Shown here: one piece after another, positions 1-64,000 of the stretch
Layout: each line of letters starts with the position of its first letter
How positions within the stretch are numbered: the stretch's first letter is position 1
Assembly (NCBI GenBank): GCA_029782355.1
Contig: JAKOUY010000011.1
Coordinates: 372,001 to 436,000, forward strand
DNA: 64,000 nt
Reading direction: 5' to 3'
From: Actinomycetes bacterium
GTDB taxonomy: Bacteria > Actinomycetota > Acidimicrobiia > Acidimicrobiales > Ilumatobacteraceae
The notes under the pieces: model-generated
The model's database searches: none
What the model was told of the DNA's origin: nothing
What the model saw: only the letters and a program-made list of their open reading frames with translations
Translations under genes and position numbers: made by a program

Positions 1-2
1 CG

Positions 3-437
3 CTCGCCGTCGCCTTGTCGCGGCTGTCGGTGCGCGGTGCCACCGTGGCCGGGGCGCGAGCCGGGCTCGGATCCACCTGGACCCGGTGGCGCGCCGCAAT
101 GCCCCGTCTGGGGGCACCGGATCCGGACAACACGCTCGGCGCCCGGCGGACTCGCCCCGGGCCACCCCGCCCGCCCCGGCCGGACGAGCCGTCCCAGCCG
201 GCCCAGCCGGCCCAGCCGGCCCAGCCGTCCCAGCCGTCCCAGCCGGCCGAGCCGGCCCAGCCGCCAGCGCCGTCGGTCCGCCCAGCGGGGGCTCCGCCCA
301 GCGGTCCCCGCCCGCCGAGTCCACCCGACACCCGGCCGACGTCCCGGGCCGACCCGACCACCCCGGCGTCGCTCACCGACCTGGTGGCACAGAAGCGTCA
401 GCGCCGCGCCGGCGGGGAACCGCCCCGGCGACCGTGA
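3..437 (+). CDS. C-terminal fragment of a protein with a Pro/Ala/Gln-rich tail (partial, doubtful)
   Basis: Open frame entering from the left edge and ending at TGA 435-437. The first visible residues are hydrophobic (LAVAL), then comes a basic stretch, then a tail of Pro, Ala, Gln and Ser built on a 9-base tandem repeat. This would fit the end of a membrane protein with a disordered tail, but no domain can be recognised. Its last 65 bases overlap the 3' end of ccmF on the other strand, which weakens the case. The alternative is that this stretch is a non-coding end region. No minus-strand frame over about 60 codons competes. Confidence 0.35.
   Translation, partial: LAVALSRLSVRGATVAGARAGLGSTWTRWRAAMPRLGAPDPDNTLGARRTRPGPPRPPRPDEPSQPAQPAQPAQPSQPSQPAEPAQPPAPSVRPAGAPPSGPRPPSPPDTRPTSRADPTTPASLTDLVAQKRQRRAGGEPPRRP
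191..262. repeat. Tandem 9-base repeat, about 8 units
   Basis: Eight consecutive 9-base units of the form G(G/T)CC(C/G)AGCC. In the plus frame they encode alternating Pro, Ala/Ser and Gln/Glu. They are typical of a low-complexity protein tail and liable to change in copy number by slippage. Confidence 0.8.
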
Positions 438-1956
438 CCAGCGCACCGACCCACAGCAACCAGGTCAGCGGCCGGCGGCGGACGTCCACCGTCGCCGTGC
501 CGGCGTCGTCCGCCGTCACCAGGGCGACCTGCACGTCCTCCCACGGACCACGGCGCACCGCCGTCTCCGCCAGCACCCCGCCGAGGTCGGCGTAGGCCAC
601 CAGGCTCGGCGCCACGCGGTGGCCGTCGACCTGGAGCCGAGCCACGACGGCGCGAGCATCGGGTCGCGGTCCGGGGCGGACGTCGAGCCCGTCCAAGGTG
701 ACGGGAAGGCCGGCTCCGGGCACGGTCCGCCCGGCGGCCAGGCGGATCCGCTCGGCCCGATCGAAGGTCGTGGCGGCCACCCCGGCCAGCAGCACGATGA
801 TCCCGAGGTGGGCCAGGAGACCCCCACCACCGCGGTGACGCCGGCGGAGCACCTCGCCGACCAGGAGGACGAGTCCGACCAGGGCGACCGGGCCGACCAC
901 ACGGGCGAAGAAGACCCCGCGCACGGCCACCCGCCGGCCGGTCACCCACCCGACGACGGTCGGAGCGAACGTGCCGACGGCGACGAGGGCGGCGACCACC
1001 CCGAGCGGCACGGCCCCGGCTGGGCGCGGCGCCGGATCCGGTCCGCGCTCCGGTCCGGTGTCCGGATCCATGTCCGGACCGAGGTGGTGCCGTGCCGTCA
1101 TCGGCGACGCCGCCAGCCAGGCGAGCGAGGCGAGGCACAGAGCGACGAACAGCCAACCCACCGCCGGATGATCGGCGAAGCCATGGATCGATGGCGTTCG
1201 CCCGCTGCGGACCATGGCCGAACCGGCCAGCACGGCGATCCACGGCACCATCGCCCACCGCCGCCGGTGCCCGACGTGCAGGGCGACCAGCGCCGACAGC
1301 CAGACCACGAGCGAGCTGTTCTCCACCGGGTCCCACGCCCAGTACCCGCCCCATCCCTGCTCGGCGTAGCTCCACCAGGCCCCGATGGTCATCGCCGCGG
1401 CCACCAGGGAGACGGCCCACCGCAGGGCGCGGCTGGGCGACCGACCAGCGGCCGCGGCGAGGGCGGCGGCGAGGGCCGCACCGAACCCGGCATAGAGCAC
1501 CGGCGGGTGCACGGCCATGGCCGGATGCTCGAGGATCGGCGTCAGACCGGCGCCGCGCACCGCCGGGAGCGCCGCGCGGGTCAGCGGATTGGCGGCGAGG
1601 AGCCCGCCGATCAGCACCGTGGCCGACGTCGCCGCGCCCGCCACCATGACTCCAGCCGGCGGGCGGGGGCGGCTGCGGAGCGTGGCCACCCACGCCGCCG
1701 TGCACACCGCCGCGGCGAACACCGAGAGCGAGCCGGCCGGCCCGCCCCACAGCGCGGCCAGCCGGTACGGCCACGCTGCGCCCTGCCGGCTGGTCTCGGC
1801 GACGTAGGCGATGGTGACGTCGGTCTGCCACAGGGCCCACGCCAGCCGCCCGACCACGGCCCAGGCGATCAGGGTGCTCGCCACGATCACGGACGCCGCC
1901 ACTGCCCAGACCGCCCCGGCGGGCCCGAGGCGCTCACGGTCCGAGCGAGCGGTCAC
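373..1956 (-). CDS. ccmF: Cytochrome c heme lyase CcmF-like protein
   Basis: Polytopic membrane protein of cytochrome c maturation (System I), which helps attach heme to apocytochrome c on the outer face of the membrane. The diagnostic tryptophan-rich WWD segment (WGGYWAWDPVENSS) is at about residues 198-211. It is preceded by the conserved HPAMAVHPPVLY segment and followed by a VRSG...HGFAD segment, as in CcmF. At 527 residues it is shorter than the usual 600-650. GTG start 1954-1956 overlaps the stop of the WYL regulator by 4 bases (GTGA), which indicates translational coupling. No other ccm gene is visible, though more may lie left of the window. Confidence 0.82.
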   Translation of the reverse strand: MTARSDRERLGPAGAVWAVAASVIVASTLIAWAVVGRLAWALWQTDVTIAYVAETSRQGAAWPYRLAALWGGPAGSLSVFAAAVCTAAWVATLRSRPRPPAGVMVAGAATSATVLIGGLLAANPLTRAALPAVRGAGLTPILEHPAMAVHPPVLYAGFGAALAAALAAAAGRSPSRALRWAVSLVAAAMTIGAWWSYAEQGWGGYWAWDPVENSSLVVWLSALVALHVGHRRRWAMVPWIAVLAGSAMVRSGRTPSIHGFADHPAVGWLFVALCLASLAWLAASPMTARHHLGPDMDPDTGPERGPDPAPRPAGAVPLGVVAALVAVGTFAPTVVGWVTGRRVAVRGVFFARVVGPVALVGLVLLVGEVLRRRHRGGGGLLAHLGIIVLLAGVAATTFDRAERIRLAAGRTVPGAGLPVTLDGLDVRPGPRPDARAVVARLQVDGHRVAPSLVAYADLGGVLAETAVRRGPWEDVQVALVTADDAGTATVDVRRRPLTWLLWVGALVTVAGAVPRRRGADASVPPGR

Positions 1957-2957
1957 CGGGCCAGTCTGGCCGACGGTTGCCGGTCGCCGGGGTCGGCGGG
2001 CCCGCCGGCGTCGCCGTAGCGAGCGACCAGGGCGCGGCCGGTCTCGGCCAGCATCCGGCGGGCCTCGGGTGGTTCGACGACCTCGACGGCCGACCCGAAC
2101 CCGGCCAGTTGGCCGGTCAACGACCACAGGGTGTGCCCATCGATCTGCACGCGGTGCCGCCCGTCGGCGTCCGGCGGGCCGACGGCCACCACCCGCCCAC
2201 CGAACTGGCCGCGGAGCACGTCGATGATCCACGGCTCGGCCATCAGCTCCACGCTGGCCGTCGATCGGTGCTGGCCGAGCTCGGCGACGATCGACTGCCA
2301 GACCCCGCCGAGGTCGAAGTCCGCCGGCCGCTCCAGCCGGCGCCCGGTGGGCTCGGCGCCGACGATCCGGTCGACCCGGAAGGTCCGCCGCCCCCGATCG
2401 GTGTCGGCCACCACGTACCACACGCCGACCTTGTCGACCAGGCCGAGCGGGTGGACTCGCCGCCGGCTGGGCGCTCCACGGCGATCGAGGTAGCCGAGCT
2501 CGATCTCGGCACTGTCGACCACGGCGTGCTGGAGGACGTCGAGGAAGGTCGGTGGTGGGTGGGCCTCCCCACCCCACCACCGCTCGCGGTCGACGAAGAC
2601 CGCGTCGGCCGCCACCGCGGCCTCGGCCCGGAACGGCTCCGGTACGGCGCGCTGCAGCTTGCGCAGCGCGGCGGTGACCTCCTCGGGCTGGCCGGGGATC
2701 GAGCCGGCCGCCAGGAACAGGGCGCGGACCTCCGGGCCGGTCAGGCCGGTCAGGTTGGTGGTCGCCCCGCCCACCAGGCGCCAGCCACCACCGCGCCCCC
2801 GAGCCGAGTAGACCGGGACGCCGGCGATCATCAGCGCTTCCAGGTCACGGCGCGCCGTGCGCGGCGAGATCTCCAGCTCCGAGGCCACCTGGGCCACGGT
2901 GACCCGCCCGTGCCGCTGGAGCAGCATGAGCACGGCGATCAATCGATCGGCACGCAC
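1953..2957 (-). CDS. WYL-domain transcriptional regulator with DeoR-type HTH
   Basis: 334-residue DNA-binding protein. Residues 1-60 form a winged helix-turn-helix of the HTH_11/DeoR type (RLIAVLMLLQRHGRVTVAQV then LEISPRTARRDLEAL). A WYL ligand-sensing domain follows at about residues 140-220, and a C-terminal extension comes after it. Such regulators usually sense a small ligand or nucleotide and control a neighbouring gene. The obvious target is the divergent gene at 3020. A second possibility is autoregulation together with ccmF, whose start overlaps its stop codon. Confidence 0.85.
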   Translation of the reverse strand: MRADRLIAVLMLLQRHGRVTVAQVASELEISPRTARRDLEALMIAGVPVYSARGRGGGWRLVGGATTNLTGLTGPEVRALFLAAGSIPGQPEEVTAALRKLQRAVPEPFRAEAAVAADAVFVDRERWWGGEAHPPPTFLDVLQHAVVDSAEIELGYLDRRGAPSRRRVHPLGLVDKVGVWYVVADTDRGRRTFRVDRIVGAEPTGRRLERPADFDLGGVWQSIVAELGQHRSTASVELMAEPWIIDVLRGQFGGRVVAVGPPDADGRHRVQIDGHTLWSLTGQLAGFGSAVEVVEPPEARRMLAETGRALVARYGDAGGPADPGDRQPSARLAR

Positions 2958-3019
2958 GGGACCAGCATCGCGCCGGAACCGGTCAGAGGATGGCCACTTT
3001 GCGGCGCACGCTGCGAGCC

Positions 3020-3712
3020 ATGACCACCCACGCCACCACCTCCACCACGCCAGCCACCACCCCGGCCGCCGTCCCCGCCGGCGATCCGCGCCCGGCGCTG
3101 ATCGATGCCATGCGCCTCGCCCACCCGATCGTCCTCGCCGCCCAGCAGGCCGACCCGCTGCGCCCGACGCCGTGCACCGACCTGCCGCTCGGCGATCTGC
3201 TGTCCCACATGGCCGCCGTCGGGGCGCGCATCGTCGCCCTGGGTGAAGGCCGCCCGGCAGCGTCCGAGCCGGATGCGATCCTGGCCGAGGACGGCGACGT
3301 GGCCGCGCTGTGGGCGGCCAGCACGCGGCGTGCCGAGCAGGCCTGGGCCCAGCGATCGCTGGATGACACGCTCGTCGTCCCGTGGCGCGAGCTGACCGCC
3401 GCCGAGGCCGCGGCCATCTACACCAGCGAGGTCGTCGCCCACACCTGGGATCTGGCCAGGGCCACCGGACTCCCGTTCGCCGTCGACGACGAGGCGATCA
3501 CGACCGTGGCCATCGGGGCCATGTCCCGTGAGCTGCCCAGCACCGGCCGGGCCGAGCTGTTCGATGCGATGTTCGCCCAGATCCCCGGCGGCCAGGAGTG
3601 GTCCCATCCCTTCGCCGAGGTCCAGCCCACCGCCGCCGACGCCACGCCGCTGGAGCGGCTCGTCGCCCTCACCGGGCGGGATCCGAACTGGACCCAGCCG
3701 ACGTCCGGCTGA
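3020..3712 (+). CDS. TIGR03086 family protein (DinB / mycothiol-dependent isomerase-like fold)
   Basis: 230-residue protein of the actinobacterial TIGR03086 family, related to DinB and mycothiol-dependent maleylpyruvate isomerases. The conserved features are CTDLPLGDLLSHMAAVG near the N-terminus and EVVAHTWDLARATG at about residues 135-148, whose histidines are expected to bind a metal. The actual substrate is unknown. ATG 3020 was chosen over the upstream in-frame candidate at 2990 because homology-like sequence starts only after it. It is divergent from the WYL regulator across a 62-bp gap, a common regulator-target arrangement. Confidence 0.75.
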   Translation: MTTHATTSTTPATTPAAVPAGDPRPALIDAMRLAHPIVLAAQQADPLRPTPCTDLPLGDLLSHMAAVGARIVALGEGRPAASEPDAILAEDGDVAALWAASTRRAEQAWAQRSLDDTLVVPWRELTAAEAAAIYTSEVVAHTWDLARATGLPFAVDDEAITTVAIGAMSRELPSTGRAELFDAMFAQIPGGQEWSHPFAEVQPTAADATPLERLVALTGRDPNWTQPTSG

Positions 3713-3743
3713 GCGGCGACTGGGCGGTGAACACGGGGTGCGT

Positions 3744-4700
3744 TCAGTACCCCGGGTCACTCGGCCAGTTGGGCTGGAACAGATGCCACTGCTCGGGTGC
3801 CCGGCGAATGAGGAACTCCAGCTCGCGGGCCAGGTTCTGGGTGATCCGGGCGACGTCCTGGCGCAGGCCGCCGAGGCGATGGATGGCCATCGGCGGGCGG
3901 ACGATGGCGTGGTGCCCGTTGACCCGGCGGTCGTCGAAGTACACCCCCACCGGCAGCAGCGGCGCGCCGGTGCGCACCGCCAGGGTGGCCGGGCCGGCCG
4001 GCAGCGTGGTCCGCTCGCCGAAGAACTCGACCTGCACGCCGTCACGGTCCAGGTCGCGGTCGCACAGCAGGCAGACGACCTCGTTGTCGCGCAGCGCCTT
4101 GAGCACCGCTGGACCGGCCTGCGGCCCGACCGGCACCACGGTCATGCCCAGGTTGCGACGCAACTCGGCAAACCACTCGAACAGCTCAGGGGGCTGCAGC
4201 GCCTCCACGACCACGGTCATCCGGTAGCCCTGGTCGGTCATCCACCGCCCGGCCCACTCCCACCCGCCCAGGTGCGGGAGGGCCAGGATCGTGCCCCGGC
4301 CGCCGGCGACGGCCTGCTCGACGTGCTCGAACCCGTCGACGCGGAAGGCCCGGTCGACCGTCTCGGCGGACAGGGCGGGAAGCCGGAAGCTCTCCACGTA
4401 GTACCGGGCGTAGCTGTCGAAGGCCTCCTGGACGGCCAGGCGGAGGGAGGCGTCGCGCAGGCCGGGGTTGACCCGGCGCAGATGGCGGCTGATCATCGCC
4501 CGCCGCTGCGGGCTGGCGAAGCTGGTCCCGAACCCGAGCGAGCTGGCCACGCCGTTGGCCACCAGCGACGGCATCAGCCGCGCCGCCGCGGCGCCGGCCT
4601 TGAACGATCCGACGGTCAGGGCGTCGGCCACTCGCCGCCGCACCGGCCGCAGCGGACCGGCGGACGCGTCGACCGGCGGATCGGTGGGCGGCCGGCTCAC
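3744..4700 (-). CDS. patA: PatA-like phosphatidylinositol mannoside acyltransferase (LPLAT family)
   Basis: 318-residue lysophospholipid-acyltransferase-family protein of the HtrB/PatA group. The catalytic HX4E motif is HLGGWE at about residue 141. Further family blocks follow: PVGPQAGPAVLKALRDNEVVC, then CDRDLDRDGVQVEFFGE, then the C-terminal HLFQPNW. In actinobacteria PatA acylates the mannose of phosphatidylinositol mannosides at the cytoplasmic membrane. The start overlaps the stop of the upstream PIP synthase by 4 bases (ATGA), as in the mycobacterial pgsA1-patA order. PimA, the mannosyltransferase that follows in mycobacteria, is absent here. Confidence 0.82.
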   Translation of the reverse strand: MSRPPTDPPVDASAGPLRPVRRRVADALTVGSFKAGAAAARLMPSLVANGVASSLGFGTSFASPQRRAMISRHLRRVNPGLRDASLRLAVQEAFDSYARYYVESFRLPALSAETVDRAFRVDGFEHVEQAVAGGRGTILALPHLGGWEWAGRWMTDQGYRMTVVVEALQPPELFEWFAELRRNLGMTVVPVGPQAGPAVLKALRDNEVVCLLCDRDLDRDGVQVEFFGERTTLPAGPATLAVRTGAPLLPVGVYFDDRRVNGHHAIVRPPMAIHRLGGLRQDVARITQNLARELEFLIRRAPEQWHLFQPNWPSDPGY

Positions 4701-5416
4701 TGATCGAGCTTGCGGCGGGCCCGGCTGATGATCGTCCGCCGCCGTTCGATGCGCACCTCACGGCGCTGGACACGCAGGTCACGGCGGACCATCCGCCGAT
4801 CACGCCGCAGGGCGATGCGCTCGGCCGTGGCCGGAGCCACCGCGGCCTGCTTCCAGACCATCACGAACCGCTGGATGCAGGTGATCGCGGTCAGCACCAG
4901 CATGATCCACAGGATCGGGATCAGCAGCCGGGGGATCAGCAGTCCGAGGCACAGCACGATGATCCGCTCGGCGCGCTCCATCAGCCCGCCCTTGGCGTAC
5001 AGCTGCAGCGACTCGGCCTTGGCCCGCTGGTACGAGATCACCGAACTGAGCGCCATGACGGCGAAGGGCAGCACCGCCTGCTGCGGCGTGCTCGACAGCG
5101 CCAGGTGCCAGGCCACCCCGCCGAGGAGCAGCGCATCGGTCACCCGGTCGACCACCGAGTCGAAGAACGCACCGCGCTGGCTGGAGGTGTTCGATGCCTT
5201 GGCCAGCGCTCCGTCGAGCATGTCGGGCAGGGCGGCCAGGACGACGAGGACCAGCCCCCAACGAAGGTGACCGTCGCCGATGACCACCGCCGCACCGCAG
5301 GCGAAGACCAGGCCGACGATGGTGAGGTGGTCGGGTGTCAGCCCGGTCCGCCGGAGCCCCTGGCCGATCGGGCGAACCGCCTTGTCGATCGGGCCGCGGA
5401 ACTTGCCGTCGAACAT
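4697..5416 (-). CDS. pgsA: CDP-alcohol phosphatidyltransferase, probable phosphatidylinositol phosphate synthase
   Basis: 239-residue membrane enzyme that would join CDP-diacylglycerol to inositol phosphate. The CDP-alcohol phosphotransferase motif lies at D65-x2-D68-G69-x2-A72-K73-x8-G82-x3-D86-x3-D90; the usual Arg at position 73 is Lys. Several transmembrane segments follow, and the C-terminus is strongly basic (about 45 residues rich in Arg). ATG 5416 was taken as start because the family alignment begins there (MFDGKFR...); the frame extends upstream without homology. PIP synthase is favoured over PgsA-type PGP synthase because patA is coupled downstream. Confidence 0.8.
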   Translation of the reverse strand: MFDGKFRGPIDKAVRPIGQGLRRTGLTPDHLTIVGLVFACGAAVVIGDGHLRWGLVLVVLAALPDMLDGALAKASNTSSQRGAFFDSVVDRVTDALLLGGVAWHLALSSTPQQAVLPFAVMALSSVISYQRAKAESLQLYAKGGLMERAERIIVLCLGLLIPRLLIPILWIMLVLTAITCIQRFVMVWKQAAVAPATAERIALRRDRRMVRRDLRVQRREVRIERRRTIISRARRKLDQ

Positions 5417-5427
5417 CGACGCCGAGG

Positions 5428-5982
5428 CTACTCGCGCCAGTCCTGCTCGGGATTGTGCTCGACGATGTGCTCGAGCACCTGCCCGTCGACCGCGTCGACC
5501 AGCACCAGCGCCCGCTGGCGCGGCGGGTTCTCGCTGCTGTAGGCCAGCACCCGCCAGGTCGGCCGGCTGCGCAGCCCGTGCCACACCTGCTGGGCGGAGG
5601 CGTGGCCGACGGCGAACCCGACGGCGCCCTGGGCAGCCACCAGGGCCTGCTTCTCGTCGACGGTCATCCGCCAGCCGGACGTGAGCGAGAAGACGCCGAC
5701 CGCGGCCAGCAGCACCGCCGCGCCCAGCATGCCCCGGTTGACCAGGGTGGCGTCCGGGCGGGTGACCAGGTACAGCACCAGGCACACCGCAGCGATGGCC
5801 AGGTACAGCAGGCCGGGGATCCGTCGCCGGCTGTTGTCGGGAAACCGGTAGGCCCCGGCGTGGTCGACGGCGTTGAGGTCGGCCGGCAGCTCGTCGCGCA
5901 GGTCCCCGGTGGCCCGGCTCGTCGTCGTGCCGGTCAGCTCGGCGCTGCTCACCGCGGACTCGCTCGACGTGTCGTCGCTCAC
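5428..5982 (-). CDS. Small membrane protein of unknown function
   Basis: 184 residues. A hydrophilic N-terminal part (about 55 residues) is followed by two closely spaced transmembrane helices at about 58-75 and 84-102. A soluble C-terminal domain ends in a run of acidic residues. No family is recognised. Only 11 bases separate it from the PIP synthase start, so it is probably the first gene of the pgsA-patA operon and may act in the same lipid pathway. GTG start 5982 is supported by a TAGCCT hexamer 7 nt upstream. Confidence 0.7.
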   Translation of the reverse strand: MSDDTSSESAVSSAELTGTTTSRATGDLRDELPADLNAVDHAGAYRFPDNSRRRIPGLLYLAIAAVCLVLYLVTRPDATLVNRGMLGAAVLLAAVGVFSLTSGWRMTVDEKQALVAAQGAVGFAVGHASAQQVWHGLRSRPTWRVLAYSSENPPRQRALVLVDAVDGQVLEHIVEHNPEQDWRE

Positions 5983-5989
5983 CCGGTCG

Positions 5990-5995
5990 AGGCTA
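5990..5995 (-). promoter_or_regulatory. Candidate -10 element of the small membrane protein operon
   Basis: TAGCCT, 7 nt before GTG 5982; it overlaps the last codons of the zinc-binding lipoprotein gene. Confidence 0.5.
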
Positions 5996-6931
5996 CCCGG
6001 CCGACCCGCAGCCCAGGCCGGTGCGCAACACCGCCAGATTGGCGGTCATCACCGTCACGTAGCCGATCCCCCGGGCGGCCTGCTCGCGGCTCAGCGATTC
6101 CATCGGATCGAGGACGGCGGTCGCCGCCCCGACCTCCCGGGCCAGCGTGGTGGCCAGGCCGGTGGGCACCCCGCGCTCGACGAACACCGTGGTGACGCGG
6201 TGCTGGCGGAGGGTGGCCACGGTGCGCTCGAGATCGCTGGCCGACGGTTCGGCTTCGGGCGACAGCCCGGCGACCCCGATCACCTCCAGGCCGTACTTGG
6301 CCCAGGCGTCGAACGCCTCGTGGGCGGTGACCAGGACCCTCGTCCGGCACGACGCCAGCGTGGCCCGGAAGGCGTCGTCGAGCGCTCCGAGGCGGGCGTC
6401 GTAGCGGGTGGCACGGTCGGCGATGTCCGTGCCGACCGGACCGGTGGGCCCCCCGGGCGCCCGCCGGAGGAGCTCGTCGCGCACCACTGCGGCCAACCGC
6501 CGCATCCTCGCCGGGTCGAGCCAGACGTGCGGGTCGCGCGGCCCACCGAGGGCGGCGTGGAGATCGATCGCCGCGCCCGCTCGGGCCAGGCTGGTGGCCA
6601 TCCGGGCCACGGCCGGCTGCAGGTCGCCGCCGAGATAGACGACGAGATCGGCGCCGGCCACCAGGGCACCCTGGCGGGGGGTGGGGTCGAAGGTGTGCGC
6701 ATCGACCCCGGGTCCCACCAGCGTGTCGACGCGCACGGCCTGGCCACCCACGTTGGCGACGAGGTCGGCCAGGGGGGCGATCGCCGCGACCACGTGCAGC
6801 ACGGCACCCCCCGGGCCGACGGGCGGTGCGGATCGCGTGGCAGCGGCACATCCGCTCATCCCCGCCCCCGCGGCCAGCACGGCGGCGACGCCGACCGCGC
6901 CCCATCGGACAGGTGACAGGCGGCGGTCCAC
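5993..6931 (-). CDS. znuA: ZnuA-like zinc-binding lipoprotein of an ABC transporter
   Basis: 312-residue substrate-binding protein of the metal-specific cluster A-1 (ZnuA/TroA) type. A signal peptide ends in a lipobox with acylated Cys28 (MSGC). Likely metal ligands are His in VDAHTFDPTP, His in DPHVWLDP and His in VTAHEAF, plus an acidic residue in AVLDPMES. The helical backbone between the two lobes is visible. It would capture extracellular Zn2+ (or Mn2+). No permease or ATPase gene is adjacent, so it must work with a transporter encoded elsewhere. A Zur-like box lies just upstream, which favours zinc. Confidence 0.85.
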   Translation of the reverse strand: MDRRLSPVRWGAVGVAAVLAAGAGMSGCAAATRSAPPVGPGGAVLHVVAAIAPLADLVANVGGQAVRVDTLVGPGVDAHTFDPTPRQGALVAGADLVVYLGGDLQPAVARMATSLARAGAAIDLHAALGGPRDPHVWLDPARMRRLAAVVRDELLRRAPGGPTGPVGTDIADRATRYDARLGALDDAFRATLASCRTRVLVTAHEAFDAWAKYGLEVIGVAGLSPEAEPSASDLERTVATLRQHRVTTVFVERGVPTGLATTLAREVGAATAVLDPMESLSREQAARGIGYVTVMTANLAVLRTGLGCGSAG

Positions 6932-6937
6932 CCCGCC

Positions 6938-6943
6938 AGGCTA
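6938..6943 (-). promoter_or_regulatory. Candidate -10 element of znuA
   Basis: TAGCCT, 6 nt before GTG 6931, predicting a leaderless transcript; the Zur-like box starts 8 bp further upstream. Confidence 0.55.
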
Positions 6944-6944
6944 C

Positions 6945-8099
6945 TCAGCTCTGAGAATGATTCCCAATAGCAGCCGGAACCCCGGCGGCCAAGCGGCGCG
7001 AGCGGGTGGTCGAGTGCTCCGGGTCGGTGTCGATCTTCGGGATCACGTGCTCGCCGAGCAGCCGGATGGTCGTCAACATCTCCTCCCGGGTGCTCATCCC
7101 GCACCCGAAGGCCAGCTGATCGGCACCGGCTGCCTCCCACCGCCGGCACTGGGCCAGCGCCTGGTCGGGCGTGCCGCACACCATGCCGGTGTTGATCTGC
7201 CAGTCGAGCACCTCGGGCGTGTAGGGCGGGATCGTGTCCGGCCAGCTCGGGACGCCATCGGGATGCGGGAACGTGTCGTGATAGCGGAACACGTTGCTCT
7301 GCAGGTAGTGGATCGACCCGTTCAGCACGCTGTCGCGGGCTCGCTGCTCGTCCTCGTCGACGAACGCCGCGGTGGTGACCATGACGTTGTCGTTGACGAA
7401 GGCGCCGACCGGTTCGGCGTGGCCGATCGTCGACTTGTACGACTCGAGCACCGGCGCCAGCGCCTCGTAGTCGCCGACCGAGAACCCGAGCACGCCCAGG
7501 CCCTTGCGCGCCGCCAGCTCGTAGCTCGACGGGTTGCCGGCTGCGTACCACATCGCCGGGTGTCCCGGCCCCCACGGCTTGGGCAGCACCTTGCGCGCCG
7601 GCAGCGACCAGTAGCGGCCCTGGTAGCCCTCGTAGGTGTCCTGCAGCCACATCTTCGGGAACTCGCCGATGACGTCCTCCCAGATCTCCCGGGTCCGGGA
7701 CAGGTCCTCCATGCCCGGCAGGAAGCCGAGGATCTCGTGACTGCCGGCACCGCGCCCGGTGCCGAACTCGAAGCGCCCCTCGGTGAGATGGTCGAGCATC
7801 GCCACCCGTTCGGCCACCTTGGCCGGGTGGTTGACCTGCGGCAGAGGGTTGAAGATCCCCGACCCGACGTGGATCCGCTTGGTGGCCGCGGCGAGGTAGC
7901 CGCACACCGCGTCGTTCGCCGACAGGTGCGAGTACTCGTCGAGGAAGTGATGCTCGGTGACCCAGACGTACTTGAACCCGGCCTCGTCGGCCGCCTTCAC
8001 CAGGTCGATGTCCTCCATGATGACCGTGTGCTCGGCGTCGGGATCCTCGGCCAGGCGCATCTTGGGTACGTAGTTCTGGATGAAGATGCCGAACTCCAC
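6945..8099 (-). CDS. LLM class flavin-dependent oxidoreductase
   Basis: 384-residue luciferase-like monooxygenase fold (TIM barrel, F420- or FMN-dependent). The start MEFGIFIQNY is typical. It is followed by VTEHHFLDEYSHL, then AKVAERVAMLDHLTEGRFEFGTGRGAG, the classic LLM signature at about residues 92-118. C-terminal blocks include GTPDQALAQCRRWEAAGADQLAF. The substrate cannot be inferred. The GTG start follows a perfect 8-bp inverted repeat at 8128-8148 that may be its operator. Its 3' end carries the Zur-like box of znuA. Confidence 0.87.
   Translation of the reverse strand: MEFGIFIQNYVPKMRLAEDPDAEHTVIMEDIDLVKAADEAGFKYVWVTEHHFLDEYSHLSANDAVCGYLAAATKRIHVGSGIFNPLPQVNHPAKVAERVAMLDHLTEGRFEFGTGRGAGSHEILGFLPGMEDLSRTREIWEDVIGEFPKMWLQDTYEGYQGRYWSLPARKVLPKPWGPGHPAMWYAAGNPSSYELAARKGLGVLGFSVGDYEALAPVLESYKSTIGHAEPVGAFVNDNVMVTTAAFVDEDEQRARDSVLNGSIHYLQSNVFRYHDTFPHPDGVPSWPDTIPPYTPEVLDWQINTGMVCGTPDQALAQCRRWEAAGADQLAFGCGMSTREEMLTTIRLLGEHVIPKIDTDPEHSTTRSRRLAAGVPAAIGNHSQS
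6952..6966. promoter_or_regulatory. Zur/Fur-type operator (7-1-7 inverted repeat)
   Basis: TGAGAAT-G-ATTCCCA: the two 7-base halves match as an inverted repeat at 6 of 7 positions and closely follow the actinobacterial Zur consensus TGAAAAT-G-ATTTTCA. It sits 21 bp upstream of the znuA start, over the expected -35 region, and inside the last codons of the LLM oxidoreductase gene. Repression of znuA by zinc-loaded Zur is the natural reading. Confidence 0.7.
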
Positions 8100-8127
8100 G
8101 GCGAACCCCCTACGAGTGGACCGGGTG

Positions 8128-8148
8128 GATCTGACGCGCAGTCAGATC
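8128..8148. promoter_or_regulatory. Perfect inverted repeat, candidate repressor operator for the LLM gene
   Basis: GATCTGAC-GCGCA-GTCAGATC, 8-bp perfect arms with a 5-bp centre. It lies 29 bp before the LLM start and overlaps the stop codon of the HIT gene. The TGAC-N5-GTCA core resembles TetR-family sites. A terminator is less likely because no T-run follows. Confidence 0.5.
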
Positions 8149-8672
8149 GATCGATCCGATTGTGACACACCGGGCCACGCGGCTCGCAGCTTGGCGGCGC
8201 TCACGTCGAGGGCCTCGGGCAGCGTGCGGGTGTTGGCCACCGAGGTCATGAAGTTGCCGTCGCCGCACCAGCGTGGCAGGACGTGGACGTGGAGGTGCTC
8301 GTTGACGCTGCCACCGGCGGCCTGGCCGAGGTTGATGCCGACGTTGACCCCGCCTGGCGCGTACGCTGCCTTCACCGCCCGGACCGCGTCGGTCACCGTC
8401 GCCCACAGCTCGGTGTGCTCCTCGGCGGTCAACTCCTCGATCGGGGCCACCTGCCGGTACGGCACCACCATCAGGTGCCCGGAGATGTAGGGGAAGGCGT
8501 TGAGCAGGGCGAAGACGTGCCGGCCACGATGGACGACGTTGCAGGCCTCGTCGGACTCACCGGATCGGAGGATCTGGGTGAACACGCTGGCGCCGTCCTC
8601 GCCGCGATGGGACCCGGCCGATTCGACGTAGTTCCCCCGCCAGCCGTTCCAGATCCGTTCCACCGGGGTCAC
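8142..8672 (-). CDS. HIT family protein
   Basis: 176-residue histidine-triad nucleotide hydrolase or transferase. The catalytic HxHxH motif is HLHVHVLPRW at about residues 123-132. Earlier blocks LLNAFPYISGHLMVVPYRQV and NVGINLGQAAGGSVNEH are typical of the actinobacterial HIT/Ap4A phosphorylase-like subgroup. It probably cleaves AMP or ADP from a nucleotide substrate in the cytoplasm. In mycobacteria a HIT gene of this subgroup lies next to the PIM cluster, and here pgsA-patA is only about 3 kb away. Confidence 0.87.
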   Translation of the reverse strand: MTPVERIWNGWRGNYVESAGSHRGEDGASVFTQILRSGESDEACNVVHRGRHVFALLNAFPYISGHLMVVPYRQVAPIEELTAEEHTELWATVTDAVRAVKAAYAPGGVNVGINLGQAAGGSVNEHLHVHVLPRWCGDGNFMTSVANTRTLPEALDVSAAKLRAAWPGVSQSDRSI

Positions 8673-8719
8673 GCCCCGAAATTACCTGGCGGGGCCGCTG
8701 CCCCACGTCTCGCCGGCGG

Positions 8720-9109
8720 TCAGCTGCCTGCGGTCCAGTCGACGGTCGGCACGTCGCGGTACAGCCGCTCGATCTCGTAGTAGGCGCGGACCTCGTCGGT
8801 GAACACGTGGACCACCACGTCGCCGTAGTCGACCAGCACCCACTGCTGCTCGGCCACTCCTTCGGCACGGCGGGGTGACCGGCCGAGCTCAGCTCGGACG
8901 ATCTCCTCGATGTGATCGACGAGGGTCTTCACCAAGCGGCGGTTGGACGCCGAGGCGATGACGAAGTACTCGGTGATCCCGAGCACGTCCCCGACGCGCA
9001 GGACGCGCACGTCCTCGCCCTTCTTGTCGTCGGCGGCACGAGCCGCGACCACGGCCAGGCGGCGCGACTCGTCGACGTCGGCTCGCGTGGTCGCCACCGG
9101 CGCGCTCAC
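8720..9109 (-). CDS. rsfS: Ribosome silencing factor RsfS
   Basis: 129-residue RsfS/Iojap protein, which binds uL14 on the 50S subunit and blocks subunit joining in starvation. Family blocks: AARAADDKKGEDVRVLRVGD, FVIASASNRRLVKTLVDHIEE and QQWVLVDYGDVVVHVF. GTG start 9107-9109 overlaps the stop of the LCP-like gene (GTGA). The order nadD - LCP-like - rsfS is conserved in actinobacteria, so this is probably one operon. Confidence 0.92.
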   Translation of the reverse strand: MSAPVATTRADVDESRRLAVVAARAADDKKGEDVRVLRVGDVLGITEYFVIASASNRRLVKTLVDHIEEIVRAELGRSPRRAEGVAEQQWVLVDYGDVVVHVFTDEVRAYYEIERLYRDVPTVDWTAGS

Positions 9110-10395
9110 CCGCCCTGCGTCGAGGCGGTCGTGCCCTGCGGCTCCAGCGACGCCGGACGCTGCGAGGGCATGTGCAGGTACTCGTCGCCCAGCGAGATCA
9201 CCGCATCGATGCCCTCGATGGGGGTGCCCACGGGACCGAAGGCGACCTTGCCGAACAGCGGGCTCGACGTCGCCAGCTTGTCCCGGTCGCGCGGCTGGTA
9301 CACGGTGACCACCGTCTCGGCACGCCGCGGCCCGTCGGTGACCTGCACCTGGGTGACGTTGCCGCCGAGGTACAGGATCAGGGCGATGGCGTCCATGATC
9401 CGCTGCTCCGACCCGGGCGGGGCTTCCAGCCGGTAGACCAGGCCGGTCGCCGGGGCGGACATGTTCGCCGGAGCGATCGAGGCGAACACCAGGATCGACG
9501 CCAGCAGGTCGATGGCCGGGAACTGCACCGTGGCCGGGACGGAGTCGGCGACCGACGAGGGGCTGGCGGTCGCCGACCCGGTGGAGGTGATCGTGCCGAG
9601 GACCTTGCTGGCCACCGGTCCGCCCGCCATCCGCCCGAGGAGGTCGGCGACCGTGGTCGGGGCGGCCATCACCGTCGTGCCGGTGCCGGGCGTCGTGGTT
9701 GCCCGGGTGGACGCCGCGCCCGGTGGCGCCGTGGCCGGCTCGGCGGACAGCTTGGCCGACAGGGCGGTCAGCACGGCGGCGACGTTGCCGGCCCGGCTCT
9801 CGTCGGTGCCTCTCCCGGGGCTGGTGAGCACCGCGGCGATCTCCTCGGCCGACAGGTCGTGCTGGCCACTGGTCAACGCCGGCGCGCTCGATGCGTTGGC
9901 CGACGGCACGTCGTTGGGCAGGGTGACGGCGAGTGGGGCGAGCGGCGCCATGAGCTGGGCGACCTGACCGGTGGAGGAGAACTGGACGACATCGAAGGAC
10001 ACCCGCACCGCCGACTCGACCGCGGCGACCAGCCCCTCCTGGCCGTCGGACGAGTAGGTGGCGGCAAGCGGCGCCGGCGAGGTGGCGTCGGCGCTGCTGG
10101 CGAAGATCGGGATCGACACCAACGACCCGCCCGGCCCGTCGGAGCGATCGACCACGGCGTACAGGCCGCCGAGCGAGCCGTCGGCCGCCACGGTGGCCCA
10201 CAGCCCGGTGGGGGTGACCGGGAGGCGCTGGAAGGTGCGGGTGACGTTCTTGCCGGCCGTGTACCGGCGGATCGCCCGGTACCCGATCAGCCCGAGCGAC
10301 GCGGCGGCGAGGAGCGTGGCGACGACGACCAGCCCGACGAACGTGGTCGCCCGACCCTGCCCGGCACGGACGGGGGGACCGCTGGCGGCGCTCAC
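9106..10395 (-). CDS. LCP/LytR_C-like membrane-anchored protein, degenerate
   Basis: 429 residues. There is a short cytoplasmic N-terminus and one transmembrane helix (about residues 18-38). A domain resembling a degenerate LytR-CpsA-Psr core follows, including GLVAAVESAVRVSFDVVQFSSTG. A Thr/Ala-rich linker comes next, and the C-terminal part ends in GIDAVISLGDEYL, similar to the VxLGxDY ending of LytR_C domains. The Arg and Asp residues used by active LCP phosphotransferases are not evident, so it may not transfer cell-wall polymers. GTG start 10395 overlaps the nadD stop. It lies in the operon position where actinobacteria often carry an LCP gene. Confidence 0.6.
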   Translation of the reverse strand: MSAASGPPVRAGQGRATTFVGLVVVATLLAAASLGLIGYRAIRRYTAGKNVTRTFQRLPVTPTGLWATVAADGSLGGLYAVVDRSDGPGGSLVSIPIFASSADATSPAPLAATYSSDGQEGLVAAVESAVRVSFDVVQFSSTGQVAQLMAPLAPLAVTLPNDVPSANASSAPALTSGQHDLSAEEIAAVLTSPGRGTDESRAGNVAAVLTALSAKLSAEPATAPPGAASTRATTTPGTGTTVMAAPTTVADLLGRMAGGPVASKVLGTITSTGSATASPSSVADSVPATVQFPAIDLLASILVFASIAPANMSAPATGLVYRLEAPPGSEQRIMDAIALILYLGGNVTQVQVTDGPRRAETVVTVYQPRDRDKLATSSPLFGKVAFGPVGTPIEGIDAVISLGDEYLHMPSQRPASLEPQGTTASTQGG

Positions 10396-10979
10396 GCGGC
10401 GACCCCGTACAGGCCGAGCCGGTGGATCACCTCGAGCACCGGCTCGGTGACCAGGTAGTCGAGCGGGCGACCATCGGCGAAGCGGGCCCGCAGGTCGGTG
10501 CTGGACACGTCGAGATGGGGAACCTCGACCCGGATCCACTCGAACCCCGCCGGGAGCTCGACCGGCGTGCCGGGACGGTCGACGACGACCAGCGACGACC
10601 GCTCGGCGACCTCGCCGTAGCGCTCCCAGGTCGTCAGCTTGGCGGCGGCATCGTCGCCGACGATCGTGAACAGGTCGGCCCGTGGGTGTCGATCGGCCAG
10701 CTCGGCCAGGGTGTCGGCCGTGTAGCTGTCGCCACCCCGGCGGACCTCCAGATCACCCGCCGACAGCCCGTCAACGTCGGCCACGGCGGCGCGCACCATG
10801 GCCAGGCGACCCTCGGCGTCGGTGATCCGGCGGCTCGCCGACTTCTGCCAGGGCACGTTGGCGACCATCAGGACGACCTCGTCGAGGCCCAGCTCGTGGC
10901 GGACGTTGACGGCCGTCACCAGGTGACCGACGTGGGGCGGATCGAACGTTCCTCCGAACAGACCGATCCGCGACGACAC
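10392..10979 (-). CDS. nadD: Nicotinate-nucleotide adenylyltransferase
   Basis: 195-residue NadD, which makes deamido-NAD from nicotinate mononucleotide and ATP. The nucleotidyltransferase motif GGTFDPPHVGH lies at residues 9-19. The ATP-binding SSTDLRARFADGRPLDYLV near the C-terminus carries the SSTxxR block. Length is normal. First gene of the nadD - LCP-like - rsfS operon and divergent from the sigma factor gene. A TACACT hexamer lies 8 nt before the GTG start. Confidence 0.93.
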   Translation of the reverse strand: MSSRIGLFGGTFDPPHVGHLVTAVNVRHELGLDEVVLMVANVPWQKSASRRITDAEGRLAMVRAAVADVDGLSAGDLEVRRGGDSYTADTLAELADRHPRADLFTIVGDDAAAKLTTWERYGEVAERSSLVVVDRPGTPVELPAGFEWIRVEVPHLDVSSTDLRARFADGRPLDYLVTEPVLEVIHRLGLYGVAA

Positions 10980-10987
10980 GGGCGCCG

Positions 10988-10993
10988 AGTGTA
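10988..10993 (-). promoter_or_regulatory. Candidate -10 element of nadD
   Basis: TACACT, 8 nt upstream of GTG 10979. Confidence 0.45.
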
Positions 10994-11114
10994 GAGCCCG
11001 ACCGGGGTCGAGAAACTTCGTGACTCAGGGGGCCGGATGTAGTACCGTGACCTGTCCCGAAAAACCAACCCCCACCTCATCGACCCCCCACGAGCTGAAC
11101 GTTCCCGGGACTGC

Positions 11115-11128
11115 GTGACATCGGTCAC
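11115..11128. promoter_or_regulatory. CRP/FNR-type half-site pair upstream of the sigma factor
   Basis: GTGA-CATCGG-TCAC, matching the GTGA-N6-TCAC core of CRP/GlxR-family sites. It is located 65 bp before the sigma factor start in the 213-bp divergent spacer (10980-11192) shared with nadD. The spacer is otherwise relatively AT-rich for this window. Confidence 0.4.
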
Positions 11129-11192
11129 CAGCCGTCGCGGACGCCCCGGCGGCGGAATAGTTCAGCCACCATACGAAGTTGAGTGACACATC

Positions 11193-12020
11193 ATGAATGA
11201 TTCGATTGGTCTGTACCTGAACGATATCGGCAAGGTCTCGCTGCTCACCGCCGAGGAGGAGCGCGAGTTGTCCCGCGCCATCGAGGCTGGTCGCGACGCC
11301 GCCGAGCGCCTGGCCAAGGGTGAGAAGGGTGCGGCGTTGAAGGCCGCCGTCGCCGGCGCGGCCCACGCCAAGGATCGGTTCATCCGCTCCAACCTCCGCC
11401 TGGTCGTGTCGATCGCCCGGCGCTACCCGCTCCCCCAGGGCATGGATCTGCTCGACCTGATCCAGGAGGGCAACCTCGGACTCGAGCACGCCGTCGACAA
11501 GTTCGACTGGCGTCGTGGCTTCAAGTTCTCGACCTACGCCACCTTCTGGATCCGCCAGGCCATCGGTCGGGCCCTCGACCAGAAGGCCAGCCTGATCCGC
11601 ATCCCCGGGGACCGCTCGGCCAGCCTGCGAGCTGCCTTGCGCCAGGCCAGCGGCGACGGGGAGACCCTCGATGTCGGCAACGCCGAACTGCACCGCCTGA
11701 CCACTCCGGTGTCGCTGGACAAGACCATCGGCGACGACGGTGACGCCACCCTCGGTGACCTGATGGCCAACGACGACGGCACCCCCGAGGACGCCGTCAT
11801 GGCCATGGTCGACAGCGACCTGCTCGACGAGCTGCTCGGCACGCTCGACGGCCGGGCCCGCTACGCCGTCGAGGCTCGCTTCGGGTTGATGGACGGCGAG
11901 CGCAAGAGCTTCCGCGAGGTCGGCGAGCACCTCGGCGTGACCGCCGAGGCCGCCCGCCGGCTGGTCAGCCGCGCCGTGGCCGGGCTGCGCGAGGACGCAG
12001 CGCGCATCCTGGCCGTCTGA
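11193..12020 (+). CDS. RNA polymerase sigma-70 factor, group 2 (SigA/SigB-like)
   Basis: 275-residue sigma factor with region 1.2 (DSIGLYLNDIGKVSLLTAEEE, residues 3-23) and region 2 (RSNLRLVVSIARRYPLPQG, LLDLIQEGNLGLEHAVDKFDWRRG, FSTYATFWIRQAI). A short region 3 and a region 4 helix-turn-helix (FREVGEHLGVTAEAARRLVSRAV) complete it. It lacks the long N-terminal region 1.1 of a housekeeping factor and reads LEHAVDKFDW where principal factors have LIRAVEKFDY-like sequence. An alternative stress or growth-phase sigma factor is therefore likely. The long spacer upstream holds a CRP-like site. Confidence 0.85.
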   Translation: MNDSIGLYLNDIGKVSLLTAEEERELSRAIEAGRDAAERLAKGEKGAALKAAVAGAAHAKDRFIRSNLRLVVSIARRYPLPQGMDLLDLIQEGNLGLEHAVDKFDWRRGFKFSTYATFWIRQAIGRALDQKASLIRIPGDRSASLRAALRQASGDGETLDVGNAELHRLTTPVSLDKTIGDDGDATLGDLMANDDGTPEDAVMAMVDSDLLDELLGTLDGRARYAVEARFGLMDGERKSFREVGEHLGVTAEAARRLVSRAVAGLREDAARILAV

Positions 12021-12060
12021 TCTGCCTCCGATCGGCAGGGCTCGGTCCCGGGCCCGCCGT

Positions 12061-12066
12061 TAGGCT
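12061..12066 (+). promoter_or_regulatory. Candidate -10 element of the DAHP synthase gene
   Basis: TAGGCT, about 21 nt before GTG 12088. This predicts a very short leader that still contains the GAAGGAG ribosome-binding site. Confidence 0.4.
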
Positions 12067-12087
12067 CGGGCGGGTGAAGGAGCACCG

Positions 12088-13440
12088 GTGAAGGATTGGA
12101 GCCCGACCTCGTGGCACGGCGTTCGTGCCGAGCAGCAACCGGACTGGCCCGACCCGGCCGCCCTGGATCGTGCGCTCAAGCAGGTCGGCTCCTATCCCCC
12201 GCTGATCTTCGCCGGCGAGGCTCGCTCGCTGCGCGCCATGCTGGCCCAGGTCGCCGCCGGCAACGCCTTCCTGCTGCAGGCGGGCGACTGCGCCGAGAGC
12301 TTCGAGGACTTCTCGGCAGTGAGCATCCGCGAGAAGCTGCGGGTCATCCTGCAGATGGCCGTCGTGCTGACCTACTCGCTCGGCGTGCCGGTGGTGAAGG
12401 TCGGGCGCATCGCCGGGCAGTTCGCCAAACCGCGCTCCAACCCGTTCGAGCGGATCGGCGACGTCGAGCTGCCGAGCTTCCGCGGCCACATCGTCAACGC
12501 CCCGACCCCCACCGAGGCGGCGCGGATCCCCGACCCCGAGCGGCTGGTCCAGGCCTACCACCAGGCCGCTTCGACGCTGAACCTGCTGCGGGCCTTCACC
12601 AAGGGCGGATTCGCCGACCTCGGGCGGGTGCACGCCTGGACCCAGGAGTTCGTGGCCAGCAGCCCGGAGGGCCGGCGCTACGAGAACCTGGCGGTGGAGA
12701 TCGAGCGGGCCCTGCGATTCATGCGCGCCTGCGGCGTCGACATCGAGGGCACGCACAACCTCCACGAGGTCGACGTCTACACCAGCCACGAGGCGCTCCT
12801 GCTCGGCTTCGAGGAAGCCCTGACCCGCCAGGACACGCTGACCGGCGGGTGGTACGACTGCTCGGCACACATGCTGTGGATCGGAGAGCGGACCCGCCAG
12901 CTCGACGGTGCCCACGTCGAGTTCCTCCGCGGCGTGGGCAACCCGATCGGGTGCAAGATCGGCCCGTCGATGCAGGGCGGCGACGTCCTGGCGCTGTGCG
13001 AGGCGCTCAATCCGGCTCGCGAACCGGGGCGTCTGACCCTGATCACCCGGATGGGCGCCGAGCAGATCGAGGGCGGGCTGCGTCCGCTGCTGGCCGCGGT
13101 GCGCGATGCCGGGCATCCGGTGGTGTGGGCCTGCGACCCGATGCACGGCAACACCACCACCAGCGTCAGCGGGCGCAAGACCCGGGACTTCGACGCCATC
13201 TGCGCCGAGATCGATGGCTTCGTCCGCGCCCACCACGCCGAGGGCACCTGGCCCGGCGGGATCCATGTCGAGCTCACCGGTGACGACGTGACCGAGTGCA
13301 CCGGCGGGGCCGACCGGATCCTCGACAGCCAGCTCGACGACCGCTACGAGACGGTGTGCGACCCGCGGCTCAACGGCCGCCAGAGCCTCGACCTGGCATT
13401 CCACGTGGCCGAGGTGTTCCGGCGCAGCGGCTTGGTCTGA
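12088..13440 (+). CDS. aroG: Class II 3-deoxy-D-arabino-heptulosonate 7-phosphate synthase
   Basis: 450-residue type II DAHP synthase, the first step of the shikimate pathway (phosphoenolpyruvate plus erythrose 4-phosphate). Metal ligands by family analogy are Cys68 (AGDCAESF), His353 (DPMHGN), Glu395 (HVELTG) and Asp425 (CDPRLN). Substrate-binding blocks VGRIAGQFAKPRS and CKIGPSMQ are present. Length is normal. GTG start 12088 is preceded by a strong GAAGGAG site. No other aro genes are adjacent; the next gene, a serine hydrolase, follows after 44 bp. Confidence 0.95.
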   Translation: MKDWSPTSWHGVRAEQQPDWPDPAALDRALKQVGSYPPLIFAGEARSLRAMLAQVAAGNAFLLQAGDCAESFEDFSAVSIREKLRVILQMAVVLTYSLGVPVVKVGRIAGQFAKPRSNPFERIGDVELPSFRGHIVNAPTPTEAARIPDPERLVQAYHQAASTLNLLRAFTKGGFADLGRVHAWTQEFVASSPEGRRYENLAVEIERALRFMRACGVDIEGTHNLHEVDVYTSHEALLLGFEEALTRQDTLTGGWYDCSAHMLWIGERTRQLDGAHVEFLRGVGNPIGCKIGPSMQGGDVLALCEALNPAREPGRLTLITRMGAEQIEGGLRPLLAAVRDAGHPVVWACDPMHGNTTTSVSGRKTRDFDAICAEIDGFVRAHHAEGTWPGGIHVELTGDDVTECTGGADRILDSQLDDRYETVCDPRLNGRQSLDLAFHVAEVFRRSGLV

Positions 13441-13484
13441 GCGACGGCACGCCGGACGGCACCGGAACCGCACCGCCGGACGCC

Positions 13485-14345
13485 ATGCCCGCTCCCATCG
13501 ACTCCGTGGCCCTGGCAGCGATCGAGCAGTGGCCCGTCGCGCACGCCGCCGGTGCCGTGGTCGGCCCGGACGGGGTGCTGGCGACCATCGGCGACGTCGA
13601 GCGTCCCTTCGAGCTGGCCTCGGTCACCAAGCCGTTGAGCGCCCTCGCCGTCCTGGTGGCCTGCGAGGAGGGGGTGATCGGGCTCGACACGGTGGTCGAT
13701 CGGCACCATGGTGCGGCGATGACCGTCCGCCACCTGCTGGCCCACGCCGGCGGCATGCCCTTCGAGGGCAGCCGGCCGATCGCGGCGCCGGGAGTCCGGC
13801 GGATCTACAGCAACGCCGGGTTCGACCGTCTCGGCGAGGTGGTCGAGGCGGCGGCGGCGATGCCCTTCGCCGAGTACCTCGACGAGGCCGTGCTCCAGCC
13901 GCTCGGGATGTCCACGACCGCCTTGACCGGGCGGCCGAGTGCCGGGGCGGTGAGCACCGTCGCCGACCTGTGCCGGGCGGCCGGCGAGCTGTTCGAACCG
14001 CGGCTGGTCTCGCCCGGCATGGCCCGGGCGATGCGAACCGTGCAGTACCCCGGCCTGGCCGGCATCGTCCCGGGGATCGGTCGCTTCGATCCGTGCGATT
14101 GGGGACTGGGGGTCGAGCTGAAGGGCACCAAGCGGCCGCACTGGATGGGAGCGGGCAACGGGCCGGCCACGTTTGGACACTTCGGCGGGGCCGGTACCTT
14201 TCTGTGGGTGGACGAGGGGGCACGCACCGCGTTGATCGTGCTGACCGACCGCCGCTTCGATCAGTGGTCCGCCGAAGCCCTGCGTCGGTGGCCGGCGCTC
14301 AGCGACGCGGTGCTCGACGAGTTCGCCGGACGGGCCGGCTCGTGA
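13485..14345 (+). CDS. Serine hydrolase of the beta-lactamase / class C penicillin-binding protein family
   Basis: 286 residues. The three active-site elements are visible: Ser46-x-x-Lys49 (SVTK), Tyr108-Ser-Asn110 (YSN) and a HFGGAG block at about 232-237 in place of the KTG triad. The segment TVRHLLAHAGGMPFEG is typical of class C-like esterases and peptidases. No signal peptide is apparent, so it is probably cytoplasmic, and the substrate is unknown. ATG 13485 was preferred; the frame extends upstream into the DAHP synthase without homology. The stop overlaps the next gene by 4 bases. Confidence 0.8.
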   Translation: MPAPIDSVALAAIEQWPVAHAAGAVVGPDGVLATIGDVERPFELASVTKPLSALAVLVACEEGVIGLDTVVDRHHGAAMTVRHLLAHAGGMPFEGSRPIAAPGVRRIYSNAGFDRLGEVVEAAAAMPFAEYLDEAVLQPLGMSTTALTGRPSAGAVSTVADLCRAAGELFEPRLVSPGMARAMRTVQYPGLAGIVPGIGRFDPCDWGLGVELKGTKRPHWMGAGNGPATFGHFGGAGTFLWVDEGARTALIVLTDRRFDQWSAEALRRWPALSDAVLDEFAGRAGS

Positions 14346-14788
14346 CCTTCGCGTCGGGCGACCGGGTGCGCTGGGAGTGCACCGGCGACGACGGTCTCCC
14401 GATGGTCCACTACGGGTTCGTCGGCGGCCAGGCCCGTCCGGGCGGCCCGGTGGTGGTCATGCTCGACGGCGATCTCAACGGCACCGTGATCGCCGCCGCC
14501 GAGCTGCACTTGGTGACGCTCGACAACCTCGAGCTCGTGCTCCACGGCGCCGACCTGGTCGACGACCCGGCCCTGCGTCGCGGCCTGCTGGCCCTGTGGG
14601 AGGCCGAGGTCGACAACGCCGGCCTGGCCGTCGAACGGATCGGTCCGGTGGACGGCTGCACCTGCCGTGGCCTGGTGTGGCCCCTCGCCCAGCTGTACAG
14701 CTGCGGCACCCGCTACGTGGTCCACGCCTTCCAGACCGCCGACGAGCCCGACTTCGTCCACGTCCGGGCCAACCGCCACGACGGCTGA
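14342..14788 (+). CDS. Small hypothetical protein with a CxC...C cluster
   Basis: 148 residues, not assigned to a family. The first 60 residues resemble a beta-rich fold (FASGDRVRWECTGDDG, GGPVVVMLDGDLNGTVI). The C-terminal third holds Cys residues in DGCTCRG and YSCGTRY that could bind a metal or form a disulfide. GTG start 14342 overlaps the stop of the serine hydrolase (GTGA), so the two are translationally coupled and probably work together. Confidence 0.65.
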   Translation: MTFASGDRVRWECTGDDGLPMVHYGFVGGQARPGGPVVVMLDGDLNGTVIAAAELHLVTLDNLELVLHGADLVDDPALRRGLLALWEAEVDNAGLAVERIGPVDGCTCRGLVWPLAQLYSCGTRYVVHAFQTADEPDFVHVRANRHDG

Positions 14789-14805
14789 GCCCGGCGCCCC
14801 CGGGC
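14789..14805. terminator. GC hairpin between convergent genes
   Basis: GCCCGG-CGCCC-CCGGGC directly after the stop of the 148-residue hypothetical and 20 bp from the thiolase stop. It has a 6-bp perfect stem with no T-run, so it would be a weak, possibly bidirectional terminator. Confidence 0.4.
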
Positions 14806-14824
14806 TCGGCCGGCCCGCGTCAGC

Positions 14825-16027
14825 TCAGCTGAGTCGCTCGACGATCATGGCCATGCCCTGACCGCCGCCGACGCACATGGTCTCCAGGCCGTACCGCTTG
14901 TCCAGCGCCGCGAGGCCGTGCAGCAGCGTCGTCATGATCCGGGCGCCGGTCTGACCGAACGGGTGACCGAGGGCGATGGCCCCGCCGTGGACGTTGAGCT
15001 TGTCCATCGGGATGCCCAGCTCCCAGGCCGAGGGCAGCACCTGGGCGGCGAACGCCTCGTTGATCTCGACCAGGTCGATGTCGTCGATGGTCAGGCCGGC
15101 TCGGCCGAGGGCCTGACGGCTGGCGTCGATCGGCCCGAGGCCCATGATCTCCGGGTCGAGGGCGCTGACCCCGGTGGACACGACGCGAGCGAGGGGGGTG
15201 ACCCCGAGGGCCTTGGCCTTGGTGTCGCTCATGACCAGCACGGCGGCTGCACCGTCGTTCAGCGGGCAGGCGTTTCCGGCGGTGACCCGCCCGTCGGGGC
15301 GGAACACCGGCTTCAGCCCGGCGAGGCCCTCCAGGGTCGTCGACGGGCGCGGGCAATCGTCGACGCTGACCACGGTGCCGTCGTCGAGCGTCAGCGGGCT
15401 GATCTCGTCGGCGAAGAACCCGCTCTCGATGGCGGCGCCGGCGCGCTGCTGGGACTGCAGGGCGAAGGCATCCATGTCCTCGCGGCTGACGTTGGCGTAC
15501 TCGGCGACGTTCTCGGCCGTCTGACCCATGGCGATGTAGGCGTCCGGCAGGCCCTCGGCCGGCGTCCAGGAGGGCTGCCCGCCCTGGGCCCGCTGCTGGG
15601 TGCGCTGGCCGGCCTCGGCGAAGATCGGGTTGGGGGCAGTGTCGCTGGCACCGGCGAAGAACCGGCTGACGGTCTCGACCCCGGCGGCGACGAAGCAGTC
15701 ACCCTCGCCGGCCTTGATGGCGTGAGCGGCCATCCGGATGGTCTGCAGGCTGGAGGAGCAGTAGCGGTTCACCGTGGTCCCCGGGACACCCTCCAGGCCG
15801 GCCAGCAGGGCGACGATCCGACCCATGTTGAACCCGGCCTCGCCGGCGGGCTGGGCGCAGCCGATCATCAGGTCCTCGACGTCGGCGGCCGACACCTGCG
15901 GCACCTTGGCCATCAAGGCGCGGACGATCTGGGCGGCCATGGTGTCCGGGCGCATGCTGACCAACGATCCCTTGGCGGCCCGGCCGATCGGGCTGCGGGC
16001 GGTGGCGACGATCACGGCTTCGGTCAT
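14825..16027 (-). CDS. Acetyl-CoA acyltransferase (thiolase)
   Basis: 400-residue thiolase that cleaves 3-ketoacyl-CoA or condenses acetyl-CoA units. Catalytic residues are Cys90 (NRYCSSSLQ), His355 (GGAIALGHPFG) and Cys385 (CVGGGQG). Length and motif spacing are those of degradative thiolases (FadA-like). ATG 16027 is preceded by a CAGGAG site. Divergent from the P450-selenoprotein pair, with a short inverted repeat overlapping its probable -10. A role in fatty-acid or sterol side-chain breakdown together with that P450 is plausible but not shown. Confidence 0.9.
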   Translation of the reverse strand: MTEAVIVATARSPIGRAAKGSLVSMRPDTMAAQIVRALMAKVPQVSAADVEDLMIGCAQPAGEAGFNMGRIVALLAGLEGVPGTTVNRYCSSSLQTIRMAAHAIKAGEGDCFVAAGVETVSRFFAGASDTAPNPIFAEAGQRTQQRAQGGQPSWTPAEGLPDAYIAMGQTAENVAEYANVSREDMDAFALQSQQRAGAAIESGFFADEISPLTLDDGTVVSVDDCPRPSTTLEGLAGLKPVFRPDGRVTAGNACPLNDGAAAVLVMSDTKAKALGVTPLARVVSTGVSALDPEIMGLGPIDASRQALGRAGLTIDDIDLVEINEAFAAQVLPSAWELGIPMDKLNVHGGAIALGHPFGQTGARIMTTLLHGLAALDKRYGLETMCVGGGQGMAMIVERLS

Positions 16028-16074
16028 GACAACTCCTGAGGTCGGACGCACGGGAACGAGGTGCGGGTGGGCGC

Positions 16075-16080
16075 ATGCTA
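16075..16080 (-). promoter_or_regulatory. Candidate -10 element of the thiolase gene
   Basis: TAGCAT; its first two bases are shared with the inverted repeat at 16079-16090, and it would give a leader of about 40 nt carrying the CAGGAG site. Confidence 0.35.
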
Positions 16081-16090
16081 CCGAGTGGTA
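16079..16090. promoter_or_regulatory. Short inverted repeat in the thiolase/P450 divergent spacer
   Basis: TACC-GAGT-GGTA, touching the probable thiolase -10 and 66 bp upstream of the P450 start. It would suit a small dimeric repressor. The arms are only 4 bp, so the evidence is modest. Confidence 0.3.
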
Positions 16091-16143
16091 ACCGGCCGGA
16101 GCACATTCGCCACAGCGATGGCGCCAGCGCCCGTCGCAGTTCC

Positions 16144-16149
16144 TACAGT
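16144..16149 (+). promoter_or_regulatory. Candidate -10 element of the P450-selenoprotein operon
   Basis: TACAGT, 6 nt before ATG 16156. Confidence 0.5.
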
Positions 16150-16155
16150 GGGACG

Positions 16156-17433
16156 ATGACGACCGACGCCGCCGCAACCGCCCCGGTTTCGCTGGACGAG
16201 ATCGAGCTCGACGACATCGGGTTCTGGACCCGCCCCCGCCCGTTCCGGGAGGCCGCCTTCCAGACCCTGCGCGACCACCCGACCCTGACCCACTGGGCCG
16301 AGCGTGAGCTCCCTGGCGGCTTCGCCCAACCCGGGCCCGGGTACTGGGCGGTCGTCGACTACGACGACCTGTGGCACGTCAGCCGCAACCCCCAGCAGTT
16401 CATCAGCGGCAAGGGCTCGAACATCCCGGACATGTCCCCGGAGGCCACCGAGTTCTTCGGGTCGATGATCGCCATGGACGACCCGCGCCACTTCCGGATG
16501 CGCTCGATCGTGTCCCGCGGCTTCACCCCGAAGGAGATCAACCGGGTCGAGGGGTACGTGCGCGACAAGGCCGCGGCACTGGTCACCGACGTCCTCGAGC
16601 GGTTCCCCGACGGTCAGTGCGACTTCGTCCACGAGATCGCCGCCCGCCTGCCGCTGCAGATCATCTGCGAGATGATGGGGATCCCGGCCGAGGACGAGGA
16701 CCGCATCTTCGCCTGGACCAACACCATCCTCGGCGCCGGCGACCCCGACCTGGCCCCCACCATGGAGCGGCTGCTCGGCGACGCCCTGGACATGTTCACC
16801 TACGCCCAGGCGTTGGGCGACGACCGGCGGACCAGCCCGCGTGACGACCTGACGTCGATCATGATGCAGGCCGAGGTGGACGGCGAGCGGCTCAGCGCCC
16901 AGGAGTTCGGCTCGTTCTTCATCCTCCTGGCCGTGGCCGGCAACGAGACGACGCGCAACGCCATCGCCCACGGCATGAAGCTGCTCACCGATCATCCGGA
17001 CCAGCGCCAGGTGTGGTTCGACGACTACGAGGCCACGGCGCGCGCGGCCGTCGACGAGATCGTCCGCTACGCCACCCCGGTCATCCACTTCCGGCGCACC
17101 GCGGTGGAGGACTGCGAGATCAAGGGGACGCGGGTCGCCGCCGGGGACAAGGTGGTGATGTTCTACAACTCGGCCAACCGCGACGAGCGAGTATTCACCG
17201 ACCCGCACCGCTTCGACGTCCGCCGCCCGACCCAACCCCAGCACGTCGGCTTCGGCGCCGGCGGGCCGCACTTCTGCCTGGGCGCCAACCTCGCCAGGCG
17301 GGAGATCGCCGTGATGTTCGACGAGATCCGCCGGCGGATGCCCACCCTGCGGATCACCGGCGAGCCGGACTACCTGCAGTCCGGGTTCATCAACGGCATC
17401 AAGCACCTGCCCTGCGCCTGGGATCCGGCGTGA
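16156..17433 (+). CDS. Cytochrome P450 (CYP125/CYP124-like)
   Basis: 425-residue soluble P450. The oxygen-activation helix reads A261-G-N-E-T-T266, and ExxR occurs as EIVR. The heme-binding loop FGAGGPHFCLGANLAR carries the axial Cys374. The tail LQSGFINGIKHLPCAW resembles the CYP125/CYP142 group, which oxidises sterol side chains or branched lipids. ATG 16156 is supported by a TACAGT hexamer 6 nt upstream and by the start of similarity. Its stop overlaps the start of the UGSC selenoprotein (GTGA). No ferredoxin or reductase gene is adjacent. Confidence 0.92.
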   Translation: MTTDAAATAPVSLDEIELDDIGFWTRPRPFREAAFQTLRDHPTLTHWAERELPGGFAQPGPGYWAVVDYDDLWHVSRNPQQFISGKGSNIPDMSPEATEFFGSMIAMDDPRHFRMRSIVSRGFTPKEINRVEGYVRDKAAALVTDVLERFPDGQCDFVHEIAARLPLQIICEMMGIPAEDEDRIFAWTNTILGAGDPDLAPTMERLLGDALDMFTYAQALGDDRRTSPRDDLTSIMMQAEVDGERLSAQEFGSFFILLAVAGNETTRNAIAHGMKLLTDHPDQRQVWFDDYEATARAAVDEIVRYATPVIHFRRTAVEDCEIKGTRVAAGDKVVMFYNSANRDERVFTDPHRFDVRRPTQPQHVGFGAGGPHFCLGANLARREIAVMFDEIRRRMPTLRITGEPDYLQSGFINGIKHLPCAWDPA

Positions 17434-19208
17434 GCGACGAGCCGGTCTACGAGGTCGTCTGGCCGAGCTCGCCCTGCGGCGTGCAACGCCGCTCCCCCGC
17501 TCCCCGCCTGGCGACCCTCGATGGCGCCACGGTGGCCTTCCTGTGGGACGACCTGTTCCGCGGTGACGAGCTGTTCCCGGTGCTGGCCGACGAGCTCCGC
17601 CGGCAGTTCACGAACGTCGGCATCATCGACTACCCGGTGATCGGCAACATCCACGGGGCCGACGAAGCCGAGGTGGTCCGCGGGTTACCCCGGCGGCTGC
17701 ACGACCTCGGCGTCGACGCCGTCGTCTGCGGCATGGGGTGTTGAGGGAGCTGTACGCCCGCCGTGCTGCGGGCCTCGATCGCCGCCGAGACGGCAGGCAT
17801 CCCGTCGGTGTCGCTGATCTGCCCGGGGTTCGAGGGGCAGGCGGCGGCCACCGGTCGGGGGATGGGGATCGACGGGATGGCGCTGGCGCTGACCGTCGCC
17901 CACGTCGACGCCCAGCCGGCAGGGCAGATGGTGTCCGAGTTCGTCGCCCACACCGTGCCGCAGGTGATCGCCGGGCTGACGGGGGCGTCGCCGTCCAGGA
18001 CACCGTCGCCCCCTGGTGAGTCGGGCGGCGAGCCGGCTGCGCTCGACGTCGTGGCGACCGGGAACCTCGGCGAGATCCACCGGGTGTTCACGGAGTGCGG
18101 CTGGACCGACGGGCTCCCGGTGGTCCCACCCACCATCGAGGCCGTCGAACGATTCCTGGCCGTCTCGGGCCACGACCCGTGGAAGCTGCTCGGGCGCGCC
18201 GCATCGTCCGGGCGAGACCTGTCGGTGTGGTCCGTGGCGGTCAACGCGGTCATGGCCGGGTGTCGCCCCGAGCAGCTCCCCGTCCTGCTGGCGGCCACCG
18301 CCATCCTGGCCGACCCGCGCTACGGCGTCGAGCACTCCGGCAACACCACCGGCGCCGACGCGCTGATGATCCTCGACGGGCCCGGGGCGGCGGCGATGGG
18401 TTACCAGTGCGGCCAGGGTTCTTTGCGCGAGGGCGCGCCGGCGAACACGACCACCGGTCGGTGGCTGCGGTTGTACCTTCGCAACGTGTTCGGCTTCACG
18501 GCCGACCAGCACGACAAGGCCACCTTCGGCAACGCCGCCCGGGTGCTGCTGGCCGAGGACATGGGCGCGTTGGCGGACATCGGCTGGGCTCCCCTGTCGG
18601 CCGACTTCGGCTACGGCGCGGCCGACGACGTCCTGACGATGGCCCGGTTCAACAGCACGGTGCTCATCGGCAGCGTGGTCGGCTCGTCCGCCGAGGAGGT
18701 GGTCGACTACCTGGCCGACGGGCTGGTCCGGGTCACCGGCTGGGACCTGACCCACGTCCACGGCCTCGGCCACGACCAGTACCGGCCGCTGCTGGTCCTC
18801 TCGCCGCTCCTGGCTCGGACGATGGCGCGCAGCGGGTGGAGCAAGCGCGACGCTCGCCAGGCGCTGTGGGAGGCGGCACGCCTGCCGGCGTGGCGGTTCG
18901 AGGCGCTCATCGGGTCGTGGAGCGGACTCACCGCCGGACGGCCCCGGCTGGTCGACCTGGTCGACGCCGGCCACCTGGCGGGGGCCTACGGCGAGTCCGA
19001 CGACCCGCAGCGTCTCGTCCCCATCGTGCCGCGACCGGAGCGACTGATGATCGCCGTGGCCGGCGATCCGCACCGGGCCAACGCCCTGGCGATGAGCAAC
19101 GACGGGCCGCACGGGTGGTGGACCGCGGCTCACGTCGACCGCTCGCCGTCCACGGACCTGGTGTGCTCGGTCGACGATCGGGACTGCGCCGGCCGCCCGC
19201 CGGGGTGA
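17430..19208 (+). CDS. UGSC family selenoprotein, TGA 17742-17744 read as selenocysteine
   Basis: One 592-residue protein in a single frame if TGA 17742-17744 is Sec105. Conceptual translation around it is VDAVVCGMGC-U-GSCTPAVLRAS, matching the Cys-Sec-Gly-Ser-Cys motif that names the UGSC family. Residues about 1-180 form the UGSC domain (VWPSSPCGVQRR, FLWDDLFRGDELFPVL, NIHGADE). Residues about 190-590 are a conserved domain of unknown function (WTDGLPVVPPT, VEHSGNTTGADALMILDG). C104/U105/C108 suggest a redox site. A hairpin 11 nt after the TGA fits a bacterial SECIS element. Ordinary gene calling splits it into a 104-residue piece and a piece starting near 17763. GTG start 17430 overlaps the P450 stop. 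Function is unknown; similarity on both sides of the TGA argues against a pseudogene. Confidence 0.88.
17756..17773 (+). promoter_or_regulatory. Candidate bacterial SECIS hairpin
   Basis: GCCCGC-CGTGCT-GCGGGC: a perfect 6-bp stem with a 6-nt apical loop containing GU. It starts 11 nt after the last base of the TGA codon, the spacing seen for the E. coli fdhF element bound by SelB. The hairpin also encodes residues of the conserved PAVLRA segment, so coding constraint contributes to the sequence. Confidence 0.65.
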
Positions 19209-19285
19209 CCGGCGTGCTCCACGGCATGTCCGTAGCACCGCCACCGCGCCCCGGGCACCACCGGATCGCCCGGGACACCGCCCGT

Positions 19286-19291
19286 TAGCCT
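19286..19291 (+). promoter_or_regulatory. Candidate -10 element of the GHMP kinase gene
   Basis: TAGCCT, 8 nt before GTG 19300, in the 91-bp gap after the selenoprotein gene. Confidence 0.5.
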
Positions 19292-19299
19292 GACCCACC

Positions 19300-20430
19300 G
19301 TGACCGGGACGCCGACCGACTGGGACACCGTCGTGATGGCGACGGCGCCGGCCCGGGTCGGCGACGTCGGCGGGTGGACGGACACCTGGTTCGGTGCGCC
19401 GGGACGGGTGTGCAACGTGGCCGTCGGGCCGGGCGTCACCGCCCGGGCGGCCTGGATCCGCCGGTCCGACCGGGACACCGGGCCGGTGCACCTCGTCGCT
19501 CCGGACATCGGCGCCGACTACCACGTCGCCCCGTCGCCGAACGCTGACTGGTCGGCCCCGGCACCGCGATCGCACCCGCTGCTGGAGCACGCCATCGCCG
19601 CGGTCGTCGAGGGCGTCCCGCCGATCGAGCCGAGCATTGGCATCGAGCTGCGCCTCGGCGCCGCCGTACCCGCCGGTGCGTCGCTCGGCACCTCGGCCAG
19701 CGTGGTCGTGGTGCTGCTGGCCGCTCTCGACGCACTGGTGGCCGGCGGCCGGCGCACGCCGACGGAGCTGGCCGAGCTGGCCCACCAGATCGAGACCGTG
19801 CGCGCCGGCCGGGAGGCCGGCGTCCAGGACCAGTGGACGGCAGCACTCGGTGGCTGCAACCTGCTGGAGATCGGTGGGTTCGAACGGCACGGTCCGTCGC
19901 CGCGCGTCGAGCACCGGGCGATCGCGCTGGCCGCCGGCACCGTGGCCGAGCTCGAGGCCCGGTGGCTGACGGTGGTCTTCGGCGCACACGACTCCAGCGC
20001 GGTCCACCGCGAGGTGATCGAGGCCGCTCTGGCCGGCGACGGGATCGGGCACGGTCGGGTCCGCGCCGCGATGCGCACGCTGACCGAGTTGGCCGCATCG
20101 GCCGCGCAGGCGCTGGCCACCGGGGACCTCGATGCCTGGGCCGGCTGCCTGCGGGCTGCGACCGAGACCCAGGAGCGGATGCACGCTGCGCTGGTGGGCC
20201 CGGCTCACCGAGCGGCCATCGACGTGGCCCGCCGCGCCGGCGCTGCCGGCTGGAAGGTCAACGGGGCGGGCGGCGACGGCGGCTCGTTGACCGTCCTGCT
20301 CGGCAGTCCCGACGAGGTCGCCGCCTACCGCCGGGCCGTCGCCGAGCTCGACCCAACGTGGCAGATCCTCGACCTGCGCGTCTCGCCCGGTGTGATGGTG
20401 AGCACGGTCGACCGGTCAGGCCGGGCGTAA
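19300..20430 (+). CDS. GHMP family sugar kinase
   Basis: 376-residue small-molecule kinase of the galactokinase-homoserine-mevalonate-phosphomevalonate superfamily. Motif 1 is APARVGDVGGWTDTWF near the N-terminus and motif 2 (phosphate loop) is PAGASLGTSASVVVVL. Motif 3 is KVNGAGGDGGSLTVLL near the C-terminus. The pattern resembles heptose 7-phosphate kinases and fucokinase-type enzymes, but no sugar-nucleotide genes are adjacent to decide the substrate. It ends 15 bp inside the 3' end of the convergent MacB-like permease gene. Confidence 0.82.
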   Translation: MTGTPTDWDTVVMATAPARVGDVGGWTDTWFGAPGRVCNVAVGPGVTARAAWIRRSDRDTGPVHLVAPDIGADYHVAPSPNADWSAPAPRSHPLLEHAIAAVVEGVPPIEPSIGIELRLGAAVPAGASLGTSASVVVVLLAALDALVAGGRRTPTELAELAHQIETVRAGREAGVQDQWTAALGGCNLLEIGGFERHGPSPRVEHRAIALAAGTVAELEARWLTVVFGAHDSSAVHREVIEAALAGDGIGHGRVRAAMRTLTELAASAAQALATGDLDAWAGCLRAATETQERMHAALVGPAHRAAIDVARRAGAAGWKVNGAGGDGGSLTVLLGSPDEVAAYRRAVAELDPTWQILDLRVSPGVMVSTVDRSGRA

Positions 20431-21627
20431 CGCCTCGGCCGGGTCGACGCGGGCGGCGCGCACCGCGGGAGACGCGCCGGCCACCAGCCCGACGGCCAGG
20501 GCCACGGCCATACCGGCCCCGAGGACGCTGGGCGGAACGTCCACCGACCAACCGCGCCGGGCGGCGTACGCCGCGGTGGTGCCCGCACCGAGCGCCACCC
20601 CGCCGAGCCCACCGAGCACCGACAGCCCGGCCGACTCGGCCACGAACTGCAGGGCGATGTGCCGGCGGGCGGCGCCGAGCGCCCGACGCAACCCGATCTC
20701 GGCGCGCCGTTCGAGCACGGAGATCACCATCACGTTGGTGATCCCGACCCCACCCACCAGCAACGCCACGGCGCCGAGGGCGACGAGCAGGTTGCGCAGG
20801 GCGGTGTCGGTCGCCGCCCGTGCCTGCAGGGCATCCGACGGCCGGGACACCGCCACCTGGTTCGGCGTATCCGGCTCGATCGTTCGCCCGAGCACGGCGC
20901 GAACCTCGCCAACCCGTTCGGGGCGGGTGCGCACGTACAGCGTGCTCGGTGAGCGGGCGGTGCCGAACAGCTCGGCGGCGACGTCGTACCCGATCAGGGC
21001 GGCACTGTCCAGATCGGGGGCCAGCGGCAGCGGCTGGAGGATGCCGATCACCACGAACCAGGTTCCACCGAGGTACACCCGACTCCCACGGTCCGGCGCG
21101 TCCAGGCCGAGGCGGGCCGCGGCCCGCGCGCCCAGGACCACCGTCGGGACCCGCGCCGACGCGGCGTCGAGGAACCGGCCGCTCGACAGCGCGCCGCTGA
21201 CCGCGCCGAGCACGCCCTCGTCGGCGGCCACGACCTGGATGCCGCCGGTGTGGGTTGCGGGGATCAGATCCGTCCGCCTGATCGTCCTGGCCACCGTCGT
21301 CACGCCGGCGGCAGCGGTCACCGGTCCGATCCGCGCCGTCACCGATCGGGCCCGCGCGGGCAGGGTGGTCGCCTCGCCGAACGCCGAGTTGGCCGGAGCG
21401 ACGCGCAGCATGTCCGTGCCGAGTCGGTCGAGTTGGGCGAGGAGATCGGTCCGGCTCGACAGCGAGATCCCGACCACGGCCACCATCGCGGCGATGCCGA
21501 TGGCGATGCCCATGGCGGTGAGCACGGTGCGCAGCGGGCGGACGCGCAGGCCCACGGTGGCAACCCGCCCGACGTCGCCGACGCGCAGCGTGCTGCGCGG
21601 CACGGCACGATCCGGTCGGGGGTTCAT
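20416..21627 (-). CDS. MacB/FtsX-type ABC transporter permease
   Basis: 403 residues: an N-terminal transmembrane helix (about 28-52, [21 protein letters not shown]), a large extracytoplasmic domain, and three C-terminal helices with the FtsX signature [18 protein letters not shown]. This is the MacB layout, which drives export of peptides, toxins or lipoproteins without passing substrate through the membrane domain. Its start overlaps the stop of the ATPase gene by 4 bases. Part of the set lipoprotein - adaptor - ATPase - permease. Confidence 0.88.
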
Positions 21628-22334
21628 CCGGCCACCCGATGATCCCGGACGATCCGCCCGTCGAGCAGGCGCACCTGGCGAGGCGCCCCACTGGCGATGT
21701 CGCGGTCGTGGGTGATCAGCACGATGGTGCTGCCCCGGCGGTGCAGATCGGCGAGCAGCGCCATGATCGCCGCGCCGGTCGCGCTGTCGAGGTTGCCGGT
21801 CGGCTCGTCGGCCAGGACGATGGCCGGATCGCCGACCAGTGCCCGGGCGATGGCCACTCGTTGACGCTCGCCACCGGAGAGGGTGCCAGGTCGTTGTCCG
21901 GCGCGGCTGGCGAGGCCGACGGCCTGCAGCGCCCGCCCGGCCGCCTGCCGCCGCGGCCGGTGGGGCACGCCGGCGTACAGCAGGCCGGCGGCCACGTTGT
22001 CCAGGGCGTCCAGGCCCTCGACCAGGTGGAACTGTTGGAAGACGAAGCCGATCCGCCGGCAGCGCAACGCGGCAAGCTCGGCGTCGCGCAGCCGGGAGGT
22101 GTCCTGGCCGTCGATTCGCACCACCCCGGTGGTCGGGCGGTGCAGGGCTCCGATCAGGTTGATGAGCGTCGACTTACCGGATCCTGACGGGCCGACGATC
22201 ATTACGAACTCGCCGCGCTCGACGCAGAGGTCCACCTCGGTGAGCGCCGCGACCGGCGGGGAACCGGGGTAGTGCTTGCTCACCCCGACCAGCTCGAGAA
22301 CCGGGTCGGGTCCGGGGACCGTCGCCGATCTCAC
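21624..22334 (-). CDS. MacB/LolD-type ABC transporter ATP-binding protein
   Basis: 236-residue ATPase with Walker [10 protein letters not shown] (about 48-56), Q-loop [11 protein letters not shown], signature [15 protein letters not shown] and Walker [14 protein letters not shown], followed by the H-loop [10 protein letters not shown]. The TGNLD form is characteristic of the LolD/MacB group. Both ends overlap neighbouring genes by 4 bases, so adaptor, ATPase and permease are translationally coupled. Confidence 0.92.
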
Positions 22335-23404
22335 GGGATCACCACCCGGCTGCCGGCACCGAGGGTCCCGCCCGCGCCGGACGGGTCGACGGCGACGCGC
22401 CCGTCGGCGAATCGCCCGACTCGCACGCCGACCAGGTGGGTGCTGCCCGGACGGTCGCTGACCTCGACCGCGTATCCACCCTCGGCCAGGGCGAGGAGGG
22501 CCTCGACCGGCACCGTCAGGACGTCACGAGCCAGCTCGTGGCGCATGCGGACCTCGACCGGTGTGTCCGCGGCCAGCGAACCGACCGATGTCGACTCGAT
22601 GCTCACCGGGACCGTGGTCGTGCCCTGGCCGTCGGTCACCGGTGACCCGGCGCTCACGACCGAGCCCGCCACGGACGTGCCATCGGGGAGCCCGAGCGTG
22701 ACCGGGGCACCGGCGACGAACCGGCTGGCCGCGGCCAGCGGGACCGAGACCTGCACCCGCGGCTCGGCGGCGCTCACCGTCAACCCGGCCGCCGAGGACT
22801 GATCACCCAGCACGCCGGTCACCGCGCTGATCCGGACCGGACCGTCGACGACGACCAGCTCGCCCATCTGCAGGACGCCGTCGGCGTCCATTCCGTGGGT
22901 GGACTCGAAGGCCCGCAGTGCCCGGCGGGTGGCATCGTCGAAGTGCTCGTCGACCTTGACGCCGGCGGCATCGGCCGTGCCGAAGGCGAGGAGCATCAAC
23001 TCCAGTTGGGCGACGTCCTTGCCGTCGCTGACCCCGGTGTGCAGGTCGCGCCAGAACGGGAACGCACCGCGGGCGGCGATCACCGGTCGACCGTCGATCT
23101 CGGCGACGGGCGAGCCGGGTGCGATCACCTCGCCGACCGCCGGCAACCGGGTCAGCGTGCCCGGTCGGGTGAGGAGAAGCGGGCGCGTCGCGCCGTATCC
23201 GAGCCGGCCGGAGTACGTGGTGGTGGACTCGAGTGGCCCCCGCCGGACCTCCGCCGTGCGCCGTTCCGTCGTCGCCGTCGAGCTGCCGGCCGGGCGACGA
23301 GCCGAACCGGTGGCGCCGCTGCGTCCGACGACGATCCCCACCCCGGCAGCACTCGCCGCCAGGGCGCCGACGGCGACGAGTCGTCTGGTCACGCTGGCGG
23401 GCAT
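22331..23404 (-). CDS. MacA-like periplasmic adaptor with peptidoglycan-binding-like domain
   Basis: 357 residues. A signal or anchor helix (about 8-28) is followed by a segment split by an insert resembling a peptidoglycan-binding domain ([43 protein letters not shown]). Beta-barrel adaptor segments then run to the C-terminus. This arrangement is common in actinobacterial efflux adaptors that pair with MacB-type transporters. It lies 3 bp downstream of the lipoprotein gene and overlaps the ATPase gene. Confidence 0.8.
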
Positions 23405-23407
23405 CGC

Positions 23408-24166
23408 TCAGCTCCTCGGCGTGGCCGTGGTCGCGGCCGTCTCGGCCGGGCTGGAGCGCTCCGGCTGGCTCGGCTCGCCGGGCATCAGGGCCGCGCAGGC
23501 CCGGTTGGCGGCATCGAACGCCGGGCCGGCCAACGGGGTGGCTGGCCCGCTGCCGGCGCCGGGCGTGGATCCGGTGATCTTGACGACCGCTTCCCCGCCT
23601 GGCCCGAACTGCGGGTCGGGCATGTCGATGCCGTGATCACGCATGCACTGCGAGTACGCCAGCAGTGCCCGCTCCATCTCCGCCTGCGCAGCCGGATCGG
23701 CCTGGATCGTGCGTTGGGCGTGTTCGAGGAAGCGTTGGCACTCGGCGGTCGCCCGGTCGACATCGACCGCAGCGCTCGCCACCAACGGGGTCGAGTTCGA
23801 TACCGAGCCCGACTCGCCGGCGCTGGGCCCGGCGTCGACCATGTCGACGCCGTGGTCGCGCATGCACTGGCTGAACTGCAGCATCGCTTCGTCGGGATCC
23901 GTGCTCGGGACCTCGCCCGGCAACGTCCCGCCGGCCGCGGTCCCGGCGGGACCGACGTGGCCGGTCGACGGCGTGACCACCCCGGGCGCGCTCGACAGGC
24001 TGGCGACCTCGCCGCGGTCGGCGGCCTGCGGAGAGGTCCCGGCGCACGACGAGGCCAGTGCCACCAGGCCCAGCATCCCGGCCACGCTGGCGAGCCAGGC
24101 GGTGCACGGCGATCGCCGGCTGCGGACCGGGTCGGTGGTCGGACGGGTCAGGTGCGTCGTGCTCAT
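23408..24166 (-). CDS. Lipoprotein with two CMRDHG repeats
   Basis: 252 residues. The N-terminal signal ends in a lipobox-like ALASSC (Cys about 41). Two copies of a Cys-containing motif follow: QFSQCMRDHGVDM and YSQCMRDHGIDMPDP, about 75 residues apart, consistent with internal duplication. Proteins with such motifs often occur beside MacAB-type exporters in actinobacteria; their function is not established. ATG 24166 was chosen because the signal peptide begins there. It is the first gene of the exporter operon and divergent from the two-component system across the GCTGAG repeats. Confidence 0.75.
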   Translation of the reverse strand: MSTTHLTRPTTDPVRSRRSPCTAWLASVAGMLGLVALASSCAGTSPQAADRGEVASLSSAPGVVTPSTGHVGPAGTAAGGTLPGEVPSTDPDEAMLQFSQCMRDHGVDMVDAGPSAGESGSVSNSTPLVASAAVDVDRATAECQRFLEHAQRTIQADPAAQAEMERALLAYSQCMRDHGIDMPDPQFGPGGEAVVKITGSTPGAGSGPATPLAGPAFDAANRACAALMPGEPSQPERSSPAETAATTATPRS

Positions 24167-24188
24167 GCCGGCATCGTCTCCTGCGGAC

Positions 24189-24227
24189 GCTGAGCACCGG
24201 CTGAGCGCCGCTGAGCGTTCGCTGAGA
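24189..24227. promoter_or_regulatory. Four tandem GCTGAG repeats, candidate response-regulator binding site
   Basis: GCTGAG begins at 24189, 24200, 24210 and 24221 (steps of 11, 10 and 11 bp), so every copy faces the same side of the helix. Head-to-tail repeats at this period are typical of OmpR-family response regulators. The array sits between the exporter operon (start 24166) and the two-component genes (start 24268), so the adjacent regulator is the obvious candidate to bind it. Confidence 0.65.
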
Positions 24228-24267
24228 GCGATGCCCGATCCCGGCGGCCGTGCTCCACAATGCGGTG

Positions 24268-24957
24268 GTGCGCGTCCTGCTGGTCGACGATGAGGTCCGG
24301 CTGGCCACGACCCTGGCACGCGGCCTGCGCAGCGAGGGATTCGACGTCGATGTCGCCCACCGCGGCGACGAGGGGCTGTGGCGCGCCCAGGAAGGAGCCT
24401 ATGTGGCGATCGTGCTCGACATCCTCTTGCCGGGGATGAACGGCTACGAGGTCTGCCGGCAGCTGCGCGCTGGCGGCGACCGCACGCCCGTGCTCCTGCT
24501 GACGGCGAAGCAGGGCGAGCACGACGAAGCCGAAGGACTCGAGCTCGGGGCCGACGACTTCCTGCGCAAGCCGTTCAGCTTCGTGGTCCTCGTCGCCCGA
24601 CTGCGAGCCCTGATCCGCCGGGCCGCATCCGGCCACGGCGACCTGCTGGCCGTCGGCGACCTGCGGGTCGACGTGCTGGGCCGGCGCTGTTGGCGGGGCG
24701 ACGTCGAGGTCAACCTGACCGCTCGGGAGCTCGCGGTGCTGGTCGCCCTGGCCCGCCGCGACGGCGGGGCGGCCACCAAGGCCGAGGTGCTGGCCGAGGT
24801 GTGGGGGTTCGACTTCGACGGCGACGACAACATCGTCGAGGTGTACGTCGGCTACCTGCGCAGCAAGATCGACCGCCCCTTCGGGCGGGCGTCGTTGCAG
24901 ACCGTGCGGACCATCGGCTACCGACTGGTCGCCGACGACCTGGCGGGTGGCCGATGA
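24268..24957 (+). CDS. OmpR/PhoB family response regulator
   Basis: 229 residues. Receiver domain at 1-115 with acidic pocket DDE near the start, phospho-acceptor Asp51 (VLDILLPG), conserved Thr in LLLTAK and Lys in FLRKPFS. A winged-helix output domain follows (LTARELAVLVALARRDGGAATKAEV, VYVGYLRSKID, LQTVRTIGYRL). GTG 24268 starts the protein at VRVLLVDDE; GTG 24265 and 24250 are in-frame alternatives. A CACAAT hexamer lies 6 nt upstream. Its stop overlaps the kinase start. It probably binds the GCTGAG array. Confidence 0.9.
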   Translation: MRVLLVDDEVRLATTLARGLRSEGFDVDVAHRGDEGLWRAQEGAYVAIVLDILLPGMNGYEVCRQLRAGGDRTPVLLLTAKQGEHDEAEGLELGADDFLRKPFSFVVLVARLRALIRRAASGHGDLLAVGDLRVDVLGRRCWRGDVEVNLTARELAVLVALARRDGGAATKAEVLAEVWGFDFDGDDNIVEVYVGYLRSKIDRPFGRASLQTVRTIGYRLVADDLAGGR

Positions 24958-26453
24958 GGCGATGGTGGCGCCGGGCGCGCAGCTCGGTTCGATTGCGCGT
25001 CACGGCACTGACCGCCGGGCTGTTCGCCGTCGTGCTGTTCGTCGGCGCGCTGGCCCTCATGCACCAGCTGGAGCGTTCGCTGGTCGACGATCAGCGCGCC
25101 CAGGACCGCGGGATGCTGCGCGACGAGGCCGCGGTGCTGGCGGCTCGGGGGCTGCCTGCCGATACGAAGGCCGTCCGCGTCGGCAACTCGGTGATGCTCA
25201 GTGTCGGCACATCCAGCGGGGCGGGGGTCACCTTGGTCGGGGTGACCGATCCCGCCGTGGTCGGCTCGATCCTGGCGAACCACCCGGGTCTGACGACGAC
25301 CGACTCCGCCCAGTACGTCGTCTCGGCCAACGACTTCGACGCCAACGCCCATGCCGTCCTCTCGCGCTCGACCGGTCGCTCCGGGGACGTCCTGGTGTCC
25401 ACGGCTGCCGCCGACGGGTTCGTGCTGGCCACCTCGACGCCGACGACCCACATCCGCCACGCCTTGGACGTCACCAGGCGGCTGCTGTGGACGATCGGCC
25501 CGGCACTGGTCCTGGCGGTGATGGCCGCGGCGTGGGTGATCGTCGGCCGGGCACTCCGTCCGGTCCAGGCGATCACCTCCCAGGTCGCCACCATCGGAGC
25601 CCGCTCGTTGCACGAGCGGGTGCCCGAGACCGAGGCGGCGGACGAGATCGCCGAGCTGACCCGGACGATGAACTCGATGCTCGACCGGCTGGAGACGTCC
25701 ACGGCCGCGGCGCGCCGCTTCGTCTCCGACGCCTCGCACGAGCTGCGCACCCCGCTGGCGGTCATCCGGGCCGAGTTGGAGATCGGCCACACTGACGCGC
25801 CGCCGACGGATCCCGAGCCGTCCGGGCCCGGAGCCCGCAGCCAGCCGCGGGCCGGGACGGCGTCCGTCCTGCGCGACGAGGTCGATCGGTTGCAGACGCT
25901 GGTCGACGACCTGGTGCTGCTGGCTCGCAGCGACGAAGGTCGCGCCGACCTCGCCGGCCGGACCGGCATGGCGGCCGGCCAGGACCGGCGGGTCGACATT
26001 CTCGACGTGCTCCACCACGTGGCCGCCCGGCGGCGACGGGTACCCGTGGCGGTCGAGGTCGGCAACGGCGCGGGCGACGAGCTCTCGATGACGGGCGACG
26101 CCATGGCGCTGCACCGGGCCGTCGATCACGTCGTGGCCAACGCCGCCCGGCACGCCGCCACCGCAGTCCAGGTCGCTGCGCAGCGCGAGGGCGGTTGGAT
26201 CCTCGTGACGGTCGACGACGACGGGCCGGGGATCCCGGCCGAGGATCGTGCGGAGGTGGTCCAGCGATTCGTCCGACTCGACGACGCCCGGGCCCGCGAT
26301 GCGGGCGGCGCCGGGCTGGGCCTGGCGGTCGCCTCCGACGTCGCCGCCGCCCACCACGGCCGGCTGACGATCAGCGACGCCCCGGAGCCCTGGTGCGGGG
26401 CGCGGGTGACGTTCACCCTGCCGGCCGCCGAGCCGGGCGAGCCAGCCGATTGA
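24954..26453 (+). CDS. Sensor histidine kinase
   Basis: 499 residues. Transmembrane helix at about 15-40, extracellular sensor loop (about 41-175), second helix (about 180-202), then HAMP. The HisKA box SDASHELRTPLAVI has phospho-accepting His262. The HATPase domain shows N box VVANAARHAA, G1 DDDGPGIP and G2 GGAGLGLAVASDVAAAH. A low-complexity insert rich in Pro and Thr interrupts the dimerisation domain after residue about 280. ATG 24954 overlaps the response regulator stop (ATGA). The sensed signal is unknown; by context it is probably an envelope stress handled by the divergent exporter. Confidence 0.9.
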   Translation: MRRWWRRARSSVRLRVTALTAGLFAVVLFVGALALMHQLERSLVDDQRAQDRGMLRDEAAVLAARGLPADTKAVRVGNSVMLSVGTSSGAGVTLVGVTDPAVVGSILANHPGLTTTDSAQYVVSANDFDANAHAVLSRSTGRSGDVLVSTAAADGFVLATSTPTTHIRHALDVTRRLLWTIGPALVLAVMAAAWVIVGRALRPVQAITSQVATIGARSLHERVPETEAADEIAELTRTMNSMLDRLETSTAAARRFVSDASHELRTPLAVIRAELEIGHTDAPPTDPEPSGPGARSQPRAGTASVLRDEVDRLQTLVDDLVLLARSDEGRADLAGRTGMAAGQDRRVDILDVLHHVAARRRRVPVAVEVGNGAGDELSMTGDAMALHRAVDHVVANAARHAATAVQVAAQREGGWILVTVDDDGPGIPAEDRAEVVQRFVRLDDARARDAGGAGLGLAVASDVAAAHHGRLTISDAPEPWCGARVTFTLPAAEPGEPAD

Positions 26454-26461
26454 GCGCCGGA

Positions 26462-27148
26462 TCAACGGGTGCGGTCGGCCCGAGCCAGGTGTTCGACGTT
26501 GCTCAGCTCGGACAGCATGAACGTGTGCCCGTCCCCGACGGTCATCGAGCTGAGCACCGAGATCGAGGCGTGGCCGGTCGACAGACGATCCCACTCCCAC
26601 GGCACCGCTTCGATGCCGAGCACGTGGCACAGCACGACCCCGTTGGTCCCGGCGTGGGCGAACAGGGCGATGCGCCGATCGTCGGGCACCTCGGGATCGA
26701 ACTCCCACACCGGCAGCGGCTGCGGGGACCGGCGCACACCGCGCTCGGCGAGGAACTCGGTGCACCCGGCGACGATCCGTTCGACGAAGTCACGCGGTGA
26801 CTCCCCGCCCGGCAGCCCCTTCCATCGGTCCTCGGCGATCAGCTTGCGGTCGTTGGCGTAGGCGTCGGCGGCCAGCGTCGCCGGGAGCCCGTGCCAGTTC
26901 GGCTCGCGGATCTCCTCCAGCCACGGGGCGATCTGCAGGCGGGTGTGCCGGGTGCGCAACATCGGCGCGGCCGTCAGCTGCGGGCGGCGCAGGGGGGACG
27001 AGAGGATCTCGTCGAAGTGGATCCCGTCGAGGGCCTCGGCCACGGCTTCGGCTTGGCGGTACCCACGGCTGGTCAGCTCGGGGTCGACGACGTTGGCCCC
27101 GTCGAGGACCCACTGCGGCTCGGCGTGGCGGATGAGGTACAGCTCCAT
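26462..27148 (-). CDS. Histidine phosphatase family protein
   Basis: 228 residues with the catalytic RHAE box at Arg7-His8-Ala-Glu10 and the second histidine in ALFAHAGTNGVVLCHVLG. SSPLRRPQLTAAP supplies the phosphate-pocket Arg. It belongs to the phosphoglycerate-mutase-like superfamily, but the substrate cannot be read from sequence. It starts 15 bp after the Rieske oxygenase gene on the same strand, so the two are probably co-transcribed. Confidence 0.87.
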   Translation of the reverse strand: MELYLIRHAEPQWVLDGANVVDPELTSRGYRQAEAVAEALDGIHFDEILSSPLRRPQLTAAPMLRTRHTRLQIAPWLEEIREPNWHGLPATLAADAYANDRKLIAEDRWKGLPGGESPRDFVERIVAGCTEFLAERGVRRSPQPLPVWEFDPEVPDDRRIALFAHAGTNGVVLCHVLGIEAVPWEWDRLSTGHASISVLSSMTVGDGHTFMLSELSNVEHLARADRTR

Positions 27149-27163
27149 GGTCGGCTCCGAGGC

Positions 27164-28330
27164 TCAGCGGGCGTAGGTCTCGGGGATCGCCCCGCGCACC
27201 AGCCCGCGGCCGAGGTAGGCGTTGGCCACCATCCCGGCGAACTGGTACACGGCGTCCTCGCCGTGGGCCAGGACCCCAGGCCGGTAGAGCGGAGAGGACA
27301 TCGCCCGCTGCACGCTCTCCACCGCACCCCAATCCTGGCGGTTGGTCAGGTCCCACAGCCCGATGGCGTCGGCCGGATCGAACCCGTCCCGGGCGAGATC
27401 CTCGGGAGCGAACAGCCACTGACACTCGACCGCGCAGCGATCCGGGGCCAGGGCCTCGATCCGGTGGGTCATCACGTAGTCGGGGTGCACGCTGATCAGC
27501 AGGTTGGGGAACAGGTTGAGGTACAGCACCTGGCGGCGCTGGGTGGGCGAGAGCCGCGGCCGGACCGTGGCGCAACTGGCCCCGCTGAGGCTCATCGTCG
27601 CGGCGCGCTCGGCCAGCAGCATCGAACCGCCGACGAATGCGCCGCGGTCGGTCCGGTAGTTGTCCCCGCTGTTGGCCACGGTCACCCGGCACAGCTCCGG
27701 GTGGATCAGCGGGCAGTGATAGCACTCGTGGTAGTTCTCACAAGCCAGCTTCCAGTTGGCGGCCAGGTCGTAGTGGTGGGTCGCCGCCACGGCCAGTTCG
27801 CCGAGATCCCAGGCGTCGAGCAGCGCCGGGATGTCGCCGAGGAACTCCTCGAACGGCGCAGCCTCGCCGTCCAGGTTGACGAACACCCAGCCGGCCCACT
27901 CGGCGCTGCGGATCGGCGCCAGGCCGAGTTGGGTCGTGTCGATGCCCTGCACCTTCGGGGCGTGGCGCAACGAGCCGTCGAGCTCGTAGGCCCAGGCGTG
28001 GTACGGGCAGACGATGCTGGGCCGCGAGGCGCGCGAGCCACAGGCCAGCAGCTCGTGGCCGCGGTGACGGCAGATGTTCGCCAGGACGCGAACCAGACCG
28101 CCGTCGTCGCGGGTCATCAGGACGCTGGTCCGCCCGATGCGGACGGCCTGCTGCGACCGAGGGGTGGGAACGTCGGCCGCCCGGCCGACGCAGACCCATC
28201 CGCCCTCGAACAGGTGGCGGTGCTCCCAGTCGAGCACGGCCGGATCGGTGTAGGCCGCGGCCGGGAGCATGATCGACTCACCGAACGGGGCGAGCACGGC
28301 GAGCAGGTCCTGTTCGGGCAGCGGCACCAT
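27164..28330 (-). CDS. Rieske non-heme iron oxygenase alpha subunit (GbcA/choline monooxygenase-like)
   Basis: 388 residues. The Rieske [2Fe-2S] ligands are Cys87, His89, Cys108 and His111 (CRHRGHEL and CPYHAW). The mononuclear iron site reads E202-x2-H205-x4-H210 in ENYHECYHCPLIHPEL. The ECYHC form is typical of enzymes acting on quaternary ammonium compounds (glycine betaine, choline, carnitine), so such a substrate is a guess. No reductase gene is adjacent. ATG 28330 is supported by TAGCCT 6 nt upstream. Confidence 0.88.
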   Translation of the reverse strand: MVPLPEQDLLAVLAPFGESIMLPAAAYTDPAVLDWEHRHLFEGGWVCVGRAADVPTPRSQQAVRIGRTSVLMTRDDGGLVRVLANICRHRGHELLACGSRASRPSIVCPYHAWAYELDGSLRHAPKVQGIDTTQLGLAPIRSAEWAGWVFVNLDGEAAPFEEFLGDIPALLDAWDLGELAVAATHHYDLAANWKLACENYHECYHCPLIHPELCRVTVANSGDNYRTDRGAFVGGSMLLAERAATMSLSGASCATVRPRLSPTQRRQVLYLNLFPNLLISVHPDYVMTHRIEALAPDRCAVECQWLFAPEDLARDGFDPADAIGLWDLTNRQDWGAVESVQRAMSSPLYRPGVLAHGEDAVYQFAGMVANAYLGRGLVRGAIPETYAR

Positions 28331-28336
28331 GCGTCC

Positions 28337-28342
28337 AGGCTA
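28337..28342 (-). promoter_or_regulatory. Candidate -10 element of the Rieske oxygenase gene
   Basis: TAGCCT, exactly 6 nt before ATG 28330. Confidence 0.55.
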
Positions 28343-28391
28343 CGACGTCGCTTCCGGCGCGGCGCGGCCATCGGGACCGGCACGCGGGCGA

Positions 28392-28397
28392 TAGCGT
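28392..28397 (+). promoter_or_regulatory. Candidate -10 element of the DUF2510 protein gene
   Basis: TAGCGT, 10 nt before GTG 28408; slightly wider spacing than elsewhere in the window. Confidence 0.4.
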
Positions 28398-28407
28398 CGC
28401 CGGTCGG

Positions 28408-29160
28408 GTGAACGACCGGGTCCCGCCTCTCGCTGCCGGCTGGTATCCCGATCCGTGGGGTCGCTACCAGTACCGCTACTTCAACGGCACCTCGTGGACC
28501 GCCGACGTCGCCGTCGACGGCCAGCAGCGAGTCGACACGCCGCGCCCCACTACCGCTCGGCGGCTCGCCGGCGCCCGGCCCGCCGGCTCGCCCGCGGTCC
28601 CGGTGGCCCCCTCGGCCCGCCCGGTGCACAACGTCCTGGCCAACGCCGCGCTCGGCGTGGTGGCCGGCTCGGTGCTCATCGGGCTGATCCCCTACCTGTT
28701 CGCCGTGACCGTCCCGGCGGTGGTCATCGCGTTGGTCATGGCCGTCCTCGGGCGGCGCGCCGCCCGGGGCCTCGGGGGTCGCGGTGCGGGCACGGCGCTG
28801 CTGGCCGTCGCCCTGGCGCCCGTGGCCATCGGTGCCGCCGGGCTCGGGCTGTGGTTCACCCGCGTCCTCGAACATCGCGCCGGGCGAGTCCAGCAAGTCC
28901 CCGTCGCGGACATCCGCATCGATCGCTGCGACCTGGCCGACGGGCAGGTGACCATCGCCGGACGGGCGACGAATCACCGCCAGGCGGTGGCCCGGCTGCG
29001 CCTGACGGTCATCGTCCACGCTGCGTCGGGTGGCACCGAGGTGATCGACTTCGACTCGGTCCGAGCCGAGGTCGGCCAGACCGTCCCGTTCACGGCGCGG
29101 CACACGTCGTTCGCCACGTCGGTGACCTGCGAGATCGCCGTGGCCCTGTGGGTCACCTGA
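28408..29160 (+). CDS. DUF2510 membrane protein
   Basis: 250 residues. The N-terminal DUF2510 module is AAGWYPDPWGRYQYRYFNGTSWT (about 9-31), a short Trp-rich unit common in actinobacterial membrane proteins. Two or three transmembrane helices follow (about 75-150), then an extracellular beta-rich domain (VTIAGRATNHRQAVARLRLTV) that may be FxLYD-like. Function is unknown. It runs convergent with the ABC exporter pair and divergent from the Rieske oxygenase gene. Confidence 0.75.
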   Translation: MNDRVPPLAAGWYPDPWGRYQYRYFNGTSWTADVAVDGQQRVDTPRPTTARRLAGARPAGSPAVPVAPSARPVHNVLANAALGVVAGSVLIGLIPYLFAVTVPAVVIALVMAVLGRRAARGLGGRGAGTALLAVALAPVAIGAAGLGLWFTRVLEHRAGRVQQVPVADIRIDRCDLADGQVTIAGRATNHRQAVARLRLTVIVHAASGGTEVIDFDSVRAEVGQTVPFTARHTSFATSVTCEIAVALWVT

Positions 29161-29167
29161 CGGCGAC

Positions 29168-29185
29168 GTCCCCTCGGGCGGGGAT
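29168..29185. terminator. Short GC hairpin between convergent genes
   Basis: GTCCCC-TCGGGC-GGGGAT (one G-T pair) between the DUF2510 gene stop and the exporter stop codon. No T-run follows, so termination strength is uncertain. Confidence 0.3.
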
Positions 29186-31002
29186 CAGCTCGTCGTGCGA
29201 GCCGCGTCGGTCGCGCTGACCCAGGCGTCGTACATCCGGGCGTAGGCACCGCCGGCATCGACGAGGTCGCGATGGGCGCCGTCCTCCACCAGCCGGCCGT
29301 GATCGAGCACCAGGACCCGATCGGCGCGTGCTGCCGTCGACAGCCGGTGGGCGATGGCGATCGAGGTCCGGCCGCGCGACAGGCGCTCCAGCGCCCGGCC
29401 CAGGCGGACCTCGGTGAGGGCGTCCACCGACGAGGTCGCCTCGTCGAGCACCAGCACCGCCGGGTCGACGATCGAGGCCCGCACCAGCGCCACGAGCTGA
29501 CGCTCTCCGGCCGACAGCTGCGAGCCACGCGGGCCGACCTCGGTGTCGAGGCCGGCGGGAAGGCCGGCCAACCAGTCGCCGAGGTCGAGCGCCTCGACCG
29601 CCTCGGCCAGGCGCTGCGGCGTGGCCGACGGATCGGCGAACGCCAGGTTGTCGGCGATCGTCCCGTCGAACAGGAACGGCTCCTGGGGCACCACGACCAG
29701 CCGGCGGCGGAGGTCGTGGTTGGCCACCTCGGTCAGCGGGACGCCGCCGAGCAGGACCTGCCCGCGTGTCGGGTCGGCCAGCCGGGCGACCAGCCGTCCG
29801 AGCGTGGTCTTGCCCGATCCGGTCTCGCCCACCAGGGCCACCTGCTGGCCGGCGGGGATGTGCGCGGTGACCTGGTGGAGCACCGGCTCGTCGTCGCTCG
29901 CACCGCGCTCGGCCTCGGCGTCGTGGCGCCGTGGGTAGGCGAAGTCGACGTTGGCCAGGTAGACGTCGAGCGGGCCGGACGGGAGCCGCTGTGGGTCCGC
30001 CGACTCCGGCGGACCGATCGGCGTCCCGAGCACGCCGAGCACCCGGCGCATGCCGGCGACGGCCGTCTGGGTCTGGTCGATGACCTCGGTGAACTCGGCG
30101 ATCGGCTCGAGGAACCGGTAGGTCAGGAACACGAAGCCGACCATCGCCCCCGCCGTCAGGCCGCGATCCGGGCCGAGCCAGACCCCGAGGGTGATCACCG
30201 CGCTCACCGTCAGGGCGGAGAACACCTCACCGAGCGGGAACAGGAAGGCACCGATGGTGCCGACGCGGATGAACGAATCGGCCCGGCGGCGGGCGGTGGC
30301 CGCGGTGGCGTCGGCGTAGTGGCGTGACGCGCCGTAGGCCCGCAACGTCTCCGAGCCGCCGACCAGCTCGCTGATCTGGCTGAGCATCTCGGCATTGCGT
30401 GCCCGGGCGGCGTCGTTGGCGGTCAGCAGATGGGCCTGGACCCGGCGCAGCAGGATGGCCAGTGGGGCGGCGACGAGGAAGGCGACCACCGCCAGCAGCC
30501 AGTCGTAGGCCAGCATCACGGCGGCGACGACGACCATGAGCGTGCCGTCGAGGAGCAGGGCGAGACCGCCCCAGGCGAAGAACTGCGAGAGGGTCTCGAC
30601 GTCGCCCGTGACCCGGGCGACGAGGGCGCCGGTGCGCTCGTCGTTGTGGTCGGCGATGCTCAGCCGGTGGATGTGCTCGAACAGCCGGACGCGCAGGCCG
30701 AACAGGGCTTGCTCGGAGCGAATGCCGAGGCGGGCGACCGCGGTCCGCTGGGCCAGCGTGGCCACCGCCACCACCGCCACGCCGATCAGGGCCAGATGGA
30801 CGACGACGTCGACGCGCACCCGACCATGACGCAGGCCGCGGTCGATGGCCTGCTGCAGCAGGATCGGCAGGACGATGCGGGCACCGGCGCCGGCCATGGC
30901 CAACAGCACCGTCAGGCCGAAGCCGCGGCGCAGTGCCGGGGCCTCGCGCACGCTGCGCCCGATGGTGTCCACGGCCGACCAGCGGCCCAGCGGCTCACTC
31001 AT
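29185..31002 (-). CDS. ABC exporter half-transporter with consensus ATPase motifs
   Basis: 605-residue type IV exporter: six transmembrane helices (about 25-330), then an ATPase with Walker A GETGSGKTT, signature LSAGERQLVALVRA and Walker B VLVLDEATSSVD with catalytic Glu. The partner gene upstream has Asp at that position, so together they form a heterodimer with one normal and one degenerate site. ATG 31002 overlaps the partner stop (ATGA). The frame extends far upstream without homology and was trimmed. Substrate unknown; lipids or drugs are typical. Confidence 0.88.
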   Translation of the reverse strand: MSEPLGRWSAVDTIGRSVREAPALRRGFGLTVLLAMAGAGARIVLPILLQQAIDRGLRHGRVRVDVVVHLALIGVAVVAVATLAQRTAVARLGIRSEQALFGLRVRLFEHIHRLSIADHNDERTGALVARVTGDVETLSQFFAWGGLALLLDGTLMVVVAAVMLAYDWLLAVVAFLVAAPLAILLRRVQAHLLTANDAARARNAEMLSQISELVGGSETLRAYGASRHYADATAATARRRADSFIRVGTIGAFLFPLGEVFSALTVSAVITLGVWLGPDRGLTAGAMVGFVFLTYRFLEPIAEFTEVIDQTQTAVAGMRRVLGVLGTPIGPPESADPQRLPSGPLDVYLANVDFAYPRRHDAEAERGASDDEPVLHQVTAHIPAGQQVALVGETGSGKTTLGRLVARLADPTRGQVLLGGVPLTEVANHDLRRRLVVVPQEPFLFDGTIADNLAFADPSATPQRLAEAVEALDLGDWLAGLPAGLDTEVGPRGSQLSAGERQLVALVRASIVDPAVLVLDEATSSVDALTEVRLGRALERLSRGRTSIAIAHRLSTAARADRVLVLDHGRLVEDGAHRDLVDAGGAYARMYDAWVSATDAARTTS

Positions 31003-32816
31003 GGCCGCACCTCGGCGCCCGCGCCGACCGTCGCCTCCGCCGCCTCGCCGGCGTCCTCCCCCGCCGCGGCGTCCAGCGCGGCCCGGTCGTGTTCGAAGGC
31101 CTCGATCAGCGTGCGGTAGCCGGGGACGCCAGCCAGCAACGCCTCGTGTCGGCCGTGCGCGGCCACCACGCCGTCGACCAGGTACAGCACGTCGTCGGCG
31201 AGCGCGATGGTCGACGGCCGCGAGGCCACCGCCAGCACGGTCATCGACCCCAGCTGGCGGCGCAGGTTGGCCAGCACCGCCGCCTCGGTGGCGGGATCGA
31301 GCGCCGAGGTGGTGTCGTCGAGGAGCAGCACCGCCGGCCGGCGGACCAGCGCCCGAGCCAGGGCGATGCGCTGGCGCTGACCGCCGGACAGGCCGACGCC
31401 GCGCTCGCCGACCATCGTCGCCAGCCCGTTGGGCAGGTCGTAGCAGAACTCGGCGCAGGCGGTGACGACCGCCTCGTCGACGTCCCGGTCGGCGATCGGC
31501 CGGCCGAGGGTGACGTTCTCGCGGACGGTCCCGACGGTCAGGAACGGCTCCTGGAACACCAGCAGCGTGTCCCCGGCGGGGACCTCGATCCGGCCCGACG
31601 AGGGCTCGATCAACCCGGCGACGAGGTGCAGCAGCGTGGTCTTGCCCGCCCCCGTGGCCCCGACCACGGCGACGGTCCGCCCGGCGGGGATCTCGGCGTC
31701 GACCCCGTCCAGCACGTCGCGCGCCCCCTCGTGTCGGTAGTGCACGCCGTGCAACCGCACCGCCCCGTCCGGGGAGCGGCCCAGGGTGCGTGCCGGGTCG
31801 GGTTGGACGGGTGCGTCGAGCACCTCGCGAACCCGGTTCCAGCCGGCCAGCGAGTGCGGCAGGTCGGACAGGACGAAGCCGATCAGCCGCAACGGGAACA
31901 CCAGCAGGGTGAACAGGTAGAAGAAGCTGGCCAACTCGCCCACGGTGGCCGCGCCGGCGCGGACCCGGTAGGCACCGACGACCAGCAACGCCGTGTTCGC
32001 CGCGTTGGGGATGCCGTCGAGCAAGGCCTCGAAGGTGCTGCGCACCCGGACCGCACCCATGCGGGCGTCGCGCAGCCGCCCGGCGATCAGTCCGAGCCGT
32101 TCCGTCTCGCGCTGCTCGGCGCCGAGCGACTTGACCACGGTGACCCCGTCGAAGCTCTCGTGGACGGCGGCGCTGAGCCGGCCGAGCTCGTCCTGCGCGG
32201 CGTCGTAGTAGCGGTCGGCGCGGCGCTGGTAGACCAGATTGAGGCCGATGAGGATCGGGAACAGGGCCACGGCGAACAGGCCCAGCACGGCGTCGGTGAC
32301 CAGCATCCACGCCGAGGAGATGACCAGCATGACGATCACGCTGGAGGCGAACGGCAACGGGTTGAGGACCGTCGTGGCGGCCTCGGCGTCGAGCCCGGCG
32401 CGTGAGATCAGGTCGCCCGCGGTCTGCCGGCGGTGCCACGGCACCGGTTGGTCGACGTAGCGCTGGACGACCGATCGGGTCAGGCCCTCGTTGACCCGCC
32501 AAGCCGTGCGCCCGGCCCACACCCGGCGGACCACCACGCCGGCGGCGCGCACCAGGGCCACGCCGATGACCAGGCCGAGGACCCCCAGCACGGTGCCCAC
32601 GGCGACGTGGCCGGTGGTGAACCGCGGCGTGATCACCCGGTCGGTGACCAGGCGGACGACGAAGGCCGAGAGCACCGTGCAGATGGCGTAGACCGAGGCA
32701 CCGCCCACGGCGGTGAGGAACAGCCGGCGATGCCCGGCCAGCAGGCCGCGCAGCAGCCGCACCGCTTGGCGCAGCTTGCTCGGGGCGCGCCGGGTGGGCG
32801 TGGTCGGGTCGGCCAT
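30999..32816 (-). CDS. ABC exporter half-transporter with degenerate Walker B
   Basis: 605 residues, same layout as its downstream partner: transmembrane domain at about 30-330 and a C-terminal ATPase. Walker A is GATGAGKTT and the signature LSGGQRQRIALARAL is intact. Walker B ends in DDTTSALD, so the catalytic Glu is replaced by Asp. This is the hallmark of the non-catalytic half of heterodimeric exporters. ATG 32816 is the first gene of the pair; the upstream TAGAAC hexamer is only a partial -10 match. Confidence 0.88.
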   Translation of the reverse strand: MADPTTPTRRAPSKLRQAVRLLRGLLAGHRRLFLTAVGGASVYAICTVLSAFVVRLVTDRVITPRFTTGHVAVGTVLGVLGLVIGVALVRAAGVVVRRVWAGRTAWRVNEGLTRSVVQRYVDQPVPWHRRQTAGDLISRAGLDAEAATTVLNPLPFASSVIVMLVISSAWMLVTDAVLGLFAVALFPILIGLNLVYQRRADRYYDAAQDELGRLSAAVHESFDGVTVVKSLGAEQRETERLGLIAGRLRDARMGAVRVRSTFEALLDGIPNAANTALLVVGAYRVRAGAATVGELASFFYLFTLLVFPLRLIGFVLSDLPHSLAGWNRVREVLDAPVQPDPARTLGRSPDGAVRLHGVHYRHEGARDVLDGVDAEIPAGRTVAVVGATGAGKTTLLHLVAGLIEPSSGRIEVPAGDTLLVFQEPFLTVGTVRENVTLGRPIADRDVDEAVVTACAEFCYDLPNGLATMVGERGVGLSGGQRQRIALARALVRRPAVLLLDDTTSALDPATEAAVLANLRRQLGSMTVLAVASRPSTIALADDVLYLVDGVVAAHGRHEALLAGVPGYRTLIEAFEHDRAALDAAAGEDAGEAAEATVGAGAEVRP

Positions 32817-32905
32817 GTGCCGGTTCTAGCAGGGACCGGGCACGATCCGCCGGTGGTTTGCGCCCGCCGGTGACGCCGGGCGTGGGGCGGGCGGGGTGGG
32901 CGGCA

Positions 32906-32911
32906 TAGCGT
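32906..32911 (+). promoter_or_regulatory. Candidate -10 element of the DoxX gene
   Basis: TAGCGT, 7 nt before ATG 32919; it supports that start over GTG 32910. Confidence 0.55.
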
Positions 32912-32918
32912 GGCGGGC

Positions 32919-33437
32919 ATGGCTGACCAGTTCAACCTCGCCCTGTTGGTCCTTCGCCTGACGCTCGGGCTGTTCCTCGCCGCCCACGGGGTCAACAAGG
33001 TGTTCGGGCGGGGTGGGCTGTCCGGCACGGCCGGGTGGTTCGGCAGCATCGGCATGCGCTGGCCCGCGCTGCAGGCCCGCGCCGCAGCCGGGACCGAGAT
33101 CGGCGCCGGATTGCTGCTGGCCGCCGGCCTGCTGACCCCGTACGCCGCGGCGGGGATCATCGCCGTGATGGTGGTGGCGATCGTCGTCGCCCATCGATCG
33201 AACGGCTTCTTCATCTTCAACAAGGACCAGGGCTGGGAGTACTGCGCGACCATCGCCCTGGCCGCCTTCGCCGTCGGCGCGCTGGGCGCCGGCGAGTGGT
33301 CGATCGATCACGCCGCCGGCCTGCACTGGACCGGCTGGCACGGGGCGCTGATCGCCGGCCTGCTCGGCGTGGGGGCCGCAGCGGCCCAACTGGCAGTCTC
33401 CTACCGGCCGGCGCGGCGAGGCCACGGAGCGCCATGA
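32919..33437 (+). CDS. DoxX family membrane protein
   Basis: 172 residues with four transmembrane helices and the DoxX signature LRLTLGLFLAAHGVNKVFG near the N-terminus, followed by GTEIGAGLLLAAGLLTP. DoxX proteins are linked to redox and thiol stress in mycobacteria, but the molecular role here is open. Its stop overlaps the next gene by 4 bases. Confidence 0.82.
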   Translation: MADQFNLALLVLRLTLGLFLAAHGVNKVFGRGGLSGTAGWFGSIGMRWPALQARAAAGTEIGAGLLLAAGLLTPYAAAGIIAVMVVAIVVAHRSNGFFIFNKDQGWEYCATIALAAFAVGALGAGEWSIDHAAGLHWTGWHGALIAGLLGVGAAAAQLAVSYRPARRGHGAP

Positions 33438-34039
33438 CCCGGAGCAGCACGATCCGCAGCAACGCGGCGCGGCGGATCGCCGTCGACGAGCCGCCCACCT
33501 CGCCGTCCCCCGCCCACCGGCGTCGCCGCACGGTGCTGCGCCTTGCGCTCGGCGCGCTGGTCGCGGTGTTCGGCTCGATGTGGGTCTACGTGCTGTTCTT
33601 CGCCCCGAAGACCGGGGCGTACCGGGTGCGCGAGGAGTCGTGGCGCACCCAGGCCCGCCAGATCTGCGCGGCAGCCACCTCCCAGCGGGAGGCCCTCGCC
33701 GACACCAGCGCCGGCTACATCACCAACCCGACGCACGAGCAGATGCTGCACCGCGCCGACCTCGTCGCCCGGGCCACCACGATCCTCACCGACATGGTCG
33801 GGCGCCTCGACGCCGTCCCGCTCGGCGACGCCAAGGATCGCCAGCGGGTCAGCACCTTCACCCGGTACTACCGGGTCGTGCTGAGCGACCGCCAGCGCTA
33901 CGCCGAACGGCTGCGTCGCTTCGACAACTCGCCCTACGACGAGACCGTCGAGCACGGTGGGCCGGTCAGCAACATCCTCACCGACTTCACCGCCGGCAAC
34001 GACATCACCGGCTGCGCCCCACCCAACGACATCGGCTGA
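33434..34039 (+). CDS. Hypothetical single-pass membrane protein
   Basis: 201 residues. A basic cytoplasmic N-terminus (about 35 residues) is followed by one transmembrane helix (about 36-56) and an extracytoplasmic helical domain with many Arg, Thr and Asp residues (EESWRTQARQICAAATSQRE, HEQMLHRADLVARATTILTDM). Two Cys residues could form a disulfide. No family recognised. ATG 33434 overlaps the DoxX stop, so the pair is co-translated. Confidence 0.7.
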   Translation: MTRSSTIRSNAARRIAVDEPPTSPSPAHRRRRTVLRLALGALVAVFGSMWVYVLFFAPKTGAYRVREESWRTQARQICAAATSQREALADTSAGYITNPTHEQMLHRADLVARATTILTDMVGRLDAVPLGDAKDRQRVSTFTRYYRVVLSDRQRYAERLRRFDNSPYDETVEHGGPVSNILTDFTAGNDITGCAPPNDIG

Positions 34040-34693
34040 TCAGTCGGCGCCGGAGGGCTCGACCCGCTGCCAGCCCTGCCGGTCGACGTAGCGCCGCACG
34101 ACGCGCGCCGGGCTGCCGACGGCGACGCAGTCGTCGGGCAGCACACCCGTCACCACCGAGTTGGCCCCGACCACGACGTGGCGGCCGATGTGAGCCCCGG
34201 GAAGGACCACCGTGCCATGGCCGAGCCACGACCCGTCGCCGATGACGACCGCCCGCTCCGGCATCGTCTGGCGGGAGATCGGCACGGAGCGGTCCTCGTA
34301 GCCATGGTTCTGGTCGGTGATGTAGACGTGATGGCCGGTCCACACGTCGTCGCCGATGGTGATCGACAGGTGCCCGACGATCCCGCTGCCCCGGCCGATC
34401 AGGCAGCGATCGCCGATCCGCACCACCGGGTCGGTGATGCACTCCTGGCCCGGCGCCATGCCCGCCGACAGCGTGCAGTGCGGGCCGATCATCGTCGCCG
34501 CGCCGATGTGGATGTACCGCTCGTTCATCAGTGCCGTGGCGGGGAAGACGATGCAACTCCCCGGCCCCATCCGTCCGAACCGTCGCCCGGCGGAGTCGTC
34601 CGGCCCGATCGACGCCCAGCGCGAGGCGGTCCGCCATGCGGCGCGGATCGCCCGACCACCGAGGCGGCGAAACGGGGCCAGGCCGAGCTCCAT
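34040..34693 (-). CDS. Hexapeptide-repeat (left-handed beta-helix) acyltransferase
   Basis: 217 residues. The middle and C-terminal parts carry hexapeptide repeats (IHIGAATMIGPHCTLSAGM, VVIGDGSWLGHGTVVLPGAHIG) and the terminal SPARVV typical of LbH acetyltransferases. The expected catalytic His occurs in DQNHGYEDRS. Likely an O- or N-acyl transfer to a sugar, using acyl-CoA. ATG 34693 was chosen over 34786 because TAGCGT lies 7 nt before it and the upstream part lacks the fold. The stop directly abuts the stop of the convergent gene. Confidence 0.82.
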   Translation of the reverse strand: MELGLAPFRRLGGRAIRAAWRTASRWASIGPDDSAGRRFGRMGPGSCIVFPATALMNERYIHIGAATMIGPHCTLSAGMAPGQECITDPVVRIGDRCLIGRGSGIVGHLSITIGDDVWTGHHVYITDQNHGYEDRSVPISRQTMPERAVVIGDGSWLGHGTVVLPGAHIGRHVVVGANSVVTGVLPDDCVAVGSPARVVRRYVDRQGWQRVEPSGAD

Positions 34694-34700
34694 CCCTGCC

Positions 34701-34706
34701 ACGCTA
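34701..34706 (-). promoter_or_regulatory. Candidate -10 element of the hexapeptide acyltransferase gene
   Basis: TAGCGT, 7 nt before ATG 34693. Confidence 0.5.
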
Positions 34707-34782
34707 CGACCAGCGGGCCGCCCCGCCCCGGCGAGCGGCGGCCGGACCAGCTGCCTGGCCGGTGACCCCTGGTCAACCGTGG

Positions 34783-36393
34783 TCACCCGCTGGTGAGATC
34801 ACGGCGGCGCACGCCGATCAGGGCGACGAGGTGCAGGATCACGGCAAGGGCAGCCAGCACGCTGGCCGCCAGCCACGGCACCGGTCGCACGGGCGCCTGT
34901 CCGGTGTGGGCGAACGGTGACAGGTCGACGGCAGCCTGGGGCAGCTGCAGGGCCGGGCCGAACTCGCCGAGCACCACCGCCGTGAGGAACACCGCCCAGA
35001 TCAGCGGCACCGCCCGGTGCGGCGCCCCCGCAACCAGCACGGCGGCCACCCCGGCCATCGCCCACACGGCCGGTAGGCGGCTGGCAGTGGCCAGCAGCCC
35101 GCGCCCCAGGCCACTGCCGACGTGGCCGGCCACCAGGCCATGGACGGCTCCCAGTGCGCCGCCGGCCACGCCGGCCAGCATCGTCGTGGCGACGGCGGCG
35201 AGCGCCAGGTGGACCCCGTACCACCGCCACCGCCCCACCGGTCCGGCCAGGATCCAGCCGGCCCGACCGGCCTGCTCCTCGACGTGCAGCCGCACCACCA
35301 TCGTGGTGGCCGCGGCAGCGACGCCGAACATGAGCAGCCCGGACACCGTGGACACCAGGGCGTCGGCAGCCACCCCGGCTCCACCCAGGCGGCGGAGGAT
35401 CTCGCCGAACCCGGTGTTGCTGGCCAGGGCACGCGCCGCGGTCTCGATCACCCCGCCCATCAGCGCGCCGAACAGGGCCAGCCCGACGCACCAGGCGATG
35501 ACCGTCGACCGGTGCAGGCGCAGCGCCAGGCCGGCCAGGCCGCCGACCGTGGCACCGGGCCGCCCGAGACGGGCGGCGAACATGCCGCGACCGATGTCGC
35601 GGCGATCGAGCAGTGCCGCGGCGACGGCCAGTCCGGCGACCGTCGCCCCGCCGAGGAGCAGCAGCGGGCCGACTCGGTTCCCGGCGAAGGGTCGCGCCTC
35701 GCCCACCCACCCGAGCGGGGTGACCCAGCGCAGCGCCGACCACCGACCGGATGCACCATCGGCCACCGCCCGCAACGCGTACGCCAGACCGAGGACCGCC
35801 CCCGCTCCGCCGGTTGCCTGGCGGGCGCTGTCGGCCAGCTGGGCGGTCACGGCGGCGACCGCAGCGAACACCAACCCCGAACCGCCGAGCGCAGCACCGA
35901 GGGCCAGCGCCCCACCAGGTGCCTCACCGAGCAGCGCCAGGGCGCCACCGGTGGCCACCGCCACGGCGACACAGCCCACGGCGGCCACCGTGACCGCCGC
36001 CGCCATCGGGGCAACGCTGCCGACGGCGGCGGACACGAGGACCTCCGTCCGCCGGGCCTCCTCGTCGCGCCGGGTGCGCCGGGCCACGGTGAAGATGCCC
36101 ATCAGCGCACACAGCACCGCAGCGCTGGATCCGATGCGCCAGGCGGTCAGCGCCCCGATCGAGTTGCCGTGCAGGGTGCCGGTGAGGATCCGGATCGCCG
36201 GGTTCGCCGCCACCGTCCTGACGAACGCGGCCCGCGGCCCGAGGTCGGGGTACAGGCGGCGGAAGGCGGCGGCGGTCATCGCCACCAGCCCGGCGATGCC
36301 GAGCACCCAGGCCAGCAGGCTGCGCCGCTCGCCGCGCCAGGCGATGCCGAGCACGGTGCGAAACCCGGCCAGCGGGCGGGCCCCGACCGTCAC
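34783..36393 (-). CDS. ABC transporter permease, polyketide-antibiotic-exporter type
   Basis: 536 residues with about twelve transmembrane helices in two similar halves, each beginning with a long soluble loop. The arrangement and segments such as [23 protein letters not shown] and [16 protein letters not shown] match the actinobacterial permeases annotated as polyketide antibiotic exporters. GTG 36393 overlaps the stop of the ATPase gene. Real substrate unknown; no biosynthetic cluster is nearby. Confidence 0.8.
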
Positions 36394-37316
36394 CGCGGTG
36401 GTCCCGTGGCGTGAGCGTCGGTGCGGTAGTGGCGGAGGAACAGCTCCTCCAGCGTCGGTGGCTGGCAGGTCATCGTCCGCACCCCGGCGGCGGCGATCAC
36501 GGCCAGGACCGCACCGAGACGATCACTGTCCACCGAGGCACGCAGCCGTTGGCCGGACACCTCCAGATCGTGCACCCCCGCCAACCCGACCAGACCCGCC
36601 GGTACGGCATCGACCTCGGCTTGCACCGACGTGCGGGTCAGGTGGCGCAGCTCGGGCAGCGTGCCCGTCTCGACGATCCGCCCCTGGCGGATGATCGACA
36701 CCCGGTCGCAGATCGCCTCCACCTCGGCCAGCAGGTGGCTGGACAGCAGCACGGTCGCGCCACGCCCGGCTCGCTGGCGGACCTCGTCCTGGAACACCGC
36801 CTCCATCAACGGATCGAGACCGCTGGTGGGTTCGTCGAGGATCAGCAGCTCGACGTCGCAGGCCAGGGCGGCGATCAGCGCGACCTTCTGGCGATTGCCG
36901 GTCGAATACGTCCGGCATCGGCGCCGCGGGTCGAGGTCGAATCGCTCGACCAGCCGGTCACGGCGCTGCGGATCGAGCCCACCGCGCAGCCGTCCCATCA
37001 GGTCGATGACCTCTCCCCCGGTCAAGGACGGCCACCAGGTGACGTCGCTCGGCACGTAGGCCAGCCGGCGGTGCAGCGCCACCGCGTCGCGCCACGGGTC
37101 GCCGTCGAGCAGCCGGACCCGCCCGCCGTCGGCGCGCAGCAGCCCGAGGAGGATCCGCAGCATCGTCGACTTGCCGGCGCCGTTGGGCCCGAGGAACCCG
37201 TGCACCTCACCGGCCTCGACACGCAGGTCGACACCGTCGAGGGCGACGATCGATCCGAAGGTCTTGCGCACGCCGGTGGCGTCGATCACCGCAGCGCGGT
37301 GCGCGGCGTTGCCCAT
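36390..37316 (-). CDS. ABC transporter ATP-binding protein (DrrA-like)
   Basis: 308 residues. Walker [10 protein letters not shown], a signature region [18 protein letters not shown] (YSTGN in place of LSGGQ) and Walker [14 protein letters not shown]. The roughly 80-residue C-terminal extension ends near LEELFLRHY, typical of drug-exporter ATPases. Pairs with the overlapping downstream permease. ATG 37316 begins 2 bp from a perfect palindrome shared with the divergent SnoaL-like gene. Confidence 0.88.
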
Positions 37317-37317
37317 G

Positions 37318-37354
37318 GCCCCAGCTTCGCGCCACCGGCGCGCGAAGCTGGGGC
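37318..37354. promoter_or_regulatory. Perfect 15-bp inverted repeat filling a divergent spacer
   Basis: GCCCCAGCTTCGCGC-N7-GCGCGAAGCTGGGGC. It occupies 37 of the 40 bases between ATG 37316 (minus) and ATG 37357 (plus). Read outward, each arm gives GAAGCT 6-7 nt before a start codon, the spacing of a -10 element for a leaderless transcript. It may be a symmetric divergent promoter, an operator, or both. Confidence 0.7.
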
Positions 37355-37356
37355 GC

Positions 37357-37914
37357 ATGCCCGCCGACGTCCCGGACCTCGCCGCGCTGGCGCAGCTGCT
37401 CGATCGCCGGGCCGTCATCGACGTCTCCCACGCCTACGCCGCCGGCATCGACCACCGCGACTGGGACCGGTTCGCCGACTGCTTCGCCGAGCAGGTCGTC
37501 ATCGACACCTCCTCGTTCAGCGGCCATCCGGCCCGCCAGGTGGCCCGCCAGCCGTGGGTCGAGTCAGTCCGGACGGTCAACGGCTCCTTCGACGCCACCC
37601 AGCACCTGATGGCCAACCACACCGTGACCTTCGACAACCCGGGCCAGGCCCGATGCGTCAACGAGGTCCGCGCCGCGCACTGGTTCAGCGCGGCCAGCAT
37701 GGACGCCTTCGGCCTCGAACCGGCCGACGCCTGCTGCACCCTGGTCGGGCACTACGACAACCGTCTGGCGCGCCTCGACGGACGGTGGCGACTCACCCAC
37801 TGCCGGCTGCAGGTGCGCTACCGATTCGGCGACGAGCGGGTGTGGGCCCTGGCACGACAACGCGGCGCTAGCATGTCAGGGCCTTCCTCCCGGGAGGCGA
37901 CCCCCGACCGATGA
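37357..37914 (+). CDS. SnoaL-like (NTF2 superfamily) protein
   Basis: 185 residues with the alpha-helical start [40 protein letters not shown] and beta strands of the SnoaL/NTF2-like fold. Family members include dehydratases, isomerases and small-ligand binders, so the activity is not predictable. ATG 37357 follows the palindrome. The stop overlaps the start of the phosphatidylcholine synthase gene (ATGA), suggesting a lipid-linked role. Confidence 0.78.
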
Positions 37915-38681
37915 CCGAGACCCTGCCCCGCGAGCTCGCCCACCCGGTGGCCAAGGGGTGGATGGTCCACTGCGTCACGGCCCTCGGTGCCGTGGTTGGG
38001 ATGATGGGCATCATCGCCGTCAGCGACCACAAGCCGCGTGGCGCGGTGTTGTGGCTGGCCATCGCCATGGTGCTCGACGGCATCGACGGGCCGGCGGCGC
38101 GGGCCTGGGACGTGCGCGGCCACGTCCCGAAGATCGACGGCTACACCCTCGACCTGATCGTCGACTTCGTCACCTGCATCGTCATCCCGGTGATCTTCCT
38201 GCACGAGTTCCAGATGCTGCCCGCCGGGGCCTCGCTGTACATCGGGGCCTTCGTGCTGTTCATGTCGGCGCTGTGGATGTCGCGAACCGACCAGATGACC
38301 ACCGACCACTGGTTCAACGGGTTCCCCTGCGAGTGGAACATGATCGTGCCGACGCTGTTCCTCCTCGGTACCCCGCACTGGTTCAACGTCGTCGCCTGTG
38401 TCGCCCTGGCCCTGACCCAGTTGACCAACTGGAAGTTCGTCCACCCCACCCAGGTACGCCGGTTCCGCTCGACCACCATCACCGTCACGGTGCTGTGGCT
38501 GGCGGCGGTGATGTACATGACCGCCCGGGCGCCCAAGCACCACCCCGGCTTCGGCAAGCTGCTGCTCATCGTCTGCCCCCTGTACATCGTCGGCATCGGC
38601 GTGTGGCGGACCCTGAGCCGCACCGCCGCAGCCGAGGCCGCCGGGCAGCCGGCCGAGGCGCCGGCGACCTCGGGCGAGTGA
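37911..38681 (+). CDS. pcs: Phosphatidylcholine synthase
   Basis: 256-residue membrane CDP-alcohol phosphotransferase that condenses choline directly with CDP-diacylglycerol. The motif reads D56-x2-D59-G60-x2-A63-R64-x12-G77-x3-D81-x3-D85; the 12-residue spacer before Gly77 is the Pcs form, longer than the 7-8 residues of other family members. About eight transmembrane helices follow. Pcs is unusual in Actinomycetota. The gene overlaps the SnoaL-like gene and is 4 bp from panC. Confidence 0.85.
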   Translation: MTETLPRELAHPVAKGWMVHCVTALGAVVGMMGIIAVSDHKPRGAVLWLAIAMVLDGIDGPAARAWDVRGHVPKIDGYTLDLIVDFVTCIVIPVIFLHEFQMLPAGASLYIGAFVLFMSALWMSRTDQMTTDHWFNGFPCEWNMIVPTLFLLGTPHWFNVVACVALALTQLTNWKFVHPTQVRRFRSTTITVTVLWLAAVMYMTARAPKHHPGFGKLLLIVCPLYIVGIGVWRTLSRTAAAEAAGQPAEAPATSGE

Positions 38682-38685
38682 CGTC

Positions 38686-39528
38686 GTGGAGCTGCTCGAC
38701 ACCCCGGACGGGGCGTGGGCCTGGTCGGGCGCCCAGCGAGCGGCCGGTCAGCGCATCGCCTTCGTGCCCACCATGGGCGCGTTGCACGACGGGCATCGCC
38801 GGCTGATCGACACGGCCACCGGGCACGGCGACGTGGTCGCCGTGTCGATCTTCGTCAATCCCCTGCAGTTCAACCGGCGTGACGACTACGACGCCTACCC
38901 CCGCCCGGCCGACGACGACCTGGCGGTGTGCGCCGCGGCCGGCGTGGCCGCGGTCTACGCCCCCACGGTGGCGGCCATGTATCCGAGCCGCTTCCAGACC
39001 CACGTCGAACCGGGCGACCTGGCCGAACCGCTGGAGGGCAGCGGACGGCCCGGCCACTTCCGCGGCGTCGCCACCGTGGTGACCAAGCTGTTCAACGCCA
39101 TCCGCCCGGACGTGGCGATCTTCGGGGAGAAGGACTTCCAGCAGCTGGCGATCATCCGCCGGATGGTGGCCGACCTCGACCTCGGCATCGAGATCGTCGG
39201 CATGCCGACGGTGCGCGAGGCCGACGGGTTGGCCATGTCCAGCCGCAACCGGCGCCTCGACCCCGCCGACCGGGCCGCCGCCGTCGTGGTCGTGCGCGCC
39301 CTGCGGGCCATGCAGCAGGCCGCGTCCGACGGCGTCACCGAGCCGCGACGGCTCGAAGACATCGGCCGGGCGGTCATCGAGTCCGAGCCGCGGGCCCGGC
39401 TGGAGTACCTGCGGGTGGCCGACCCGCTGACCCTGCAGCCACCCATCGACGTCCGCCACGGCGCCCAGGCCCTGGCCGCGGTGTGGTTCGGCGAGGTCCG
39501 TCTGATCGACAACCTCCGCCTGGTCTGA
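38686..39528 (+). CDS. panC: Pantothenate synthetase
   Basis: 280-residue PanC, which joins pantoate and beta-alanine using ATP. Motifs: FVPTMGALHDGHRRLI (ATP site), VSIFVNPLQF, FGEKDFQQLAIIRRMV and the SSRNRRL KMSKS-like loop at about 185. GTG 38686 is 4 bp after the pcs stop, so it is probably in the same transcript. No panB or panD nearby. Confidence 0.93.
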   Translation: MELLDTPDGAWAWSGAQRAAGQRIAFVPTMGALHDGHRRLIDTATGHGDVVAVSIFVNPLQFNRRDDYDAYPRPADDDLAVCAAAGVAAVYAPTVAAMYPSRFQTHVEPGDLAEPLEGSGRPGHFRGVATVVTKLFNAIRPDVAIFGEKDFQQLAIIRRMVADLDLGIEIVGMPTVREADGLAMSSRNRRLDPADRAAAVVVVRALRAMQQAASDGVTEPRRLEDIGRAVIESEPRARLEYLRVADPLTLQPPIDVRHGAQALAAVWFGEVRLIDNLRLV

Positions 39529-39545
39529 TCGGGTCGGTGGCACCG

Positions 39546-40415
39546 ATGGTCGACCTCACCGAGCCGACTGCCCGCCGGGTGCTGCACGTCTGCTACTGCT
39601 GCGACGACGCCGACGCGGTGAGCGCCGATCTGGTCGACGGCCTCGGGTTGATCGACACGATGCGCACCCCGCTCGAGCCCTCCGACGGCTCGGTGCTGGG
39701 CTTGACCGGGGAGATCGTCAGCCGGGCGCACTTCCTCTTCGACCATCGCGGCCCTCGCGTCAGCCCGGCCATCGAGGTCCAGGAGTGGGTCCGGCCGTCG
39801 ACGGTGGGCTCGCCGCCCAGCGACCCGCGACAGGCCGGGACCCAGGCCCTCGGCGTTGCCGTCGCCGACGTCGCGGCAACGATGGCACGGCTCGACCGTC
39901 TCGGGTGGCAGCAGGTCGCGGCCGGCTCCGCAACCGCGCTCGTCGACCGCACCGGGGTCCGCTGGGAGCTGGTGGCCGACGCGCAGATCGCCGGGCCGTC
40001 GCGCCTCGCCCACCTCGCCGTCACCGTCTCCGACCTGGTGGCCTCCGTCGACTTCTACGGCGCCCTCGGCTGGTCGGTCCTCGAGCGGCGACCGGACGGG
40101 CCGGCCCACCGCGCCCGCCTGCGCCTCGCCGACGAGCCCTTCGAGCTGCACCTCACCCAGTGGCTCGATCCGCCGACGCACGGGCGCCACCCGGCGGCCG
40201 CCAACCACGCCGGACTGTTCCGCGTCGCCCTGGGCGTCGACGACACCCGCCTGGCCCACGCCGAGCTGGTCGGCCGGGGCCTCGCCTTCGACCGCCCGCC
40301 GCGGGCCATCGAGCTGCACGGCACCAACGTGCCGCCGATGTGGATCGCCTTCCTCCACGACCCCGACGGCGTCGCGATCGAGCTGGTCGGCCGGCCACGC
40401 AGCGCCTTTCGCTGA
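39546..40415 (+). CDS. Two-domain VOC family protein
   Basis: 289 residues made of two tandem vicinal-oxygen-chelate halves (about 10-145 and 155-285), the second with LAHLAVTVSDLVASVDFYGALGWSVLERR and FLHDPDGVAIELVGRP. This layout fits ring-cleavage dioxygenases and glyoxalase-like enzymes; metal ligands His and Glu are plausible in the second half. Start ATG 39546, with GTG 39537 an alternative. Last gene of the pcs-panC group. Confidence 0.75.
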   Translation: MVDLTEPTARRVLHVCYCCDDADAVSADLVDGLGLIDTMRTPLEPSDGSVLGLTGEIVSRAHFLFDHRGPRVSPAIEVQEWVRPSTVGSPPSDPRQAGTQALGVAVADVAATMARLDRLGWQQVAAGSATALVDRTGVRWELVADAQIAGPSRLAHLAVTVSDLVASVDFYGALGWSVLERRPDGPAHRARLRLADEPFELHLTQWLDPPTHGRHPAAANHAGLFRVALGVDDTRLAHAELVGRGLAFDRPPRAIELHGTNVPPMWIAFLHDPDGVAIELVGRPRSAFR

Positions 40416-40419
40416 CCGT

Positions 40420-40437
40420 CGCCGCCTCGCCGCGGCG
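40420..40437. terminator. GC hairpin between convergent genes
   Basis: CGCCGC-CTCGCC-GCGGCG, 6-bp perfect stem between the VOC gene stop (40415) and the enoyl-CoA hydratase stop (40446). No T-run. Confidence 0.35.
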
Positions 40438-40445
40438 CACTCGGG

Positions 40446-41279
40446 TCAGTTGCCGACGAAGCGCGCCGGACGACCCTCCATCAGCGAGGCCACGCCCTCC
40501 CGACGATCGGCCGTCGTCGAGAGCAACGCGGTGGCGTTGCGCTCGTCCTCGAAGGCGGCGTCCATGCTGGACGACAGCGAGCGGCGGTACAGCCGCTTGG
40601 TGAAGCCGAGCGAGCGCGTCGGGCCGGCGGCCAGGCGGGTGGCCAGCTCCATGGCGGTGGGGAGCACCTCGGCCCCGTCGACCAGGCGGTTCACCGCGCC
40701 CCACTCGGCCAGCTGGGCCGAGGTGACCGGGTCGCCCAGCAGGGCGATCTCGTTGAGCCGGTGGAAGGGCAGGATCCGCGGCAGGAAGTACGGATCGCCA
40801 GCGTGGGGCACCATGCCGCGGCGGGAGAAGACGTGCGTCCAGCGGGCGCTGCGCTCGGCCACGACCAGATCGCCCATCAGCGCGTACATCCACCCGGCAC
40901 CGGCGACGGTGCCGTTCACCGCCGTGACCACCGGGCGTTCGACCTCCCACAGCGCTTGGAACATCGCCCGATAGCGGTCCGTGGCGTAGCGGTAATCCAG
41001 CGTGGTGAAGTCGGTGGTCGCCTTGCCGGCGGCCAGATCGGCCCCGGTGCAGTAGTCCCGCCCGCTGCCGGTCAACACCATGGCACGCACCGAGGCATCG
41101 GTGGTGGCCGAGCGGAACAGCTCGGTCAGGGTGTCGCAGGACGGCGGGTCGATGCCGTTGCGCTGCGCCGGGCGGTGCAAGCGGATCAGCACGACCCCGC
41201 CATCGTGGTGCTCGACCTGCACGGCCTGGTCGGTGGTCGGCGCCGCGGCGGTCGGGGGATCGGTCGAGGGCTGGCTCAC
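40446..41279 (-). CDS. Enoyl-CoA hydratase/isomerase family protein
   Basis: 277-residue crotonase-fold enzyme. The oxyanion-hole segments are MVLTGSGRDYCTGADLAAG and NGTVAGAGWMYALMGDLVVAERSARW. It has a roughly 25-residue disordered N-terminus rich in Pro, Ala and Thr before VQVEHHDGGVVLIRL. The catalytic Glu pair of true hydratases is not obvious, so it may be an isomerase or other crotonase. GTG 41279 is supported by TAGCGT 6 nt upstream. Confidence 0.85.
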   Translation of the reverse strand: MSQPSTDPPTAAAPTTDQAVQVEHHDGGVVLIRLHRPAQRNGIDPPSCDTLTELFRSATTDASVRAMVLTGSGRDYCTGADLAAGKATTDFTTLDYRYATDRYRAMFQALWEVERPVVTAVNGTVAGAGWMYALMGDLVVAERSARWTHVFSRRGMVPHAGDPYFLPRILPFHRLNEIALLGDPVTSAQLAEWGAVNRLVDGAEVLPTAMELATRLAAGPTRSLGFTKRLYRRSLSSSMDAAFEDERNATALLSTTADRREGVASLMEGRPARFVGN

Positions 41280-41285
41280 GCCACG

Positions 41286-41291
41286 ACGCTA
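41286..41291 (-). promoter_or_regulatory. Candidate -10 element of the enoyl-CoA hydratase gene
   Basis: TAGCGT, 6 nt before GTG 41279. Confidence 0.55.
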
Positions 41292-41317
41292 CGTGGCAAC
41301 CATGGCGGGGGTCGAGT

Positions 41318-42166
41318 TCAGTAGTAGTCGAGACGGTGGAGCAGCACCGCCACGGCGATGCCGTTGTAGAGGAAGTGCCCGATGATGCTGGGGGCCAGAC
41401 GGCGGGTCAGATAGGCGGACGCCCCGAAGGCGATCCCGACGGCGGACAGGACGATGACCAGCCCGACGTTGGCCCCGCCGAACACCGGATTGACGTGCAT
41501 CGCCCCGAAGATCACGCCCTGGACGACGACGGCCCACGCCGGTCCCATCCGGCTGAGCAGCGCCCGCAGGACGACGCCGCGAAAGGCGATCTCCTCCACC
41601 AGCGGAGCGACGACCACCAGCGACACGACGAGCACGATCACCGCGGCGCGATCGACGGTGGTCGCCGAGCGAACGTCGAGATTGCCGGTGTACGGCACCC
41701 CCAGGGCGCGGACCACCACCAGCGCCTGGATCGCCGCCAGGAGCCCGGCGAGCCAGGTCATCGGCCCGACGACGAGGTCCACCGGGCGGGCGTAGAGGCC
41801 CACCGTCGGGCGCATGTCCGCCTTGCTCCGCCGGCTGATGTGGTGCCACCACACCAGGATCGGGACGTACACGAGGAGGTCGGCGGCCACCAGCAGCACC
41901 ACCAGCGGCCAGTGCTGGCGCAGGGCGATCCGCTCCAGGACCCGCATCGCCACCAGCGGCACGGCCACACAGGCCACCGCGGCGAGGCCGGCTGCGAACG
42001 GCAAGGTCGGGTGCGGCGGCCGCGGCGGGCGGGCCCCACGGACCTGGGGAACCACCACGTCGGTGGTCCATCGGCGGCCGTCCCAGTAGCGCAGGGCGTC
42101 GCGCACGTGTGGGTCGGGATACCACCCCGGGACGGGCTCCATCCGGTTGCAGCCGCGGTCGTCCAC
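41318..42166 (-). CDS. CPBP family intramembrane metalloprotease with DUF2510 module
   Basis: 282 residues. N-terminal DUF2510 unit (VPGWYPDPHVRDALRYWDGRRWT), then about eight transmembrane helices. The CPBP (CAAX protease and bacteriocin-processing, Abi) motifs are PLVEEIAFRGVVLRAL, FGAMHVNP and a C-terminal SIIGHFLYNG, supplying the Glu-Glu, Arg and His residues. It would cleave within the membrane; the substrate is unknown. GTG 42166 is supported by TACCCT 6 nt upstream. Confidence 0.85.
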   Translation of the reverse strand: MDDRGCNRMEPVPGWYPDPHVRDALRYWDGRRWTTDVVVPQVRGARPPRPPHPTLPFAAGLAAVACVAVPLVAMRVLERIALRQHWPLVVLLVAADLLVYVPILVWWHHISRRSKADMRPTVGLYARPVDLVVGPMTWLAGLLAAIQALVVVRALGVPYTGNLDVRSATTVDRAAVIVLVVSLVVVAPLVEEIAFRGVVLRALLSRMGPAWAVVVQGVIFGAMHVNPVFGGANVGLVIVLSAVGIAFGASAYLTRRLAPSIIGHFLYNGIAVAVLLHRLDYY

Positions 42167-42172
42167 CCGATC

Positions 42173-42178
42173 AGGGTA
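42173..42178 (-). promoter_or_regulatory. Candidate -10 element of the CPBP protease gene
   Basis: TACCCT, 6 nt before GTG 42166. Confidence 0.45.
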
Positions 42179-42205
42179 GAGGCCGGCGCGGGGCGATCCG
42201 GGCCG

Positions 42206-43627
42206 TCATGACCCGGCTCCGACGGTGATCGCGGCCGGGTAGGCAGCAGGGCGTCGAGGGGCGAACAACCACTGCTCGAAGAAGTCGTGAAGGTCCCGAC
42301 CGCTCACCCGCTCGGCCAGGGCGATGAAGTCGGCGGTCCGCCGCGAGCTGAACCGGTTGGCCTGCACCCACTGGCGCAGGGTGGTGAAGAAGGCCTCGTC
42401 GCCCACGGTGATCCGCAGCGCGTGGAGGACGGCGGCGCCCCCCTCGTAGGACACGTCGTCGAACATCGACGCCTGGGAGGGTTCGGCGACGGATCGTCCC
42501 CCCACCCGCAGGCCGTCGGCAGCACTGTCGGCCAGCGAGGTGATCCCGGCATGGTCGAGCCACAACCAATGCCCGTACGTGGCGAAGGACTCGTTGAGCC
42601 AGATGTCCCCCCAGTCGGCGGGGCTCACCGCATCACCGAACCACTGATGGGCCAGCTCGTGGGCCAGCGCCAGCTGACTGTCGGGGCAGTTGGGCACATC
42701 CCGCACACTGAACAGCGATCGCTCCTGGGTCTCCATCGCCAGGCCGGGCTGGCTGTCGGTGATGGCCACGCCGTAGGTGGCGAACGGGTACGGGCCGAAC
42801 AACGTCTCGAAGAACTGGATCTGGCGAGCGGTGAGCGCGTTGCACGCCGCCAGCACGTCCTGGTGGTCCTGCAGGGCGACGCTGCGCAGTGCCGGTCCAC
42901 CCGGCACCTGGCCCTCGACCATGGCGTAGTGCCCAGTGAGCAGCTGGACCAGGTAGGTGGCCATCGGCGACGACTCCGACCACACCCACTCCTCACCGGC
43001 CGGCCCGGTGGTGTGGCGGTCGAGGATGCCGTTGGCAATCGCACTCCACCCGGCCGGGACGGCGAGGTGGAACCGCCAGGTGGCCTTGTCACGCGGATGG
43101 TCGTTGCTGGGCAGCCAGGTGTTGGCGCCGTCCGGCTCGTTGAGCACGTACGAGCCACCGTCGGTGTCGAACCACCCGGTTGCCACGGGCACCGCCGGAC
43201 GGTCACCGGCGGGACGTGTGGTCAGGTCGTAGGTCACCACCACGGTCAGTGCCGTGCCGGCGGGGACGGGCGGCGCCACGGTGATGCGCAACTTGCCGCC
43301 GCCCCCGGTGTACAGCGCGGCCGCGCCGCCCACCGTGACGGCCCGGATCTGTGGACCGTTGCTGTCCAGGGTTAGCTCGCCGAGCGCCGTGGTGGTGGTA
43401 AGCTGCAGCGTCACGGTGCCGGCCAGCCGATGGGAGTCGTGGTCGACGCGCAGGTCGAGGTCGTAGTGCTCGACGTCGATGCCCGGGTTGCCGAGCTGCG
43501 GGTACAGCGAGTCGGCCACGAACGACGTGGAGGGGACCACCGGCACCGTGGTGCCCACGACGGCCAGCGCCACCACGGCCAGGCTGCGGCGGTGGGGAGC
43601 GCGCCGAACACGCGGGGTGCGGCGCAT
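42206..43627 (-). CDS. M1 family zinc metallopeptidase, secreted
   Basis: 473 residues. Signal peptide or anchor (about 12-32), then the M1 beta-saddle domain (YDLDLRVDHDSHRLAGTVTLQL). The zinc site is His323-Glu324-x2-His327 (HELAHQWFGD) with the third ligand Glu346 in NESFATYGH. GLAMETQE replaces the GxMEN motif that recognises the peptide N-terminus. Length is short because the large C-terminal helical domain is missing, as in many bacterial homologues. ATG 43627 is supported by TACCGT 7 nt upstream. Confidence 0.88.
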   Translation of the reverse strand: MRRTPRVRRAPHRRSLAVVALAVVGTTVPVVPSTSFVADSLYPQLGNPGIDVEHYDLDLRVDHDSHRLAGTVTLQLTTTTALGELTLDSNGPQIRAVTVGGAAALYTGGGGKLRITVAPPVPAGTALTVVVTYDLTTRPAGDRPAVPVATGWFDTDGGSYVLNEPDGANTWLPSNDHPRDKATWRFHLAVPAGWSAIANGILDRHTTGPAGEEWVWSESSPMATYLVQLLTGHYAMVEGQVPGGPALRSVALQDHQDVLAACNALTARQIQFFETLFGPYPFATYGVAITDSQPGLAMETQERSLFSVRDVPNCPDSQLALAHELAHQWFGDAVSPADWGDIWLNESFATYGHWLWLDHAGITSLADSAADGLRVGGRSVAEPSQASMFDDVSYEGGAAVLHALRITVGDEAFFTTLRQWVQANRFSSRRTADFIALAERVSGRDLHDFFEQWLFAPRRPAAYPAAITVGAGS

Positions 43628-43634
43628 CGACGAC

Positions 43635-43640
43635 ACGGTA
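43635..43640 (-). promoter_or_regulatory. Candidate -10 element of the M1 peptidase gene
   Basis: TACCGT, 7 nt before ATG 43627. Confidence 0.45.
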
Positions 43641-43661
43641 GTCGGCGGCGGACCGGGACGG

Positions 43662-45104
43662 TCAGCGGTGCAGATCGGGATCGGCGACGGCGGCCTGCAA
43701 CCGCACCGTGTACACCGAGTCGCCCGACAGGACGCCGCCCCGGCCGAACAGCCGGCCGCTCTGCCAGTTGGACAAGCCCAGCTCGGGCTGGTCGAGGGCG
43801 AACTGGCCGTCGACCCAGCGGGTGAAGCCGTCGCCGACGAACGGGGCGTCGATCGACGCATAGAACCGGTCGTGGGCCGCCGGGTCGGTGCTGATCAACG
43901 AGGCCACGAAGCGCGGGCTGCAGCGGTTGAACAGCTCGACGGCCTGCTCGACCGACTCGACCAGGACGACGGCCAGCTCGGGGACCTCGTCCCACTCGTA
44001 CTCGCGGTCCAGCCCGTCGTCGCCGGGGGCCAGGCGGTGGACGACCGGCGTGACCTGGCGACGCCGCCCGGCGGCCTCCACGCCGCGCTCGAACGCGGCC
44101 AGCAGATCGGCGCCGGCCGGGCTGCCGTCGACGATGCAGCACACGTTCAGGGTGTTGCACACCTTGCGGTCGAGCGAGTGGGTCACCGCCGACTCGAAGC
44201 GCTGCGGGTCGGCATCGGCTGCGGCCACCATCCACGCCCCGCCGGTCCCGTGCAGGCTGGCCGGAACCCCGTGCTGGCGGGCGACGGCACCGAGTTGGGC
44301 GACGGCGTGCCCCGAGCCGCGGGCCACGGCCAGCGACAGCCGGCGGTCGCTGAACAGCGCCCACCCGGCGGCGTGGGCGACCGAGTCGACCACGACGACG
44401 GCGCCGCCCGGCAGGCCGGCCTGCTGCAGCGCCGGGGCGATGACCGCGTCGATCACGGAACGCGCCGTGCCGAGCGCATCGCTGCCGATGCGCAGCACGG
44501 CGGTGTTGCCGGTGCGCAGCACCCCGCAGGCGTCGACCAGCACGTTGGGGCGCCCCTCGAAGACGAATCCGACCACGCCGAGGGGTGCCCGCCGCACCGA
44601 GACCGACCAGCCGCGATGCTCGACCCGGTCCAGTTGGCGGTCGCGCCGGGCCTCGACGTGCTGCCACATGCGCAGCCCGGCGGCCATGTCGGCGCGCATC
44701 GCCTCACCGAGGGTCAGCCGGCCGACGGGTCGGTGGCGCGAGCGGGCCGACTCGACGTCGGCGGTGTTGGCCGCCAGCACCGTGGCGAACACCGACGGAT
44801 CGTCCAGCCGGGCGGCGGCGAGCCGGAAGAAGTCGGTGATCTGCGCATCGCTGCAGTGGGCCAGACCGGCAAAGGCGGACTCGGCCGCATCGACGGCTGC
44901 GGCGGCCACGGCTGCCTCGGCCGCCGGCACGTGCAGGAGGTCGCCCGTCTCGTGGACCACCACCAGGCGATCGCCCTCGGCGAAGGCCGCCGCCAGGGCC
45001 TCGTCGACCACGGCGACACGATCCCCGCCGAAGGGCACTTCCTGGCCGGCGCGGAGGCGGTGCAGGCGGCCGCCCGGCGTTGGCGCTCGACGGGCGGCGG
45101 GCAT
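43662..45104 (-). CDS. ProA-like gamma-glutamyl phosphate reductase / aldehyde dehydrogenase, divergent
   Basis: 480 residues. The core follows ProA: PLGVVGFVFEGRPNVLVDACGVLRTGNTAVLRIGSDA, the active-site segment KVCNTLNVCCIV with catalytic Cys, and a C-terminal DGFTRWVDGQFALDQPELGLSN block. It is about 60 residues longer than typical ProA because of an N-terminal extension. Several otherwise fixed ProA residues differ, for example FEGRPN for YESRPN. No proB is adjacent. Proline synthesis is possible but another acyl-phosphate or aldehyde substrate cannot be excluded. It shares a 20-bp divergent spacer with the next gene. Confidence 0.72.
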   Translation of the reverse strand: MPAARRAPTPGGRLHRLRAGQEVPFGGDRVAVVDEALAAAFAEGDRLVVVHETGDLLHVPAAEAAVAAAAVDAAESAFAGLAHCSDAQITDFFRLAAARLDDPSVFATVLAANTADVESARSRHRPVGRLTLGEAMRADMAAGLRMWQHVEARRDRQLDRVEHRGWSVSVRRAPLGVVGFVFEGRPNVLVDACGVLRTGNTAVLRIGSDALGTARSVIDAVIAPALQQAGLPGGAVVVVDSVAHAAGWALFSDRRLSLAVARGSGHAVAQLGAVARQHGVPASLHGTGGAWMVAAADADPQRFESAVTHSLDRKVCNTLNVCCIVDGSPAGADLLAAFERGVEAAGRRRQVTPVVHRLAPGDDGLDREYEWDEVPELAVVLVESVEQAVELFNRCSPRFVASLISTDPAAHDRFYASIDAPFVGDGFTRWVDGQFALDQPELGLSNWQSGRLFGRGGVLSGDSVYTVRLQAAVADPDLHR

Positions 45105-45111
45105 GGCTCAG

Positions 45112-45118
45112 TAGCGTA
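45112..45118. promoter_or_regulatory. Overlapping divergent -10 elements (TAGCGTA)
   Basis: Plus strand TAGCGT (45112-45117) is 7 nt before ATG 45125. Minus strand TACGCT (45118-45113) is 8 nt before ATG 45104. One 7-bp symmetric sequence can therefore serve both genes as a bidirectional promoter. Confidence 0.6.
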
Positions 45119-45124
45119 CGAGCG

Positions 45125-45835
45125 ATGGTCGAGCGCTTCTACTTCCGCCAATGGCTCTCCGGGCGGGACTTCGCCACCGACGATCCGATCGCCCAGCAGA
45201 TGGTCAACTTCGCCTATGCCATCGGGGACCGGGCCACCGGGGACTGCGTCCTGGTCGATCCGGCCTACGCCGTCGACGATCTCGTCGACCTGGTCGAGGC
45301 CGACGGGTTGCGGGTCACCGGGGCGCTGGCCACCCACTACCACGCCGACCACATCGGCGGCTCGATGATGGGGTTCACCGTCGAGGGCGTCACCCGCCTG
45401 CTCGACCGCTGCGAGTGCCCGATCCACGTCCAGTCGGCCGAGGCCGAGTGGGTGACCAAGACCACCGGGCTCGGCCCGGCCGAGCTCTCGACCCACCACG
45501 GCGGCGACGTCGTGCGCGTCGGCCAGGTCGAGATCACCCTCGTGCACACGCCCGGCCACACGCCGGGGAGTCAGTGCTTCCTGGTCGACGGACGGCTGGT
45601 CAGTGGCGACACGCTGTTCCTCGACGGGTGCGGTCGCACCGACCTCCCGGGGGCCGACCCGGACGCCATGTACCACAGCCTGCAGCGCCTGGCGGCCATG
45701 CCCGACGGCACGATCGTGTTCCCCGGCCACCGGTACTCCACCCCATCGAGCGCCACGATCGACGTGATCCGCCAGCAGAACTACGTGTTCCGCCCGGCGA
45801 CGGCCGAGCAGTGGCGGACGATGTTCGCCGGGTAG
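45125..45835 (+). CDS. MBL-fold hydrolase, persulfide dioxygenase (ETHE1)-like
   Basis: 236 residues. Metal motif H71-Y-H73-A-D75-H76, downstream VHTPGHTPGS and SGDTLFLDGCGRTDLPGADPDAMYHSL. The GCGRTD segment is typical of ETHE1/Blh-type persulfide dioxygenases, which oxidise thiol persulfides using one Fe. A hydroxyacyl-thiol hydrolase is the alternative. In a mycothiol-using host the thiol could be mycothiol. A TauE/SafE permease two genes away is compatible with sulfur handling. Confidence 0.82.
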   Translation: MVERFYFRQWLSGRDFATDDPIAQQMVNFAYAIGDRATGDCVLVDPAYAVDDLVDLVEADGLRVTGALATHYHADHIGGSMMGFTVEGVTRLLDRCECPIHVQSAEAEWVTKTTGLGPAELSTHHGGDVVRVGQVEITLVHTPGHTPGSQCFLVDGRLVSGDTLFLDGCGRTDLPGADPDAMYHSLQRLAAMPDGTIVFPGHRYSTPSSATIDVIRQQNYVFRPATAEQWRTMFAG

Positions 45836-45836
45836 A

Positions 45837-46478
45837 TCAGGTCAGCCGGACCCCGGCCGCCAGGGCGACGATCGCCAGGTGGTAGGTGACCATCACGGCC
45901 AACGGGGTCCAGCGGCGCTCGGCGACGAACCGGCCGGATCCGAGGATGGCATCGCTGACCACGAACGCCGTCCCGCCCACGAGGAACAGCCAGTTGCCCG
46001 TGGCCCAGCCGAGCACGGCCATGGTGGAGATGACCGCCAGGTACACCGCGACCGGCACGCCGAGGTGCTGGCGGGCTGCGCCGCGCAGGATGGGCGCGGC
46101 GACCACCCCGCCGATCGCACCGACGACGATCAGTCCGATCCCGGCCAGCGCGCCATGGTGCAGCCCGGCCATCGCCAACATCACGGCGAAGGCCAGGTGG
46201 CCGCCCAGGAAGGCGACGAGCCCGAGCAGGAAGCGATCGACGTCGGGCAACAGTGCGATGTCGCCCACCAGGCACAGCACCAGGGCGACGAGTGCGGCCA
46301 CCGTCACGCCGCGTCCGCCGCCGGCCGTGGCGGCCATCAGGATCGTGCCGATGGTGGCGGCCGGCTTGCTGATCCGCTCGACGGAGTGACCGCGACGGTC
46401 CCCCACCCACCGCGACCACCAGTTGGCCAGCACGGCCACGGCGGTCAGCGCGGCGGCAAGGGCGAACATGCCCGGCAT
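45837..46478 (-). CDS. Lysoplasmalogenase-like YhhN family membrane protein
   Basis: 213 residues, almost entirely hydrophobic with seven to eight transmembrane helices. The YhhN/TMEM86 pattern is visible (KPAATIGTILMAA, CLVGDIALL, FLLGLVAFLGGHLAFAV, VVSDAILG). Family members include lysoplasmalogenases that cleave vinyl-ether lipids. ATG 46478 was chosen; the frame continues upstream inside the TauE gene without homology. It lies 26 bp after the TauE/SafE gene and is probably co-transcribed. Confidence 0.8.
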   Translation of the reverse strand: MPGMFALAAALTAVAVLANWWSRWVGDRRGHSVERISKPAATIGTILMAATAGGGRGVTVAALVALVLCLVGDIALLPDVDRFLLGLVAFLGGHLAFAVMLAMAGLHHGALAGIGLIVVGAIGGVVAAPILRGAARQHLGVPVAVYLAVISTMAVLGWATGNWLFLVGGTAFVVSDAILGSGRFVAERRWTPLAVMVTYHLAIVALAAGVRLT

Positions 46479-46504
46479 GCTGCCACGTCCGGGCGACGTG
46501 GACC

Positions 46505-47227
46505 TCAGGCGGTGGCGATGGCCATGATCCCGGCCACGGTGAGCAGCGCCAGGACGAGGGCCCGGAACCGCTTGGCGTCGACGTGTGGTCGCAGCCGGCC
46601 GCCGAGCAGGAGGCCGACGACCACGGCCGGCAGCGCCACCAGGACGGTGACCAGCGCACTGCGGGTCACGTAGCCGCGACTGGCGAACAGGGCGAAGCTG
46701 GCGACGTTGCACGACAGGAAGATGGCCGAGATGGTGCCGCGGAACGCGTTGGGCTCCATGCCCTTGGCCTGCAGGGCGAAGGCCAGCGGTGGACCGTTGG
46801 TCGACAGCGAGGTGTTGAGCACCCCGGACACCAGACCGGCGGCGTAGTCCAGGCCGGGACCGGCGTCGCGCAGGTCGATCCGCCGCACCAGCAGGACCAC
46901 GGCGGCCAGCACGGCGACGCCGAGGGCCAGCTTCAGCCAGCGCGCCTCGACGTGGACGAACAGCCAGTAGCCGAACGGCATGCCGAGATACGCGGCCAGG
47001 ACGGTGCGGCGCAGCACGCCGCGGTCGGCGTGGCGCCGCCACTGCACGGCCTGGATGGTGGTCACCCCGAGCCCGACCATCGTGCTCAGCACCACCGCCT
47101 GGCGGACATCGACGGCCAGCGACATCAGTGGCACGGACATCAGCCCGAAGCCGAACCCGGCCACGGCCGACAGCACCGAGGCAGCGACGAAGACGGCGGC
47201 GACCTCGACGATCTGGGCTGCCGTCAC
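46505..47227 (-). CDS. TauE/SafE family permease
   Basis: 240 residues, about eight transmembrane helices. The family's duplicated pattern is visible: AVAGFGFGLMSVPLMSLA in the first half and GLVSGVLNTSLSTNGPPLAFAL in the second. Members export sulfite, sulfoacetate or related organic anions, or take up sulfur compounds. GTG 47227 follows a CAGACT hexamer by 6 nt. Divergent from the amidohydrolase gene. Confidence 0.85.
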   Translation of the reverse strand: MTAAQIVEVAAVFVAASVLSAVAGFGFGLMSVPLMSLAVDVRQAVVLSTMVGLGVTTIQAVQWRRHADRGVLRRTVLAAYLGMPFGYWLFVHVEARWLKLALGVAVLAAVVLLVRRIDLRDAGPGLDYAAGLVSGVLNTSLSTNGPPLAFALQAKGMEPNAFRGTISAIFLSCNVASFALFASRGYVTRSALVTVLVALPAVVVGLLLGGRLRPHVDAKRFRALVLALLTVAGIMAIATA

Positions 47228-47233
47228 TGCCCG

Positions 47234-47239
47234 AGTCTG
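47234..47239 (-). promoter_or_regulatory. Candidate -10 element of the TauE/SafE gene
   Basis: CAGACT, 6 nt before GTG 47227; a weaker match lacking the initial T. Confidence 0.35.
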
Positions 47240-47339
47240 GCAGGTCGGGGTGACGGCGCCCCGACCCCGAACGGGCGACGGGTGCCGGGTAGGTTGCGGG
47301 CAGACGAACGCCGGCTCACGAACACGGTGGAGGGCACCC

Positions 47340-48599
47340 ATGTCCGAACAGGCCAACTCGGAGGATGCAACCGAGCAGCGCTACCTGGTCATCTCCTCGG
47401 ACTGCCACGCCGGCGCCGAGCTGCGCCAGTACCGCCAGTACCTCGAGCGCCGCTACGTCGACGACTTCGACGCCTGGGCCGACAGCTACGTGATCCCCTA
47501 CGAGGACCTCACCGGTCCCGACGGCTCGAAGAACTGGGACTCGGACCGCCGCCTGGCGGAGATGGAGACCGAAGGCATCGTCGGCGAGGTGGTCTACCCG
47601 AACACCATCCCGCCCTTCTTCCCGAAGGCCTCGCTGACCTTCCAGCCGCCGGCGCCGACGGAGGGCGACGTCGAGCGCCGCTGGGCCGGCCTGCGCGCCC
47701 ACAACCGCTGGTTGGCCGACTTCTGCGACGCGGCAGCCGGGCGACGCGCCGGGATCTGCCAGATCATGGTCCACGACATCCCCGCAGCGGTGGCCGAAGT
47801 GCGCTGGGCCCACGAGCACGGCCTGCGCGGCGGCGTGCTGATGCCCGGGACCCCACCGGGGAGCGGGCTGCCGGCGCTGCACGACGGTCCCTACTACGAG
47901 CCCCTGTTCGCCGCCTGCGCCGAGCTGGGCATGCCCCTGCACCTCCACGGCGGCGGGTTCAACCCGCCGATGGCCGAGCCACCGGTCGGCCCGGTGGCCT
48001 TCCTCCTGGAGGTCACCTGGTGGTCGCATCGCAACCTGGCCCACCTGATCCTGTCCGGCGCGTTGGAGCGCCACCCCGACCTGCAGGCCGTGTTCACCGA
48101 GCAGGGCACGGCCTGGATCCCGGCGGAGCTGGAGCGCCTCGACTACTTCTTCCACCGCATGCGCACCGCGGTCGGCTCGCAGGAGTACGTGTGGGGCGCC
48201 GAGCTGATGCAGTCACTCCCCCGTCAGCCCAGCGAGTACTTCGCCCGGCAGTGCCATGTCGGTGCCAGCTTCATCCGCCAGCACGAGGTGCAGCTGCGCC
48301 ACCGGGTCGGGGTCGGGCGGATCATGTGGGGCAGCGACTACCCGCACCGTGAGGCCTCCAGCCCGTTCACCATGGAAGCGCTGCGGGTCGCGTTCGCCGG
48401 TGTCCCCCACGACGAGGTCGCCGCGATGGTGGGCCTCAACGCCGCCGAGCTGTTCGGCTTCGACGTCGCCGCGTTGCGCCCGCTGGCCGACCGGATCGGT
48501 CCGCGGGCCGCAGACGTCGACTGCGAGCTGCGCCCCGGTGACGTCCCCCGGGCCGCCGAGAAGTGCCCGGCACTGGCCGGCTACGGGGCGGCGAGCTGA
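47340..48599 (+). CDS. Amidohydrolase-2 family metal-dependent hydrolase
   Basis: 419-residue TIM-barrel enzyme of the amidohydrolase-2 family (PF04909-type), which contains decarboxylases and hydrolases. Candidate metal and active-site segments: ISSDCHAGA at the start, MPLHLHGGGF, a buried VTWWSHRNLAHLILSGALERHP helix and WGSDYPHREAS near the C-terminus. The reaction is unknown. ATG 47340 has a GGAGGG site. The stop overlaps the next start by one base (TGATG). First gene of an amidohydrolase-SDR-amidohydrolase run. Confidence 0.87.
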   Translation: MSEQANSEDATEQRYLVISSDCHAGAELRQYRQYLERRYVDDFDAWADSYVIPYEDLTGPDGSKNWDSDRRLAEMETEGIVGEVVYPNTIPPFFPKASLTFQPPAPTEGDVERRWAGLRAHNRWLADFCDAAAGRRAGICQIMVHDIPAAVAEVRWAHEHGLRGGVLMPGTPPGSGLPALHDGPYYEPLFAACAELGMPLHLHGGGFNPPMAEPPVGPVAFLLEVTWWSHRNLAHLILSGALERHPDLQAVFTEQGTAWIPAELERLDYFFHRMRTAVGSQEYVWGAELMQSLPRQPSEYFARQCHVGASFIRQHEVQLRHRVGVGRIMWGSDYPHREASSPFTMEALRVAFAGVPHDEVAAMVGLNAAELFGFDVAALRPLADRIGPRAADVDCELRPGDVPRAAEKCPALAGYGAAS

Positions 48600-49489
48600 T
48601 GCGCGCCGTCGACGGCAAGGTCGCGGTGATCACCGGCGGCAGCGGCGGGCTGGGCCGGGCCCTCGGCCGCACGTTCGGGAGGGCCGGGATGAAGGTCGTG
48701 CTGGCCGACGTCCAACCCGAGCCGCTGGCCGCGGCCGAAGCCGAGTTGCGTGCCGCCGGCATCGACGCCGCCGGGGTGGTCACCAACGTGGCCGACCCGG
48801 CGTCGGTCGACGCGCTGCGCGACGCCACGGTGGAGCGCTTCGGCGGGGCCCACGTGCTGTGCAACAACGCCGGCATCGGCGCCGGCGCCGAGGGACGGAT
48901 GTGGGACCACGAGCTGAACGACTGGCGCTGGGCGATCGCCGTCAACGTCATGGGCGTGGTCCACGGCATCAACAGCTTCGTCCCGGTCATGCTGGCCCAG
49001 GCCGAGCGCGGCGAGGAGGGCCACGTGGTCAACACCTCCTCCGGGAACGGGGCGATCAGCCCGCTGCCGTCGACCCCGCAGTACTCGGCCACGAAGGCGG
49101 CTGTCGTGACGATCAGTGAGTGCCTGTACGGACAGCTGCAGGAGGTCGGCGCGCCCATCGGGGTGTCGCTGCTGCTCCCCGGTCCGCACATGATGCGCAC
49201 CGGCCTGTTCGAGTCGTGGCGCTCGCGCCTGGACGAGTTCGCCAAGCAACGACCCCGCCAGACGCCCTACACCACGGTGGAGGCGCTGGAGGCGCAGATG
49301 CGCGCCGCCGGGATCGAACCGCAGTACACCGACCCGGCCGAGGTGGCCGACGGGGTCCTGGCGGCGATCCTGGCCGGGCAGTTCTGGATCCACCCGCCGA
49401 GCGAGCGCTCCGATCAGCAGCTCGACGCCCGCACCGCGTCGATCCGGGCGCGCACCAACCCCGACTACCTGCGCCCGGTCCCGGGCTGA
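48599..49489 (+). CDS. Short-chain dehydrogenase/reductase
   Basis: 296 residues with the NAD(P)-binding TGGSGGLGRALG, the NNAG motif (CNNAGIGAG) and catalytic Tyr-Lys in YSATK. A C-terminal extension of about 60 residues is rich in charged residues. It would oxidise or reduce a hydroxyl or carbonyl group on a substrate shared with the flanking amidohydrolases. ATG 48599 overlaps the preceding stop. Confidence 0.9.
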   Translation: MRAVDGKVAVITGGSGGLGRALGRTFGRAGMKVVLADVQPEPLAAAEAELRAAGIDAAGVVTNVADPASVDALRDATVERFGGAHVLCNNAGIGAGAEGRMWDHELNDWRWAIAVNVMGVVHGINSFVPVMLAQAERGEEGHVVNTSSGNGAISPLPSTPQYSATKAAVVTISECLYGQLQEVGAPIGVSLLLPGPHMMRTGLFESWRSRLDEFAKQRPRQTPYTTVEALEAQMRAAGIEPQYTDPAEVADGVLAAILAGQFWIHPPSERSDQQLDARTASIRARTNPDYLRPVPG

Positions 49490-49499
49490 GGAGGCTGCG

Positions 49500-50834
49500 A
49501 TGACGATGACCGATCCCACCACCGCTCCGGCTGGCTGCGATGCCGCCGACCTGTCGCCGTACCTGATCGTCTCGGCCGACAGCCACGCCGGACTGCCCAC
49601 CGAGTGGTACAAGCCCTACCTCGAGTCCCGCTACCACGAGGCCTTCGACACCTTCATCGACGAGCGATACATCCAGCTGGAGGCGATGACCAAGCTCGGC
49701 GTGCGCAACGAGAACTTCGCCAAGAACTGGTACGAGGAGCACGACGAGGCGCTGAACGGCGGGTGGGACGCGGCCCGGCGCGACCAGGAGCTCGACGGCG
49801 ACGGGGTCGCCGGTGAGGTGGTCTTCCCCGACGCCGATGCCGTCGAGAGCCGGACCTGCGTCCCGTTCGGCGCCGGGCTGGGGATGAGCGGCGACATGGA
49901 CCCCGAGCTCGGACTGGCCGGCGCCCGGGCCCACAACCGGTGGCTGGCCGAGCTCTGCGCGGCCAGCCCGGAGCGACGCTGCGGCGTGGCCCTGGTTCCC
50001 ATCACCGCCGCGCTCGACGACGTGCTCGGCGAGATCCGCTCGGCCAAGGAGCATGGCCTCGGCGCGGTGATGATCCCGGCGATGTGGGTCAACCAGGCTC
50101 CCTACCACGACCGGCGCTACGACCCGGTGTGGGCGCTGTGCCAGGAACTCGCCATGCCGGTGGTGACCCACAGCGGGCCGGCGCCGCGCGAGGAGTTCGG
50201 TGACCACCTCGGCATCTACGTCAGCGAAGTGGTGTGGTGGCCGGCTCGCCCACTGTGGCACATGCTGTGGTCCGGCGTCTTCGAACGGTTCCCCGGCCTG
50301 CGCTTCGGCGTGGCCGAAGCCGGATGCTGGTGGCTGCCCTCGATGATGTGGTTCTGGGACCGCCTGTTCCTCGGCCAGAAGGGGGCCGAGAAGCTGGGCG
50401 AGCGCCCCTTCGGCGAGGTCTCGATGCTGCCCTCGGAGTACATCGACCGCAACTGCTTCATCGGCGCGTCGAACACCAAGCGCCGCGAGCTGGGGATGCG
50501 CTACGAGATCGGCATCGACAACATCATGTGGGGCAACGACTTCCCACACCCGGAGGGCACCTGGCCCACCACCCGGGCCTGGTTGCAGCGCACTTTTCAC
50601 GACATCCCGATCGACGAGACCCGCCGGATGGTCGGCGGCGCGGCCGCCGAGGTCTTCGGGTTCGACGTCGCCAAGCTGGCCGGCCATGCCGAGCGGATCG
50701 GCCCGACGCCGGCCGACTTCGGTCAGGTCACCGCCGACGATCCGACCGGTCAGCGACTGGTGGAGCGCTGGGCGCCGGTGAAGGCCGTCGGGCGTCACTG
50801 GCTGACCGGACACGACTTCCCGCTGCTCGACTGA
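49500..50834 (+). CDS. Amidohydrolase-2 family metal-dependent hydrolase
   Basis: 444 residues, paralogous to the protein at 47340: same start (LIVSADSHAGLPTEWYKPYLESRY), MPVVTHSGPAPREEFG, a VVWWPARPLWHMLWSGVFERFP helix and WGNDFPHPEGTWP. It is longer and carries an inserted segment around residues 70-95. Strong GAGGAGG ribosome-binding site, 10 bp after the SDR stop. The two amidohydrolases may act at successive steps on related substrates. Confidence 0.87.
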   Translation: MTMTDPTTAPAGCDAADLSPYLIVSADSHAGLPTEWYKPYLESRYHEAFDTFIDERYIQLEAMTKLGVRNENFAKNWYEEHDEALNGGWDAARRDQELDGDGVAGEVVFPDADAVESRTCVPFGAGLGMSGDMDPELGLAGARAHNRWLAELCAASPERRCGVALVPITAALDDVLGEIRSAKEHGLGAVMIPAMWVNQAPYHDRRYDPVWALCQELAMPVVTHSGPAPREEFGDHLGIYVSEVVWWPARPLWHMLWSGVFERFPGLRFGVAEAGCWWLPSMMWFWDRLFLGQKGAEKLGERPFGEVSMLPSEYIDRNCFIGASNTKRRELGMRYEIGIDNIMWGNDFPHPEGTWPTTRAWLQRTFHDIPIDETRRMVGGAAAEVFGFDVAKLAGHAERIGPTPADFGQVTADDPTGQRLVERWAPVKAVGRHWLTGHDFPLLD

Positions 50835-50849
50835 GCGGCGGGTCATCGC

Positions 50850-51977
50850 TCAGCGGCGGACGGTCTCGACCGCCTCGGTGACCTCGGCCAGGAACCCCCG
50901 ATCGAGGGTCACGCCGATCCCCGGACCGGGCGGGATGGCCATCACCCCGTCGACTGCCTCCAACGGCTGCTCGACGATGTCGCGGGCATAGGTCCGGCTG
51001 GCCGAGGCGGTGTCCCCCGGCAAGGAGAACCCGGGCAGGGTCGTCAGGTGCAGGTTGTGGGCCCGACCGACCCCCAGCTCCAGCATCCCGCCACACCACA
51101 TCGGCACGTGGCGGGCCCGGCAGCGCGCCGCCGTGTCCAGCACCGCGGCGAGCCCCCCGAGGCGCCCGGCCTTGACGTTGACCACCGAGCAGGCCCGCAG
51201 ATCGAGGGCGGCCTCGACCCGCTGCGGGCTGGACAGTGATTCGTCCAGGCACAGCGGGGTGGCCAGCTGAGCGGACAGCACGGCGTGGTCGACCAGGTCG
51301 TCGGCATCCAGTGGCTGCTCGAGATAGTCGAGGTCGAGCTCGTCGAGACCGGCCAGATGGCTGGCTGCGGCGAGGGTGTAGGCCGAGTTGCCGTCCGCCG
51401 ACAGGGCCAGGTCGGGGAACGCCTGGCGAACCGCGGTGAGGGGGTCGAGGTCCGCCCCCGGCCCGATCTTCAGCTTGATCCGCCGGTACCCCTGGCTGGC
51501 GTGCTCGGCGACGGCGTCGAGCAGCCGGACTCGATCGCTGACCAGGCCGATGCTGGCTCCCACCGCCACCGGCCGGCCGTCACCGCCCAGCACCTGCCAC
51601 AGCGGGCGGTCCTGCTGGCGGGCGGCGAGGTCCCACAGGGCCATCTCCAGGCAGGCCTTGGCCATCGGGTTGCCCCGCCACCCCGCCCACCGCCGGCTCA
51701 CCTCGCCGGGGTCGTCGACCGGCCGGCCGAGGAGGTCCGGGATCAGCGCCTGGCGGAGGATGACCAAGGCCCCGCCCACCGTCTCCGGACCGAACCACGG
51801 CAATGGCTCCATGACGCCTTCGCCGTAGCCCTCGACCCCGCCCCCGCGCACCGTCACCAGCACGGCGACCTTGTCGGTGGTGACGTGCCCGGCGTTGGCG
51901 AACGCGGCGCGCAGCGGCACCCGGACGACGCGCAGCTCGACCTCGTCGATGACCATGGCGGATGGAGCGGCGGTCAC
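50850..51977 (-). CDS. Enolase-superfamily enzyme, MenC / N-acylamino acid racemase-like
   Basis: 375 residues of the muconate-lactonizing/MenC subgroup. The KxK acid-base pair is Lys168-x-Lys170 (RIKLKIG), metal ligands are Asp195, Glu220 and Asp245 (SADGNSAY, YLEQPL, CLDES), and the second base is Lys269 (NVKAGRLGG). This pattern suits o-succinylbenzoate synthase or N-succinylamino acid racemase. No men genes are adjacent. GTG 51977 overlaps the stop of the carboxyltransferase gene, so a role on an acyl-CoA-linked pathway is also possible. Confidence 0.85.
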   Translation of the reverse strand: MTAAPSAMVIDEVELRVVRVPLRAAFANAGHVTTDKVAVLVTVRGGGVEGYGEGVMEPLPWFGPETVGGALVILRQALIPDLLGRPVDDPGEVSRRWAGWRGNPMAKACLEMALWDLAARQQDRPLWQVLGGDGRPVAVGASIGLVSDRVRLLDAVAEHASQGYRRIKLKIGPGADLDPLTAVRQAFPDLALSADGNSAYTLAAASHLAGLDELDLDYLEQPLDADDLVDHAVLSAQLATPLCLDESLSSPQRVEAALDLRACSVVNVKAGRLGGLAAVLDTAARCRARHVPMWCGGMLELGVGRAHNLHLTTLPGFSLPGDTASASRTYARDIVEQPLEAVDGVMAIPPGPGIGVTLDRGFLAEVTEAVETVRR

Positions 51978-53806
51978 CAGGTGTCCACGTTCGGACGCTT
52001 CTTGGCGGGACGTGGTGGACCCGGCGGCACGCTGTCCAGGACGGCGGTCAGCCAGCGGCGGGTCTCGGCCGGATCGATCACGTCGTCGATCTCGAACAGG
52101 GAGGCGATGTTCAGCGCCGAGCCGTGCTGATACAGGCGGGCGACCATGTCCTCGAAGACCCGCTGGCGCTCGGCGGGGTCGGCAATGGCGGCCAGTTCGT
52201 TGCGATAGCCGAGACGGACCGCGCCCTCCAACCCCATTCCGCCGAACTCGCCTGTCGGCCAGGCGACGCAGGCCAGCGGCGCCTTGGTGCTGCCGCCCAT
52301 CATCGCCTGGGCTCCGAGGCCGTAGCTCTTGCGCAGCACGACCGACACCATCGGGACGGTGACGTTGGCACCGACGACGAACAGCCGGGCGCAGTGGCGG
52401 ACCAGCGCCGTGCTCTCGGCGTCCGGGCCGACCATCATCCCCGGTGTGTCAACCAGGGTGATCACCGGGAGGTCGAAGGCATCGCACAGCTGCAGGAATC
52501 GGGCTGCCTTGTCGGCACCGTCGCGGTCGATCGCCCCGCCGAGATGGGCCGGGTTGTTGGCCAGCACGCCCACGGCGCGCCCCTCGACGCGGGCCAGCGC
52601 GGTGATCATCCCGGTGCCGAACCCGGCACGCAGCTCCAGCACGCTGCCGGTGTCGAACAGTCCGGTGACCACGGCGCGCACGTCGTAGGCCCGCTTCCGG
52701 TCGAGGGGAACCAGGTCGCGCAGTGCCGCCTGGTCGGGACACGACCACGCCGCCCGGCGTCCGCCGCGCACCAGGCCGAGGTACGACCGGGCCGCCGCCA
52801 CCGCAGCGGCCTCGTCGACCACGGCCACGTCGACCACCCCGTTGCGCCACTGGACGTCGAGCGGACCGATCGCCGTCGGCTCGTGCACCCCGAGGCCCCC
52901 GCCCTCGATCATCGCCGGGCCGCCCATGCCGATGTTCGAGCCCTCCGTGGCGATCACCACGTCGCAGCACCCCAGCAGCGCCGCGTTGCCGGCGAAGCAG
53001 TATCCGGTGGTGATCCCGATTAACGGCACCAGACCACTGAGCCGGGCGAAGAGCAGGAACGCCAGGCAGTCCAGCCCGCTGACGCCGAGCTGATCGGTGT
53101 CCCCCGGACGGCCTCCGCCACCTTCGGCGAAGAGGATCACGGGCAGGCGCAGCTGGGCGGCGAGCTCGAACAGGCGGTCCTTCTTGCGATGGTTCTGGGT
53201 GCCCTGCGTGCCGGCCAGCACCATGTAGTCGTAGGACACCACCACGACCTGGATCCCATCCACGGTGGCCAACCCACCGATCATCCCGTCGGCCGGCGTG
53301 CGGGCGATCAGCTCGTCCACCGGGCGGCGGCGGCGTTGGGCGGCGATGGTCACGGCGCCGTACTCGACCAGGGAACCTGGGTCGACCAGGTCGGCCACGT
53401 TCTCCCGAGCGGTGCGTCGCCCGCCGTCGTGGCGCCGGGCGACGGACTCCGGCCGGGCGGCATCCGTCCCCGCCGCCCGGCGGGCCAGGACCTCGGCCAG
53501 GTCCGGGCGGATCTCGGGCGACGCGTCGACCACCGCCCCGTCGGCGTCACCGGCACCGGATGGGCGTCCGGCAACGGGCTCGGCCGTGGCGTCGAGGCCG
53601 ATCACCGCGGCCCCGGCGGGCACGGCCTGCCCCGGCCGGAGGTGGATCACCGTCACCCGCCCGGACACCGGCGACCGCACCGGATGATGCATCTTCATCG
53701 ACTCCACCAGGGCCACCTGCTGACCGGCGCGCACGGCATCGCCGAGGGCGACGTCGACGCTGACCACGGTTCCCAGCACCGGGGATGTCGCCTCGACCTC
53801 GCTCAC
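51974..53806 (-). CDS. Biotinyl domain fused to acyl-CoA carboxyltransferase
   Basis: 610 residues. Residues 1-75 form a biotinyl/lipoyl domain with the biotinylation motif ESMKM (Lys38). A disordered linker (about 76-115) follows, then a complete carboxyltransferase with both CoA-binding halves (AEGGGGRPGDTDQLG, FAGNAALLGCCDVVIATEGSNIGMGG; VDTPGMMVGPDAESTALVRH, KSYGLGAQAMMGG). Usual actinobacterial systems put the carrier domain with biotin carboxylase, so the order carrier-transferase is unusual. No biotin carboxylase gene is near. GTG 53806 is supported by TAGCGT 8 nt upstream. Confidence 0.85.
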   Translation of the reverse strand: MSEVEATSPVLGTVVSVDVALGDAVRAGQQVALVESMKMHHPVRSPVSGRVTVIHLRPGQAVPAGAAVIGLDATAEPVAGRPSGAGDADGAVVDASPEIRPDLAEVLARRAAGTDAARPESVARRHDGGRRTARENVADLVDPGSLVEYGAVTIAAQRRRRPVDELIARTPADGMIGGLATVDGIQVVVVSYDYMVLAGTQGTQNHRKKDRLFELAAQLRLPVILFAEGGGGRPGDTDQLGVSGLDCLAFLLFARLSGLVPLIGITTGYCFAGNAALLGCCDVVIATEGSNIGMGGPAMIEGGGLGVHEPTAIGPLDVQWRNGVVDVAVVDEAAAVAAARSYLGLVRGGRRAAWSCPDQAALRDLVPLDRKRAYDVRAVVTGLFDTGSVLELRAGFGTGMITALARVEGRAVGVLANNPAHLGGAIDRDGADKAARFLQLCDAFDLPVITLVDTPGMMVGPDAESTALVRHCARLFVVGANVTVPMVSVVLRKSYGLGAQAMMGGSTKAPLACVAWPTGEFGGMGLEGAVRLGYRNELAAIADPAERQRVFEDMVARLYQHGSALNIASLFEIDDVIDPAETRRWLTAVLDSVPPGPPRPAKKRPNVDTW

Positions 53807-53814
53807 CGTCGAGG

Positions 53815-53820
53815 ACGCTA
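53815..53820 (-). promoter_or_regulatory. Candidate -10 element of the biotinyl-carboxyltransferase gene
   Basis: TAGCGT, 8 nt before GTG 53806, in a 42-bp spacer shared with the LigD-polymerase gene. Confidence 0.5.
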
Positions 53821-53836
53821 CCCGGTCACCGTCCTC

Positions 53837-53842
53837 TAGGGT
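53837..53842 (+). promoter_or_regulatory. Candidate -10 element of the LigD-polymerase gene
   Basis: TAGGGT, 6 nt before GTG 53849. Confidence 0.5.
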
Positions 53843-53848
53843 CGGGAG

Positions 53849-54883
53849 GTGCCCCGCGCCGACGCATCGCCACCCGTCGAGTTGGAGGTCGCCGGCCGGA
53901 CCGTCCCGATCACCAATCCGGACAAGGTGTTCTTCGCCGAGCACGGCGACACGAAGCTCGATCTGGTCCACTACTACCTGTCGATCGGCGAAGCGGTCCT
54001 GCGCCAGATGGCCGACCGTCCGGTCCTGCTGCAGCGCTTCCCCAACGGGGCGAGCGGCAGCAACTTCTTCCAGAAGCGGGTCCCCGACGGCGCCCCCGCC
54101 TGGCTGCACACGACGGTGGTCAGCACACCCAACGGGACGACGTCCAACGCCCTGGTGCTGGCCGACCTGGCCCACCTCGTCTGGGCGGTCAACCTCGGCT
54201 GCCTCGGGTTCCACTCGTGGCCGTTTCGCGCCTCCCGGCCGGACGACTGCGACGAGCTGCGCATCGACCTCGACCCCGGTCCGGGCACGACGTTCCCGAT
54301 GGCCCAGGAGGCCGCCGCCCTGACCAAGGAGCTGTTCGACGAGCGCGGGGTCCGGGCCTTCGTCAAGACCACCGGGAACCGCGGCCTGCACGTCTACGTG
54401 CGCCTGGCTGGCGGGCACGACTCGGTGGCCGTGCGCGCTGCGGCCGTGGCCGTCGCCCGCGAGTTGGAGCGTCGCCGCCCCGACCTGGTCACTGCGGCAT
54501 GGTGGAAGGAGCAGCGCGGCGCCCGGATCTTCGTCGACTTCAACCAGAACGCCCCGCACAAGACCGTGTTCTCGCCGTGGTCGGTGCGCGCCCACCCGTG
54601 GGCTCCGGTCTCCTGCCCGTTCGCATGGGACGAGCTGGAGACCATCGAGCCGCGGCAGCTGACCATCCGCTCGGTCCCGGGCCGGGTCCACGGGCACGGC
54701 GACCCCTGGGCGACCATCGACGACGTCCCACAGCCGCTCGAGCCGCTGCTGGAGATGGTCGCTGCCGATCAGGCCGCCGGCCTGGCGGACGCCCCCTGGC
54801 CGCCCGTCTACCCGAAGATGGCCGGCGAGCCTCCGCGGGTGGCCCCCAGCCGGGCCAAGAAGTCCGCGCCGACGGACAGCTGA
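53849..54883 (+). CDS. Stand-alone LigD-type polymerase/primase domain protein
   Basis: 344 residues matching the polymerase domain of the bacterial end-joining ligase LigD (archaeo-eukaryotic primase fold). Catalytic metal-binding pair Asp140 and Asp142 in RIDLDPGPG; further blocks PVLLQRFPNG, KTTGNRGLHVYVRL and the VDFNQNAPHKTVFSPWSVR segment that contacts nucleotide. No ligase or nuclease domain is present and no ku gene is nearby, so it may act in end joining or gap filling with partners elsewhere. Basic C-terminus. Confidence 0.9.
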   Translation: MPRADASPPVELEVAGRTVPITNPDKVFFAEHGDTKLDLVHYYLSIGEAVLRQMADRPVLLQRFPNGASGSNFFQKRVPDGAPAWLHTTVVSTPNGTTSNALVLADLAHLVWAVNLGCLGFHSWPFRASRPDDCDELRIDLDPGPGTTFPMAQEAAALTKELFDERGVRAFVKTTGNRGLHVYVRLAGGHDSVAVRAAAVAVARELERRRPDLVTAAWWKEQRGARIFVDFNQNAPHKTVFSPWSVRAHPWAPVSCPFAWDELETIEPRQLTIRSVPGRVHGHGDPWATIDDVPQPLEPLLEMVAADQAAGLADAPWPPVYPKMAGEPPRVAPSRAKKSAPTDS

Positions 54884-54905
54884 CGTCCCCGGCGCCGGCG
54901 GTGCG

Positions 54906-55532
54906 CTACAGGCCCAACTCGGCGGCCCGCGCCATCACCCGCTCGCGCTCGTCGCCGATGGTGGTCGAGTCGCCGTGGCCGGTGTGCACGACGGTGTGAT
55001 CGGGCAGGGCCAGCAAGCGGTCGCGGATCGAGCGCAGGATCGTCGGCTCGTCGCTGTAGCTGCGCCCGGTGGCTCCCGGCCCACCGCAGAACAGGGTGTC
55101 GCCGCTGAACACCACCCCGCTGCCGGCGTCGTGCAAGCAGCAGCACCCCGGAGAGTGGCCCGGCGTGTGCAGCACGGCCACCTCGTGACCGGCGACGGAG
55201 ATCGCCGTCTGCGGCTCGAGGTCGCCGTCGGGCTGGGCTGCTGGCCAGACCACGTCCCACAGCATGCGATCGGCGGGATGCAGCAGCACCGGTGCGTCGA
55301 GGGCGTCGCGCAGCGGGACCGCCACGTTGATGTGGTCGTTGTGCCCGTGGGTCAGCACGATCGCCCGGACCCGGCGGCCGTTCACTGCGTTGACGATCGG
55401 GCCGGCGTCGTGGGCGGCGTCGACGACGACCACCTCGCGGTCGTCGCCGACGATCCAGATGTTGTTGGTGACCGCCCACTCCCCACCATCGAGGGCGAAG
55501 GTCCCGTCGGTGGTGACCAGTTCGATGCCCAT
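54906..55532 (-). CDS. MBL-fold hydrolase, candidate S-formylmycothiol hydrolase
   Basis: 208 residues with metal motif H62-G-H64-N-D66-H67, VLHTPGHSPG and FSGDTLFCGGPGATG. It begins 11 bp after the MscR-like dehydrogenase gene. The same pairing occurs in mycobacteria, where an MBL gene follows mscR. By context it could hydrolyse S-formylmycothiol to formate and mycothiol, finishing formaldehyde detoxification. This assignment is inference from position. ATG 55532 chosen at the start of similarity. Confidence 0.8.
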   Translation of the reverse strand: MGIELVTTDGTFALDGGEWAVTNNIWIVGDDREVVVVDAAHDAGPIVNAVNGRRVRAIVLTHGHNDHINVAVPLRDALDAPVLLHPADRMLWDVVWPAAQPDGDLEPQTAISVAGHEVAVLHTPGHSPGCCCLHDAGSGVVFSGDTLFCGGPGATGRSYSDEPTILRSIRDRLLALPDHTVVHTGHGDSTTIGDERERVMARAAELGL

Positions 55533-55543
55533 CGAGTCGCCGC

Positions 55544-56629
55544 CTACAGCACCACGACGCTGCGCAGCACCTCGCCGCGCTCCATCTTGTGGAAGGCCTC
55601 CTCGACCCCGTCCAGGCCGATCGTCTCGGAGACGAACTTGTCCAGCGGCAGACGGCCCTGGCGGTAGAGGTCGATGAGCATCGGGAAGTCGCGCGACGGC
55701 AGGCAATCGCCGTACCAGCTGCTCTTCAGCGCTCCACCCCGGCCGAAGACCTCGATGAACGGCAACTCCAGGGTCATGTCCGGGCGGGGCACGCCGACGA
55801 GGACCACCGTCCCGGCGAGGTCACGCGACTCGAATGCCTGGCGGTACACCGCCGGGTTGCCGACGGCCTCGATGCACACATCGGCGCCGTTGCCGTTGGT
55901 CACCGACTTGACGAACTCGACGGCGTCGTGCTGCGCGGCGTTGACGGTGTGGGTCGCGCCGAACTCCTTGGCCCACTCCAGCTTCCGATCGTCGACGTCG
56001 ACGGCCACGATCGTGTGCGCCCCGGCCAGGCGGGCGCCGGCGATGGCCGCGTCGCCCACCCCACCACAGCCGAACACGGCCACTGAATCGCCGCGGCCCA
56101 CTCCGCCGGTGTTGATGGCCGCGCCGATCCCGGCCATCACCCCGCACCCCAGCAGCCCGGCGGTCGAGGCCGGCGCGGCCTGGTCGACCTTGGTGCACTG
56201 CCCGGCGGCGACCAGCGTCTTGTCGGCGAAGGCACCGATGCCGAGGGCCGGGGACAGCACGGTGCCGTCCTCCAGGGTCATCTTCTGCGTGGCGTTGAAG
56301 GTGCTGAAGCAGTACCACGGCCGGCCGCGCAGGCAGCTGCGGCAGGTGCCGCACACCGCCCGCCAGTTGAGGATGACGAAGTCGCCGGGGGCCACGTTGG
56401 TCACCCCCTCACCGACCGCCTCGACCACGCCCGCCGCCTCGTGGCCGAGCAGGAACGGGAAGTCGTCGTTGATCCCGCCCTCGCGGTAGTGCAGGTCGGT
56501 GTGACACACCCCGCAGGCCTCGACCTTGACGACCGCCTCACCCGGACCCGGATCGGGGATGACGACGGTTTCGATGGTGACGGGCGCACCCTTGCTGCGG
56601 GCGATGACGCCGCGGACCTGCTGTGACAT
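55544..56629 (-). CDS. mscR: S-(hydroxymethyl)mycothiol dehydrogenase (MscR-like)
   Basis: 361-residue zinc alcohol dehydrogenase of class III type. Catalytic zinc segment with Cys39 and His63-Glu64 ([17 protein letters not shown]); structural zinc Cys93, 96, 99 and 107 ([15 protein letters not shown]). NAD-binding [10 protein letters not shown]. The sequence pattern [17 protein letters not shown]...[10 protein letters not shown] is that of mycothiol-dependent formaldehyde dehydrogenases. It oxidises the spontaneous formaldehyde-mycothiol adduct with NAD. GAAGGAGG site before ATG 56629 and TAGTGT further upstream. Confidence 0.9.
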
Positions 56630-56698
56630 GACGAGGCCTCCTTCGGCGCACACACTACTGACGGCGTCCGGCGCCACCCCGGCCACTCGGCCGGCCGG

Positions 56699-58981
56699 TC
56701 ACCGGGCCAGGGCGGCGCGCAGCGCCACGTCGACGTAGGGCACCAGCAGGCGGGCGGTGGCCGAGGTGATGTGGCTGTCGTCGCGATAGGCGAGGACGTT
56801 GCCGACGATGACCGGGCAGGCCTTCGCCGTGCACAACCAGTCCGACGTCGGGATGAAGGACGCCTGGTGGGCGGTGGCGGCGCGCTGCTCGGCAGCCAGC
56901 CGGCCGGGACGGGTGGCCTGTTGGCGGGTCATCACGCACGACCGCACGGCCCGGACGTGCGACGACACGCAGCTGGGGATGTCCCCCACCGGCGTCGGCG
57001 TGTCGCCGAGCACCAGGATCTGGCGGGCCAGCGGGCGCATCGCCGTGAGCGTGTCGTTCAGACCACGCTCCCACGCCCGATCCGGCGACATCGAACCGGT
57101 CCAGCCGGCGGCCTTGTACCGATAGCCGGACATGACCACGAGATCGGGATGCAGCTGGCCGATCCTGGCGACCACGTTGTCCCGCCAGGTGAAGCACTCC
57201 GTGGTCATCTCCTGGGTGGGGATCGCCGCCGACGGGCACCGCTTCTTGGTCATCACCACCAGCCGCCACCGGTGCCGCTCGGCGACGAGGCGCATCGCCT
57301 CGAACCACTGGGCGGCGTGGGAGTCGCCGTAGAGCACCACGGTCGTGGTCCCGTTGGGGTCGCCGTACACGCACGGCTTGGGGACCGATTGACCCGGATC
57401 GAGGATGCAGCCGTTGTCGTACACCGCCGGCTTGTCGCCGCGCACCCGCCCGAGTCCCGGATTCAGGTTGGCCGGGACCTGGGTGATGCCCACCGATTGG
57501 GCCAGGAGCGGCTGGTTGGCGGCGATCAGCCGGTCGAGCTCGTCCAGCAGGGCGGCCTGGCCGCCGGGGGCCGCCACCGTGCGCGGGCTGGAGGCGGCCG
57601 GTCCGGCCGGGGCAGTCGATCCGGTCGTTCCTGGCGAGGCGGCGGGTCCCGTCGAACCGGTCGGTCCGGGCTGAACGGAGGGCGGGGAGGACGTCGGCCC
57701 GCTTGGGGACGTCGGGCCGGATGACGGAGCGGTCGCCGAGCCCGGGATGCCGACCGCATCGCCGGTCACCGTGATCAGCGTCGGCGCGGCCACGACCGTG
57801 GTGGTCGACAACTCGGGGCGGGCCACCATCGTCACCACGGCGACGCCGAGCGCGCCCGCCACCATCCACGCCCCGGCGGCGTAGCTGCGCGCCGGGACCT
57901 CGGCGAGGTACGCCGAGTGCCGAACCGGGTGCTCCACGAGCCGGTAGGAGACCGCCGAGACGGCCAGCGTGCCGGCCAGCACCCCGAGCCGGGCGCCGAC
58001 GGACAGCGGGCCGTACCGAGCGTCGAGCATGACCAGCGCCGGCCAGTGCCACAGGTAGATCGCGTAGCTGCGCGCACCGACCCACTGCAGCGGGGCGGCG
58101 GACAGCACCACGGCCGGGCCGGCCGACCGGGATCGGACGCCGGCGACGATCACCGCCGCGGTGCCCAGCACCGGCACCAGCGCGGCAACCCCGGGGAACG
58201 GGGTGCGGTCGGTCATGCCCACCGCGCTGGCCAGCACGGCGGCCAATCCCACCCAGCCGGCGAGGTCCACCGTCGTCGGCCGGGCCGCACCGAGCCGGGC
58301 CAGCGCCGGGGCGCCGAGCGCCAACGCGGCACCGGTGAGCAACTCGAAGGCCCGGGTCGGCAGCATGTAGTAGGCGAAGGTGGCGTGCGCTCGGGTCAGG
58401 ACGGCGCTGGCCAGCAGCGACGCCGTCCACCCACCGACGACCACGCCGACCAGCACGGAGCGGGCTCCCGAGCCGGCACGGCGCCCGATCCGCAGCGCCA
58501 CGGCGGTGACCAGCGGCCACACCAGGTAGAACTGCTCCTCGAGCGACAGCGACCAGTCGTGGCGCAGCGGCGAGGGAGCCAGGCCGGCACGGAGGTAGTC
58601 GACGCCCCGGCGGGTCAGGGCCAGGTTCATCGAGAACAGCGACGACCACGTGGCGTCCCATGCCAGATCGCGCTGGGCGAGCGGGTCGATCAGCCAATGG
58701 GCGGCGATCAGCGTGGCAACGATGACGAGGATCGAGGCGGGCAGCAGCCGGCGGATCCGCCGGGCCCAGAAACCGGGCAGCGAGATCCCGCCGCGCCGGG
58801 CGTGCTCCCCGAGCAGCAACCGGGTGATCAGGAACCCGGAGACCACGAAGAACACGTCGACGCCGACGTAACCGCCGTGGAACCCGGCCAGCCGGGCGTG
58901 GTACAGGAGGACGACGCCGACGGCGACGGCCCGCAGGCCCTCGATGTCCGGCCGGAATCGGCCCGGGCCGCCCTCGGTCAC
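56699..58981 (-). CDS. OafA-type membrane acyltransferase fused to SGNH hydrolase domain
   Basis: 760 residues. Residues about 1-345 are the acyltransferase-3 domain with ten transmembrane helices (RFRPDIEGLRAVAVGVVLLYHA, GGYVGVDVFFVVSGFLITRLLL, HDWSLSLEEQFYLVWP). A Pro/Ser/Thr/Gly linker covers about 410-480. The C-terminal SGNH domain has VLYGDSHAAQWFEA (nucleophile Ser) and a DDSHIT catalytic Asp/His box. Such proteins O-acetylate peptidoglycan, polysaccharides or glycolipids outside the membrane. GTG 58981 overlaps the stop of the esterase gene (GTGA). Confidence 0.88.
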   Translation of the reverse strand: MTEGGPGRFRPDIEGLRAVAVGVVLLYHARLAGFHGGYVGVDVFFVVSGFLITRLLLGEHARRGGISLPGFWARRIRRLLPASILVIVATLIAAHWLIDPLAQRDLAWDATWSSLFSMNLALTRRGVDYLRAGLAPSPLRHDWSLSLEEQFYLVWPLVTAVALRIGRRAGSGARSVLVGVVVGGWTASLLASAVLTRAHATFAYYMLPTRAFELLTGAALALGAPALARLGAARPTTVDLAGWVGLAAVLASAVGMTDRTPFPGVAALVPVLGTAAVIVAGVRSRSAGPAVVLSAAPLQWVGARSYAIYLWHWPALVMLDARYGPLSVGARLGVLAGTLAVSAVSYRLVEHPVRHSAYLAEVPARSYAAGAWMVAGALGVAVVTMVARPELSTTTVVAAPTLITVTGDAVGIPGSATAPSSGPTSPSGPTSSPPSVQPGPTGSTGPAASPGTTGSTAPAGPAASSPRTVAAPGGQAALLDELDRLIAANQPLLAQSVGITQVPANLNPGLGRVRGDKPAVYDNGCILDPGQSVPKPCVYGDPNGTTTVVLYGDSHAAQWFEAMRLVAERHRWRLVVMTKKRCPSAAIPTQEMTTECFTWRDNVVARIGQLHPDLVVMSGYRYKAAGWTGSMSPDRAWERGLNDTLTAMRPLARQILVLGDTPTPVGDIPSCVSSHVRAVRSCVMTRQQATRPGRLAAEQRAATAHQASFIPTSDWLCTAKACPVIVGNVLAYRDDSHITSATARLLVPYVDVALRAALAR

Positions 58982-60072
58982 GTCGCCGGGATGGCGAACC
59001 GCTGGAAGAAGCGCCACATCACCTCGTTGGCGGCGAAGGTCAGCGTGGTGTGCGAGTTGGCCATGCCGTGGAGCAGCAGGCTGCCCGGCCAGGTGTGGCC
59101 ACCGCCGTCCACCTGCCAGAGCTGGACGTCGACGCCGACGGGGCAGGCGTAGTCGAACTCGGTCACGTCGGGGTAGGGGTGCGTGGGCGGCGGATCGGCC
59201 GCGCAGCCGGCGCGGCTCGCCCAGGTGGCCACCCGGGACGGGACCGGCGTCGACAGGTCGGCCGGGATCGACGCAGCCGGCACGCTGCCCAGGCTGCCGG
59301 TCCCATCGGCCGAGGGCAGGCTGGCGATCATCGGGCCGAACCCGCCCCGGTAGTCCAGCAGCGGGTCGTCGGTGCCGTGGAAGGCCAGCACCGGCGCCGC
59401 CCGGCTCGGGGTGCAGTCCGCCGGGGCCAGCACCCCGGCGACCATGGCGAAGGCGGCGATCCGGTCGGCCATGTCGCAGGCCAGCCGGGAGGTCATCATC
59501 GCCCCGTTGGACAGCCCGGTGGCGTAGACCCGGGCCAGGTCGACGCAGGCGTGAGCCGTGGCCTGGTCGAGGACGGCGGCCACGAAGGCCACGTCCGCGC
59601 TGTTGCTGGCGACGTCCCAGCGCGGCACCGGGCGCTCGATCTGCGGGGTGACGGTGAGGTACCCGTCGCGATCCCCGTAGGCCGACAAGGCGGTCAGCTG
59701 GTCCTCCATGGCCGCGGTCACCGTGTAGCCGTGCAGGTCGATGATCAGCGGGCGCGGCGTCGACGGGTCGGCTGCCGGCGGGACGTGCAGGAGGTAGTGC
59801 CCGCGCAGCTCTCCCACGGTCAGCGGGTGGTCGCGGTCGCCGGTCGAGGAGGCGATCGAACAGCCGGCGCTGGGGCGCGGCGCCGCGGCGGCGGTGTCCC
59901 CGGCCCCCGGTGTGGTGGGCGCGGTCTGCGCCGCGGCGGCCGCTGGCTCGAGTGCGCCGACGCCGGCCACGACGACCGCGACGACCGTCGCGACGATCCG
60001 GGCACCGCGACCGGCCACGGCGCGCGCCACGTTCCATCCGGCGATCGCTGGCCGGGACGAGGGGCATCGCAT
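58978..60072 (-). CDS. Secreted esterase, PHB depolymerase/LpqC-like
   Basis: 364 residues. Signal peptide with AAAAAQT cleavage region (about residue 45-50), then an alpha/beta-hydrolase: PLIIDLHGYTV (oxyanion), nucleophile in YATGLSNGAMM, catalytic Asp in LAFHGTDDPLLDY and His in DGGGHTWPG. It belongs with polyhydroxybutyrate depolymerase / feruloyl esterase-like proteins. ATG 60072 was chosen as the longest start giving a signal peptide. Coupled to the OafA-SGNH acyltransferase, so the pair may add and remove acyl groups on an envelope polymer. Confidence 0.85.
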   Translation of the reverse strand: MRCPSSRPAIAGWNVARAVAGRGARIVATVVAVVVAGVGALEPAAAAAQTAPTTPGAGDTAAAAPRPSAGCSIASSTGDRDHPLTVGELRGHYLLHVPPAADPSTPRPLIIDLHGYTVTAAMEDQLTALSAYGDRDGYLTVTPQIERPVPRWDVASNSADVAFVAAVLDQATAHACVDLARVYATGLSNGAMMTSRLACDMADRIAAFAMVAGVLAPADCTPSRAAPVLAFHGTDDPLLDYRGGFGPMIASLPSADGTGSLGSVPAASIPADLSTPVPSRVATWASRAGCAADPPPTHPYPDVTEFDYACPVGVDVQLWQVDGGGHTWPGSLLLHGMANSHTTLTFAANEVMWRFFQRFAIPAT

Positions 60073-60156
60073 CGGACCATCGTGGCACAGGCTCCGGTGG
60101 CGGCCCAGCCGCCGGCGGCGTCCCGGCTCGCATCGATCCCCGTCAGACCCCGCTGG

Positions 60157-60162
60157 TACTGT
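60157..60162 (+). promoter_or_regulatory. Candidate -10 element of the second P450 operon
   Basis: TACTGT, 6 nt before ATG 60169. Confidence 0.5.
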
Positions 60163-60168
60163 CAGCCC

Positions 60169-61446
60169 ATGGACGCCACCGCTCCGGGCCTGTCCCCCGC
60201 CGCCGCTCAGCGCCTCGCCGGATTGGCAGCGGGCGGGTCGCTCGACCTGCTCGACGGGCAGCTCTACGTCGATGGCACCTACGAGACGTACCAGTGGATG
60301 CGAGCCAACTCCCCCGTGCATTGGGACCCGGTCAACGAGCTGTGGGGGGTCTTCCGCTACGACGACATCGTCGAGATCGAGCGGCGCAAGGACGTCTTCT
60401 CCAATGCCGATCAGGTCAAGGGGGGCTACCGGCCGAACCTGCCGGCGGATCCGTCGATCATCGGCTTCGACGATCCCAAGCACGCCAAGCGTCGCGCCCT
60501 GGTGGCCCGGTGGTTCACCCCGAAGGCGATGGCCGAATGGGCCGACCACGTCCACGCCGTCGTGGTCGACCTGCTCGACGCCATGGCCGCCCAGGGAGGC
60601 CGGGTGGAGGTCGTCACCGAGCTGGCCTCGCCGCTGCCGGCCAAGATGATCGGGCGGTTGCTGGGCTTCGGCGAAGCACGCTGGCAGGACCTGGCTCGCT
60701 GGTCGGAGACCACCATCGCCCTCGGCGGCGGACCGCGTTACGCCGACGACGCCGGCGTCGCCTCGGTCTTCGAGTTCGCCGGGGCCTGCTCGGAGCTGTA
60801 CGAGTCCCGCCGGGCGTGCCCCGCACACGACGTGATGAGCGTGTGGACCACGGCGGAGATCGACGGCGTGGCCCTGACTCTCGACGACGTCATCAGCGAC
60901 TGCCTGCTGCTGCTCGACGGCGGAGCCGAGACCACTCGCACCGTCATCGCCCGGACCATCTGGAACCTGATCCGCTTCCCCGAGCAGTGGGCCAAGCTGC
61001 GCGCCGGCGCCGATCTGACCACGGCCGTGGAGGAGTTCATCCGCTTCGTCACCCCGGTGCACAACATGTGTCGAACGGCGACCGAGGACTACGACCTGCA
61101 CGGCACGACCATTCGCCAGGGCCAACAGGTGGTGCTGATGTACGGCTCGGCGAACCGCGACGAGGCCCACTTCACCGACCCGGAACGCTTCGACATCACC
61201 CGCACCCCCAACCAGCACATCGCCTTCGGGTTCGGCACCCACTTCTGCCTGGGAACCTCGCTGGCCCGCCTGGAGATCAAGACCTTCTTCGAGGAGCTGC
61301 TCCGCCGAGTCGCCGACCTGCGCCTGGTCGAGGGGACCACGCCGGTGGAGATGGCCAATGCCTTCGTGTTCGGGATCAAGGAGTTGCACGTCCAGTTCGA
61401 TCTGCTCGACCGATCGGCCGAGCACCGGGCTGCTGCCCATGCCTGA
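60169..61446 (+). CDS. Cytochrome P450
   Basis: 425 residues. Oxygen-activation helix D250-G-G-A-E-T-T256, ExxR as EFIR, heme loop FGFGTHFCLGTSLARLE with axial Cys360. It differs clearly from the P450 at 16156 (DGGAETT versus AGNETT), so the two are not recent duplicates. Closest pattern is the CYP124/142/268-like group, but the substrate is open. It overlaps the amidohydrolase gene by 8 bases and heads a three-gene operon. Confidence 0.92.
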   Translation: MDATAPGLSPAAAQRLAGLAAGGSLDLLDGQLYVDGTYETYQWMRANSPVHWDPVNELWGVFRYDDIVEIERRKDVFSNADQVKGGYRPNLPADPSIIGFDDPKHAKRRALVARWFTPKAMAEWADHVHAVVVDLLDAMAAQGGRVEVVTELASPLPAKMIGRLLGFGEARWQDLARWSETTIALGGGPRYADDAGVASVFEFAGACSELYESRRACPAHDVMSVWTTAEIDGVALTLDDVISDCLLLLDGGAETTRTVIARTIWNLIRFPEQWAKLRAGADLTTAVEEFIRFVTPVHNMCRTATEDYDLHGTTIRQGQQVVLMYGSANRDEAHFTDPERFDITRTPNQHIAFGFGTHFCLGTSLARLEIKTFFEELLRRVADLRLVEGTTPVEMANAFVFGIKELHVQFDLLDRSAEHRAAAHA

Positions 61447-62671
61447 GTCCGGTCGGGGGGCCGCCACGGCCACGCTGGACCCCGATCTGTTCCTTCCCGA
61501 GCCGGCGGCCCGGCCGGTGCGGTACACGATCATCTCCGTGGACGACCACCTCTGCGAACCGCGGCACACCTTCGAGGGCCGCCTGCCGGCCGCCCTGGCG
61601 GAACGGGCTCCACGGGTTGTCGTCGACGACGCCGGGCACGAGGTGTGGGAGTTCGACGGGCAGCGCTTCAGTCAGGTGGGGATGAACGCCGTGGCCGGGC
61701 GGCGCCCGGAGACCGTCCGGCTGGAGCCCTTCCGTTTCGACCAGATGCGCCCCGGCTGCTACGACCCAGCCGCCCGGGTGTCCGACATGGACCTCAACGG
61801 GGTCTGGGCGGCGGTCAACTTCCCGTCGATGATCACCGGGTTCGCCGGCCGGGTGTTCTCGGCCTGCTCGGACCACGCACTCGGCGTGGCCACGATGCGG
61901 GCCTGGAACGACTGGTTCCACGAGGAGTGGGCCACGGCGTACCCGCAGCGGTTCATCCCCCTCGGCATCACCCACCTCGCCGATCCCCAGGCCGGGGCGG
62001 CGGAGATCCGCCGGAACGCGGCCCGCGGCTTTCGGACGGTCAGCCTTCCCGAGCGCCCGCATCTCATCGGCTTCCCCGCGCTGTTCGACACCGAGCACTG
62101 GGACCCGATCATCCGGGCCTGCGCCGACACCGACACGGTCATCTCCGTTCACGTCGGCTCGTCCGGCGGTTACCCCAGCCCCCCGGGTGCCCCCGCACTG
62201 CAACTGGGGGCGACGCTGTTCGGTCAGCTGTCCTTGGCCGCCTGCGCCGAGTGGCTGTGGTCGGGCGTCGCCGTGCGCTACCCGACCCTGCGCATCGCCA
62301 TGAGCGAGGGCGGCATCGGCTGGGTCCCGATGCTGCTCGACCGGCTCGACAACATCGTCGACCGCAGCGGCTACGGCATCTCCGAGTGGGGCATCCGCCC
62401 GGCCGACGTCCTGGCACGCAACTTCTGGTTCTGCACGATCGACGACCCGAGCACCATCGATCTGCGGCACCGCATCGGCGTCGAGCGGATCATGCTGGAG
62501 ACGGACTACCCGCACGGCGACGGCACCTGGCCCGACACCCAGTCCGTCATCGCCGCGGCCTGGGGCCACATCCCGCCCCGGGAGCTCCGGCGGATGTGCT
62601 CGGAGAACGCCGCCGAGCTGTTCCGCCACCCGCTGCCCGACGTGGTGCTCCCGCTGGACGATGGCCGATGA
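61439..62671 (+). CDS. Amidohydrolase-2 family metal-dependent hydrolase
   Basis: 410 residues. YTIISVDDHLCEPRHTFEGRL at the start replaces the SSDxHxG pattern of its paralogues; later come VISVHVGSSGGYPSP, an AECAEWLWSGVAVRYPTL-like helix and METDYPHGDGTWPDTQ. ATG 61439 lies inside the P450 3' end. Coupled on both sides (8-base overlap upstream, ATGA downstream), so it should act on the P450 product or its CoA ester. Confidence 0.87.
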   Translation: MPESGRGAATATLDPDLFLPEPAARPVRYTIISVDDHLCEPRHTFEGRLPAALAERAPRVVVDDAGHEVWEFDGQRFSQVGMNAVAGRRPETVRLEPFRFDQMRPGCYDPAARVSDMDLNGVWAAVNFPSMITGFAGRVFSACSDHALGVATMRAWNDWFHEEWATAYPQRFIPLGITHLADPQAGAAEIRRNAARGFRTVSLPERPHLIGFPALFDTEHWDPIIRACADTDTVISVHVGSSGGYPSPPGAPALQLGATLFGQLSLAACAEWLWSGVAVRYPTLRIAMSEGGIGWVPMLLDRLDNIVDRSGYGISEWGIRPADVLARNFWFCTIDDPSTIDLRHRIGVERIMLETDYPHGDGTWPDTQSVIAAAWGHIPPRELRRMCSENAAELFRHPLPDVVLPLDDGR

Positions 62672-63495
62672 GCGCGCCGAACCCGGCCAAGCCGTACCCG
62701 GACCCGGTCGAGGGGTTGGCGGTCACGGTCGACGACGGTGTGGTGCGCATCGTCATCGACCGACCGGCGCGGCGCAACATGTTCACCGACGACATGGTCC
62801 TGGCGCTGACCGACACCGTCGACGCCGCCGGCAGCGACGGGCAGGCCCGAGTCGTGGTCATCTCGGCGACGGGCGAGCACTTCTGCGCCGGATTCGACCT
62901 GTCGGAGCGCACGTCGCCGTCCGGGCCGACTCGGGCGGGTGAGATCCAGCGGCGGATGCGCTGGCACGTCGGGCGCCTGATTCCGGCGCTGCTCGAGGTG
63001 CAGACGCCGGTGGTCTGCCAGGTCCACGGGGCTGCGTCCGGGCTCGGGCTGGCCATCGCCCTGGCCGCCGACTTCACCGTCGCCAGCGACGACGCCAAGT
63101 TCATCGCCCCCTTCGTCGGACTCGGCTTCACGCCCGACAGCGGGGTCAGCTGGCTGCTCCCCCGACTCGTCGGCCTGACCCGTGCCAAGCAGATGCTGAT
63201 GCTCGGTCGGCGGGTGCGCGGCCACGAGGCCGCCGACTGCGGGATGATCCACCAGGCGGTTCCGGCCGAGCAGCTCGCCGAGGCGACCGAGGCGCTGGTG
63301 GCCGAGCTGCGCCGGGCTCCCACGGTGGCCGTCGGGCTGAGCAAGACGTTGATCCACCGCGGCCTCAGCGTCGATCTGGCTCGCCATCTCGCCGACGAGG
63401 GCCAGGCGATGGAGCTGTCCAGCCGCTCGGAGGACTTCCGTGAGGCCGCTCGAGCCGCTGCCGAGCGTCGCCCCCCGGACTTCACCGGTCGTTGA
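62668..63495 (+). CDS. Enoyl-CoA hydratase/isomerase family protein
   Basis: 275-residue crotonase. Oxyanion-hole segments VVISATGEHFCAGFDLSER and CQVHGAASGLGLAIALAADFTVASDDAKF, then PDSGVSWLLPRLVGLTRAKQMLMLGRRVRGHEAADCGMIHQAV. The position of Gly-Asp-Ser around PDSG fits a family member with one catalytic acid retained. Last gene of the P450-amidohydrolase operon; its 3' end overlaps the convergent VOC gene by 14 bp. Confidence 0.9.
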   Translation: MSAPNPAKPYPDPVEGLAVTVDDGVVRIVIDRPARRNMFTDDMVLALTDTVDAAGSDGQARVVVISATGEHFCAGFDLSERTSPSGPTRAGEIQRRMRWHVGRLIPALLEVQTPVVCQVHGAASGLGLAIALAADFTVASDDAKFIAPFVGLGFTPDSGVSWLLPRLVGLTRAKQMLMLGRRVRGHEAADCGMIHQAVPAEQLAEATEALVAELRRAPTVAVGLSKTLIHRGLSVDLARHLADEGQAMELSSRSEDFREAARAAAERRPPDFTGR

Positions 63496-63922
63496 GCGGG
63501 TCCGGCGCGTCGCCGGGCGTCTCCTCGAGGATCTCCCACACGTTGCCCTGCGGATCGGCAATCAGCGCGAAGCGGGAACCGGGCCGGTGACTGGTCACCG
63601 GTGTCAGCACCGTCGCCCCGGCGAGCTCGGCGGCCTGGACGGTGGCCTGGGCGTCGGCCACGTGGGCAGCGGCATAGGCGAACCCGGCATGGTGATGCCA
63701 GGTCGGACGCTCGGGCGGTGGCAGCGCACCGCCGGCCGGCTGGTACAGCTTGGCGCGCGCCGCACCGGACGACCCGTCCACCAGGCGGAGCACCAGCCCC
63801 TCCGGAAACGTCAACCGACGCTGCACGCGCCACCCGAAGCCGCGCTCGTAGAACTCGGCCAGGCGCTCGGCGTCAGCGGTGACCATCCCGACTTCGACGG
63901 CAGCGCCGCGCCCACCGGTCAC
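63482..63922 (-). CDS. VOC (glyoxalase-like) family protein
   Basis: 146 residues, one vicinal-oxygen-chelate unit pair: VEVGMVTADAERLAEFYERGFGWRV at the start and RFALIADPQGNVWEILEE at the end, supplying the usual Glu metal ligand. A bleomycin-resistance- or glyoxalase-like enzyme of unknown substrate. GTG 63922 overlaps the stop of the upstream enoyl-CoA hydratase (GTGA). Confidence 0.82.
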   Translation of the reverse strand: MTGGRGAAVEVGMVTADAERLAEFYERGFGWRVQRRLTFPEGLVLRLVDGSSGAARAKLYQPAGGALPPPERPTWHHHAGFAYAAAHVADAQATVQAAELAGATVLTPVTSHRPGSRFALIADPQGNVWEILEETPGDAPDPLNDR

Positions 63923-64000
63923 GGCTTGTGATCCGTGAACACCGGGGCACGGCCTTCCTTGCGCGCCCGGGTGGCCTCCTCGAAGTTCTCCGTCAGGATC
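63919..64000 (-). CDS. C-terminal end of an enoyl-CoA hydratase/isomerase (partial)
   Basis: The last 26 codons run in from the right edge and read ILTENFEEATRARKEGRAP then VFTDHKP. This EGxxAFxEKR-like ending (here KEGRAPVFTD) is typical of crotonase-family proteins. It overlaps the VOC gene start, so the two form a coupled pair. The rest of the gene lies beyond the window. Confidence 0.65.
   Translation of the reverse strand, partial: ILTENFEEATRARKEGRAPVFTDHKP

Follow-up and report, generated by a model that had tools for sequence, protein, structure and literature searches.

A UGSC-family gene with an in-frame TGA, very probably a selenocysteine codon, and its conserved partner domain

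In the window (the whole 64-kb stretch of DNA that was analyzed), a TGA codon at 17742-17744 separates two long open frames, which raises the question of whether it ends a gene or is read as selenocysteine within a longer one and, in that case, what such a protein might do. Translation placed the GTG at 17430, this TGA, and the TGA at 19206-19208 in one common frame, as an earlier note on this DNA had proposed, and gave a read-through product (...VVCGMGC-U-GSCTPAVL...) that agreed with that note in its CUGSC motif, its length of 592 residues, and the position of Sec105 between Cys104 and Cys108. The features used below are as follows.

17430..19208, + strand: gene of the UGSC-CT fusion, very probably a selenoprotein; starts with GTG and spans 592 codons, that of Sec counted; homologous sequence flanks the TGA
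17742..17744, + strand: UGA codon of Sec105 (very probable); TGA likewise placed in six relatives, Cys in homologues, sel genes in the genome
17756..17773, + strand: putative bacterial SECIS hairpin, stem GCCCGC/GCGGGC, loop CGUGCU; begins 12 bases past the UGA
17454..17981, + strand: UGSC domain, residues 9-184, by its PF24696 match
17739..17741, + strand: Cys104, immediately before Sec, from translation and motif comparison
17751..17753, + strand: Cys108 of the UxxC motif, aligned with the Cys of the PrdB-like UxxC
18051..19205, + strand: CT domain, the conserved partner of ca. 385 residues, from linkage, alignments, and an AlphaFold2 model
18261..18263, + strand: Cys278, part of the MAGC motif of CT and the same in every row of an 80-row CT alignment
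16075..17433, + strand: cytochrome P450 gene, the upstream neighbor, whose stop overlaps the selenoprotein start by four bases

The start at GTG 17430 agrees with the N-termini of relatives, e.g., L066 (MSSEPTYDVVWP), while the mechanical ORF call starts at 17013, within the P450 gene. Openness of the frame was discarded as evidence for a single gene, since at 21 sites of the window, this one included, >100 open codons are followed by a TGA and then by >400 open codons, so that, given also the GC content, it says little; the same region is covered by an antisense ORF of 607 amino acids. These 21 frames, together with a GTG at 17763 in the downstream frame, would suit a TGA that truly terminates translation or that arose as a pseudogene lesion or by sequencing error, the downstream part then being a relic or separately started.

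Against such a stop stands the comparison with homologues. The UGSC profile PF24696 matched residues 9-184, straight across the TGA, with 88.8 bits versus a gathering score of 25 (E 5.9e-25). Identity to six relatives (L063-L066, L079, and L045) was 52-63% before the TGA, 47-70% just past it, and 57-65% in the remainder, bearing out the continuous similarity described earlier, and third codon positions were the most frequent substitution sites on both sides. The codon at the Sec105 site was TGA in all six, and the relatives compared do not end there. Window-like UGA genes were also present in actinobacterial, proteobacterial, and Chloroflexi contigs, within a set chosen for carrying UGA. What characterizes a selenoprotein gene, an in-frame UGA with conserved sequence both upstream and downstream, was therefore found here. 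These comparisons, which make the case beyond chance, confirm at the sequence level that 17430-19208 is one frame, very probably a single intact gene, and, with the sel genes of the genome, leave very little room for a true stop.

The genome itself has the machinery that the earlier note had proposed to look for, all four components being found. SelA and SelD were over their cut-offs (369 and 329 bits, respectively), SelB was encoded by the gene following selA (284.7 bits versus a cut-off of 242.25), and the tRNA-Sec scored 65.6 bits versus a gathering score of 47, with a TCA anticodon according to ARAGORN. Among the genomes compared, selA was present in 22 of the 23 with a UGA-type UGSC (it was not found in G036, 94% complete), in both of those with only a sub-cut-off UGSC match, in one of the four whose UGSC matches hold no UGA, and in none of the seven without UGSC. 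As had been anticipated, Cys replaces Sec in some homologues, namely, six of the eight plasmid records opened and L013, L030, L033, L034, and L089. That the UGA might instead be decoded as Trp, or by near-cognate read-through, is even less probable than a true stop: all the UGA-free homologues examined (five plus six) carry Cys at the site, tRNA-Sec and SelB are present, and the in-register hairpin described next was absent from the five Cys forms in which it was sought.

For the hairpin, we considered 92 UGA genes, i.e., 96 UGA places minus four (one with an N, two extra UGAs in an extension, and one off-motif), of which 18 entered the window-like alignment A4 (restricted by choice to UGA-bearing sequences), 65 were counted as D-type, and nine were in neither (L088, L098, L101, and L124, twice each, and L117). 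Alignment A3 leaves out L068, L071, L074, L076, L097, and the near-copy L115. The best stem past the UGA was in register in 82 of the 92 genes and out of register in the other 10, versus none in register among five Cys homologues. The D-type alignment A5 comprises 63 sequences, of which 62 are distinct; 91.1% of its cells pair, a figure raised by the omission of L099 and L110 (shifted motif) and reached in none of 500 shuffles, and changes on both sides occurred in seven of eight pairs; five of the six hairpin pairs were invariant in the window-like set. Folded alone, the window hairpin did not surpass shuffled sequences (z 0.41 and 0.03), and an Rfam scan gave three sub-threshold matches only, all unrelated, so that the SECIS element is indicated at the level of the family, by register and covariation, and not by the single window sequence. 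Overall, TGA 17742-17744 very probably encodes selenocysteine, its insertion being deduced from the gene, its relatives, and the sel genes.

The PF24696 match across the TGA and the presence of sel genes also support the earlier assignment to the UGSC-family selenoproteins, with which the protein shares the UxxC Sec motif and the use of Sec. It differs from most of them in the residue before Sec, which is Asp in 54 of the 92 UGA genes and Cys in 13, this one included, and in having TPA past the motif, where TSW or TSC is more frequent among relatives; the NCBIfam UGSC equivalog NF041046 was missed by a wide interval (42.5 versus a cut-off of 125 bits). In the excerpts available of PMC2398784 and PMC9402790, few selenoproteins of aquatic metagenomes are as abundant as those of the UGSC family, to which no function is assigned. 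The first of these papers, in the same excerpts, has had in print since 2008 a fusion of UGSC to a conserved domain called "Unknown_1," which may or may not be CT, so the window gene joins an already known kind. Neither the linkage of UGSC to a partner nor a kinship with PrdB/GrdB was found in the literature on the family, as far as its available portions extend; the phrase "UGSC family" retrieved no paper, nor did selenoproteins combined with Acidimicrobi-.

Such a kinship was suggested by profile comparison, in which hhalign aligned UGSC with the PrdB-like profile over 93 columns at a probability of 90.4% (E 1.4e-6), the Sec residues of the two UxxC motifs falling in one column and their Cys residues in another; control comparisons with PurE and CT gave 0.15-1.0%. 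Among 38 fused members, 10 matched TIGR04483 (PrdB) and nine matched TIGR01917 (GrdB) at E ≤1, with best values of 2.1e-4 and 0.003, respectively; the window gene alone reached E 0.07 with PrdB (12.6 bits versus a 300-bit cut-off) and is not a member of that family. UGSC thus appears to be a remote relative of PrdB/GrdB in their Sec region, by which its chemistry could be narrowed down further than in the earlier note. In structural comparison with VIA, residues 31-189 were PurE- or Rossmann-like (best natural chains with Z of ca. 10.2, rmsd 2.8-3.1, and 122-124 residues aligned). As the PurE profile had no match to UGSC (1.0%), we take the likeness for one of common arrangement only. PDB sequence searches gave no match with the whole protein and only unrelated chains with the UGSC profile (best E 0.029), and a fold search with the full-length model gave nothing under E 0.001.

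A feature beyond those in the earlier note is that UGSC is fused here to another conserved domain, which we call CT. Its ca. 385 C-terminal residues had no convincing match in Pfam or NCBIfam. CT adjoins or is fused to UGSC in all 39 UGSC-bearing loci (from 47 match rows, six of which were not fetched and two, G196 and G271, were weak and without UGSC by the profile built in this analysis), a count that, like the motif listing, used UGSC and CT profiles trained on the same loci. It was present in 28 of 396 genomes, 27 of them with UGSC over the cut-off, G183 being the one with CT yet no UGSC match; our genome has three of each. The two were fused in seven of the 39 loci, and fusions accounted for 43 of the 95 UGSC domains in the named loci, which are the best 80 of 513 confirmed and therefore lean toward kin of the window gene. 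From this linkage, UGSC and CT are best read as halves of a single enzyme, joined in the window gene and in many relatives and encoded by neighboring genes in the others.

Invariant residues of CT are Asp227, Gly228, Cys278, Arg344, and Glu376; Cys278 is conserved in all 80 CT rows of alignment A6 and replaced by Ala in L048 and L049, outside it. An AlphaFold2 model of residues 208-582 had a pLDDT of 90.0 and a pTM of 0.91. The Foldseek list for CT was headed by class I fumarases (E 3e-4, probability 0.91), followed by cyclic amide hydrolases. From this ranking, CT could be the enzyme proper, a fumarase-like hydro-lyase or something like a cyclic amide hydrolase, with UGSC as its redox switch or repair domain. 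We consider this improbable, as the top fumarase rows had a TM of ca. 0.25 and rmsd >14, VIA gave Z of at most 4.9, and no sequence family in common with CT was seen; both fold matches were weak and were not counted as evidence. In addition, a 4Fe-4S cluster requires a set of Cys, and CT has a single invariant one. A PDB sequence search with the CT profile gave a best E of only 0.92.

Considering these data together, it is reasonably likely that the gene encodes one selenoprotein and that UGSC-CT is a selenol reductase of two parts, served by a thioredoxin-type donor, its active site, donor, and reaction being deduced by comparison. UGA 17742 would be recoded to selenocysteine by SelB and the hairpin just downstream, and the UGSC domain, joined to CT, would thereby have Sec105 and Cys108 (UxxC) as a redox pair. 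The selenolate of Sec105 may attack or reduce an organic substrate held by CT, after which Cys108 would form the selenenyl-sulfide; the pair would be regenerated by a donor that is a thioredoxin or resembles thioredoxin reductase. In glycine reduction, thioredoxin reductase and thioredoxin pass electrons to GrdA and GrdB (PMC3091704, in the part available), a route that resembles what some UGSC-CT loci suggest. Unlike PrdB/GrdB, with which UGSC shares a UxxC with Sec and Cys in matching positions, the partner here is CT, which had no match to the PrdB-like profile. The pyruvoyl partner PrdA/GrdE (PF09338) was found in none of 20 genomes, the control search likewise being without any match.

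The donor is suggested by a TrxB-like gene with a CxxC motif, which occurs in six of the 80 named loci (the best 80 of 513) and in six of the eight plasmid loci opened among 24 matching records, once in the order trxB-trxA-CT-UGSC; five of the TrxB queries were drawn from these plasmid loci. No such gene was found in 38 other loci of the same phylum or among the identified neighbors within the window, and the proposed donor is thus carried over from relatives, of which several are plasmid-borne Cys forms. Neighboring genes vary among relatives and fix no pathway. The P450 gene was rejected as a conserved neighbor, recurring in none of the 80 named loci (the best 80 of 513) and in one of the 38 phylum loci. 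Lrp-type regulators lie upstream in two relatives (by their N-termini, one confirmed by profile), too few to be of use.

The UxxC motif and the TrxB/TrxA neighbors would equally suit a peroxidase, and a title cited in PMC3091704 names a peroxidase activity of GrdB; the protein could then be a general antioxidant acting through thiol/selenol chemistry, whether as peroxidase or as disulfide reductase, without an organic substrate of its own. We regard this as unlikely, though less so than an enzymatic CT served by UGSC. In the plasmid records that carry annotation (one does not), the neighboring genes mostly point to catabolism (substrate-binding proteins, aldehyde dehydrogenases, and CoA transferases), a TTT-type binding protein occurs somewhere in 26 of the 80 named loci (the best 80 of 513), and the several paralogues of some genomes better fit substrate specialization. 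The folds listed for residues 31-189, PurE- or Rossmann-like, also speak against an antioxidant, an unlisted fold being possible.

Returning to the two-part reductase, we tentatively suggest, as a broader idea that may well prove wrong, that UGSC and CT form an unrecognized and widespread reductase family of aerobes and haloarchaea within the PrdB/GrdB superfamily. It would use Sec or Cys, have thioredoxin or a TrxB-like flavoprotein as its electron source, and cleave C-N or other C-X bonds in organic acids; binding of the substrate would fall to CT in place of the pyruvoyl subunit.

For annotation, standard pipelines can truncate UGSC-CT genes, as the earlier note had expected. In Acidovorax sp. 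T1, a 291-base CDS labeled "hypothetical protein" stops exactly at the UGA before GSC, and no CDS is listed for the rest of the UGSC-CT match in the PLSDB gene table, which is incomplete. Arthrobacter, Variovorax, and Roseovarius include named strains with Cys forms, which allow work on UGSC-CT without selenium. The linked partner, the remote tie to PrdB/GrdB, and the thioredoxin genes near some of the loci together give a first testable idea of what UGSC proteins may do.

The earlier note had claimed that the frames on either side of an internal TGA are one frame, with protein similarity continuous through the TGA and selenocysteine (Sec) encoded there. The single frame was recovered as follows.

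17430 (GTG) to 19206-19208 (TGA), + strand: UGSC-CT gene, single frame, 592 residues
17742-17744, + strand: internal TGA, in frame, Sec at residue 105
About residue 208 to the C-terminus of the window protein: CT, the conserved partner domain

Given the GC content here, an open frame counts for little: more than 100 open codons ending in TGA and followed by more than 400 open codons occur 21 times in the window (this case included). The case for one gene across the TGA is carried by sequence comparison. The UGSC selenoprotein domain (PF24696) matched residues 9-184, spanning the TGA, with 88.8 bits, and third codon positions had the most substitutions per site on both sides of it among six relatives, which bears out the continuous similarity. 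The TGA codon was kept in all six, and GC by codon position was 0.75/0.45/0.93 before it and 0.72/0.55/0.94 after. The earlier selenoprotein finding is real and its interpretation right: the window gene adds a new and divergent member to an already known selenoprotein family.

All four Sec genes that the earlier note had named as a check (selA, selB, selD and selC, the tRNA-Sec) are present in the same genome.

Contig C4:6819-7958: selA, 369 bits, above cut-off
Next gene after selA, same strand: selB, 284.7 bits against 242.25
selD: 329 bits, above cut-off
tRNA-Sec: 65.6 bits against 47, anticodon TCA by ARAGORN

Judged by this gene content, the organism should be able to insert selenocysteine. 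Among 36 genomes grouped by UGSC content, selA was found in 22 of the 23 carrying UGA-type UGSC (the exception being genome G036), in one of four whose above-cut-off UGSC matches hold no UGA, in both of those with a below-cut-off match only, and in none of seven same-order genomes without UGSC.

Of 92 genes containing the UGA, 82 had the best stem within 42 bases 3' of it centred on either of two neighbouring positions and 10 had it elsewhere; none of the five homologues with Cys replacing Sec had it at either position. In the D-type alignment (63 sequences, of which 62 are distinct, after exclusion of two whose motif is shifted), 91.1% of cells pair, a value reached by 0/500 shuffles, and 7/8 pairs have changes on both sides. 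The window-like alignment (17 distinct sequences) pairs in 98.0% of cells, five of six pairs being invariant and one changed on both sides in 4 sequences; nine of the 92 genes are in neither alignment. Since the window hairpin folded alone was no better than its own shuffles and an Rfam scan there gave no relevant match, the hairpin is supported by the family, not by the window sequence alone.

CT gave no convincing family in Pfam/NCBIfam (no family matched more than two of the 27 members, best E 9.1e-4) and, by sequence, no relative among solved structures. At UGSC-bearing loci of Actinomycetota, it lies alongside on the same strand in 39/39 (window included; 41 of 47 UGSC match rows covered, with two weak rows having neither domain), fused in seven and as a separate gene in 32. 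Across 396 genomes of the phylum, CT occurred in 28 and above-cut-off UGSC in 27, all within the 28; the sole exception, G183, has no UGSC match, and its four matches to CT on contig 272 are grouped as two close pairs. In the window's genome there are three UGSC and three CT, each UGSC paired with a CT. A reverse survey from CT took the best 80 of 513 loci; the taxa given in their record titles include Actinomycetota, Alpha-, Beta-, Gamma- and Deltaproteobacteria, Chloroflexi and Rokubacteria. UGSC was on the retrieved DNA in 78 of these 80, the exceptions being L093 and L132, both close to a contig end. Their 95 UGSC domains comprised 43 fused to CT, 30 separate before it and 22 after, with 92 within about 1.1 kb and three at 4.5-5.8 kb. 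Five loci (L086, L110, L111, L112, L133) come from MAG records titled "Bordetella parapertussis," a species label that looks doubtful.

A CT tree built by a quick method places the window inside a clade of 18 rows, every one fused (SH-aLRT 99); the fused state changes nine times by parsimony, or four counting well-supported branches only. Nine CT columns are invariant in 80 rows, including Asp, Cys (MAGC), Arg and Glu (residues 227, 278, 344 and 376 of the full window protein). The MAGC Cys is replaced by Ala in L048 and L049. Both loci (L048:6712-7239 and L049:221-730) are from genome G186 and carry U-D-G-C or U-P-G-C as Sec motif in place of U-G-S-C, possibly a linked change of both halves. 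Triple UGSC-CT-CT fusions of the window motif type were seen at L068:5392-8352, L071:5413-8454 and L074:5416-8379 (987, 1014 and 988 residues); L067, L069, L070, L072 and L073 carry the second CT as its own gene downstream. Two or three tandem UGSC-CT fusion genes, each with its own in-frame UGA, occur at L085:3281-8729, L083:5413-8729 and L098:5155-8536.

By hhalign, 25 UGSC domains matched 17 sequences resembling PrdB, the D-proline reductase selenoprotein (probability 90.4%, E 1.4e-6, 93 columns including the motif), while both profiles gave only 0.15-1.0% against CT or PurE as controls. The UGA stood at the U of UxxC in 13 of 14 PrdB-like genes inspected; one had no UGA. With E up to 1, PrdB was matched by 10 of 38 fused members (best 2.1e-4) and GrdB, of glycine reductase, by nine (best 0.003). 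We take UGSC and PrdB/GrdB to share a Sec-bearing domain of common descent, not family membership; the window protein itself is below the PrdB cut-off (E 0.07, 12.6 of 300 bits needed). PrdB-like genes in 43/198 genomes of the phylum, none above that cut-off and most with one in-frame TGA among the matches listed, appear to be a further selenoprotein group. UGSC had been guessed to have a Trx-like fold (PMC2398784); in the predicted structure of the window protein (pLDDT 88.1, pTM 0.89), residues 31-189 are similar to Rossmann/PurE-like folds.

The neighbours in the window are as follows.

P450 gene: 4-base overlap with the UGSC-CT gene
Thiolase gene: opposite strand
GHMP-kinase-like gene

The P450 gene is not conserved next to relatives' UGSC-CT genes. 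By annotation, plasmid gene orders are trxB-trxA-CT-UGSC in Arthrobacter sp. ERGS1:01, CT-UGSC-trxB in Roseovarius sp. THAF8 and CT-UGSC with trxB two genes ahead in Variovorax sp. SRS16; TrxB-like flavoproteins are also close to the pair on plasmids of V. boronicumulans and Haloterrigena turkmenica. Searches with tblastn found a TrxB-like gene carrying CxxC at six of eight examined plasmid loci (one about 5.6 kb off; five of the six are Cys forms), at six of the best 80 of 513 CT loci and at 0/38 loci of the phylum. The six among the best 80 are of the window motif type, with the gene downstream of a second CT (farther downstream in L068 and L070-L074). Because TrxB-like genes adjoin some UGSC-CT loci, and glycine reduction is described as a chain of NADPH, thioredoxin reductase, thioredoxin, GrdA and GrdB (PMC3091704), UGSC-CT may be a reductase fed by a thioredoxin-type donor in a similar chain, a donor suggested by relatives and not by the window organism.

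Reviews and catalogues published between 2008 and 2026 cover the UGSC family (PMC2398784, PMC9312934, PMC13188914, PMC5029168, PMC9402790, PMC7435645, PMC7539508), UGSC-motif selenoproteins occur in genomes with a CUA-anticodon tRNA-Sec (PMC5330540), and a UGSC/Unknown_1 fusion has been reported (PMC2398784). On Acidovorax sp. T1 plasmid p2-T1 (IncP, typed conjugative), a 291-base "hypothetical protein" (L143:8640-8930) stops precisely at the UGA that precedes GSC, and CT at 9261-10034 has no listed gene; the annotation is likely a truncated UGSC-CT gene. No statement of an obligate UGSC partner or of PrdB/GrdB kinship turned up in the passages covered from the UGSC papers cited above or in literature listings within one library. 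What is added here beyond the known family is the UGSC-CT partner link, together with the hypothesis that the pair may form a reductase.
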